Source of the DNA: a virus
IMG/VR virus record: IMGVR_UViG_3300020193_000953
Location: 1 to 28,983 of that record
Length of the DNA stretch: 28,983 nucleotides
Reading direction: 5' to 3' (one strand)
Both the position numbers and the translations under genes were made by a program. The notes below the pieces were generated by a model. It was not told where the DNA came from and did no database searches. It saw only the letters and a list, made by a program, of their open reading frames with translations. Shown here in pieces: positions 1 through 28,983 of the stretch (position 1 is its first letter; each line of letters starts with the position of its first letter).

Positions 1-400
1 TTAGATACTTCAAAGTATTGATTGACAATGTAAATTTACTAATTAAAAAATCAGTATCGGATACCTTAAAATTAAGGCTATACCATACCGCATTGTATGT
101 TAGCGTGTAATCAACCAAATCAACTAAAAAGGCTAATAATAAGCCAGTTGATAGCGACTTGTACCGCGTCTCAGACCTCCATAACAGAGCTAAGACAATC
201 AATCCCAAATGTTCCCCAAGGTAGTATATATACTCGACGATTGTACACTTTGAATTTGATAACGGGAAAAAATCGTGCGTTCTATTCACCACAATTTTTT
301 CCCCCTTATCTGTAGTCACTATATCGGTTTGGTTCCTGACAATCAAGAAAGCCGACGTTACGACGAAGTAGCACAATATGAGAGTGTACGCGTATCTCAT
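1..400 (-). CDS. Membrane protein of unknown function, cut by left edge
   Basis: Translating the minus strand from the ATG at 400 gives 133 codons with no stop, so the gene continues outside the window. Hydrophobic stretches lie near residues 4-21, 62-74 and 86-103, with a polar loop (about 22-58) between the first two, so it should be an inner-membrane protein with two or three spans. The ATG overlaps the stop of the upstream gene (ATGA, 397-400). It follows a strong AGGAGGT five bases upstream. A second in-frame ATG at 421 has its own AGGAGGT, so initiation could also occur there. Position after the tail-tip and esterase genes would fit a lysis (holin-type) role, but no holin signature is recognisable. 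Function unknown. Confidence 0.75.
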   Translation of the reverse strand, partial: MRYAYTLILCYFVVTSAFLIVRNQTDIVTTDKGEKIVVNRTHDFFPLSNSKCTIVEYIYYLGEHLGLIVLALLWRSETRYKSLSTGLLLAFLVDLVDYTLTYNAVWYSLNFKVSDTDFLISKFTLSINTLKYL

Positions 401-681
401 GGGCAACCTCCTGGGGGGCATCCACCTCCTGGGGGCTTACCCGTATTAATACTGACCTGAAAACCCTTCTGTAGCCATATCTCAATAGACTGCATCATCC
501 ATTCGTCTATAGTCGATACCTGGAGCATGATAGCCTTATCCGGCACAATCTGGATATACGGCCTGCTGCCATGGTCCCATGCCGCTTCAATGATGGGCAT
601 AGCCTTGTTTACATCGCTGGCTTTAACTTGGATGTAGGTGACCTCATAATGTTCTTCTTTGTGTTCCTCGTTTTTTCCCAT
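397..681 (-). CDS. Small hypothetical protein after the esterase gene
   Basis: Encodes about 94 residues from the ATG at 681, which lies 4 bases after the stop of the SGNH gene. An ATG at 708 in the same frame would overlap that gene by 23 bases and is less likely. The N-terminus is charged (MGKNEEHKEEH). The middle looks like a small alpha/beta fold with a region that could bind or pack (IIEAAWDHGSRPYIQIVPDKA). The C-terminus is a Pro/Gly/Cys repeat that arises from the duplicated ribosome-binding site of the next gene. No family is recognised. Its position suggests a small tail-tip accessory or lysis-linked protein, which is only inference. Confidence 0.65.
   Translation of the reverse strand: MGKNEEHKEEHYEVTYIQVKASDVNKAMPIIEAAWDHGSRPYIQIVPDKAIMLQVSTIDEWMMQSIEIWLQKGFQVSINTGKPPGGGCPPGGCP
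406..435 (-). repeat. Duplicated strong ribosome-binding site
   Basis: A 12-bp unit (ACCTCCTGGGGG on the plus strand) occurs at 406-417 and again at 424-435, an 18-bp period. On the minus strand each copy reads as AGGAGGT followed by an ATG: at 400 after 5 bases, and at 421 after 2 bases. Both ATGs are in the same frame. The repeat is also the last codons of the upstream gene, encoding a Pro-Gly-Cys-rich tail. Such strong Shine-Dalgarno matches are unusual beside the A-rich leaders elsewhere in this window. Confidence 0.65.
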
Positions 682-685
682 AAAA

Positions 686-2083
686 TTATATTGACGATAT
701 GATTGCATCCTTCAACCCTGTGTGGCCAACGTCGATTAAATGTATGTTGTCTGCGTGTTTCCACGTTGCCCAATTAGTGAACACGGGAGTATACCAGTCA
801 ACAAACAATACTCCTGTCTCTGAAGCTGATTCTTGCTTCATCGTGTTCCATGCCTGCAATCTCCCTGACGGAGTACCGTCGTTAACATAAGGGATACCGC
901 ACACGACGATTCTATTAGTAGCAACGCCAGCCGCTAGTAATTCATTAATCTCAGCTTTTAACTTTGTTTTGGCGTCGGCTATTGTTGCAGGTGTTCCTGT
1001 CGCCCCTGTGTCCCCTCTGGCATCGTTTAGACCGCTTGCCAAAAATATCCTTGTGTTTGGATTCTGATAATTATTTTTCAGAATTTGATACCTACGGTCA
1101 TACTCTCCGTATAGTTGCGAGGCTGAACTTCTTAGTAAAGCTCCACCAATGCCCATATTACGCTCTCTAAGAGAGAGTGCGGTTGCAGTGAGAAATGAAT
1201 ACCTCGTGTTATATGCACTGGAATTGCTGCCGTATGTGTATGAATCACCAATGAAAACAGCTTCACCAGATAAGCTATAACGACCTTTTGAAATCAGTAG
1301 TGTTTCTATTGCTGTAGTCATTACATCCATCTGCGTTCGTGTCATTGATGGTCCGATAAAGCCAAATGATACTCTTGCAGTTGCATTTATTAAAGAACCA
1401 AACGATCGAGCCTGAAATAGTGTTATTTCATCGGGAAGCGTTTGTGGAGGAGGTACAGAAGCATTAGGTGATGGTGGCAATAAATCCGCGTAATGGAATC
1501 TGAAGACACTTTCTGTTGATGACAAAGAAACTCCGATGAAACATGGAACAGACGGACCAGGGGCAGGTACTAATTTTTGCAATGTCCCACCTTTTAGTCC
1601 AATTGCCGTTTTTCCAACATAAATGGGCATGCCACCAGATGCAGGTCTGGAAGCTATCACATAATGGGCTGACGCATTGATTTGGTCAGCCGTCCAAACG
1701 CCGGCGCTAAAATTATTGTGTGCCATGCCGTTTGAATCAGGAACAATACCAGTACCTAACCATTTTGATCCGTTATTGTATATCCCAACTGAGTCAACAT
1801 AGTCACCTGAAATAAAAGGCCCATTATTACTGAGTGCTGTAAAAGATGGATTTATAGGTTTTAACTTCTGTAAACATCCAGCAAAACCACCAAGGAACGG
1901 ATAAAATTCAAATCCAGACCAAGTCCCATTTTGCTTCATCGTTGAGGCAAAAGTATTCAGCATAGATACTTCACTGTCTGAAAGTGTCCCACCTGAAGAT
2001 ACTACTAATTCTTTGTAGCTTGTCACATCAGGGTCTACTGTTTTTTGTGATCCCCACCAATCTATCACTTTAATAGCTTTCAT
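686..2083 (-). CDS. SGNH/GDSL-hydrolase tail protein (receptor-binding/depolymerase candidate)
   Basis: 465 residues. The C-terminal half is an SGNH/GDSL hydrolase: block I GDSYTYG with Ser281, a block II glycine stretch GIGGA at 311-315, block III SGLND with Asn353, and a block V D-x-x-H at 445-448 (DNIH). This family contains esterases and deacetylases. In phage tails it usually strips acyl groups from host surface polysaccharide. The N-terminal ~265 residues are rich in aromatic, Gly and Ser residues, with a Pro-rich linker at 203-217; they look like a beta-rich tail-fibre or lectin-like module. The gene starts 3 bases before the stop of the preceding tail gene and so is translationally coupled. 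It is probably the distal receptor-recognition protein. The hydrolase call is firm; the substrate is unknown. Confidence 0.82.
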   Translation of the reverse strand: MKAIKVIDWWGSQKTVDPDVTSYKELVVSSGGTLSDSEVSMLNTFASTMKQNGTWSGFEFYPFLGGFAGCLQKLKPINPSFTALSNNGPFISGDYVDSVGIYNNGSKWLGTGIVPDSNGMAHNNFSAGVWTADQINASAHYVIASRPASGGMPIYVGKTAIGLKGGTLQKLVPAPGPSVPCFIGVSLSSTESVFRFHYADLLPPSPNASVPPPQTLPDEITLFQARSFGSLINATARVSFGFIGPSMTRTQMDVMTTAIETLLISKGRYSLSGEAVFIGDSYTYGSNSSAYNTRYSFLTATALSLRERNMGIGGALLRSSASQLYGEYDRRYQILKNNYQNPNTRIFLASGLNDARGDTGATGTPATIADAKTKLKAEINELLAAGVATNRIVVCGIPYVNDGTPSGRLQAWNTMKQESASETGVLFVDWYTPVFTNWATWKHADNIHLIDVGHTGLKDAIISSI

Positions 2084-2805
2084 ATTGCATTAAATGTTGA
2101 ATTAGCATAGATAACTTTTGGAGTTCCTGAATTATTCCAGTTAGAAAAAAACAGCAGTAAGTACACATTTAATTTTGTAGGATCGTGTGACACACTACTT
2201 GCCATCGCCTCTGATGAAACACCCGTGAAAGTAACAGATGTTCCTTTATTAGCCCTGAAAAAAATACCTACACCATTTATACCAGATGTTGAACTCAAGT
2301 TAATAGTTACTGTTTGTCCGGTTATATCTTTAAAAATATCCTTATCCCTATCAAATATAAATGTGGTAGAATAAGACTCTGTTGTTAATGGTAATACCAA
2401 ATTGTTACTTATATCTACAGATATTGTAGATGTAGTAACGGAAAGTTCACTTAATGAGTCATCACCCTGCAAAGATGTATAGTTAAAAAAAGCGCTACCT
2501 GATAATATTGCTATGTTAGAATCAGACCTTCTCAATTCATAGTAATATTCACCTTCTGATAATGACGTATCACTTGATAAAAAAGTAACGTTTATTGTGT
2601 TACTGTCATAAACAGGAAAAGATATTCCATTGCTTAATGTTTTTGAAATTGATTTTACTCGATCACCTGCATTGCGTTTAACAACAAATTCAAAACTCCA
2701 TGCTGAAACGTCATTACTAAAATCAAAAGTAATTATTCTATTGCTGCCTATTTGAAACAATATGTCTAGTTTCGCTACACCAGTTCCTAAAACTCTCATT
2801 ACCAA
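2080..2805 (-). CDS. Baseplate/tail-tip protein, BppU-like N-terminus
   Basis: 241 residues, beta-rich. The first ~110 residues follow a pattern seen in N-terminal domains of upper baseplate (BppU-type) proteins: a short lead, then FEFVVKRNAG, a serine-rich strand region, and an EGEYYYELRRSD strand leading to a capping segment. The C-terminal part is another beta-rich segment with Ser/Thr-rich strands. A TAATG overlap with the upstream stop favours starting at 2799 (residue 3 of the longest frame) rather than 2805. It is followed by the SGNH tail protein, so it probably anchors that protein to the tail tip. The assignment rests on pattern only. Confidence 0.6.
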   Translation of the reverse strand: MVMRVLGTGVAKLDILFQIGSNRIITFDFSNDVSAWSFEFVVKRNAGDRVKSISKTLSNGISFPVYDSNTINVTFLSSDTSLSEGEYYYELRRSDSNIAILSGSAFFNYTSLQGDDSLSELSVTTSTISVDISNNLVLPLTTESYSTTFIFDRDKDIFKDITGQTVTINLSSTSGINGVGIFFRANKGTSVTFTGVSSEAMASSVSHDPTKLNVYLLLFFSNWNNSGTPKVIYANSTFNAI

Positions 2806-3080
2806 TTAATTATTACTGTACCTGTTCCTTTCATGCGTAACTCTTCCGCGCCATTATCTATACTTATTGCTACTTTATCACCTGACGTTGTGTAAGTATT
2901 GTAAGTATTATCTATGACTGGGTTATTACTATTAGAAGTTGTAATTTGAACACTTGTAGAGCTACCTATTACAATCATTACTAATTCAATATCCTGGGCC
3001 ACTCCATCAAGTATATACCCTACTTCACTTTCGCTTAACGTAATCGACTGCCCTTTTTTTACTTTTGTTGGATTATCCAT
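2799..3080 (-). CDS. Small beta-rich hypothetical tail protein
   Basis: 93 residues, Ser/Thr/Asn-rich with alternating hydrophobic residues, no signal peptide or membrane span. The C-terminus (MKGTGTVIINW) looks like a terminal beta strand. It overlaps the connector gene upstream by 8 bases and the BppU-like gene downstream by TAATG, so all three are coupled. Such small beta-rich proteins often decorate tails or baseplates, but no family is recognised here. Confidence 0.65.
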   Translation of the reverse strand: MDNPTKVKKGQSITLSESEVGYILDGVAQDIELVMIVIGSSTSVQITTSNSNNPVIDNTYNTYTTSGDKVAISIDNGAEELRMKGTGTVIINW

Positions 3081-3624
3081 TGTTTGTAGTCGTTTTATTT
3101 ATCTTAACAATATTATCTGAAGCACTGTCTTTAGATATGCAACTAAACCCGTACGAGAATGGCTGTTTTTTGTCACCAATCCATAACGGGAAGTTATCAG
3201 AATCTTCACCTCTTTTTTTATTGAGATATTTTATAACATCATTCCTGTAATTATTTGCCTCAATCTTTACATTTTTTTCAAGAGCATTTAAACGAATATC
3301 TGATATAATACTTGAGTTTTCATCATTAAATTCACGCTCCCCGGTGGGTGTTGATTGAGATTGTGAAAAACGTAAATAGTTGTAGTACGTGAACCATGCA
3401 AGATAGTCTTTCAGGTAATCTTCATACAAAGTCTCATTCGCCGGTGTGAATGAGTCGCTCGTTGGATCATATTGTGTCTCAATTTCTGTATAGAATAATT
3501 CACCCAGCAAAGCTTTCATATCTCTTTGCGCAATCTTTAAAGACATCTTGAACTTATTATCGTCAATGTTTGTTGACACTGAACAAGCTTCATTTAGGTA
3601 CGATAATGGGATTAGATATTTCAT
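3073..3624 (-). CDS. Head-tail connector candidate
   Basis: 183 residues, mostly alpha-helical and charged, directly after the portal gene with an ATGA overlap (3621-3624). The N-terminal pattern (MKYLIPLSYLNEACSVSTNI, then a helix KIAQRDMKALLGELFYTEIE) and a central YEDYLKDYLAWFTYYNYLRF helix match proteins encoded just after the portal in Bacteroidota phages, which I associate with gp6-like connectors (possibly the DUF6712 group). Helical structure and position support a head-completion role joining portal and tail. I see no catalytic motif. The family name is from memory and unverified. Confidence 0.55.
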   Translation of the reverse strand: MKYLIPLSYLNEACSVSTNIDDNKFKMSLKIAQRDMKALLGELFYTEIETQYDPTSDSFTPANETLYEDYLKDYLAWFTYYNYLRFSQSQSTPTGEREFNDENSSIISDIRLNALEKNVKIEANNYRNDVIKYLNKKRGEDSDNFPLWIGDKKQPFSYGFSCISKDSASDNIVKINKTTTNNG

Positions 3625-5195
3625 TCTTCTTCAGCAGTTACTAGCCAGATACTAACATCATTATCCGAAAAATTAAACCCAGATTTCAAAAGTTGTGCGG
3701 CTTGTTCGTAAGTTATTTCGCCCTTGTTAAATTTTCTTACAATTCGCTGTATATTCTGCATCTGCATACCCTTTAAATTTTTTAGAGCATCATTTACCTG
3801 CACATCCTGCGTAGTGCCAGGTAAAGCAGTATTCACAGGCTCAATATACGTTATCTCTACACCCGGGACGTTTTTAGATACAAATTTCCTTTTTTCATCC
3901 GGACTCAACACTTCCCAAAACTTATCTTCGACGGTTACCGAGTTATTAACCGGATTAAACGGTTTTATTTTCACTTTTTGAAAAACAGGAACCGCAAGAT
4001 TTGGTAACAGGATGTTATTGTAAAATTGTTCAAGCTTTTTTCTTTGCTTTTCAGTACGGCTGTGCATTAGTTCAGTAGCCTTTTTAAAGCTCTCACCATC
4101 CGACCCCAAACTATTAGCCTGCTGCGGAAGGTTGGCAAGGATCGCAGGAACTTTCGTAGCAATCGTTATCCCACGGATTGTATCAAGTAATGTACCTGAT
4201 AATACGTCGTAATTGGTGTTTGTTGGGAAAGCCTGAAGCGTAGGTAACTGATCTTTACTAGCCCCCCATATTGTAAACACACTGCCAGCTTTCGAATGCC
4301 CTGAAAAATTAGTAGACATCCTATTATTAAAGTCCTCTCCTACGGTGGTTCCGTCGTGTTCACTTGATTCTATACCATCTATAATCGTTTTTCTAACGTA
4401 TTCTGGTGAATCACATGCTGCGTCTGGATCACCGATAAGAGACAAAAGAACGCTTTGAAAAAATCCGTTGTCAAGGTTTGAAGCGTGAAAACTTTGAATT
4501 TTACCATCCACGTAAATCCATTTTTTCCCAGTCCAATACTTTGGTACTGAGTAGAATTTATACGGGCTTCTCAGATAATTAAAATAGTATATCTGACCTA
4601 AGTAATCGTTGCCTTTTTCACTGTACTCATTAAGTACCTTTTTTTTATCAAACTCTGTATAATTTTTGCTGTCGGCTGGGTTAAATAACTCCGTGCCAAA
4701 ATAAGGGTTCACCTTAAAACTTGTAATCAAGCTAGACTTACGATTTGTATTTCTGCAAAACCGCGCCGTTTCAATCGGCACATTGAATGCAGATACAATA
4801 CCTGCACTATTGTTATACTTAAAATTTACCGCAAAACTTTCAAGCTTTGAAAGTGATTCTGAAAATGTGGTATGTAAATCAAAAAGGGTAGTACCCTCCG
4901 TATCAATAACTATACTTTCTAATGCAGGATCAGTAAATCCAGATCCGGTAATAAAGTCTGACACAACGTCCAAACAACTTGTAGTCGTCGGGCTTTCTTC
5001 AATCGCATTTAAAATGAGCAATGGCAAGTCGTCATTATCACCCCACTTTATCGTTTGTGTGTCGCTCCGTGTCTGCGTATCCTTCTGCGGACTTCTTACC
5101 AATGCCTCCGGATTACTGGTTATGCGATGGGCACTGAATCCAGTACTATTTCTAAACTTCTTATCTCTTGGATTGAATTTTTTTTCCACCGGCAT
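3621..5195 (-). CDS. Phage portal protein
   Basis: 524 residues, near the usual portal size. It has the expected features: a loose charged N-terminus, an early segment on choosing polypeptide sites (SCLDVVSDFITGSGF), a domain near 310-400 with ITIATKVPAILANLP and a long helix (SFKKATELMHSRTEKQRKKLEQFYNNILLPNL) typical of the portal stem and wing. The C-terminus holds a helical region (NLKGMQMQNIQRIVRKFNKGEITYEQA). The portal forms the dodecameric DNA gate at one capsid vertex. Unusually, it lies about 20 kb from the terminase genes, after the glycosylation cassette, and has its own promoter (5200-5245). The ATG at 5195 sits 4 bases after a TAAATTTG box, so the message may be nearly leaderless. 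Confidence 0.78.
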   Translation of the reverse strand: MPVEKKFNPRDKKFRNSTGFSAHRITSNPEALVRSPQKDTQTRSDTQTIKWGDNDDLPLLILNAIEESPTTTSCLDVVSDFITGSGFTDPALESIVIDTEGTTLFDLHTTFSESLSKLESFAVNFKYNNSAGIVSAFNVPIETARFCRNTNRKSSLITSFKVNPYFGTELFNPADSKNYTEFDKKKVLNEYSEKGNDYLGQIYYFNYLRSPYKFYSVPKYWTGKKWIYVDGKIQSFHASNLDNGFFQSVLLSLIGDPDAACDSPEYVRKTIIDGIESSEHDGTTVGEDFNNRMSTNFSGHSKAGSVFTIWGASKDQLPTLQAFPTNTNYDVLSGTLLDTIRGITIATKVPAILANLPQQANSLGSDGESFKKATELMHSRTEKQRKKLEQFYNNILLPNLAVPVFQKVKIKPFNPVNNSVTVEDKFWEVLSPDEKRKFVSKNVPGVEITYIEPVNTALPGTTQDVQVNDALKNLKGMQMQNIQRIVRKFNKGEITYEQAAQLLKSGFNFSDNDVSIWLVTAEEE

Positions 5196-5199
5196 GATA

Positions 5200-5245
5200 C
5201 AAATTTAATGGATATTCATTTTTAAGTAGTGACAACAGTTGTCAC
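5200..5245 (-). promoter_or_regulatory. Late promoter for portal block: palindrome plus -7 box
   Basis: The perfect palindrome GTGACAACAGTTGTCAC fills 5229-5245, with a single-base centre. On the minus strand, 21 bases downstream, is TAAATTTG (5207-5200), an exact match to the Bacteroidota -7 consensus TAnnTTTG. The portal ATG follows after 4 bases. There is no TTTG at the -33 position; the palindrome occupies that place. The same arrangement with the same spacing occurs before the protease-capsid gene. The stop codon of the Cys-rich gene (5242-5244) lies inside the palindrome. Confidence 0.65.
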
Positions 5246-5499
5246 CATAACCCCAGATCACATGACTCTTCTTTTATTCTCGGCTTTGTAGAAATCGGAC
5301 ACCCACATTCTACGCAAACCCCGTACTTATTCGAACCACACGGACGGCATATTTTACGACGCTCCTTTGCGTAGTCCGGATCAAATTGGACAGCTAACCA
5401 ATACCAAGCAGTGATAATGTTTTTGATTTTTTTAATCGATCGCTGAAATCGGCTCTTTTTCGATCCTCCGTGTGTAGGTAATGTTCCCCTAGGTTCCAT
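5242..5499 (-). CDS. Cys-rich small protein, probable zinc ribbon
   Basis: 85 residues. The C-terminal third carries six cysteines: C51-x2-C54, C62-x2-C65-x-C67 and C80, ending in DLGLW. Small proteins of this pattern (CxxC...CxxCGC...C..W, possibly the DUF6171 group) are frequent next to glycosyltransferases in phage genomes; zinc binding is likely but the role is unknown. The N-terminal 30 residues are strongly basic. The ATG at 5499 makes the gene overlap the end of the glycosyltransferase gene by 106 bases, which is long for this phage. Either the overlap is genuine or translation starts further in at a non-ATG codon. The stop lies within the portal promoter palindrome. Confidence 0.6.
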   Translation of the reverse strand: MEPRGTLPTHGGSKKSRFQRSIKKIKNIITAWYWLAVQFDPDYAKERRKICRPCGSNKYGVCVECGCPISTKPRIKEESCDLGLW

Positions 5500-6119
5500 C
5501 TTCTATTCAAATCTGATAATCTTTTAACATACTTTTCATGCCTGCGTAATAGACGATCTATACCACCAATGGCCCTATAATGTAGAAGAGCGTAGGTTTC
5601 TTCAGAAAATTGGATATTGCCTACCGGCCTGGCTTCATGGCATCCATAGATATAGGCAATCTCTTTTACCGCCTCTGGCTTGAAGCATACCAACTTAGAA
5701 TACGAATCATCTTTAAATCCGGTTACGATTTCAAGAAAGGAATCAACGGGCATATCATTAGAGTACATGTTGTATCCCTGAGTACGCAACATAGTCGCCC
5801 CTTTTAAAGCCTCCTGTTTAAATAGAAAAGATATGTCCTCATGGAACAGTATTTCATCACAATCACACACGATAACCCAATCCGCATCTGAATTTTTCCA
5901 ACAGTTATTTTTTACCTTAATGTACTCCCCATCACAAAGCATCCCTGGTATACCAAACTTTACAACCTCACACCCCATTGATTTGGCGATTAGGTCGCTT
6001 CCGTCATCGCTGTAATTGTCGTATATGACAATCCGATCACAAAATTTTTTATAATGTGAAACCGTTAGAGCGATAATATCCGCTTCATTCCAGTTGATAA
6101 TATGAGCTTCTATCTTCAT
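5394..6119 (-). CDS. Glycosyltransferase, GT2-like (GT-A fold)
   Basis: 241 residues. The N-terminus (IINWNEADIIALTVSHY, then VIYDNYSDDGS) is the nucleotide-sugar binding start of GT2-like enzymes that act on glycans. The metal-binding DxD is D86-C-D88 in WVIVCDCDE. The middle has YNMYSNDMP and a conserved HEARPVG that fits the acceptor side. No membrane segment, so the enzyme is cytoplasmic. It overlaps the methyltransferase upstream by 4 bases and ends over the Cys-rich gene. It would add a sugar to a glycan, protein or modified base; donor and acceptor cannot be told from the sequence. Confidence 0.75.
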   Translation of the reverse strand: MKIEAHIINWNEADIIALTVSHYKKFCDRIVIYDNYSDDGSDLIAKSMGCEVVKFGIPGMLCDGEYIKVKNNCWKNSDADWVIVCDCDEILFHEDISFLFKQEALKGATMLRTQGYNMYSNDMPVDSFLEIVTGFKDDSYSKLVCFKPEAVKEIAYIYGCHEARPVGNIQFSEETYALLHYRAIGGIDRLLRRHEKYVKRLSDLNRRWNLGEHYLHTEDRKRADFSDRLKKSKTLSLLGIG

Positions 6120-6646
6120 ACTTTTATAAAGTAAAACCCTGCATCGTCATTCTTATGCTCTGATATAACATTGATTGTATACTTGCCTTTGCAAAACTCT
6201 ATGACAGCCTGATTAACTCCGTACGCATTGTTTAAGAAGTCGTGCCCTGCCACAATACCGCCTTTTTTTACTTTAGGTGTCCACGCCTCCAGATCTTTCT
6301 TGACGCATTCGTAACTATGACAAGCATCTATATACACCATGTCTAAAGTACCGTCTGTAACTTCTTTTGCCATATCCCAGCTAATACCGCGAAGTACAAT
6401 AACGTTGTCTTTGTATTCCGAAACTCTGTGCATAGCTTCATCAAAATTCTTGTCGTGCCACGACTGATCAAAAGCTCCGTCGCCTCTTTGTGTAGGGATT
6501 GTTTCCCAATTATCAACCATATATAGAATACCCGATGGCCACCTCAATATGTCAAGGCTGAACAATCCCTCAGCACACCCAATTTCAGCAACGATAGGGT
6601 TTGCTGGCAATAGCTTGTATAATTGTGATCTGTATCTTATTTCCAT
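6116..6646 (-). CDS. Class I SAM-dependent methyltransferase
   Basis: From the ATG at 6646 the protein has 176 residues. A longer frame from 6730 would overlap the HNH gene by 62 bases with an unlikely N-terminal extension. Motif I is VAEIGCAEG (residues 19-27), followed by the acidic ribose-binding strand YMVDNWE. The TLDMVYIDACHSYECV segment and VKKGGIVAGHDF are typical of the Methyltransf_24 / sugar O-methyltransferase group. It is probably an O-methyltransferase acting on a glycan or small substrate. It overlaps the following glycosyltransferase by ATGA and comes 22 bases after the HNH gene. Confidence 0.75.
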   Translation of the reverse strand: MEIRYRSQLYKLLPANPIVAEIGCAEGLFSLDILRWPSGILYMVDNWETIPTQRGDGAFDQSWHDKNFDEAMHRVSEYKDNVIVLRGISWDMAKEVTDGTLDMVYIDACHSYECVKKDLEAWTPKVKKGGIVAGHDFLNNAYGVNQAVIEFCKGKYTINVISEHKNDDAGFYFIKV

Positions 6647-6668
6647 AATGAGAATAATCTTTTTTGTT

Positions 6669-7157
6669 TCATATATGTTTCCAGCTTTTTCTATTAAGGA
6701 TTGCAGAAATATTTGATTGAGTGACTCCATACATAGAAGCTATTTGACTCTCTGTTTTATCAGGAAACAACGCACGAATATTAATTACATCTGATTCCAC
6801 CAATTTTGAATGGATACATTTTGATCCAGAAACAGACCCTCCACGTGAACGCTTTTTATTATGCCTATCAGCAATATTATCCGCCTGAGTTCCTAAAAAT
6901 AAGTGATCAGGGTTAACGCATGCTGGATTATCACAGGTGTGTAATACTGAAAGTTCATCAATATTATAATGCTCTTTAAAAATCCAATAGGATACCCTAT
7001 GGGCTGTAACTACCTTATTACTTATTAATGACGCCTTCTGAATCCCATATCCATCAGCGTTAATAGATGCGCCCCAAATCCAACATCCGGTATTTGGTTC
7101 TGGATATGATTTTCTAATAATTTTTTCTTTTAAATCTTGCTCAGTTAGTTTTTTCAT
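6669..7157 (-). CDS. HNH endonuclease, free-standing homing type
   Basis: 162 residues. The N-terminal CWIWGASINADGYG and AHRVSYWIF segments lead to the HNH core: VLHTCDNPACVNPDHLFLG (H73, C75, C80, N82, H85), the HNH_3-type fold found in phage homing endonucleases. The C-terminus carries a helix-turn-helix (SQIASMYGVTQSNISAIL) that would read DNA sequence. It interrupts the glycosylation cassette between a GT25 and a methyltransferase gene, with only a 2-base gap to the upstream gene stop. That fits insertion of a selfish element. No intron or inteln boundary is seen, so it appears free-standing. It would nick or cut DNA at a specific site in related phages lacking it. Confidence 0.85.
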   Translation of the reverse strand: MKKLTEQDLKEKIIRKSYPEPNTGCWIWGASINADGYGIQKASLISNKVVTAHRVSYWIFKEHYNIDELSVLHTCDNPACVNPDHLFLGTQADNIADRHNKKRSRGGSVSGSKCIHSKLVESDVINIRALFPDKTESQIASMYGVTQSNISAILNRKSWKHI

Positions 7158-7159
7158 TT

Positions 7160-7951
7160 TTATCCTGCCCAGTTAAATGTTGACGGATTAAAGTCAGTCA
7201 TTAAATTTTGGTATACGTAGGCTGAATTTTCATGAGTTCCATTTAATTTTAAGAACCCAGACCAATAGGTAATACCATTACCAATATCCGAAATATTATC
7301 AATTTGACGAACACAACCAGGTACAAAAGAAAAACATTTTAGTTGTGGCTGCAACTTAATAAACAAAAAATCTATACCTATCGACTCATGTATATGCTGG
7401 TCAAACATATTCAGTATCTTCTGAATAGAATTAACATTCACGATATAGGCGAAAGTAGCAAATGCACCGAATGTTCTTATCATCCTTGGATCATCGGTTG
7501 TCTCACAATCGCGTCCTAACTCTGCACTGCAATTATTACGCATGTCTTTTGAACCACCTATACAATGCCAGTACGGAGGTATATGGAATGAAGCCCCTAG
7601 CCATATAACATCCCACTCGTGAGTATCAGACCATTTTGATATGTAGTCCATTCGCTCGTTAAAGTCTTCGCAGAAAACTAAATCATCCTCCATGACAAAA
7701 GCATGCTTGCCAACATTAAGTGCGTCCTTCATCACTTGAACCTGCGAAAAGTGGCAACCTATTGCGCCCTGCGTACGCCTAAACATAGTACCAACCTGCT
7801 TAGGTGTTGCGATCTTTCTTTCGATTACGTCTTCAGGACGAAGGCCACGAGTTCTAACGGCATTTAATCCTATTCTATTTAACTGCTCGGTCATGTGCGA
7901 AAGCCTATCCACGCGATGATCCATGTTTACAAATGATGCGTAGTATTCCAT
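7160..7951 (-). CDS. Glycosyltransferase family 25
   Basis: 263 residues. The start YASFVNMDHRVDRLSHM matches the family 25 opening. The GAIGCHFSQVQVM segment (62-74) is the family's signature for acceptor-side positioning, and FVMEDDLVF contains the metal-binding acidic cluster E88-D89-D90. GT25 enzymes act in LPS outer-core synthesis and in hydroxylysine galactosylation. Cytoplasmic, no membrane span. It shares its first base with the stop of the FkbM methyltransferase upstream (TAATG), so the two are translationally coupled. Substrate unknown. Confidence 0.85.
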   Translation of the reverse strand: MEYYASFVNMDHRVDRLSHMTEQLNRIGLNAVRTRGLRPEDVIERKIATPKQVGTMFRRTQGAIGCHFSQVQVMKDALNVGKHAFVMEDDLVFCEDFNERMDYISKWSDTHEWDVIWLGASFHIPPYWHCIGGSKDMRNNCSAELGRDCETTDDPRMIRTFGAFATFAYIVNVNSIQKILNMFDQHIHESIGIDFLFIKLQPQLKCFSFVPGCVRQIDNISDIGNGITYWSGFLKLNGTHENSAYVYQNLMTDFNPSTFNWAG

Positions 7952-8583
7952 TATGCGTATTTAAATGACCCATTGATATATAGTGCATCCCCCCAGCCAG
8001 TATTTCCGCACCAGAAAGTTTCTACACGTCGGAAATTAAAACCGATCATGTATAAATCGATGTCATCTACAAGCGCGCAACCTTCATATAATCGTTCCTT
8101 ATTAACCTCCAGATACGCAGCTTTAAATCCTTTGAGCAAATCACCCATTCCACGCATGGCCATAAGTTCAGCCCCTTGCAAATCAATGTTAAGAAAATCA
8201 ACACCCGATAAATCAAGGCCCAGCGAATCAATACGGTGCATCCTTAGAGACTTGTCTTCAACATAATGTACTTCAGGGTGTACGACTGCATGTGTCCCTA
8301 AATCTAATACTGAACTAGATTGGCTTCCGTTGTTGGATATGTGGAATATTGCATCCTTGTTTTCGTCGCCAATAAGGTAATTCAACGCAATTGCATCCGG
8401 ATTATTGCTTACATTATTTTTAAGCTTAACAAAAATATCTGGATTACCCTCAATCCAAATTTGTTTTTTAATACCAAGCTCATTATAAACGGGAGCCTCT
8501 TCACCAACGTTTGCCCCAATGTGTAGGACACCATTAAATTTCAGGTTATACTTTGGGAATAAATTTCTAAAGTCTATCAGCAT
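7951..8583 (-). CDS. FkbM-family methyltransferase
   Basis: About 210 residues from the ATG at 8583, one base after the upstream stop; an in-frame ATG at 8604 would overlap the previous gene by 20 bases. Motif I is VLHIGANVGEE and the ribose-binding strand is IWIEGNPDIF. The characteristic FkbM segment DFLNIDLQGAELMAMRGM follows, then a strand AYLEVNKERLYEG. FkbM enzymes O-methylate sugars and polyketides, and are frequent in capsule and LPS clusters, where a terminal methyl group can stop chain growth or hide an epitope. It lies between another methyltransferase and the GT25. Confidence 0.85.
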   Translation of the reverse strand: MLIDFRNLFPKYNLKFNGVLHIGANVGEEAPVYNELGIKKQIWIEGNPDIFVKLKNNVSNNPDAIALNYLIGDENKDAIFHISNNGSQSSSVLDLGTHAVVHPEVHYVEDKSLRMHRIDSLGLDLSGVDFLNIDLQGAELMAMRGMGDLLKGFKAAYLEVNKERLYEGCALVDDIDLYMIGFNFRRVETFWCGNTGWGDALYINGSFKYA

Positions 8584-8584
8584 A

Positions 8585-9160
8585 TTATCGTGGTTTAAAT
8601 CCATTACTCATTTCAACTTCCCAAACTCCATATCCTAACGCTGTAGGATAAATTTGCATGAATCCAGGTTCAATAAGCTCATTCAATGCCTGCCGTACTT
8701 CCGGGTTTTCACCGTCATTTGTTGCGTCATGGCCTGCCAAAATTCTATTAGGCAACACTTTCCGATACCACAATCTGACCTCCGCTTTAGTCTGTTCGTA
8801 CTTATGCGATGAATCAAGAAAAACAAAGTCAAAGTATTCATCTGGGAATTTACAAGAGGCATCAAGGCTACTAACACCTAAGCCCCTCGTATCAATAAAA
8901 TTAGATAGCCCACTTGCGTACACGTGATTTAAAATAGTTTTCAATTGATCCTCACGGCCATAGTCTAAGTTATCTACCAGGCAAAGCTTAAAGCTCTTCC
9001 CCATGTTTGCCATCGCTTCAGCAAGATATATCGCGCTCTTTCCGTCTGCTACTCCAACTTCGCAAAGATTTGCACCGCTAGGCATTATTTCAGCAATTCG
9101 ATTATAGTACGCGGAGAAATCAAACATTTCTCCAGGTATTGTTTCCCAATATTTTCTCAT
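8585..9160 (-). CDS. Class I SAM methyltransferase (Methyltransf_24 type)
   Basis: 191 residues. Motif I LCEVGVADGKSA (32-43), acidic strand CLVDNLDYG, and the YFDFVFLDSSHKYEQTKAEV segment with RILAGHDATND are typical of the sugar/macrolide O-methyltransferase-like group. The His-Asp pair in AGHD may hold a divalent metal. It overlaps the epimerase upstream (ATGA) and is followed immediately by the FkbM gene, so three cassette genes form one translational unit. Likely a second glycan O-methyltransferase; the target is not known. Confidence 0.78.
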   Translation of the reverse strand: MRKYWETIPGEMFDFSAYYNRIAEIMPSGANLCEVGVADGKSAIYLAEAMANMGKSFKLCLVDNLDYGREDQLKTILNHVYASGLSNFIDTRGLGVSSLDASCKFPDEYFDFVFLDSSHKYEQTKAEVRLWYRKVLPNRILAGHDATNDGENPEVRQALNELIEPGFMQIYPTALGYGVWEVEMSNGFKPR

Positions 9161-10191
9161 TCGTATTGTGATTTAATCCAGTTATAAGTTTTTTCAAGAC
9201 CTTCACGAAGTGTATGCTTTGGCTTCCAATTAAGAACCTGCTCAATCAATGTGTTATCAGAATTTCTACCCATTACACCCATAGGCCCGGTAATGTTTTT
9301 AATCGTAACCTCTTTACCAGAAAATTCAATGGCCATCTTAGCAAGCTGGTTGATAGTTACTACCTCTTCACTTCCGATATTAATAGGCTCTTTAAATTCT
9401 GATTCCATAAGTAATCGAACTGCGTCTATGCAATCGTCTATGTACAGGAATGACCGTGTTTGATGTCCAGTGCCCCAAACCTCCAATTGATTGTGATCTT
9501 TGCTTGTCGTTGCGTGTAGCAATTCTACAACCTTGCGACACATCGCGGCAGGTGCTTTTTCTCGACCTCCCTTATACGTTCCTTCTGGCCCAAATATATT
9601 ATGGAATCTAGCTATCCGAACATCTATTCCTTTATTACGAGCAAAGGCAAGGTATAGCCTTTCGCTAAACAACTTTTCCCATCCGTATTCTGAATCAGGG
9701 TTGCCGGGGTATGCGTCGCTTTCCTTTAGTGCTGATACGTTGTATTCATTCTGCAATTCCTGCGGATACATACACGCAGATGAAGAATAGAATATTTTTC
9801 CTTTGAACTTTTGCGCCGCTAAACTATCAAGAATATTCAAGTTAATTAATGCCGAATCGTGCATTATATCACTGTCATTTTCACCGGTAAAAACATATCC
9901 AGCACCACCCATTTGACAAGCAAAAGAATATACTTCATCAAATTGAATACTATTTTCAAACGGTAAAGGATGATATGTATATTTTTTTAAATCATTAAGT
10001 CTTAAGGTTGCATCTACTCTTGATTTATCACGTAAATCCTCAATGATAAATTCATCACAAAATTCTAAAGGATTACCATAATCATATTCTTTAATGTCAA
10101 CAACACGTACCCAGTACCCAAGTTGTTTTAATCTTCTCGCCATGTGGTGACCAATAAATCCTGATCCACCTAAAACTAAAGCTGTCTTCAT
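9157..10191 (-). CDS. NAD-dependent epimerase, GDP-mannose 3,5-epimerase-like
   Basis: 344 residues, extended SDR family. It has the NAD motif GGSGFIG (8-14), the catalytic Tyr-Lys pair Y169-x3-K173 (SEYGWEKLF), and SSSACMYPQ with Cys140, the position of the acid/base cysteine in GDP-mannose 3,5-epimerase. The segment IFGPEGTYKGGREKAPAAMCRK (199-220) closely follows the plant GME signature. ACQMGGAGYV at 91-100 also fits. Plant GME turns GDP-D-mannose into GDP-L-galactose. That product could feed the neighbouring GT11-type transferase. The gene ends in an ATGA overlap with the next methyltransferase, and its start is 1 base after the GT11 stop. Confidence 0.83.
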   Translation of the reverse strand: MKTALVLGGSGFIGHHMARRLKQLGYWVRVVDIKEYDYGNPLEFCDEFIIEDLRDKSRVDATLRLNDLKKYTYHPLPFENSIQFDEVYSFACQMGGAGYVFTGENDSDIMHDSALINLNILDSLAAQKFKGKIFYSSSACMYPQELQNEYNVSALKESDAYPGNPDSEYGWEKLFSERLYLAFARNKGIDVRIARFHNIFGPEGTYKGGREKAPAAMCRKVVELLHATTSKDHNQLEVWGTGHQTRSFLYIDDCIDAVRLLMESEFKEPINIGSEEVVTINQLAKMAIEFSGKEVTIKNITGPMGVMGRNSDNTLIEQVLNWKPKHTLREGLEKTYNWIKSQYE

Positions 10192-10192
10192 A

Positions 10193-10987
10193 TTATCTAA
10201 ATTTTATTTGTATCCACTCATTAGGTATTAAATCAACGCAATCCTGCTTTACTCCGCTTTCTAAGCCGAACCAATTACCACGTGTATGGGAAGGGCTTAT
10301 AACTATCTTATCCGGATTATGACCAAGATATGCACCCCACCAGCTAAAGGTACTATTAGCTATAATATGATGCCCACATGATGCCATTAGTTCAAGGTCT
10401 TGCAGTTCTGTTCGGCTTTCTGAATATCCCCGTATTCCATCAATGCAATGAAAATTATCCTTACACCATTTTATATCATCGGAAAATACAATGAAATTAT
10501 TAAATCCAATATTAGAAAAATGTTCCGTTGCAATCTTTAGGTAGTTAAGATCAATAGGAGGGAAACTGCCTGAATGCTGAACATAATCACCACGGCGTAC
10601 ATGAATACTTACATAGTCTTCGTACCCTGGAATATGTTTTAATTTGAATACGTCTTTTACTTCATCCTTGCAGTGTTCAAAGTATTTCCACGACTGAAAG
10701 AACCCAAACAACATAACATTATCACCTATGTTTGGTATATCATGGAAATCAAAATGGCATAAGTCTTTGTGTCTATTGTGGATATGACAATGTTCATTTA
10801 GATGCTCTTCGTAGCGCTGGTAACGATTATTACACCTTGGCAGGTTAGGGTATACACGATGTATGGATGATTCTCTTGCATCATCTGGTACACCCCATTC
10901 ATAACCGTACTTTCGAGCGTACCCAATTGCCGCAGCAATTTGAAACATACTATTACCTAATCGACCGATAAATTTTGTTGTTACCAT
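10193..10987 (-). CDS. Glycosyltransferase family 11 (alpha-1,2-fucosyltransferase-like)
   Basis: 264 residues. The N-terminus KFIGRLGNSMFQIAAAIGYA is the GT11 opening. The donor-binding motif HVRRGDYV is at 129-136, and the C-terminal ANSTFSWWGAYLG (210-222) matches the conserved SNSTFSWW block. Family members move L-fucose from GDP-fucose to the 2-OH of galactose. Here the next gene is a GDP-mannose 3,5-epimerase-like enzyme that would give GDP-L-galactose, a fucose analogue with a 6-OH, so L-galactose may be the sugar moved. The gene overlaps the GT2 upstream (TAATG). Cytoplasmic. Confidence 0.87.
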   Translation of the reverse strand: MVTTKFIGRLGNSMFQIAAAIGYARKYGYEWGVPDDARESSIHRVYPNLPRCNNRYQRYEEHLNEHCHIHNRHKDLCHFDFHDIPNIGDNVMLFGFFQSWKYFEHCKDEVKDVFKLKHIPGYEDYVSIHVRRGDYVQHSGSFPPIDLNYLKIATEHFSNIGFNNFIVFSDDIKWCKDNFHCIDGIRGYSESRTELQDLELMASCGHHIIANSTFSWWGAYLGHNPDKIVISPSHTRGNWFGLESGVKQDCVDLIPNEWIQIKFR

Positions 10988-11685
10988 TAACGCATCTGTT
11001 TTAATTTCTCAATAATTGAATCATGAAACCCCTGTGGCGTTCTCCGAACATTATTACGGTAGTGGCTACCATCGTGAACACGGTGTTCGTATTCAAGAGA
11101 AGGCTCAACGTATATTGAATGGCCAGCCTCCAGCCATCGGTAATTTTGGTATAGCGAATCGCTTGTTACAGGGTCTATAGTACCATCCCAAACACGCAAA
11201 TATTCATCACGATTCACAAAATAGTTCATCGCGTTAAGCATCGTTTGGAAAGTTGGATCTGATATGTATTCAGCAACATTATGTTTTGAAATTATAAAAC
11301 CAGCATACTTTGTAAAATTAAAATGAGGTTTAGCAAAAGCCGGATGAATAATAATGCCTTTACTAAGTCTAAATGGCGTACATAGTAAAACCAATATATA
11401 CATTTTAGTTATTATATTATCGCTATCTAAAATAATCACCCATTCATTTGTTGCAAGCTCTACAGCGCGTTTCTTGTTCCGGTAACAGTCAAGATTACTT
11501 TTGTTACGGTATAGCTTTACTTTGGGTATGTCTTTCACATGCTCTTGTATTTCTTCAAATACTTCCATGCTTGAACAGTCGTCAACAATAACTATCTCAG
11601 AGATTATATTGTCGTCTACAACTTGTGCGAACGATTCGAACAACATGCCGGTACGCTCGTATGTTGGTATGCAAAGTGAAATCAT
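10987..11685 (-). CDS. Glycosyltransferase family 2
   Basis: 232 residues. It opens with ISLCIPTYERTGMLFE, continues to IVIVDDCSS (31-39), and carries the metal-binding D87-S-D89 in WVIILDSDN: all standard GT2 marks (GT-A fold). The C-terminal DPVTSDSLYQNYRWLEAG segment resembles the acceptor side of family members. No membrane segment. It starts directly after a 35-residue membrane peptide gene and couples to the GT11 gene. It likely adds one sugar of the glycan built by this cassette. Confidence 0.85.
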   Translation of the reverse strand: MISLCIPTYERTGMLFESFAQVVDDNIISEIVIVDDCSSMEVFEEIQEHVKDIPKVKLYRNKSNLDCYRNKKRAVELATNEWVIILDSDNIITKMYILVLLCTPFRLSKGIIIHPAFAKPHFNFTKYAGFIISKHNVAEYISDPTFQTMLNAMNYFVNRDEYLRVWDGTIDPVTSDSLYQNYRWLEAGHSIYVEPSLEYEHRVHDGSHYRNNVRRTPQGFHDSIIEKLKQMR

Positions 11686-11686
11686 A

Positions 11687-11794
11687 TCAGAATATTATTG
11701 AAATAACGAGTACAATAACCGCAAGTATCATGTTTAGTATTAGTAACCCAGCACTAACCTCCACTTTGTCTTCAAAAAAATCTTTCAATTTCAT
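11687..11794 (-). CDS. 35-residue single-span membrane peptide
   Basis: Read directly from the minus strand: ATG at 11794, overlapping the stop of the gene before it (ATGA), and TGA at 11687. The peptide has a charged N-terminus (MKLKDFFEDKVEVS) then about 20 hydrophobic residues ending in IIF. It would be a tail-anchored membrane miniprotein. The GT2 ATG follows within 2 bases of the stop. Precise coupling on both sides supports translation. Unknown function; it might tether cassette enzymes to the membrane. Confidence 0.6.
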   Translation of the reverse strand: MKLKDFFEDKVEVSAGLLILNMILAVIVLVISIIF

Positions 11795-11961
11795 AATTTA
11801 CTTAAATTGAATAAACCTATTACCATATCTTGTAGTATTCTGTCATCTTTAATTATAGCCCACGATTTACCACGTGGATAATATAAAATATTATTACTTA
11901 CGTTTATTATGTAATAATCATCACCACCATAACTCCATAGTATCCGATAACGAGGTTTCAT
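11791..11961 (-). CDS. 56-residue hypothetical protein
   Basis: Minus-strand frame with ATG at 11961 overlapping the upstream stop (ATGA at 11958-11961) and TGA at 11791, itself overlapping the next ATG. The peptide is rich in Tyr and Ile (YRILWSYGGDDYYIINVSNN) and looks like a small beta-sheet protein. No family recognised. Gapless fit between two genes is the main evidence that it is real. Confidence 0.6.
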   Translation of the reverse strand: MKPRYRILWSYGGDDYYIINVSNNILYYPRGKSWAIIKDDRILQDMVIGLFNLSKL

Positions 11962-12620
11962 AAATTGACAATGTTAAATCGTTTCCCTTCTATCCAAATT
12001 CTAAACAACCTTTCCAAGATGAAAGGCGCAATCGGCCAATCATTCATTTGTAATTTAGAAAGTGTCGACTCTATTTTTTTTCTGTCTTTAACCTTGTTAA
12101 TATAACCTGAAGGAGCAAGGAATACTTCGTGACCATCCATAAAGGCCATACACGGCACTAACACATCACGTACATACTCATGATATATCTCACGCCTGGC
12201 TATGAAGTGATTCTCATAGATAGCATCTCCGATAATCTCTTCCGGTATTTTAATAAATTGCCTCAATACTCCTATAGCATCATCCCATGCTTTGCCGTGC
12301 CAATTAGAACCCATGTTCATGATGTGATGTGATTTCGATCTTGGAGTTAGCACGGCTATATCAAACTCAGTACAGAGTATTTTTTCCTCCGTTAATTCCT
12401 GCCTATTTAATATTACCTCACTCATTCCAGAACCTCTTTTTTCCCTCAATCGCCATGAACACACAGAAATATAATCCGCATTCGATGCAGGAACTAAACT
12501 AGCAATAACGCTATTCTCAAAGTAAATTGTGAGATCTGTATTAAGATGTACTTTGGCGAATGGATACAGTTCATTACGTTGCGCATCGTCATATATTATT
12601 TGATAAAAGTCAAGACTCAT
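11958..12620 (-). CDS. Uncharacterised cassette protein, possible glycosyltransferase-like
   Basis: 220 residues. The sequence starts DFYQIIYDDAQRNELYPFAKVHLN and has YISVCSWRLREKRG, DIAVLTPRSKSHHIMNMGSNWHGKAWDDAI and FMDGHEVFLAPSGYI. I recognise this layout as one recurring in glycosylation regions of Bacteroidota phages but cannot name the family. The ordered Asp, His and Trp residues would suit an enzyme, and the first gene of the cassette is a natural place for a sugar-transfer or synthesis step. No signal peptide or membrane span. It overlaps the upstream membrane gene by 4 bases. Confidence 0.6.
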   Translation of the reverse strand: MSLDFYQIIYDDAQRNELYPFAKVHLNTDLTIYFENSVIASLVPASNADYISVCSWRLREKRGSGMSEVILNRQELTEEKILCTEFDIAVLTPRSKSHHIMNMGSNWHGKAWDDAIGVLRQFIKIPEEIIGDAIYENHFIARREIYHEYVRDVLVPCMAFMDGHEVFLAPSGYINKVKDRKKIESTLSKLQMNDWPIAPFILERLFRIWIEGKRFNIVNL

Positions 12621-12931
12621 TTAGAAACAACCTCAAAATCAATAACATCAAACGCTAAATATCCAAATTCATTGGAGAATGGGCCGCTGCTAGAATCATA
12701 CCATAACCCAGTAGTATAAGATCTTTTAACTATTTTTATAACTGCGTCCTTTGGTAGATTATATACTTTAGTCATTGTAAATCCACTATCATAATATAAT
12801 TTTAGTGTCACAGTATGCCTTTCCTTTGTTGGGAAAAAATTAGCGTTATGCCATAGGTAAAATACAGCACTAGATAACGTTAAAAACATCATCATGCTAA
12901 GAAATAGTGTACGATATTTATAATTAATCAT
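12617..12931 (-). CDS. Membrane-anchored small protein
   Basis: 104 residues. After a basic start (MINYKYR), residues 8-27 form one hydrophobic span, followed by about 75 residues of a polar, beta-rich domain. It may be a signal-anchored protein with the domain in the periplasm. It overlaps both neighbours by 4-8 bases. No family recognised. Position between the Xis-like gene block and the glycosylation cassette says little about the function. Confidence 0.6.
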   Translation of the reverse strand: MINYKYRTLFLSMMMFLTLSSAVFYLWHNANFFPTKERHTVTLKLYYDSGFTMTKVYNLPKDAVIKIVKRSYTTGLWYDSSSGPFSNEFGYLAFDVIDFEVVSK

Positions 12932-13118
12932 TTCTTATCCAAGCAGTTACACGCCTCCAGCATCCTGAGCAATCCATTTCAACACGAACACCTTGCGCTT
13001 GCTTGTACAATTTAAAAGCATGCTTCCAGGCTACTGAATCAGCATTAGGTTTATTAAGCTCTCCAGACGATCGCATATATTCGCGCAATTGCGATACATC
13101 CATTAAATTAATGTCCAT
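12924..13118 (-). CDS. Small hypothetical protein with a CxxC motif
   Basis: 64 residues from the ATG at 13118 (GTG at 13121 and an ATG at 13103, 4 bases after the upstream stop, are alternatives). The protein has an amphipathic helical start (DVSQLREYM), a central basic helix (WKHAFKLYKQAQG) and a C-terminal CSGCWRRV. The CxxC may bind metal but one pair is not enough for a site in a monomer. It resembles small DNA-linked phage proteins only in a general way. It overlaps the HTH gene upstream by 11 bases and the membrane gene downstream by 8. Confidence 0.55.
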   Translation of the reverse strand: MDINLMDVSQLREYMRSSGELNKPNADSVAWKHAFKLYKQAQGVRVEMDCSGCWRRVTAWIRND

Positions 13119-13263
13119 CACTTATCACAATTATCATTAGTCCACAACACATTCTAGCCTTCACCCCTTCAGGTAATTGCTTTTGCTTAATCCATCGGTA
13201 CACAGTCATTTTTGACTTCCCTATCGACTTAGCGTAATCTATAACTGATAGTTTTTTTGCCAT
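13108..13263 (-). CDS. Xis/MerR-type helix-turn-helix protein
   Basis: 51 residues from the ATG at 13263 (a longer frame to 13296 runs into the hairpin and is rejected). The sequence SVIDYAKSIGKSKMTVYRWIKQKQLPEGVKA is a classic winged-helix excisionase/MerR-type HTH: first helix, turn, recognition helix with YRW, then the PEGVKA loop leading to the wing. It probably binds DNA as a regulator or recombination directionality factor. A promoter with an operator-like palindrome (13340-13372) and a terminator hairpin (13274-13306) precede it, hinting at repression plus attenuation. Confidence 0.72.
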   Translation of the reverse strand: MAKKLSVIDYAKSIGKSKMTVYRWIKQKQLPEGVKARMCCGLMIIVISDGH

Positions 13264-13273
13264 AGTTATTTTT

Positions 13274-13306
13274 AAAAAAAGGCCACCTGCAACCATTCAG
13301 GTGGCC
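13274..13306 (-). terminator. Leader terminator/attenuator before the HTH gene
   Basis: GGCCACCTG (minus strand, 13306-13298) and its complement CAGGTGGCC (13289-13281) form a perfect 9-bp GC-rich stem with an 8-base loop, followed by seven T (13280-13274). This is a textbook intrinsic terminator for minus-strand transcription. It lies between the promoter (-7 box 13347-13340) and the ATG at 13263, so transcripts from that promoter should stop after about 60 bases unless something prevents it. Confidence 0.8.
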
Positions 13307-13339
13307 CAAACCTCCCTACCAAAATGAAAATCTCTCTCA

Positions 13340-13372
13340 CAAATGTATATAAAATGTTACCACAGTAACAAA
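13340..13372 (-). promoter_or_regulatory. Promoter with embedded operator before the HTH gene
   Basis: On the minus strand, TTTG (13372-13369) is followed after 21 bases by TACATTTG (13347-13340), matching the Bacteroidota -33 and -7 elements at acceptable spacing. The spacer holds the palindrome TGTTACCACAGTAACA (13355-13370). A protein bound there would block polymerase, so this looks like a repressed promoter. A related palindrome lies at 26834-26849. Confidence 0.65.
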
Positions 13373-13379
13373 TTATTTC

Positions 13380-13409
13380 AAAAATAATACCGGAATAAAT
13401 CCGGTATTA
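13380..13409 (-). terminator. Intrinsic terminator after the tail tube gene
   Basis: A 9-bp stem (TAATACCGG, 13385-13393, with CCGGTATTA, 13401-13409) and 7-base loop, followed on the minus strand by five T (13384-13380). It starts 4 bases after the stop of the tail tube gene and would end the capsid/tail tube transcript. Confidence 0.75.
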
Positions 13410-13413
13410 CTAC

Positions 13414-13965
13414 TTAAATCACTCTGGCATCCAAATAAGCGACTGTTGTTGCAACATCGGTTACCAAAAATCGCAACGGTAACGTACTTTCAACACCTGA
13501 TAAGTTGATGGTCGTAGACACATCGTCACCCTGACCTACCCCAGTAGAGTTAACTGGCCCTGGATCATACGACATACCAACCCCATAACCGGCTATGAAA
13601 AACTGGTTATTATTGTTTCTATACACTATGAATACATCTTCCGCTTGTATAAGCTTCTGTACTTCAACATCATCTTGCGTAGACAAAGCCAATAGCTTGA
13701 TTGCCGCCTTGTGTACTATGGATCTGTTACCCCCCGCCGACTTTGTGGCCTCTGAACTGAATTGATGACTGAATTTAACCCCCTCAAACTTCACAAGCCC
13801 CGAATAAGCTTTGAAAGACATTGAGGTAATAAATCCTGTTTGGGCGGTTGAAAAATTACTGGCAAGGTCACTAACGTAACCTAGCCAGAAAGTCTTATCA
13901 GCACCACTTGCAAAATTCAGGTCGCCACAAGAAACACTTATTCCTAACTGTGCTTTACATCCCAT
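13414..13965 (-). CDS. Probable major tail (tube) protein
   Basis: 183 residues, mostly beta-strand with small residues and few charged clusters. It opens with LGISVSCGDLNFASG, then KTFWLGYVSDL, and later has SMSFKAYSGLVKFEGVKFSHQFSSEA. This order (start with Cys-Gly-Asp, then a strand pair with an aromatic, then a long strand ending in SSEA) is one I associate with tail tube proteins of Bacteroidota phages. It sits 13 bases after the protease-capsid fusion and ahead of a terminator, so it shares the capsid's high late expression, as a tube protein needs. The call is from pattern and position. Confidence 0.55.
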   Translation of the reverse strand: MGCKAQLGISVSCGDLNFASGADKTFWLGYVSDLASNFSTAQTGFITSMSFKAYSGLVKFEGVKFSHQFSSEATKSAGGNRSIVHKAAIKLLALSTQDDVEVQKLIQAEDVFIVYRNNNNQFFIAGYGVGMSYDPGPVNSTGVGQGDDVSTTINLSGVESTLPLRFLVTDVATTVAYLDARVI

Positions 13966-13978
13966 GACAATACACGTT

Positions 13979-16222
13979 TTAGTAAGAAATAGCTGTCAAA
14001 TCACAGTGGATACTAGGCAAGAAGCCCATAGTCATATTAGACCGGTAGTATCTCTTGTTGTCTTTTTTCTCAAACCATGAATCAATTTTTTCCATGTCTG
14101 CAGTATCCTCAACACCCAACACGTGGTTTTCCTTGATCGTGAAAGCAATCAAGTGCTTAGTAGTAGCCGCCAACGGGTTGGTTGAATCAGAAAGATGATC
14201 GTCCCAGATACTAATAGGTTTCACTGGGATACCTAAGTATGTAAGGTTGCTGATACCCTGGATTGCGTTTGTGAATTGCTGTTCAGTAACCGCACCAGTT
14301 CCAATCAAACTATTGTAGTAGTTTTCCCACACTGATCTTGTTACCAAAAATTGACCCTTACCACCGTCGATTGCTTGTTGTTTCAAAAGTAGTGGGCTGT
14401 TATTAACTATGTTCTGGAAGTAGCTCAACGCTGTTCCTGCCGATAATGTACCTGTACCAAGTGACGAACCTATGCGGTTAACGCAATAGTTTGAAGCTCC
14501 TGAAGAGTCAATTAATGCTTGCCAGAATCCGTCAAACTGATTCCAGTCTGCGCTGGAGCTTGAAAGATCAGCGAATGATACACGTCTCCAAATGTCACGA
14601 CGCAAAGCATCTTTTAACAGGTCAACGATCATCGTGTCGATTGGCGTCCCTGCTGGGTCAAAGGATTCATTACCGGATTTCAAATACTGCTCTGCCAGAA
14701 CATTGTACTTACCTTGCAATTGTTCGGTGAAGTCATCCTTGCACCATCCCTCATACATTTGAAAAGGTTTCAATTGAATACCCTTCGATGTAAGGTTAAA
14801 AGATGAATTTGTGATAGCCTGATCGCATCCGGTGTAAGGCTTCAGGATCTTGTTCATTACAGGTGCGATGTGGTACTTCTTGCTATTCTTAGCCCCCAGG
14901 TCAAGATTGAATACATCCGCAAGTGCAGGAGATCCAATTGTAGGCTTAAAGAAAAGATCTGTACTCAGCAGTCCATCATAGGTGTAGTTGAACTCCACCT
15001 CTAAAATAGAAGCTGCATTGGGGCCACCTTCGCGGTAGGACGAAAAGCTTGTGCCATCGGCAAAGCACCCATTCTTATACCGCTTTTCAAGCCACGGCAT
15101 ATTCTCGGCCAGGAACGTACGAGATGCACGTATCGCCATCTCTTTATTAGTACTCTTATTCATAATGCTTACAGGTTTTCTTACGGCCTCTGCGCCGGAA
15201 TCTGGTTTTGAATTGTCACCTATTACTTTTTTACTTTCTGCTTCAAGATCTTTTTTGATAGCCTGCATCGCTGCGGCTGCGTCACTTAGCTTTGTTTCAA
15301 GCTCTACTTTCTGTGCGTCTGCATTGGCTGTCGCAGCCTTAGCCGCATCAAGCTGAGCATTTAAAGCGGCTATCTGTTGCTCTAATTTAGCCTGCTCCGT
15401 CATTGGTGGAGTCACTGAAGTGATAACACCACCAGCAACCACAACGACGCTACCGTCTGCCATCTGGTGTTCACCATCCGGCGCAGGCTGTCCGTTGACC
15501 GTTACAGTCTTACCCACAAGTTGTCCGTCCTCCGATTGAACAACCAAAACAGTACCATCGGCTTTGGATAGATCCAGTGCCTTTGGCCCTTTAACGAACT
15601 GTGAAAGTTCATTGAGCTTTGCATCAATCGCGTTCAATGCTTTAGAAAAAATGTTGTCTTTGTTGTCTTCCATTTCCTTACTGCCGAATGCAACGGCTTT
15701 TAATTTTTTGTATTGATCGTCCTCAAGAATACGCCCACCTATTTCATCTGCAAATCCAAAATCAACCGCTTCTTTTGCGGTCATCCTTGTTTCTGCTTTC
15801 ATCATCTGCTTAATAACATCAACAGTCTTACCCGATCGTTGTGCGTAGGCTTCTGCCATTGCATTTTCAATCGACAGTAATTCGTCTGCTCCGCTTCTAA
15901 GCATGTCCGCGTCACCTCTCAACCCTTGTGATGGGTTATGTATCATCCAGATTGAGGGGTCAAGTATCACTATCTTTTTTCCAGCCAAAGCAATGAATGT
16001 CGCCATAGATTGAGCTTCGCCTTCTATCCGGCTCTCAATTTCTACGCCCAATGACTTCAGCAAGTGATACCCCTTATATCCGCCGTATACACTACCGCCT
16101 GGGGATTGAATATGATGTATGATTTTTTTTGTGTTGGCAGGCATACCGCCTAACTGCTGCTTTAACACCAGGTGATAATCTTCTCCTATAATGTCATCAG
16201 TGAATATGTGATAATCTGCCAC
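13979..16222 (-). CDS. ClpP-type prohead protease / linker / major capsid protein fusion
   Basis: 747 residues, GTG start at 16222. Residues 1-170 are a ClpP/S14-type protease: SPGGSVYGG (40-48), nucleophile Ser72 in EAQSMA, His95 in WMIHNPS; Glu143 lies at the position of the family's Asp. Residues about 210-272 form a small beta-rich segment (GQPAPDGEHQMADGS...GGVITS). Residues 274-335 are a charged coiled coil, the scaffold-like delta region. From about 345 on, the HK97-type major capsid domain begins (MAIRASRTFLAENMPWLEKRY) and runs to the end. One chain thus holds protease, scaffold and capsid, which must be cut during head maturation. Own late promoter (16240-16285). Confidence 0.85.
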   Translation of the reverse strand: MADYHIFTDDIIGEDYHLVLKQQLGGMPANTKKIIHHIQSPGGSVYGGYKGYHLLKSLGVEIESRIEGEAQSMATFIALAGKKIVILDPSIWMIHNPSQGLRGDADMLRSGADELLSIENAMAEAYAQRSGKTVDVIKQMMKAETRMTAKEAVDFGFADEIGGRILEDDQYKKLKAVAFGSKEMEDNKDNIFSKALNAIDAKLNELSQFVKGPKALDLSKADGTVLVVQSEDGQLVGKTVTVNGQPAPDGEHQMADGSVVVVAGGVITSVTPPMTEQAKLEQQIAALNAQLDAAKAATANADAQKVELETKLSDAAAAMQAIKKDLEAESKKVIGDNSKPDSGAEAVRKPVSIMNKSTNKEMAIRASRTFLAENMPWLEKRYKNGCFADGTSFSSYREGGPNAASILEVEFNYTYDGLLSTDLFFKPTIGSPALADVFNLDLGAKNSKKYHIAPVMNKILKPYTGCDQAITNSSFNLTSKGIQLKPFQMYEGWCKDDFTEQLQGKYNVLAEQYLKSGNESFDPAGTPIDTMIVDLLKDALRRDIWRRVSFADLSSSSADWNQFDGFWQALIDSSGASNYCVNRIGSSLGTGTLSAGTALSYFQNIVNNSPLLLKQQAIDGGKGQFLVTRSVWENYYNSLIGTGAVTEQQFTNAIQGISNLTYLGIPVKPISIWDDHLSDSTNPLAATTKHLIAFTIKENHVLGVEDTADMEKIDSWFEKKDNKRYYRSNMTMGFLPSIHCDLTAISY

Positions 16223-16239
16223 GTCCGTATCTTTGAACG

Positions 16240-16285
16240 TAAATTTAGAAAATAGAAATATTACTCAGGTGACAGTAATTGTCAC
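16240..16285 (-). promoter_or_regulatory. Late promoter for the protease-capsid gene
   Basis: The 17-bp palindrome GTGACAGTAATTGTCAC (16269-16285; one wobble pair) is followed on the minus strand, 21 bases downstream, by TAAATTTA (16247-16240), one base off the -7 consensus. The gene's GTG is 17 bases further on. Architecture and spacing equal those of the portal promoter at 5200-5245, with the palindrome replacing the -33 element. Confidence 0.6.
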
Positions 16286-16288
16286 ATT

Positions 16289-16480
16289 TTACGAGTGCTT
16301 CTTAACGCATCTTATCACTGTACGCATCGACACATTATTGTCACACGATATATCAATCACGCGTAGACCTTCGCGCTTACCCTGCATGATACGCCACTTG
16401 GTAAGCATATCCGGACGCGCAAGGCCGCTTGCGATGTGTTCAATAACCTCCTGCTCTGTATAGTCAGCTAAATTTCTCAT
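16289..16480 (-). CDS. Small HTH-like protein upstream of the capsid gene
   Basis: 63 residues, basic. The C-terminal half ([30 protein letters not shown]) reads as a helix-turn-helix of the Trp-repressor/sigma-region-4 type: helix, turn around NNVS, recognition helix RTVIRCVKK. The N-terminus is helical ([21 protein letters not shown]). It overlaps the tape measure stop by ATGA. The late palindrome (16269-16285) lies 3 bases past its stop. A DNA-binding protein encoded right at this position is a natural candidate to bind it, which is inference only. Confidence 0.62.
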
Positions 16481-18570
16481 AACGACGTTATATCCTCTTT
16501 ATATGCAACTTTATTACTTTCCCTGTAAAATTCCCGAATGTCTAAAACTGGAGCCGGCATACTTTGTAGTGCACTCAATAACGCTACATTGCTATCTATT
16601 GAACTTGTTTGTGCCTGCGTTACTATTCCACCGTCTGCATACTGCGCTGTCGGTCTAAGGGCATTGGCTACCTGTGGGCCACCCACGGCGCTAACGTCGG
16701 CCTGTGACCATACCACCTCACCCTTGTGAACTATACCTGCAGGTTCGTACTTACCACCATCACCGGTATATCCACCATCTGCGAATAGTGTTCTCAACAA
16801 ATTACGGCCCCGTCTTAATTGAGCCTGTATCCCAAGATCCTGGAACGTAAGTTTACGATCCTCTCCCAGCAAAAACGTTTTGGTATTAAATCTCTGCTCA
16901 CCAACTGGCACAGCCTTACCATTTTGGATTGTGAACTGCTGGCCACCGGCGCCCGTGTACGTGGTTGTGCTTATTGAATTTGAAGAAGAAGCTCCTAGTA
17001 TACTCTCTGCCTGTTTAATGTTCGCCGATATTTGCAGGATACCAGCCGCAAATTGAGCCGCACCAGCAAGCCCACCTGTAGGGCCGTTAGCAGGGTTTTG
17101 TTGAGACGCTTTAACCAGTGAAGATATAGCCAGTGCCGTATCAATACCTATCTGTACAAGGGCCGACGCCTTATTGTCTTTTCTTACCGTATCAGCAAGC
17201 CTTGCCCCTTGTGTTGCGAAGTTCGCGTAGATGTTGAATGTTTTCTCTTTATATAACTGTATTGCCTCCTCCGTTTTAATTGCGTCTTCTGCATCGCGTC
17301 TTCTGAATACTTTTTGATCTGCAAGGTACTTTTCGTTAAACGCTTTATTGGCGTCAAGCAACTCATTGTTAAACTCTCTTACATCCGTTATCCTCTTGAT
17401 ATAAGAGTCTCTTTCCGCCTTTTCCCTTGCCTTAATAAATGATTGTTCAACGTCGTCTTTCAAGCGCACTTGCTTGATATACTCCTTAATCATTTTTTCA
17501 TCCGCCTCTTTTTGTTTTCTGGCTGCTTCTAATTGCTTTTGTTTTTCATCTGTGTATTCTTTTTCAAGTGCCAGAATACCGTTCAACGCTTCCGTACGCT
17601 TTCCTTGGCTGTCCTCTTCGATGTCTGATATTTCAAACTGGACAAGCTTTATTTCCTTTTGCAAATCCAGATTATTCTTATCGAGTGCTAGCAATACCTG
17701 TAATTGGGCAAGCTTCTTTTCCTGCGCTTCAACTAATGCTTTTTCCCGATTATTTATAAACACGGACACCGTTTCAGCGGCCTGCATACGTTCTTCATCA
17801 CTCTTATTCTGATCGTCACGGATACGGCGTTGCACTTCAGCCAGATCTAGCTGTACCTTGGCAAACCGCTTGGATTCAAGTTCGGCAAGTTCTAACTCAC
17901 GAAGTGTATTCTTTGCCGTAGCCGCGACTAGACCGTCCACGGCAGCACTTATACCAAAGACAGATGTATTAAATTCAAAAGCTAACCTACTCAATAATCC
18001 CCCCCCTTTGCCATCAGCACCTAATAGGTCAGCCAATGAATTACTGACTGTTGTTATCGACGTACTGAGCTGTGTTTGCGCGCTGGCCAAATCCCTGGCC
18101 CCCGCTGCTGAAGAAACATATAGTGACGATAAGGCAGTGACAGCCCCAGCCGCAGCCGTAGCCGGCGTAAGGAATGATGTGATTGTAGATGTTAGATCTG
18201 ACATTGATTGACCACCAAACTTCACATTCTCAGAAAATGAAGTCAAAAATCCGTTCTGACTTTTAATTGATTCTGCAAGCTTATTATTCGAATCAATAAG
18301 CTTATCCATACCGGTCTTCGTGCCGGTCACCTCCTTAGTCAAATCAGTATAGGCACGCTGGCTTTTCCTTAGTATCTGTTCAAGTCGTACAGTATCAGAC
18401 GCGTATTCATCTATGGTTATATCACCATCTTTTAAAGCCTTATTAAGTGTCTTTTGCTCTTCTTTAGTAGATATTATAGATTTCTTGTACTTTTCAAGTT
18501 GCGCTATTGCGTCCTCTTGCTCTACCTCAAACTTTAATATCTCCGTCCGCTTATTAGATTCGGTTGCCAT
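16477..18570 (-). CDS. Tail tape measure protein
   Basis: 697 residues. Long charged coiled coils fill about 10-110 and 215-430; a hydrophobic Ala/Ser-rich stretch near 130-160 ([18 protein letters not shown]) and another near 470-520 could enter the host membrane during DNA delivery. The C-terminus has [25 protein letters not shown], a signature of tape measure proteins in many phages. At roughly 0.15 nm per residue it would set a tail of about 100 nm. It starts with a TAATG overlap to the tail protein upstream and is coupled by ATGA to the HTH-like protein downstream. Confidence 0.85.
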
Positions 18571-20729
18571 TATTGTATATGTCTTAGTTTAACACTCACA
18601 GGCGTATTTTCATCTTCGTACCCGTCGATAGATTCTATCAAAAAGTATCCTTGGAAATCCTTATTGGCTATGTACACCATTCGAGTAAGGTCCAAGTTAT
18701 AATACTCAACATTCGATAGCCTTATCTTGGCATTGCATATTGACCCGCCGATAACTTCACGTAGATTTCTAAAGTATATGTCGCTGAAAACCACATTGTT
18801 AGTACTTGACACCTCACCAAAATTGAGACCTACCCTATACGTGTCCAGGCTTGTGTTAATATTAGGCTTGGCATAATAGGCAAAGCTTATCGTACTGGTA
18901 CTATATGTGCCAGTAGTATCTGTGATCTTTATATTTGATGCACCGTACACCGGCGCGCCCGTATCTATATAATCTGTAGTTATTGATGGTACGTGTATCA
19001 ACTCTCTTGATCCTGCATTATTAAAGCTAATCCGCTGTATGTACAAATTACCTACTCCAGTGCCCGTATACGTCACAACCTCATAGGGTGTTACCTGCGT
19101 GGCTGTTGCCGTCTTCACTACAAAGAACCCTTTGTAATCACCATCTGCACGGACAATGGTATCTACCGTGAAGTTGAAATCGGCCCCGTTAAATAGTGCA
19201 TTGCCCGAACTGTTAGTCACTGTTGTGTACGGTATAGGGTCGCTTGAATCTTCAAGCCGGATAAGTGGTACAGATGTTAACAACCAATCCAGATTTGTAT
19301 TTCTGGCCGTTTCAGCAGGTCTAAATGGAATATTGATAATATCAATACTCCCAACGCCGTTTGAGTCTATTCTTAAATCTCCGTAGTTTAGGTTATCCAC
19401 CTTATAGGTAACAAGTTCACTTGCTTCTGCTGACCTTATATAGTTGCGCTCTGCATACTCAGTAAGCGGAGTAAAGCTATACTCGATTACATTATCACTC
19501 AAATCAAGTGCGTCTACTGGGCTAATGGAATCAAGCTTTGTAAAAGTCAACGTCTCCGTGTTGTCATCGTAATCAACCAGGCAGTTGAACCGAGTGCACA
19601 GGTACTTTATAAAGTTGACTTGTGATATATCCGGAAGCACACTCGACACATAGAAAATATTACCCGTGTTATAGGTCTCTATCTTCTGTATTTCAAGCCT
19701 GGCAGCCGTGACGATTATGTATATCGATTTATTGTGATTGATGTACGCCTGTAGATAATCACCGGCTTTCAAATCTACGTCTACGTTTATATTCTGGGTC
19801 TGAAAGTTACCAGTCCATGTATTAGTTACTGACTTTATCTGAACACCATTTTTATACAAGTAAATCGTAGAAACCGTGTCACCGGTATAATACCCATCTG
19901 AACATGTTATCGTTATAACTACTGTTTTAGTCCCAAGATTAGACGGTATTGTTAGCCTATCACCAGAGTCGTTAAAATAAGAACTACCACTATCCATCTC
20001 GACAAGAGCAGGCCCGCCATACACATACTGCCCCACGCCTGTCATATACTCAGTAGTCAATTTATTGACGCTCGACCCGTATGCAGGTGAAAGTATCTGA
20101 TCGGTAGTTATAATTATTGATTTATACAATTGGTCCGTAAAAAGATTACCGGCATACTTTAATCCGTAAGTATCAAACAACTTACTTACAATTGTGTGCA
20201 AATATACACAAGGGTAAAAGTCAAAGAATGAATCTATACTTACCCCCTTTATTTCCTTCACGAAAAAGTTATTACTCAGCTTCTTATAGTTATACGCCCA
20301 ATCAATAATAGGAAAGACAACACCAGAAGTCGCCGTATGACTTGCCATAACATTGGCAGCAGTAAATAACTTATCATACTCTGACATGTCCAAATCCTTG
20401 ATACTACCAGTAAGCCTGTTGAACCAGTTGTAATTTCCGGCCACAAAGAATAGATTGATTACCTCGCTAACCTCGCGGATGAACACAACCCCACGTGACA
20501 GCATCACCCCATTATTGTACAATGTGAACGATTTTGAAGTGACCCTATTAAGATCATTCAATCCGAACACACCCAATATAGACCTATTCTCTGAAGTGTT
20601 GGGGATGCTAAAATCTGTACTGTATTCGCTCTTGATCTTGAAATCAAGAAAGGAAATGACAGACTTAAACATAACAACACCTTCCGGCATGTTAATAACG
20701 TTATCGTCTGTATCTACCAAATACTTCAT
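18570..20729 (-). CDS. Large tail/baseplate protein (hub candidate)
   Basis: 719 residues. The N-terminus ([23 protein letters not shown] then [17 protein letters not shown]) and a central [34 protein letters not shown] segment are consistent with the tail-tip hub-like proteins found next to the tape measure in Bacteroidota phages: residues about 10-180 resemble the gpD/Gp27-like ring scaffold, and the FNCLVDYDD...LTF segment a second such domain. Between them lie beta-rich parts. It overlaps both neighbours by 1-4 bases. Catalytic residues are not visible. The hub identity is inferred from position and pattern. Confidence 0.55.
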
Positions 20730-22858
20730 AGCGATTGCGAAGGGATAAGATCAGTGTACGATATGGTGAACTGCAATGTATATACTTTATCGTTGTCCTT
20801 CTTAACCAAGAAGCTTGACTTGTCAATAATAACTGTTCGACGATCATACTTGCTTGTCATCTGCTGCACCAGCGATGACGTTTTAATGCCAGACACAAAA
20901 TTGATTTGTGCCTCTGTCAATGTCTGACTTCTGACAATTATATCACGTCGTGACTTACGGCTTGTCTCTATCGAAAGTCCTTCCGCAAATTCATTGTATG
21001 AATTTTCCCAGTTTGGGTATACGTTCAAGTATTTTGTCTGCGTATCTAAAATGCTTATAGATTCATCCTTAAATGCTGTAAACAGCCAATAGTCAAACCC
21101 TCCTAGGCTATTCTTCCATGTAAGATAGATGTATTCATTTGAGCATTTCTGGTTTACATCTATGCGCTTTGTCTCCGTGTATTGTGTAGCTCCTTTTGAA
21201 ATGAAGGCTCCTGGTGTTATGGTAACACTGCAATTCACGGTTCCGGAAACATAATTGAATACCTGGCCAATCAATATCAACTTATCATATACGGATGTAC
21301 TGGTTTCGTCAGACGAATCAGTGAGAGTCAAAACAGTAGTCCCGTTACCAGTTAGTAAGACCTGCTCAAACCTTCCATTACCCGCACTATTAATTACATA
21401 TAACCGGATGTACAATTGAGCAGACCATGTACCAGACAATACAATAGTTATGGTAACGTCCCTGTAATTATCCTTATTAATACCTACAATTGGCTGCTCT
21501 GCTATGTACGACTCATTCGTCGTAGAAGCAAAAGACAGGGTTGTCGATGCCTTTGTGAAATTACTGAATAAGCCTCCACGGTCAGTCCATAATGTCCCCT
21601 GTATAACGGTTATTGCATTAGTCACGTAGCAGTTCTGATAGAAATTACCCCTGTTCGTTATTGGCAATCGAACTACGCCAATACTGGACATATTGTTATA
21701 CAGCGTCCAATTATCGCTTTGCAACGTCCCTGCCTCATTATATGAATCCTCAACCAAAACAAGATCAGAGCTACCAGCAGAGTTTATAAAGCTCAAATCA
21801 AAGTACCAATTATCAAAAAGCACCGGATTAGATGCCATTGTGAGAAACTTTGCCAGGTTACTTGCATCATAGTACACATAATCAGCAAGGTATCCTGAAT
21901 AGCGGTTTTTAAATTCAAGCTTCGCGTCAACAGCAACCCCGTTGAATGAATCAGTTGTATAGATGCTCGTATATGTGCTTACCGATACACCGTTCGAACT
22001 ATCGTAGCACTCTGCATACGATATGTAGAATTGTTCAAACCGATCGATATCATACGGCATGCTATCGTTATTCGGCCTGTTACGTGTCACGTTGATGTAG
22101 CTTTTCAAAATATCAGCTACGTTAAACTTCGAATTATTCAGCGTATCGGGACTTACAACTATCTCCGTAATGAGCTTAATCGGCTTTAAAGAACTCCAAA
22201 TGTGACCACCGATAAGCCCGCCGTATATCCTAACCTTCACATTGTAATTATGGTAATACCGAACACACGTAGCATTCGAGTACGTGTACACACTTCCTGA
22301 AGCAAGCAGATATGAAGCGTTGATCGTGAATTGAGTAGTCGAGTGGACCGTCAAAATCTGGATAGGGCCATCCAAGCCATCAACACCTACATTTGAAAAG
22401 TAAAGCCAGTCTAACTTTGAAGCGGTTATAGCACCGCTGACCGTTATTTTAATATACCCTCCGTCATTGTAAAATGCTGATACTGAGCGAGTTGTATCAA
22501 ACGTGTTCGTTGGGAACTTATCGCTTGTGATTGTATACGTTATTGGAAGGTGTACACATGAATAGTCTACAGTATTGGTATACTTATAGATTGTCACGTT
22601 AGCCTGTGATTGTGTATAGTCGAGCAATGAGCCGCCGGAATAGTCGTATAATCGGAATACGTTGGGTCCATATCCTGATATGTACCAGAACCCGTTATAG
22701 CTGTCGAATGAGTTGGTGATTAGTATTGTATCGCCATTTACAAGGCCACTGCCTCCGCTGATAATCACGTTACCGTATCCATCCGAGCTTATTGAATAGG
22801 TGGTATTGGCCGTTGTGCTGACCCGATTACCCCTAGGTCTTTTTGTTATCGAGAGCAT
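20726..22858 (-). CDS. Large beta-rich tail/baseplate protein
   Basis: 710 residues, high in Ser, Thr, Tyr and Asn, strand-rich throughout. The N-terminal ISKRP-type start (MLSITKRPRGNRVST) is followed by Ig- or lectin-like repeats with YNGFWYISGYGPNVFRLYDYSGG; the C-terminus includes YEKSRRDIIVRSQTLTEAQINF-like helices (SRKSRRDIIVRSQTL) near 640-660. It overlaps the gp10-like gene upstream by 26 bases and the next tail protein by 4. It probably belongs to the distal tail or baseplate. No defined family. Confidence 0.55.
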   Translation of the reverse strand: MLSITKRPRGNRVSTTANTTYSISSDGYGNVIISGGSGLVNGDTILITNSFDSYNGFWYISGYGPNVFRLYDYSGGSLLDYTQSQANVTIYKYTNTVDYSCVHLPITYTITSDKFPTNTFDTTRSVSAFYNDGGYIKITVSGAITASKLDWLYFSNVGVDGLDGPIQILTVHSTTQFTINASYLLASGSVYTYSNATCVRYYHNYNVKVRIYGGLIGGHIWSSLKPIKLITEIVVSPDTLNNSKFNVADILKSYINVTRNRPNNDSMPYDIDRFEQFYISYAECYDSSNGVSVSTYTSIYTTDSFNGVAVDAKLEFKNRYSGYLADYVYYDASNLAKFLTMASNPVLFDNWYFDLSFINSAGSSDLVLVEDSYNEAGTLQSDNWTLYNNMSSIGVVRLPITNRGNFYQNCYVTNAITVIQGTLWTDRGGLFSNFTKASTTLSFASTTNESYIAEQPIVGINKDNYRDVTITIVLSGTWSAQLYIRLYVINSAGNGRFEQVLLTGNGTTVLTLTDSSDETSTSVYDKLILIGQVFNYVSGTVNCSVTITPGAFISKGATQYTETKRIDVNQKCSNEYIYLTWKNSLGGFDYWLFTAFKDESISILDTQTKYLNVYPNWENSYNEFAEGLSIETSRKSRRDIIVRSQTLTEAQINFVSGIKTSSLVQQMTSKYDRRTVIIDKSSFLVKKDNDKVYTLQFTISYTDLIPSQSL

Positions 22859-23327
22859 TGTATATGGTTGTTGTGTAATTTTTCACTAACTGATCACTGA
22901 CTGCCTTTGTTAGTTCGTCGACAAATTTATCAAGTTTGTCAGAGTAAACCACCCTTCCGCCGGCTTTAAAGGTCTTATCACCCTCACGGTTAATTTTCAA
23001 TGTTAAGAACCTGGCTAACTGCTTTCTCTTCTTATCGGAGAGGTCAGAGCCTATACCCCTTGCCTGCATGTATTCGAGCATCGAATTATCGAAGCCCCCG
23101 TATGTGCTGGACTTACGCGGACCACGTCCTGTCTCCAAGGTTTCAAAGAACTCACGGCCATAAAGGATAAGTGTTGCCTTCTTTTGGTCTTTGTAAAGTA
23201 GCTGGTATCCAATAGATTTTTTAGTCTTTCCGGTAGCATCAAGCCGCGCGACAGACTGTTCAAGCATGGTGACACCTAATTCGCCATACTCGTTTAAAAC
23301 CCTGACAACTTTATCAAAGCCAGACAT
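22833..23327 (-). CDS. HK97 gp10-like tail completion protein
   Basis: 164 residues. The arrangement of a basic helical N-terminus, TGKTKKSIGYQLLYKDQKKATLILYGREFFETLETGRGPRKSS, and a C-terminal FVDELTKAVSDQLVKNY helix matches HK97-gp10-type proteins: an R-rich central strand followed by LETGRGPR, the usual loop, then a helix. These proteins join the tail tube to the head-tail interface and occur upstream of tape measure genes. The start ATG at 23327 lies inside the lipoprotein gene, giving a 34-base overlap. Identification is by pattern and location. Confidence 0.65.
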   Translation of the reverse strand: MSGFDKVVRVLNEYGELGVTMLEQSVARLDATGKTKKSIGYQLLYKDQKKATLILYGREFFETLETGRGPRKSSTYGGFDNSMLEYMQARGIGSDLSDKKRKQLARFLTLKINREGDKTFKAGGRVVYSDKLDKFVDELTKAVSDQLVKNYTTTIYNALDNKKT

Positions 23328-23488
23328 AGGAATATTGTTATGGTCCCAACCTTATGTTCTTCTGGGGATACGGCCTTCTTATACCTTACCCCCTGCAAAT
23401 TACCTTCACGGTATGCGTATCCATACTTTGGGTTATTGGAAGCGCACGACATACAGCACACCAGAATTATAATAGCTACTATCCGCAT
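23294..23488 (-). CDS. Small lipoprotein
   Basis: 64 residues. A short basic start and a hydrophobic run (IVAIIILVCCM) lead to a lipobox-like SC with Cys15, then ASNNPKYGYAYREG, so export and lipid attachment are likely. A second hydrophobic stretch ends the protein (VGTITIFLCLALIKL). It overlaps the tail terminator-like gene upstream by 10 bases and the gp10-like gene downstream by 34. Phage lipoproteins often block superinfection at the surface; that role is conjecture here. Unexpected in the tail block. Confidence 0.6.
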   Translation of the reverse strand: MRIVAIIILVCCMSCASNNPKYGYAYREGNLQGVRYKKAVSPEEHKVGTITIFLCLALIKLSGF

Positions 23489-23919
23489 ATAGTTGTTTTA
23501 TCAGTTATTTCAAGGGTAAACTTTAAATCCACGCCGGTGGTACAGTCCGCGTGCTCCTTAACAAATGGGGGTCTGGTTATGCCAGACAACAAAACAAGTA
23601 CTGAATCATCTAAATCCTGATCGTAGTACTTAATAAGCTGCTGTGCGATATAGTCGCAATCATCAACAATGGCCTCGTATTGGTCGGGTAATGAATCTGC
23701 AGTATCGAGCTTGGCAATGCGTATGGTACATGACCAAGTGTCTACCGATCTGCCATTACTCAATGATGTGCTTACCTCCAATTCATAAAGCCAGGCATAA
23801 GGGTATGTCTTATCCCGCTCTGAATTGAACTCAGAAAGCCTGCCTGTACGAAAATTACATGCCGGGGCCAACAGGTTAACGCCATCTTCCAAAAAAACTC
23901 TAACCTCTGATCTTTTCAT
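23479..23919 (-). CDS. Tail terminator-like protein
   Basis: 146 residues, alpha/beta. The segments RVFLEDGVNLLAPACNFRTGRLSEFN, WLYELEVSTSLSNG, then a helix IVDDCDYIAQQLIKYYDQDL and a final GVDLKFTLEI strand are the layout of gpU/tail-terminator and gp9-10-type proteins. Such proteins cap the tail tube. It comes between the 95-residue protein and the lipoprotein, and before the gp10-like gene, as in siphovirus head-tail joining modules. No catalytic residues. Pattern-based call. Confidence 0.5.
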   Translation of the reverse strand: MKRSEVRVFLEDGVNLLAPACNFRTGRLSEFNSERDKTYPYAWLYELEVSTSLSNGRSVDTWSCTIRIAKLDTADSLPDQYEAIVDDCDYIAQQLIKYYDQDLDDSVLVLLSGITRPPFVKEHADCTTGVDLKFTLEITDKTTICG

Positions 23920-23922
23920 CTA

Positions 23923-24210
23923 TTATCCGATACATTTGTTACCAAACGAATCTGTAGTAATTTTTTCACCAGGTATAAATGTCAATGCTTCCGCAACGGC
24001 GTATGAACCATCAACGTTTTTTTGTTGAGTCGTAACTTGTAATACTACACCGGTTGTAGTTTGCATTGCTTTCGTAGACTTCATCCAACCTTGTGATTCT
24101 GATGACGCCTTACAGATTAATTGAAACAAGTCGCCATTACCAAATACTTTAACATCCGATACTTTACTTTTTACATCTTGAATGTTTACTGCATCTAACG
24201 TTTTTTCCAT
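23923..24210 (-). CDS. Conserved small phage protein
   Basis: 95 residues. The segment VKVFGNGDLFQLICKASSESQGWMKSTKAMQ followed by VVLQVTTQQKNVDGSYAVAEALTFIPG is one I have seen in Bacteroidota phages beside the terminase and tail-chaperone genes, with no assigned role. Beta-rich, no signal peptide or span. It starts 36 bases after the tail-chaperone frameshift product and precedes the tail terminator-like gene by 3 bases. A tail-assembly role is likely from the context. Confidence 0.6.
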   Translation of the reverse strand: MEKTLDAVNIQDVKSKVSDVKVFGNGDLFQLICKASSESQGWMKSTKAMQTTTGVVLQVTTQQKNVDGSYAVAEALTFIPGEKITTDSFGNKCIG

Positions 24211-24246
24211 GATTATTTGCTGTTCAGTACGCTGTCCCCCGCTTTA

Positions 24247-25001
24247 TTATTTCAACTCTGAATACTTCTTTTGGACATTCTGTTCATGTGCAAGGTACAA
24301 CATTTCGTACTTAATTTCATCGACCGACCACCTTATAAGCTCGTGCCTGCGATACGGTGTCGAACGTTCCAGATGGTGGATCGTATAAAACCAGCCGAAC
24401 GTATCAACCAAAGCCTTATAGCCAGCTTCAATCTGTTTGTCCGAGAACCCCCCTTGATTAGGTAATTGTGCAGCGTGGGCATTTTCAATTCGAGTAAGGT
24501 CATCAAGATAAAATTTCCGACGGCCATGACCTCCGAGCATGGCGCGTGAAGAAACTGTTTTGCAAATTCATCTTTCTGATCATTGTCGGTATCAAGATAG
24601 TCCGGCATGGCATAGATGGCCACAATATCAATGTACTTCATAAGGTTATCCCTCTGCGAATCATTATCATTCATGGTCTTCGCGATCGTCATTAGGTCGC
24701 CATACTTACCCCACGGTTGGCCGTTGAGGGACTTTGGGACCTTATACCCCAGGATTGTTTCTGGTAGTTTTGGATTCATTTGAGTGTCGATGAAATCCAG
24801 CGCTCTGATAAAAGCGGGCAGATTTTCAACCTGTACTCTGGATACCGTGTCTTTGTCAAGCCCTAGAATTATGGCGGCTATTGAACTCTGGGACATGTCA
24901 GAGGTTACGATGTCCACATATTGCCCAAAGCTCACATCGTCCCAGGATGTTGGGATATGCTTGTCGATTGTGACCCCGTTTAGCGTTGCTTTTACTTTCA
25001 T
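24247..25001 (-). CDS. Tail assembly chaperone-like, -1 frameshift product
   Basis: The zero-frame ORF runs 25001-24333 (222 residues). At 24453-24448 is GGGGGG, read in frame as AAG GGG GGT. A -1 shift there joins residues 1-185 to the second frame (FSDKQIEAGYKALVDTFGWFYTIHHL...) down to the stop at 24247, a 251-residue product. The zero-frame tail after the shift is Arg/Trp-rich and unnatural, while the second frame is protein-like and helical. Such gpG/gpGT-like pairs are known for tail assembly chaperones in siphoviruses. N-terminus MKVKATLNGVTIDKHIPTSWDDVSF is typical of Bacteroidota phage proteins. Position differs from the usual spot next to the tape measure. A sequencing error is possible. 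Confidence 0.6.
24448..24453 (-). promoter_or_regulatory. Slippery site for -1 frameshifting (GGGGGG)
   Basis: Minus-strand run AAGGGGGGTTC: zero frame reads AAG GGG GGT TCT, and -1 frame continues GGG TTC TCG. The slip lets tRNA-Gly re-pair perfectly. Downstream structure was not computed. Confidence 0.55.
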
Positions 25002-25004
25002 AGT

Positions 25005-26363
25005 TCAATTAAAATTAGTGTGTACTCGTTTCATTTTAGGTCTGTACTCAAACCAAGCTCTCATGATGTATGTGTCCATGTCATCGGGGCTATAACCTAT
25101 TGCGGCTTTCACATCGTCTTTCGGAGTTAACCCGCGTTTCTGGTCGCTATCCATTGATTTCTGTTTGAGTTGTTCAAGCTGTTCGATAACCCGTTGTGCC
25201 ATGTTATCATCCGCTTTTTCATAGATTTGGCGTGAATTTATTATCTCCGCGAGCTTAAATCCGCACTGACTTTTTAAAATGTCGAAATTCTCTGGCGCCC
25301 GCTGCCCATTGGACATGAATGTTAATGATGGTAAGGGCTTGGCATTGGCTACAAAACCTATGCAATGGAGCAGGTCTACTACCCCTCCACCTACTCCTGA
25401 TTCATCCACTATTACGTTAGACATGGGGATCGCATACTTGCTTGCCAATTGACGTATCGCGTCTGCGGATTCATTGATCTTGGACTTTTCGATGACTTTA
25501 ACGTAAAGGACACGCCATCCGGACCATACACGAATGGTCGTGGTATCCTTTCCAAGACGTGCTATATCGGCTGTTATGTACTTCGTTCCATGTGGAACAT
25601 GCTCGTTGGTGAAGATGTCGCAAATAGCTTGGTAGTCGCATAGTGTTGCAGGGTCGTCATCGTATTCCCAATTGCCTCTTAATAGTCGCTCTTTCTCGTT
25701 GGCTGATAATACGGTGTTTAGGTGTTCAATGTATCCGGTGGCTATCTTCTTATTGTCGGTGGGTAGAGCTTGGATGAAAGCCTTATATGATTCTAGCTTA
25801 CCTTGTTTGTGTTTAAGATAGTAGTCTTTGTATAGGTAATTTTTAGAAGGGTTACACGTCTGCAGTAGTTTGGCCTTCAGATTGTACTGATCATTATTCC
25901 ATCGTCCGATGGATGCTGCCAGGTTATTCTTAGCTTCTAGTTCAAAGTCCCCGGCTTCTTCGATCCATCCGCGCGTCATCTGCATAGATCCGAATCGGGC
26001 GTATGTTGGGTCCGAGGGTAGGAACTTTGCGTCGAGTAGGAAAACCTTAGACCCATTATAGAGATTAAACATATTGTCCTGTCCGTTGAATCGGTACATA
26101 CTCATGTCCACGCCCCAATGTTGAATAACTTCGTAGATACTTGGTATTGTGTACTTCCGTAAGTCGTTGAGCTTCTTTCGAGCGATAAAGTAGTGGGTGT
26201 TAGGGTATATGAATGCGTCCCCGAATATAAGAGAGCAACCGGTATATGACTTAGCAGAGCCTTTGGATCCTCCGTATACGATGTCTGTTGTCGTGTTGTC
26301 AATCCAATGTTTGGCGCAAAGTTTCTGTTTTTCATTCCCGTGCGTATCAAAGGTTAGCTTCAC
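25005..26363 (-). CDS. terL: Terminase large subunit
   Basis: 452 residues, GTG start. Walker A is GGSKGSAKS (31-39). The Walker-B-like acidic pair is in WIEEAG (133-138). The C-terminal RNase-H-like nuclease has ITADIARLGKD (Asp266, Asp273), then VIVDESGVGGG (Asp320), the usual metal ligands. A last DD pair precedes DTYIMRAWFEY at the end. The enzyme translocates DNA into the prohead and cuts the concatemer. It comes 46 bases after the small subunit and 3 bases before the chaperone-like gene. Confidence 0.95.
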   Translation of the reverse strand: MKLTFDTHGNEKQKLCAKHWIDNTTTDIVYGGSKGSAKSYTGCSLIFGDAFIYPNTHYFIARKKLNDLRKYTIPSIYEVIQHWGVDMSMYRFNGQDNMFNLYNGSKVFLLDAKFLPSDPTYARFGSMQMTRGWIEEAGDFELEAKNNLAASIGRWNNDQYNLKAKLLQTCNPSKNYLYKDYYLKHKQGKLESYKAFIQALPTDNKKIATGYIEHLNTVLSANEKERLLRGNWEYDDDPATLCDYQAICDIFTNEHVPHGTKYITADIARLGKDTTTIRVWSGWRVLYVKVIEKSKINESADAIRQLASKYAIPMSNVIVDESGVGGGVVDLLHCIGFVANAKPLPSLTFMSNGQRAPENFDILKSQCGFKLAEIINSRQIYEKADDNMAQRVIEQLEQLKQKSMDSDQKRGLTPKDDVKAAIGYSPDDMDTYIMRAWFEYRPKMKRVHTNFN

Positions 26364-26409
26364 AGAATAATCTTTTTGTTTTGTCGGGGTGCTTCCAAAT
26401 AATGTTTGG

Positions 26410-26784
26410 CTACTTTATCTCCATGCCTGTAATCTGTACACTTCCGGATAGCTCCGTTTGTTGGTTAATCTCCTGACGGTCAGACCATCCCATATTCTTG
26501 AGGGCGAAAACTAATCCGACTACGTTAGTATCACGGTTATAGATCATGTGTTGTTCATAGACAGCCTCCACCTTGGAAGTAGCATCCATTATGATCTCAT
26601 GATAATCATCGCGGTCTTTGTAGTTGTATAGGGTCTGCCTGTCTATTTTTAGGGCCACAGCCAGCCCCGCTAATGTTGGCTTATCGTTGCCGTTAAAATA
26701 CGTGTCAATTACTGTTTGTAGCTCTTCTGGGGTCTTAAAAATAAGTTTACGACCGCCTCGGTACTTCTGTGCTTTCTCTCCCAT
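26410..26784 (-). CDS. terS: Terminase small subunit
   Basis: 124 residues. Basic start, FKTPEELQTVIDTYF, then an HTH TLAGLAVALKIDRQTLYNYKDRDDYHEII that contacts DNA, a helical oligomerisation segment, and the conserved VFALKNMGWSDRQE before the C-terminus. This pattern is typical of small terminases of Bacteroidota phages. It would recognise the packaging site and recruit the large subunit. First gene of the minus-strand block; ATG at 26784, 4 bases after a TATCTTTG box. Confidence 0.87.
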   Translation of the reverse strand: MGEKAQKYRGGRKLIFKTPEELQTVIDTYFNGNDKPTLAGLAVALKIDRQTLYNYKDRDDYHEIIMDATSKVEAVYEQHMIYNRDTNVVGLVFALKNMGWSDRQEINQQTELSGSVQITGMEIK

Positions 26785-26788
26785 GTGA

Positions 26789-26796
26789 CAAAGATA
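26789..26796 (-). promoter_or_regulatory. Candidate -7 box for the terminase block
   Basis: Minus strand TATCTTTG (26796-26789) matches TAnnTTTG exactly. The ATG is 4 bases downstream, the same distance as for the portal, so the mRNA could be leaderless or nearly so. I see no TTTG at the expected -33 position and no GTGACA palindrome. A second palindrome (26834-26849) lies 37 bases upstream. Confidence 0.5.
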
Positions 26797-26833
26797 ACAT
26801 ATTTACGAAAAATAATCTCATTGGTTATCAACA

Positions 26834-26849
26834 TGTTACAGTAGTAACG
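26834..26849. promoter_or_regulatory. Operator-like palindrome in the divergent region
   Basis: TGTTAC-AGTA-GTAACG, a near perfect inverted repeat with a 4-base centre. It has the same layout as TGTTAC-CACA-GTAACA inside the promoter at 13340-13372. It lies between the terminase start and the plus-strand promoter, so one protein could control both sides. Confidence 0.55.
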
Positions 26850-26862
26850 TAAAATAATTCAC

Positions 26863-26879
26863 AACTTTGTAACAAAGTT
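26863..26879. promoter_or_regulatory. 17-bp palindrome upstream of the plus-strand promoter
   Basis: AACTTTGTAACAAAGTT is a perfect palindrome around a single central base. It ends 14 bases before TATATTTG (26894-26901), overlapping the area where a -33 element (TTTG, 26866-26869) would be. Its core TTTGTAACAAA resembles TTTGTGTAACAAA that overlaps the -7 boxes at 26898 and 28795. It is probably an operator. Confidence 0.6.
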
Positions 26880-26893
26880 ATCAAATACTCGTG

Positions 26894-26911
26894 TATATTT
26901 GTGTAACAAAA
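26894..26911 (+). promoter_or_regulatory. Plus-strand promoter with overlapping TTTGT/ACAAA repeat
   Basis: TATATTTG matches the -7 consensus exactly. The block TATATTTGTGTAACAAAA (18 bases) recurs at 28791-28808. TTTGTGTAACAAA overlaps the -7 box as an imperfect inverted repeat. The start codon at 26923 is about 21 bases after the box. Confidence 0.65.
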
Positions 26912-26922
26912 TAACCAAATAT

Positions 26923-27165
26923 ATGAAGCCAAGATATAACATAAGCAAAATAAACAGACTAAGTAACGTTAGCAGTTTTAAAAACAATATCGTTGTGATT
27001 GATCCAGTTAAGAAGCGCCATGATGACTTCATAAAGTCTTATTCTGCTAAATGTGCTTTACAAGATGCTGAAGAAAACAGAGGTGGGAAGTTTGCTTTTA
27101 TTATGTTCATTTTAGCTGCTTTTGCCGGAATAGCTGTTAAAGCGGCTTTTATAATTTTTGCTTAA
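26923..27165 (+). CDS. Small membrane-anchored protein
   Basis: 80 residues from the ATG at 26923; a TTG at 26899 is within the -7 box and is rejected. The N-terminal two-thirds is polar and basic (KPRYNISKINRLSNVS, VKKRHDDFIKSY); the C-terminal 25 residues are hydrophobic with small residues (FAFIMFILAAFAGIAVKAAFIIFA), so it may be tail-anchored in the membrane. First gene of the plus-strand block, right after the promoter at 26894. No family recognised. Confidence 0.65.
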   Translation: MKPRYNISKINRLSNVSSFKNNIVVIDPVKKRHDDFIKSYSAKCALQDAEENRGGKFAFIMFILAAFAGIAVKAAFIIFA

Positions 27166-27168
27166 CCA

Positions 27169-27181
27169 AAACAACCAAGGA
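27169..27181 (+). promoter_or_regulatory. Translation leader AAACAACCAAGGA, copy 1
   Basis: The 13-base leader AAACAACCAAGGA precedes the start codon at 27183 and is found again before the gene at 27432. Together with the A-rich starts of the other genes here it indicates a shared initiation leader. The AAGG may be a weak Shine-Dalgarno. Confidence 0.5.
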
Positions 27182-27182
27182 T

Positions 27183-27419
27183 ATGAACTACAAGGCAACA
27201 CAAATTATCAACGGATTCGAACATAGGATCATGTTTTCATCAGTAAGTTTTTCAAACGATGGAAAAACCATATTGGTTATGTACGATAATGAGACAGAAC
27301 CAGTCAATAAAGGCGATGAAATTTGCGTCGTTCAAAAAATATACTACGAAAACCAGTGGAGAAAGACTAATATATTAGACAGGAACATAGACCCGAATGA
27401 TTTTACAATTGAAATCTAA
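27183..27419 (+). CDS. Small hypothetical protein
   Basis: 78 residues, an alternating hydrophobic/polar pattern (HRIMFSSVSFSNDGKTILVMYDNE) and a final NDFTIEI strand suggest a small beta protein. Leader AAACAACCAAGGA just before the ATG. No family recognised. The end (DFTIEI) is similar to that of the next gene (DFTIVI), with a shared 13-base string GATTTTACAATTG, which may mark an old duplication or chance. Plus-strand, probably early. Confidence 0.6.
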   Translation: MNYKATQIINGFEHRIMFSSVSFSNDGKTILVMYDNETEPVNKGDEICVVQKIYYENQWRKTNILDRNIDPNDFTIEI

Positions 27420-27430
27420 ACAACCAAGGA
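27418..27430 (+). promoter_or_regulatory. Translation leader AAACAACCAAGGA, copy 2
   Basis: Identical to 27169-27181, overlapping the stop of the gene before and placed before the ATG at 27432. Confidence 0.5.
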
Positions 27431-27431
27431 A

Positions 27432-27692
27432 ATGACAACCTACCGCACAATTTTAAAATGGCACGAAAACACCTCAAATAGAGGTAAGGAAGAATTATTG
27501 ATCGAAGGCGCGTCTATCGAAAAAGCAGAGGAGGTACTAATGGGCCACATGATTTTACAAGATAATGCTGACGTATGGTTTGGTGGCGGCATTATATCAG
27601 ATGGAAATTATAACCCTCCAGTTATCTGGGCACGTGGCGACCGATCACTACGCTACGGTGATTTTACAATTGTCATTGAAGAAGAAAACTAA
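27432..27692 (+). CDS. Small hypothetical protein
   Basis: 86 residues with a helical N-terminus (RTILKWHEN), EEVLMGHMILQDNADVW and a glycine-rich middle (GGGIISDGNYNPP), ending in an acidic tail (IEEEN). No family recognised. Shares leader and last residues pattern with the gene before it. Cytoplasmic, no membrane segment. Confidence 0.6.
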   Translation: MTTYRTILKWHENTSNRGKEELLIEGASIEKAEEVLMGHMILQDNADVWFGGGIISDGNYNPPVIWARGDRSLRYGDFTIVIEEEN

Positions 27693-27703
27693 ACTAAACA
27701 CAA

Positions 27704-28159
27704 ATGAGATACAGACCAGAATACTACAGCGATCTTTCGATTGCTCAAAAATTGAAGTATGAATTTAGAGAGTTGAAAGACAGATTTAAAAAGCTCCGTG
27801 AAAAATGGGCTTTTAAATTTGAACTGAATGTCATTATTCCAATCAGAAGAGAGTTAAGTCTACTATACCTATCAGTAGTTTTCTTTGTAATCAAAAACAA
27901 AAAGTACAGGTACAAAAAGGTATTAGAGGCTTATAAGTCCAATAGATCTGAAAGTCGCTATGTGATTTTTGAAAGATCGGATGGCGACATTTTAAAAGTG
28001 CGTATAAGTAGACATAATCCATCAAATTCAGATTCCTCACAAATATTTATGATGGTTGATAACTTTTCGTTTTCAATTTTTTCAAAAGAAAAAATGCTTC
28101 AAAGAGTTAGGTCAGAAAGAATACATAGTCATTACAGTTGTTTAAAAAATAGATTATAA
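27704..28159 (+). CDS. Basic hypothetical protein with a hydrophobic segment
   Basis: 151 residues, very basic. The N-terminal 50 residues are a charged helix (EFRELKDRFKKLREKW). Residues about 52-66 (LSLLYLSVVFFVIKN) are hydrophobic and could touch a membrane. The C-terminal half is beta-rich (RYVIFERSDGDILKVRISRH). No family recognised. Starts 12 bases after the gene before. Confidence 0.6.
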   Translation: MRYRPEYYSDLSIAQKLKYEFRELKDRFKKLREKWAFKFELNVIIPIRRELSLLYLSVVFFVIKNKKYRYKKVLEAYKSNRSESRYVIFERSDGDILKVRISRHNPSNSDSSQIFMMVDNFSFSIFSKEKMLQRVRSERIHSHYSCLKNRL

Positions 28160-28169
28160 CAAACCAAAA

Positions 28170-28448
28170 ATGAAAAGATCATTCAAACAGTCTAAGGAAT
28201 ATGTGTTAAAGCCTGCTGATAATTGCACGAAAGATAATGAGCTATTATACGCTCAGGTAGTGACCGTTAATTATCCAATTGACACTACAAAGATGCCAAA
28301 ATCAGAGATTGAGGTTTACGCTAATCCTGAAAATTGCGCCAATGAAATAACCGCAACATTAGTAGGGTTAGTTCGCGATGAATTAATTGATCGTAAACTG
28401 ATGAAGCAAGTAACTGTGACATTAACTATAGATTATGTGTATGAATAA
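28170..28448 (+). CDS. Small hypothetical protein
   Basis: 92 residues; N-terminus basic, then a strand-rich part (EIEVYANPENC), a helix (TATLVGLVRDELIDRKLMKQ) and a final strand (VTVTLTIDYVYE). It looks like a small alpha/beta fold. Overlaps the next gene by 8 bases. No family recognised. Confidence 0.6.
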   Translation: MKRSFKQSKEYVLKPADNCTKDNELLYAQVVTVNYPIDTTKMPKSEIEVYANPENCANEITATLVGLVRDELIDRKLMKQVTVTLTIDYVYE

Positions 28449-28593
28449 AATTGAAAACAGAAAGCCAGGCCCGAAGAAGGGCGAAGGGAGCACGGTTATC
28501 CGTGTGCCAAATCCGGTGTTGCCAAGAGTAAACCGGATCATAGAAAAGTTTAAGACTAAGTCTAAAAAGCAGATCAAAAAAATTAAACACTGA
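28441..28593 (+). CDS. Basic RHH-like DNA-binding protein, 50 residues
   Basis: Frame from ATG 28441 to TGA 28593, below the usual length cut-off. KPGPKKGEGSTVIRVPNPVLPRVNRIIEKFK resembles the start of ribbon-helix-helix proteins: a beta strand (TVIRVP) followed by a helix (VLPRVNRIIEKF), and a Lys-rich tail. Likely a small DNA-binding regulator. It overlaps the previous gene and is followed 2 bases later by the next. Evidence is pattern only. Confidence 0.6.
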   Translation: MNKIENRKPGPKKGEGSTVIRVPNPVLPRVNRIIEKFKTKSKKQIKKIKH

Positions 28594-28595
28594 TT

Positions 28596-28754
28596 ATGAA
28601 AGCTACTGAGGTAAAAAAAGAGATCCAAAGCGAATTAAAGGAAGGACTTATACGCTTTGAAAAAGACTGTGAAGAGTATGCCATACTACGTGAACAGTAC
28701 AATATGCTTATTGCACAGAGACGTGTAATGATGGTGTACCATTTTAAAAATTAA
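28596..28754 (+). CDS. Small coiled-coil hypothetical protein, 52 residues
   Basis: ATG 28596, TAA 28752-28754. The peptide is a single long amphipathic, charged helix (KKEIQSELKEGLIRFEKDCEEYAILREQ) with no membrane part. Starts 2 bases after the previous stop. No family recognised. Confidence 0.55.
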   Translation: MKATEVKKEIQSELKEGLIRFEKDCEEYAILREQYNMLIAQRRVMMVYHFKN

Positions 28755-28790
28755 TTTGTAATTATGTAACACAATTAGAATATATTCGTT

Positions 28791-28808
28791 TATATTTGTG
28801 TAACAAAA
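28791..28808 (+). promoter_or_regulatory. Second plus-strand promoter, repeat of 26894
   Basis: TATATTTGTGTAACAAAA again, identical over 18 bases to 26894-26911, and preceded by the similar TTCGTT (CTCGTG in the other). The ATG at 28818 follows 19 bases after the box. It would start a second transcript for genes beyond the window. Confidence 0.65.
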
Positions 28809-28817
28809 ACAAAAAAT

Positions 28818-28983
28818 ATGGGAACTGTCAGCTATAACAACATCGAATATGATATCTGGGTTTGTGCACCGGACATACACCTACAATCGCCTGAACAAGA
28901 TATTGTGATCCGTAATGGATATACAGAGGTCGAAGGTGCGGCTATATTGGATAAGGCAATATACGTGAAGGGCTACCGTGGGC
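28818..28983 (+). CDS. Hypothetical protein, cut by right edge
   Basis: Frame from the ATG at 28818 continues to the last base without a stop (55 codons visible). Alpha/beta pattern (YNNIEYDIWVCAPDIHL, EVEGAAILDKAIYVKG). It has its own promoter at 28791. No family can be named from this piece. Confidence 0.6.
   Translation, partial: MGTVSYNNIEYDIWVCAPDIHLQSPEQDIVIRNGYTEVEGAAILDKAIYVKGYRG

Follow-up and report, generated by a model that had tools for sequence, protein, structure and literature searches.

A family of uncultured Bacteroidota viruses probably marks two virion operons with a phage-specific palindrome pair read by a tiny Mor/C-related activator

The DNA analyzed here (the window, 28,983 nt) is the whole of IMG/VR record IMGVR_UViG_3300020193_000953, a linear and incomplete piece of a phage genome. 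Its host probably belongs to the Bacteroidota, because relatives of the terminase (≤59% identity) lie mostly in Bacteroidota genomes. The family of uncultured viruses represented by the window marks its two virion operons with a palindrome pair specific to each phage, which is probably read by a tiny Mor/C-related activator. Paired operators at fixed spacing, in two copies per phage, together with a missing −33 box and a conserved helix-turn-helix (HTH) gene at the operator, form the observed base of this reading. The palindromes are likely to be late-promoter operators, both bound by a dimer of a 63-residue protein (hth63) that replaces the −33 box, with host polymerase using the −7 box. The binding, dimeric form, and activating role of hth63 are what we infer from this arrangement.

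Palindromes and −7 boxes in the window

The initial annotation had reported GTGACA-N5-TGTCAC at 5229-5245 and 16269-16285. These were the only two matches in a search of the window, with no others even at ≤2 mismatches, and none of 100 dinucleotide shuffles of the window gave the motif. The copy at 5229-5245 (minus strand), GTGACAACTGTTGTCAC, is the putative late operator of the portal promoter, and the copy identified by motif search at 16269-16285 (minus), GTGACAATTACTGTCAC, is that of the protease-capsid promoter. Read on the minus strand, a gap of exactly 21 nt separates each palindrome from a downstream TAAATTT[GA], so that the spacing first described holds at both sites; the resulting −7 boxes are TAAATTTG (5200-5207, minus) at the portal promoter and TAAATTTA (16240-16247, minus) at the protease-capsid promoter. 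Compared with the consensus TAnnTTTG, found at −12 to −5 in Flavobacterium psychrophilum (PMC9723704), TAAATTTG fits and TAAATTTA is one base off. Promoter coordinates given throughout assume this placement of the −7 box, which puts the window operators at approximately −50 to −34. Lone TAnnTTTG sequences were found 36 times in the window against 32 expected by chance; because they are this frequent, the significance of the box lies in its fixed position relative to the palindrome. The combination of palindrome and box is confirmed as real and non-random.

A canonical Bacteroides primary-sigma promoter carries TTTG at −33 and TAnnTTTG at −7 (PMC7366714). The −7 box is common to that promoter and those described here, whereas the −33 box is replaced by the operator or absent; as the annotation had observed at −33, neither window promoter has a TTTG anywhere between −40 and −28.

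Both promoters had been proposed to precede key virion genes. This was upheld for the first gene after the portal promoter (3621-5195, minus), identified as a portal gene by PHROG 11226 (E value, 8e−31) and by its relatives. The first gene after the second promoter (13979-16222, minus) encodes a Clp-protease domain with a probable capsid fusion; the N-terminal protease domain was identified by Pfam (E value, 9e−26), which supports the protease half of the claim, while the capsid half is presumed. The portal operator overlaps the stop codon of z85 (5242-5499, minus), which encodes a cysteine-rich, DUF6171-like protein of 85 residues. The protease operator starts three bases past the stop codon of hth63 (16289-16480, minus), whose 63-residue HTH product is a candidate Mor/C-like late activator. 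If this placement of the −7 box holds, transcription of the portal gene would begin at its own ATG (5195, minus), giving a leaderless mRNA, and the protease mRNA (gene start at 16222, minus) would have a leader of ∼13 nt.

Conserved architecture with private operators

Searches with the portal and protease identified ∼30 related viral contigs. Gene order in most relatives runs from the small and large terminase genes through three genes for proteins of ∼700 residues to hth63, the first site, and protease-capsid, followed by two conserved genes, a variable cargo region, z85, the second site, portal, and DUF6712. A lack of palindrome conservation in relatives had been put forward as grounds for dismissing the system, and the exact sequence was indeed missing in all but one relative. 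The window's palindrome was absent from the right place in the first eight relatives (≤2 mismatches), a scan for the exact architecture over all viral contigs returned ten matches, all unrelated, and GTGACA half-sites were common to one relative only, G021. What is shared is the two-promoter architecture: in 18 relatives that contain both operons, each phage has a private palindrome-like motif that recurs at its two promoters, clearly so in 17. These motifs include GTAAAC-N5-YYTTAC (G009), GTAACC-N6-KGTTAA (G010), GTTRCG-N6-YGYAAC (G012), TTAACC-N5-GGTTAW (G018), GTAACA-N5-TGWTAC (G024), GTAGCA-N5-TGCGGC (G025), GTGACC or GTGTCC-N5 (G016), GTGACG-N6 (G022), and TAGG-type motifs in G002 and G003. 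The architecture is conserved and the operator letters are not, each phage having its own palindrome in the same place. Conservation of the exact palindrome was the wrong test for this system, and the trap is a general one, as a conservation test on operator sequence alone would have discarded a real regulatory system.

The pairing of sites within a phage was assessed with a motif-blind test on regions from −25 to +55 around the z85 and hth63 stop codons of 17 phages. The best ungapped match averaged 13.8 within a phage versus 8.2 between phages, and the observed total was not attained in any of 200,000 random pairings. Two phages, G017 and G018, were weak in this test; the G018 operator falls within the z85 reading frame. 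A −7-box-anchored test (9 phages) and a partly circular curated-site test (16 phages) concurred. Within one site, the two arms matched at 4.7 of 6 pairs, compared with 3.4 for arms re-dealt among sites. When phages were scanned with their own motifs (G017 left out), two sites and no third of comparable score were found in all 18, including the window's phage; terminal repeats indicate complete circular genomes for five of those scanned (G010, G016, G018, G020, and G025).

Operators and −7 boxes across the phages were partly curated by eye. The two promoters of a phage have the same operator-to-box distance in 11 phages (G000, G002, G003, G005, G009, G010, G016, G022, G024, G025, and G006/G007) and distances that differ by one base in G012, G017, G029, and G030, the values of G017 and the G022 portal site being read by eye; a clear −7 box is missing at one or both sites in four relatives (G004, G018, G020, and G021). 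Operator centers fall into two classes ∼7 bp apart, at approximately −42 to −43.5 and −47.5 to −52.5, with G002 apart at −34.5, and each phage keeps its own spacing at both promoters. The window operators are centered near −42; those of most relatives are centered at approximately −48 to −52 and end at −39 to −44. The two classes count against the preferred explanation, as one simple contact does not account for both. TTTG was absent from −40 to −28 in 28 of 29 promoters across all phages measured. The annotation had suggested a phage activator that binds the palindrome and recruits host sigma through the −7 box only; this proposal is supported by the relatives, which keep the corresponding architecture and likewise lack the −33 box, and regulation would probably be positive.

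Two distant relatives, G029 and G030 (portal 29% identical), also have operator pairs (L093, 60-77 and 3677-3694; L094, 11485-11502 and 15113-15130) with GTGCA or GTGCC half-sites, located 30 to 31 nt ahead of TAACTTAG-like boxes. A search of bacterial genomes with the protease profile identified no prophage, and the rest of the module was absent from the flanks of the bacterial terminase relatives, which lie mostly in Bacteroidota genomes.

hth63 and its likeness to Mor and C of Mu

In all relatives that contain this region, bar the most distant ones, the protease operator lies at the end of the hth63 gene. AlphaFold2 modeled hth63 with high confidence (pLDDT of 91) as four helices, including a tri-helical HTH. 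In a library of 38,880 families, the most frequent matches of the hth63 family were PHROG 836 (13 of 18 members) and PHROG 532 (9 of 18), both annotated as "late transcriptional activator"; Pfam Mor was matched by 3 of 11 members. Profile-profile alignment of the hth63 family with Mor, C, and five relatives paired the HTH regions with a probability of 90.6%. The hth63 protein of the window gave no significant family match by itself, and its placement therefore rests on the relatives. In the complete relative G025, ten conserved proteins were scanned, and hth63 alone gave an HTH match. The earlier proposal of the 63-residue protein as the activator is thereby strengthened by a conserved HTH and by matches to the Mor/C late-activator family, and its direct binding is presumed.

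Only the HTH half of Mor/C aligns to the family, whose members have 62 to 85 residues (60 to 80 in most). The ∼75 residues that precede the HTH region in Mor and C are absent, a point against the preferred explanation, which does not account for the presumed dimerization. A PDB fold search with hth63 returned no E value of <0.001, and a profile search of solved structures gave generic or repeat-protein HTH matches only. The hth63 profile (A5) had no match in the distant contigs G029 to G032, though G029 and G030 carry operator pairs; the gene at the hth63 place in G030 codes for a longer product, HTH-like at one end, that the profile missed. By sequence, hth63 is a distant, shortened relative of Mor/C, and the system probably works like theirs.

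In Mu, Mor binds a 16-bp dyad centered at −43.5 at Pm, in place of the −35 element (PMC4390567), and C binds just upstream of the −35 site at late promoters (PMC4461284). On the Mu map, the Mor and C genes each end at the promoter they activate (Pm and Plys, respectively), an arrangement repeated by the hth63 gene and the promoter that it would serve. The Mor dyad also resembles the window operator in size and position (17 bp at approximately −42), with operators of most relatives ∼7 bp further up, and in standing in for an upstream promoter box, there being no −33 TTTG in the window. The C site resembles the operator class centered near −50. The Mor-type HTH DNA-binding region aligns with the hth63 family, weakly for the window protein alone. 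Unlike the hth63 family, Mor and C have 129 to 140 residues, including the N-terminal half; Mu promoters use a σ70 −10 box rather than a Bacteroidota −7 box; the operator sequence here varies from phage to phage; and no gene in the window marks a Mu-like transposing phage.

Under the proposed mechanism, an hth63 dimer would bind each window operator at approximately −50 to −34 (near a −50 center in most relatives) and would supply the contact otherwise given by the absent −33 box. Host RNA polymerase with its primary sigma factor would then transcribe the protease-capsid and portal operons from the −7 box. Since the hth63 gene follows the terminase and tail genes in the same orientation and stops at the start of the late promoter, hth63 made from that upstream transcript would start the late phase, like C in Mu. 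Searches of open-access literature, which covered few subscription papers, found no account of late-gene switch-on by such phages in Bacteroidota.

Whether the protein varies with its operator was examined by correlation. Operator similarity tracked recognition-helix similarity at the portal site, where operator and hth63 gene do not overlap (rho, 0.44; P = 0.002), and still did so once the portal, the protease, and the N-terminal part had been controlled for (0.32; P = 0.014). No correlation was seen at the protease site (0.05; P = 0.32), and the half-site version was marginal (0.30; P = 0.066). The correlation is significant in part only, and covariation of helix and operator is not claimed as established. 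On the portal tree, the four phages with GTGAC half-sites (G000, G016, G021, and G022) occupy scattered positions, and each carries Arg at position 4 of the recognition helix; the same residue occurs with different operators in G003 and, as judged by eye, in G008. This post hoc pattern is suggestive of a possible example of a helix-to-operator code. A widespread group of Bacteroidota phages in which a minimal single-domain activator and its operator pair change together so often that nearly every phage has a late specificity of its own, with a readable helix-to-operator code, is a tentative extension to which we would give somewhat less than an even chance. If activator and operator do change together, the phages would offer a naturally occurring collection of orthogonal activator-promoter pairs based on the Bacteroidota −7 box and would be well suited to studying why late specificity is kept private to each phage. 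A protein of ∼62 residues and a 17-bp site make the switch cheap to test.

Alternative readings and other features of the window

The same palindromes could be operators for repression, with hth63 or a different phage protein occupying the polymerase site and so silencing the late promoters. HTH proteins often act as repressors, and the window operator extends to −34, covering the −33 region. However, promoters without a −33 box look weak unaided, and the operators of most relatives end upstream of the core promoter, at −39 to −44. The families matched by hth63 are late activators, and its gene closes the preceding run of genes right at the target promoter, like that of Mu C; repression is accordingly rated improbable. 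A second possibility accepts real, phage-specific operators and assigns activation to another phage protein, such as z85 or an early protein encoded outside the window. Like hth63, z85 is conserved in position, to the same degree and at the other operator; the window also covers only part of a genome, and the correlation between helix and operator is incomplete. Yet the operators vary whereas z85 is strongly conserved, and the ten G025 proteins scanned yielded no HTH match other than hth63, so that a different activator seems unlikely.

Half-sites of the form GTGA...TCAC and a center at approximately −42 recall a host regulator of the CRP/FNR type. The CRP/FNR site is TGTGA-N6-TCACA, and in class II CRP-dependent promoters the palindrome is centered near −42. 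That center is common to the window and a few relatives, whereas most relatives have theirs at approximately −48 to −52; the protein family is unrelated, and unrelated motifs occupy the same place in the relatives. With GTGA and TCAC separated by 9 bases (GTGA-N9-TCAC), the CRP/FNR site reading was rejected as very improbable. Inverted repeats near stop codons could also act at the RNA level, as hairpins or as intrinsic terminators of the genes upstream, but no T-run follows, the palindromes were not among the listed terminators, and folding was no better than that of shuffled sequences (z of 0.25 and −0.55). Moreover, both sites of one phage have the same sequence, in G003 and G005 down to the loop bases, a match that hairpin formation would not require. 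This reading, for which neither a stable hairpin nor a T-run was found, was likewise rejected as very improbable. The preferred explanation remains activation by hth63 at both operators.

Several further features were identified in the window. The 697-residue protein encoded just upstream of hth63 (16477-18570, minus) has tail tape-measure PHROG matches, chiefly through a short segment near its C terminus. The cargo region that separates the capsid and portal operons (5394-11685, minus) encodes glycosyltransferases, methyltransferases of the FkbM type and others, a sugar-nucleotide epimerase/dehydratase, and an HNH endonuclease. At 13372-13340 (minus), the sequence TTTG...TACATTTG looks like a canonical promoter, and a strong terminator-like hairpin (13307-13280) follows within ∼35 to 65 nt. 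This promoter-hairpin unit (13281-13372, minus) could encode a small RNA or attenuator of ∼60 nt; an Rfam search that included it gave no match. A second palindrome, GTTAC-N4-GTAAC, has exactly two intergenic copies, at 13356-13369 and 26835-26848. The former is located past the capsid operon, within the TTTG...TACATTTG promoter, and the latter upstream of the terminase genes; both are possibly sites for a second regulator.

Follow-up and report, generated by a model that had tools for sequence, protein, structure and literature searches.

The leader of phage T4 gene 32 is known for a pseudoknot before a phage start codon. In intrinsic-terminator attenuators and terminated 5′ leaders, a promoter, a short leader and an intrinsic terminator precede the first gene, and a strand upstream of the terminator pairs with the terminator region. 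The HK022 put RNA (PMC9378689) mediates antitermination as nascent RNA; it is an element of phage RNA that opens the transcript, and the genes after it lie beyond terminators. Here we describe a locus in a viral DNA of 28,983 nucleotides (the whole of what we call the window) and in its relatives that resembles each of these systems in part. With attenuators the window shares the order of promoter, short leader, intrinsic terminator and first gene; the relatives also share an upstream strand that pairs with the terminator region, for which the window has no partner strand. Unlike in attenuators, the relatives' strand pairs with the loop of the terminator rather than with its stem, so that both helices could coexist, and the element has no leader peptide in a conserved frame and no known ligand. 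The relatives' hairpin differs from the gene 32 leader in having a T-run after it, and host group and sequence are unrelated. Like the put RNA, the relatives' element opens a transcript whose genes lie beyond terminators; unlike there, its second hairpin is terminator-like and pairs with the 5′ element, and the likeness is one of arrangement, with antitermination here a hypothesis only.

Promoter, leader and terminators of the window

The features of the locus, in the order in which they are read on the minus strand, are:

13380–13409, minus strand: terminator T1, downstream of the tail-tube gene (from sequence and a strict scan)
13369–13372, minus strand: −33 element TTTG (from sequence; consensus in PMC7366714)
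13355–13370, no strand assigned: operator-like palindrome TGTTAC-TGTG-GTAACA (from sequence)
13340–13347, minus strand: −7 box TACATTTG, of the form TAnnTTTG (from a consensus box scan)
13274–13335, minus strand: predicted leader RNA of about 62 nt, its 5′ end placed from the −7 box and its 3′ end at T2
13274–13306, minus strand: terminator T2 (from sequence, folding and the strict scan)
13108–13263, minus strand: HTH gene of 51 aa, HTH_17-type (from a profile match and homologue comparison)

The stop codon of the tail-tube gene (13414) precedes T1 on the minus strand. The T1 hairpin (13409–13385) has a perfect 10-bp stem, TAATACCGGA/TCCGGTATTA, and a TTTAT loop, and is followed on the same strand by TTTTT at 13384–13380. 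The T2 hairpin (minus strand, 13306–13281) has a perfect 9-bp stem, GGCCACCTG/CAGGTGGCC, or 10 bp with a terminal G–T pair, an 8-nt loop and a run of seven T residues at 13280–13274, which leaves a gap of 10 nt to the HTH start codon at 13263. Both therefore have the form of an intrinsic terminator, a stable hairpin followed by a T-run. A strict scan of both strands of the whole 28,983-base window (stem of at least 8 Watson–Crick pairs, at least 4 of them GC, and 6 T in 8) returned T1 and T2 and nothing else, against an expectation of 0.09 per strand in order-1 random sequence, or about 0.18 for both strands. A looser scan was about at chance overall (9 found, 6.0 ± 2.4 expected), with T2 at the top of its list. 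The structural (tail) transcript would be expected to end at T1.

The main promoter of Bacteroidota has TTTG near −33 and TAnnTTTG at −7 (PMC7366714). The window has the same two elements at 13372–13340, with a 21-nt spacer between TTTG and TACATTTG, and differs from that sigma-A type in the operator-like palindrome (13370–13355) that overlaps the −33 element and the spacer. Over the entire window TAnnTTTG boxes were about as frequent as chance predicts (36 found, 32.4 expected); intergenic gaps held 9 against 2.1 expected (P = 1.6e-4, an optimistic value, the gaps being A+T-rich). A sigma-70 promoter was rejected: its consensus scan was at chance (22 found, 24.9 expected) and the Bacteroidota consensus fitted better. 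The terminase is nearest to those of phages of Bacteroides, Flavobacterium, Polaribacter and Cellulophaga, and, judged by its sequence, the window is from a virus of Bacteroidota bacteria. The first-pass annotation had called both terminators (the second as strong), the promoter at 13372–13340, the palindrome in its spacer and the HTH start at 13263, and all of these calls were borne out, the palindrome extending over the −33 box as well.

Two further boxes lie close to start codons on the minus strand. At 5196–5245 a TAAATTTG box ends 4 nt short of the portal start codon, with a palindrome, GTGACAACTGTTGTCAC (5229–5245), upstream of it, and at 26784–26796 a TATCTTTG box ends 4 nt before that of the terminase small subunit. 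The portal mRNA is probably leaderless, with an operator-like site, and the terminase small-subunit mRNA is probably leaderless too.

We took the leader to start 5–7 nt downstream of the −7 box. The resulting length agrees with the earlier claim that the promoter's sole product, unless antiterminated, is an RNA of about 60 bases: we predict about 62 nt unless T2 is read through. The full leader folds with −22.5 kcal/mol (z = −2.4), and T2 dominates the fold. Before the 3′ arm of T2 exists, UCAUUUUGGUAGG can pair with CCACCUGAAUGG (−8.7 kcal/mol) in competition with T2. This alternative fold was no better than those of shuffled leaders (p = 0.44), which leaves a built-in antiterminator without statistical support. 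A partner strand for the T2 loop was likewise unsupported in the window leader, the longest match being 4 bp (P = 0.86). By these two values, the window itself shows no sign of a switch. T2 nevertheless lies between TACATTTG and the HTH start, which is the attenuator arrangement of a terminator between a promoter and the first gene of its operon. The minus strand held no further TAnnTTTG box from 13340 to 9598, so that, going by this consensus, expression of the HTH gene and of roughly the first 3.7 kb of the cassette would need passage of T2. Most likely, then, the window makes a terminated leader of about 62 nt, and the HTH/glycosylation operon would depend on read-through of T2.

Leader RNAs of related viruses

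Relatives were found in searches with the capsid protein, a downstream conserved protein (A4, A7) and the tail-tube protein; for the last, a search with one sequence gave no match and an alignment-based search did better. Some two dozen distinct viral contigs had the window's gene order. No close relative of the window was found, nor any DNA-level relative among named phages, and a search of genomes with the capsid alignment gave no prophage relative. Three main layouts were seen at the site, and some contigs had extra reading frames there:

Layout B (promoter-like box, then a leader whose 5′ strand is complementary to the terminal-hairpin loop, then the start codon; n = 14): L004, L005, L006, L012, L014, L015, L016, L017, L028, L030, L031, L036, L076, L018
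Layout W (short leader, plain terminator): window, L019, L020
Layout A (terminator, promoter box, start codon a few bases on): L002, L022, L023, L027, L029, L083, L084, L025
Extra reading frames: L032, L033, L034, L035

L065 is a further, truncated layout B case. In 13 of the 14 layout B relatives the terminal hairpin ends 2–13 nt before the next start codon. The exception is L018, in which the pseudoknot element is followed by a tRNA gene (3658–3731) and another terminator-like hairpin before the next gene begins.

At its longest, the perfect complement of leader and loop (P1) spanned 6–9 bp in the 14 layout B loci, 1–5 bp elsewhere and 4 bp in the window. Its summed length over the 14 loci was 112, against 71.5 ± 3.4 in shuffles (Fisher P = 1e-12), where the shuffles preserve single-base composition only and the rows are partly kin (L031 is close to L036, and L006 to L016). 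Cognate partners outscored 20,000 of 20,000 partner permutations. P1 columns 3–7 were paired in 14/14 loci (with one G–T pair), each with 2 to 4 Watson–Crick types, and the flanking columns 2 and 8 in 13/14; this count uses an ungapped cut picked for complementarity, and the shuffle test, which maximises over all positions, is the fairer one. Compensatory changes thus support P1 pairing in the relatives (combined P about 1e-12). A 5′ hairpin with the P1 strand in its loop was clear in L012, L015, L016, L028 and L018 and weak or absent in the others (combined P = 0.001). In the cases inspected P1 did not overlap the stem of the terminal hairpin (P2), which would allow the two helices to coexist. 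The first-pass annotation had suggested a search for the leader in relatives, and it was the relatives that yielded a folded leader, at the same locus in 14 contigs; the window's own version is without the partner strand.

A covariance model of P2 built from nine rows recovered two members from outside its training set, L076 (E = 7e-5) and the truncated L065 (E = 1e-4). Its best local match in the window was T2, at a weak 10 bits and with 8 bases in place of a 24-position interior. The T2 stem has GCCAC/GTGGC and the relatives' terminal hairpin CCAC/GTGG, and so weak a match leaves common descent with the relatives' element unproven. Since P1 is missing (4 bp, P = 0.86), we did not accept the window as a complete example of the relatives' pseudoknot RNA. 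When viral contigs were scanned for the motif by pattern, six matched, five of them at the same locus and one without comparable pairing; 17 pattern matches in cellular genomes had no comparable layout and were taken as chance. A leader peptide was also rejected: frames are open across the element in L014 and L016, the corresponding frame has stops in L004 and L012, and none is conserved. Transcription would be expected to terminate at the relatives' hairpin, where some T-runs are short.

No Rfam 15 family matched the window at the gathering cut-off, and the matches with E < 1 lay far below the cut-offs. Among 13 relatives' loci the single Rfam match was the tRNA in L018, and the L015 element had no match at E < 1. 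A known RNA family was rejected as the identity of the RNA on these results; the relatives' folded leader RNA is previously uncatalogued, lying outside Rfam. A word search of open-access full text, which is weak evidence, found no paper on it.

In a tail-tube tree, the deepest split drawn had B-type rows on either side. The window paired with L002 (99/97) within a clade of L005, L006, L016 and L019, whose other members mostly carry the element, and this placement among carriers makes loss of P1 in the window's line plausible. The layout label needs several changes on the tree, and 114 of 500 shuffles were as low; with clustering this weak, gain, loss and recombination are indistinguishable.

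Two observations concern individual relatives. Directly behind the leader RNA, L006 encodes a T5orf172/MUG113 (GIY-YIG-like) protein (13074–13577). Upstream of the pseudoknot RNA, L006 (12816–12935) and L016 (3571–3670) also share a second conserved element, made up of ATTGCGCGCCCGTAGTGGCGAT and then a terminator-like hairpin; this may be another structured RNA.

Possible functions of the leader and its terminator

We propose, with moderate confidence, that the window is best explained by a promoter–operator, a short leader and an intrinsic terminator placed directly before an HTH–glycosylation operon whose expression depends on read-through. T1 would stop the structural (tail) transcript; a Bacteroidota-type promoter, with a regulator at the GTAACA palindrome, would start an RNA near 13335 that by default stops at T2 after about 62 nt. 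Expression of the HTH gene and the cassette would need polymerase to pass T2, which would set or gate its level. The site would be functionally equivalent to the conserved leader RNA of the relatives, and perhaps descended from it. In the relatives, covariation supports the pairing of a 5′ strand, which in some of them lies in a small hairpin, with the loop of the terminator-like hairpin before the start codon; the window keeps the terminator and has no recognisable pseudoknot. The folded RNA at the same spot in the relatives suggests a real control point. It counts against this explanation that in several relatives without the element only a few bases separate the promoter box and the start codon. 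The earlier proposal of an attenuated leader is strengthened by the conserved base-paired leader at the same place in relatives and weakened by the want of a supported antiterminator in the window's own leader.

T1 and T2 could instead be plain punctuation that insulates the structural operon and the cassette from each other at their border, with a fixed, unregulated leak through T2 and a leader that has no function. Such a border would suit two strong terminators, a window leader in which we found no supported switch, and the several relatives that have just a terminator and a promoter here. T2, however, stands downstream of the promoter and leaves 10 nt to the start codon, where an insulator would be out of place because it would lower the output of the operon's own promoter, and the hairpin at that place has covarying pairing in 14 relatives. 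On balance we think this reading unlikely. We give distinctly less credence to a stand-alone small phage RNA of about 62 nt, acting in trans on host or phage messages, for which T2 would merely form the 3′ end: the RNA has its own promoter and operator, a strong terminator and a compact size, and relatives encode what would be short terminated RNAs at the same place, but their hairpin is tied to the start codon (2–13 nt), which a trans-acting RNA would not need, and the window leader and the relatives have no common conserved sequence outside the hairpin. Control of ribosome entry rather than termination, by the hairpin (in relatives the pseudoknot) immediately before the start codon, would fit the short or broken T-runs of L014, L016 and L031 but is very improbable, as T2 in the window is a textbook terminator with seven T residues and leaves 10 nt free ahead of the start codon.

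For the read-through-dependent operon that we prefer, the window by itself gives the smaller gain: a clean promoter–leader–terminator arrangement in which any switch would probably require a trans factor. The conserved pairing in the relatives amounts to a structured RNA at a fixed place, absent from Rfam and directly testable in transcript data.

Operator, candidate regulator and glycosylation cassette

Beyond the leader, the following features bear on regulation and on the genes behind T2:

26835–26848, no strand assigned: second exact operator core GTTACN4GTAAC (from a motif search)
12924–13115, minus strand: small protein with CxxC (conserved; in most relatives its gene is the first after the leader)
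5394–12931, minus strand: glycosylation cassette and neighbours (from product scans)

The operator core GTTACNNNNGTAAC has exactly two copies in the window (0.04 expected), one in the 13370–13355 palindrome and the other at 26835–26848, in the divergent region that separates the terminase small subunit from the rightward genes. GTAACA half-sites numbered 7 in intergenic gaps against 1.3 expected (P = 1.7e-4); these half-site and operator statistics are post hoc, having been computed after the palindrome had been noticed. Two rightward promoters have TGTAAC pairs exactly 34 bases apart, at 26868/26902 and 28765/28799. L002, whose HTH protein at the same site is 33% identical to the window's, carries GCAACACGTGTTGC, a perfect palindrome, upstream of its TATATTTG box; L025 has an HTH-like frame and merely a short CAACTGTTG. 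We infer that the HTH protein behind T2 is the obvious candidate regulator of the palindrome. A regulator that reads the GTAACA palindrome probably controls the leader promoter, and it may act at the divergent terminase/early promoters too. The rightward promoters at 26785–26922 and 28755–28818 also have TATATTTGTGTAACAAAA in common.

The HTH protein matched HTH_17 with E = 4.9e-4, below the Pfam cut-off, and no integrase was recognised among the window products scanned, from a record that may be incomplete. The earlier description of this gene as Xis-like is weak on both counts.

We entertain, as a tentative possibility, that the relatives' leaders belong to a leader-RNA family, not described before, of tailed phages of Bacteroidota, and that this family acts as a cis switch for the cassette, by attenuation or RNA-driven antitermination; the window would then have a shortened form of it, rewired to an operator and an HTH regulator that the early/late promoters also use. 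The operator in common points to a single regulator that would link the cassette with the early/late switch. Large glycosylation cassettes are carried by Bacteroidota phages, a group in which the timing of gene expression is little known. In the window, the cassette and its neighbours comprise glycosyltransferases, a fucosyltransferase-type GT11, an epimerase, methyltransferases and an HNH endonuclease.

Several other products of the region have features of their own. The protein family at 12924–13115 (minus strand) and its homologues have a conserved W and CxxC and no match in Pfam or PHROGs. Within the cassette, a 272-base gap at 11686–11957 (minus strand) holds a short open frame, MKLKDFFEDKVEVSAGLLILNMILAVIVLVISIIF, which possibly encodes a one-helix membrane peptide. 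At 13979–16222 (minus strand), a 747-aa protein joins an N-terminal ClpP-type protease to a long conserved C-terminal part, and is possibly a protease–capsid fusion.

Follow-up and report, generated by a model that had tools for sequence, protein, structure and literature searches.

Sequence comparison points to programmed −1 frameshifting with two alternative C-termini in a terminase-adjacent phage gene

Main

Phages lambda and HK97 produce gpG/gpGT and gp13/gp14, respectively, from one gene of the tail block, in which a −1 frameshift yields a second, longer product that shares its N-terminal part with the first; in lambda, ribosomes shift close to the 3′ end of g (PMC5009743). The signals of E. 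coli dnaX and of the IS911 type combine an X_XXY_YYZ heptamer with a stimulatory GGAG or GGAGG a short distance upstream (PMC4066793). In Bacteroidia, ribosomes largely ignore Shine–Dalgarno (SD) sequences at initiation (PMC9976891), yet prfB keeps an SD-like +1 site (PMC8710568, PMC9976891, PMC12421855).

Here we analyse a gene, referred to as gene X, in a virus contig of 28,983 nucleotides (IMG/VR record IMGVR_UViG_3300020193_000953; this whole stretch is called the window). Judging from its relatives and its start-codon context, the window probably belongs to a tailed phage of Bacteroidota. An earlier note, made from the letters of the window, had described a 222-residue open reading frame (ORF) with an overlapping −1 frame, a 251-residue product that a −1 shift would generate and a position beside the terminase gene. 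Both frames are present on the minus strand, the size of the fused product was confirmed, and the gene for the terminase large subunit (TerL) lies directly upstream (Table 1). Sequence searches of Pfam, NCBIfam, PHROG and PDB with the gene X family returned no match, and in the part of the literature covered we found no paper describing it.

Table 1. Features of gene X and its surroundings, in window coordinates
Feature	Position	Strand	Details and evidence
Terminase large subunit, immediately upstream of gene X	25005..26363	−	phrog_2, E 1.1e-22
Zero-frame product	24333..25001	−	222 residues: N part 1–164 plus 58-residue zero-frame end; homologues at HMM level, 26 non-duplicate loci
Shared N part, codons 1–164, common to both products	24510..25001	−	Conserved in a single frame as far as the slip codon, in all homologues
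SD-like GGAGG, 13 nt 5′ of heptamer, proposed stimulator	24530..24534	−	Clade A conservation
Slippery heptamer A_AAT_TTT, P-site AAT, A-site TTT	24510..24516	−	AAATTTT or T_TTT_TTT at the same column in most relatives
C-terminal domain in the −1 frame, 87 residues past the slip, plus stop	24247..24516	−	C-domain HMM in −1 frame of all relatives
Dual-coded overlap: basic zero-frame end (58 codons, then stop) over −1 C domain	24333..24509	−	Open length, similarity, model
AAG GGG GGT, site proposed in the earlier note	24447..24455	−	Incidental; not conserved
Tape measure protein, downstream in the block of gene X	16477..18570	−	phrog_1506 tail length tape measure, E 1.1e-15

The change of frame is shared by relatives

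Direct searches of viral contigs and the phage collection with the fused protein gave no matches; relatives were reached through neighbours of TerL, whose loci contained gene X. In these loci tblastn put the C part in the −1 frame relative to the N part. Profiles built from them led to 26 non-duplicate loci with both parts, the window counted, of which five came from an alignment scan and two (L023 and L025) are near-identical. Profile comparison placed the beginning of the C part at the end of the N part, always in the −1 frame, in 26/26 loci. The same arrangement was found in two held-out loci, L103 and L106, that had been used in building nothing, and, again after TerL, in the isolated Flavobacteriaceae phages P12024S and P12024L, which were found because the predicted structure of the P12024S protein I6R9M9 matched the window model. 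A genome contig scan yielded a single match, a spurious membrane-protein gene with neither an N nor a C domain, which was rejected. In P12024S and P12024L the gene is annotated as two separate hypothetical proteins, gp38 and gp39 (L100 3136–3830), despite the slippery site.

The earlier note had proposed aligning homologues across the join and held that a single continuous frame in them would point to a sequencing error in its G run. That alignment now comprises about 30 loci, including the two isolate genomes, that share the −1 shift. Homopolymer runs are prone to indel errors and the window is a virus contig without reads, but the recurrence of the −1 arrangement in about 30 loci, two complete isolate genomes among them, at one column away from the G run, excludes sequencing error as the cause of the shift and leaves next to no chance that an error of sequencing or assembly, or a recent disabling indel, lies behind it.

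Single-frame relatives are limited to distant, differently built proteins (BS-TP3 gp55, L017, L072, L073, L075 and L077–L079), in which the C domain occupies one shorter ORF near the same place, and the argument for an error therefore does not apply. They show the C domain to be a genuine protein domain, with the frameshift belonging to the other branch. The phrog_28240 profile matched these single-frame relatives and gave no match to the window or to the frameshifted relatives scanned. Among viral structure models, uncharacterised phage proteins of 220–244 residues match both parts of gene X and are possibly single-frame fusions. Two further observations concern the single-frame branch. In L079 (5077–6059), A_AAA_AAA stands near the 3′ end and the −1 frame runs on without a stop for 150 codons, reaching into the next ORF, possibly a different frameshift; and L084 9299–9835, which is BS-TP3 gp55, is named a TrkA-N domain protein, an annotation problem.

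From the conserved arrangement we strongly infer that programmed −1 ribosomal frameshifting gives gene X two alternative C-termini.

A_AAT_TTT as the likely slip site, and an upstream GGAGG

At the frame change the window reads GTC GGA AAT TTT ATC. Its AAATTTT heptamer recurs in L002, L006, L051, L087, L090, L091 and L106, and most other relatives have T_TTT_TTT at the same alignment column. An in-frame slippery heptamer stands at the frame-change column in 24/26 loci, and also in L103, L106 and P12024S/L. The full heptamer is absent from L003 (G_AGT_TTT) and L092 (A_AGT_TTT), which keep U_UUU, a tetramer prone to shifting in E. coli (PMC4066793). Elsewhere in these loci, in-frame X_XXY_YYZ heptamers account for 0.6% of codons; because the heptamer was allowed to lie up to 4 codons from the HMM boundary, the fair background is about 5%, not 0.6%. 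In L103 a −1 stop (TAG) immediately precedes TTTTTTT, which pins the slip position.

The earlier note had put the slip at AAG GGG GGT. That sequence is present and the direction of the shift was right; the position was not, as the slip site shared with relatives lies 63 nt further upstream. G_GGG_GGT fits X_XXY_YYZ and falls within the overlap, but conservation already changes frame at AAT TTT, 63 nt before the G-run heptamer (24453), and the −1 frame is conserved from there on. The G6 run is present in the window only, being absent from 8/8 clade-A relatives aligned, and in E. coli slippage on GGN codons is poor, below that on UUN or AAN (PMC4066793). Slippage on the G run thus stands a very slim chance of being correct. 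With the switch at AAT TTT, residues 165–183 of the frameshift product would be YLDDLTRIENAHAAQLPNQ, not the zero-frame ILMTLLELKMPTLHNYLIK.

Clade A consists of the window, L002, L003, L006, L051, L087, L090, L091 and L092, with the held-out L106 as a tenth member. GGAGG occurs exactly 13 nt before the heptamer in all nine (9/9), and in 10/10 with L106. It spans differing residues (S, P, V, T, M or Q before E-V), and its joint probability in the nine, from the codon usage of each locus, is about 1e-7.9, a figure that assumes an independence the loci have only in part; codon usage cannot account for the motif. Synonymous sites at codons −8 to 0 are conserved at 0.71, compared with 0.34 expected. 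L094 and L103 carry GGAGG 16 nt before TTTTTTT, and most T7-clade members have neither an SD-like element nor downstream structure. The earlier note had also suggested folding the RNA downstream of its proposed site; this gave no structure signal, and no stable or covarying downstream fold was found.

The spacing of GGAGG is within or near the range of the stimulatory SD elements listed in PMC4066793. Its probable action is to stimulate the slip by pairing, during elongation, with the tail of the ribosome's 16S rRNA. The SD-blind initiation of Bacteroidia counts against this role. SD motifs are rare at gene starts in the window and its relatives, with GGAGG or AGGAG at 0/26 window ORFs.

Two other routes to the fused protein were weighed against ribosomal slippage. 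A fused message could arise by transcriptional slippage on a T run, and many relatives do have T7 to T9 at the site; in clade A, however, the window included, AAATTTT offers four T only, its phasing is fixed to A_AAT_TTT and a GGAGG stimulator of the ribosomal type accompanies it, which makes this route highly unlikely. Alternatively, gene X could be two overlapping genes, as annotated in P12024S/L, with the C domain translated separately through coupling or an internal start. Four loci have a possible start codon for this, among them the window, with a −1-frame ATG ten codons before the slip. In the other 22/26, however, the stretch from the last −1 stop to the slip contains no ATG, GTG or TTG, and across the family the conserved C frame starts at the slip codon and the slippery heptamer is conserved. 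We consider two separate genes very unlikely and retain ribosomal frameshifting at A_AAT_TTT.

Evidence for selection on the zero-frame end

The zero-frame end had been called Arg/Trp-rich and unnatural. Instead, it is conserved, dual-coded and modelled as a confident helix. Beyond the slip, 55 codons of the zero frame are free of stops on average, compared with 14.6 for 811 control stretches taken from other genes, and this open length far exceeds that in synonymous resampling of the −1 frame; over about 57 codons, openness and conservation go further than the −1 frame requires. The excess of zero-frame similarity in clade A reached z 13.3 for nine sequences, and 8.4, 5.3 and 4.6 as close relatives were removed. 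Relatedness inflates such z values, an effect addressed by this thinning and by controls on the N part, whose alternative frames gave z 1.9–2.6 for the nine sequences and never more than 1.1 once these were thinned; beyond the zero-frame stop, z for the C part was 0.6–2.9. Zero-frame similarity was also found in the held-out L106 (p 0.001). In the T7 clades the zero frame is open and similarity is weak or absent, and a net charge of the zero-frame end above expectation was seen in clade A only. Selection on this end is clear only in clade A, as judged from sequence.

Synonymous conservation follows the same boundaries: it is at background in the N part (0.31 versus 0.29), raised in the overlap (0.47 versus 0.31) and at background again after the zero-frame stop (0.31 versus 0.30). 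AlphaFold modelled the 222-residue product with a mean pLDDT of 89 and a helix at residues 187–214 near 90, from an alignment that contained homologous zero-frame ends; the C domain alone gave a helical model with a pLDDT of 82.

The additional synonymous conservation of the overlap might reflect an RNA signal rather than zero-frame coding, and its peaks at codons +1 to +9 and +25 to +39 could be RNA elements. However, stable or covarying structure was not found, and an RNA signal cannot account for the avoidance of zero-frame stops in both clades or for the confident helix, so we regard this explanation as improbable. Zero-frame coding remains the better account, and the comparisons argue strongly that both ends are under selection.

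A tail-block gene with a possible chaperone role

The gene order in clade A is TerL, gene X, p146, p164, p710, p719, tape measure and protease/capsid. The window's tail block contains no frameshift candidate of this kind other than gene X, and a search for a tail-tube gene near it identified none. When the model of the zero-frame product was compared with the PDB, the HK97 tail chaperone gp13 (2ob9) came first of 635 chains aligned, with Z 3.7, a level at which chance matches are common; the match covers 74 residues of the N part with an rmsd of 4.4 and proves nothing alone. The C domain model had no PDB match with Z of 2 or more.

Several other features of the window were seen along the way. 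A 747-residue ORF (13979–16222, minus strand) begins with a head maturation protease of the Clp type and continues, in one frame, into a long C part that probably is capsid protein. The portal gene (3621–5195) is far from terminase, and glycosyltransferase, methyltransferase and sugar epimerase-like ORFs lie between structural genes (5242–11685, minus strand). Near the end of the glycosyltransferase ORF (5394–6119) there is an A_AAA_AAA (5427–5433, minus strand); the −1 frame stays open there over 63 codons and enters a DUF6171-like ORF (5242–5499) that has its own ATG, and this may be a plain overlap.

On a rival reading of its function, gene X encodes a structural or packaging accessory protein that is frameshifted but has no relation to tail chaperones. 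Gene X adjoins terminase, has no sequence link to known chaperones, and its single-frame distant relatives occupy the same place. Against this stand its being the sole such frameshift candidate in a tail block that runs into the tape measure gene, and the first, if weak, rank of the HK97 chaperone. We consider an accessory protein unlikely, though deserving of some weight.

Of the earlier description of gene X, the programmed −1 frameshift is strongly supported, and a chaperone role is our best guess from the tail block, the shared N part and the weak 2ob9 rank. By analogy, gene X fairly likely encodes a tail-assembly chaperone pair that works like lambda G/GT. We have not filed it as a member of the lambda G/GT family because its place differs and a secure fold or sequence link is lacking.

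Discussion

In the mechanism that we propose, ribosomes arriving at GGA AAT TTT ATC would either read on, giving the 222-residue product with its basic, helical 58-residue end, or move one base back on A_AAT_TTT, giving the 251-residue product with an 87-residue helical C domain. Pairing of GGAGG, 13 nt upstream, with the 16S rRNA tail during elongation would promote the slip. As the overlap encodes both ends, the phage would keep two proteins with a shared N part. If these act as gpG and gpGT do, the shared N part may bind the tape measure protein and the frameshifted domain may recruit tail-tube subunits.

Gene X adds an unannotated family of frameshifted phage genes, one that gave no match in our Pfam, PHROG or NCBIfam searches, and it does so in phages of a phylum in which initiation takes little account of SD sequences. 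Its fixed internal GGAGG before the slip offers a simple system in which to ask whether the occluded 16S tail acts in elongation. More speculatively, and to our minds with little likelihood, GGAGG could tie frameshifting to a free 16S tail in elongating Bacteroidota ribosomes, the ratio of products could respond to ribosomes without bS21 or with phage bS21, and the dual-coded ends could make both products essential. In its long overlap, dual-coded and with both readings apparently selected, gene X is unlike lambda, and such an overlap would mean that both alternative C-termini are needed.

The likenesses to described systems are partial. The single-frame proteins of phrog_28240 (Bacteroides phage BS-TP3 gp55 and relatives) resemble gene X in their place after terminase and, at HMM level, in the C domain, but have one continuous frame, a shorter N part and no frameshift. 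Bacteroidia prfB is alike in keeping an internal SD-like sequence where initiation ignores SD (PMC8710568), but its shift is +1 rather than −1, its spacing is different and it is a cellular gene. With dnaX and IS911-type signals, gene X shares the X_XXY_YYZ heptamer and the upstream element; by contrast, we found no downstream stem-loop, and the phages concerned rarely use SD at gene starts. The lambda and HK97 chaperone genes are alike in being one gene of the tail block with a −1 frameshift, a shared N part and a longer second product. Gene X differs from them in sequence, with no similarity found, and from lambda in its place, which is next to terminase and some 6 kb ahead of the tape measure gene rather than directly upstream of it and after a tail-tube gene; whereas the lambda shift comes near the 3′ end of g, the zero-frame product of gene X continues past its slip site with a conserved end of 57–68 residues laid over the −1 domain.
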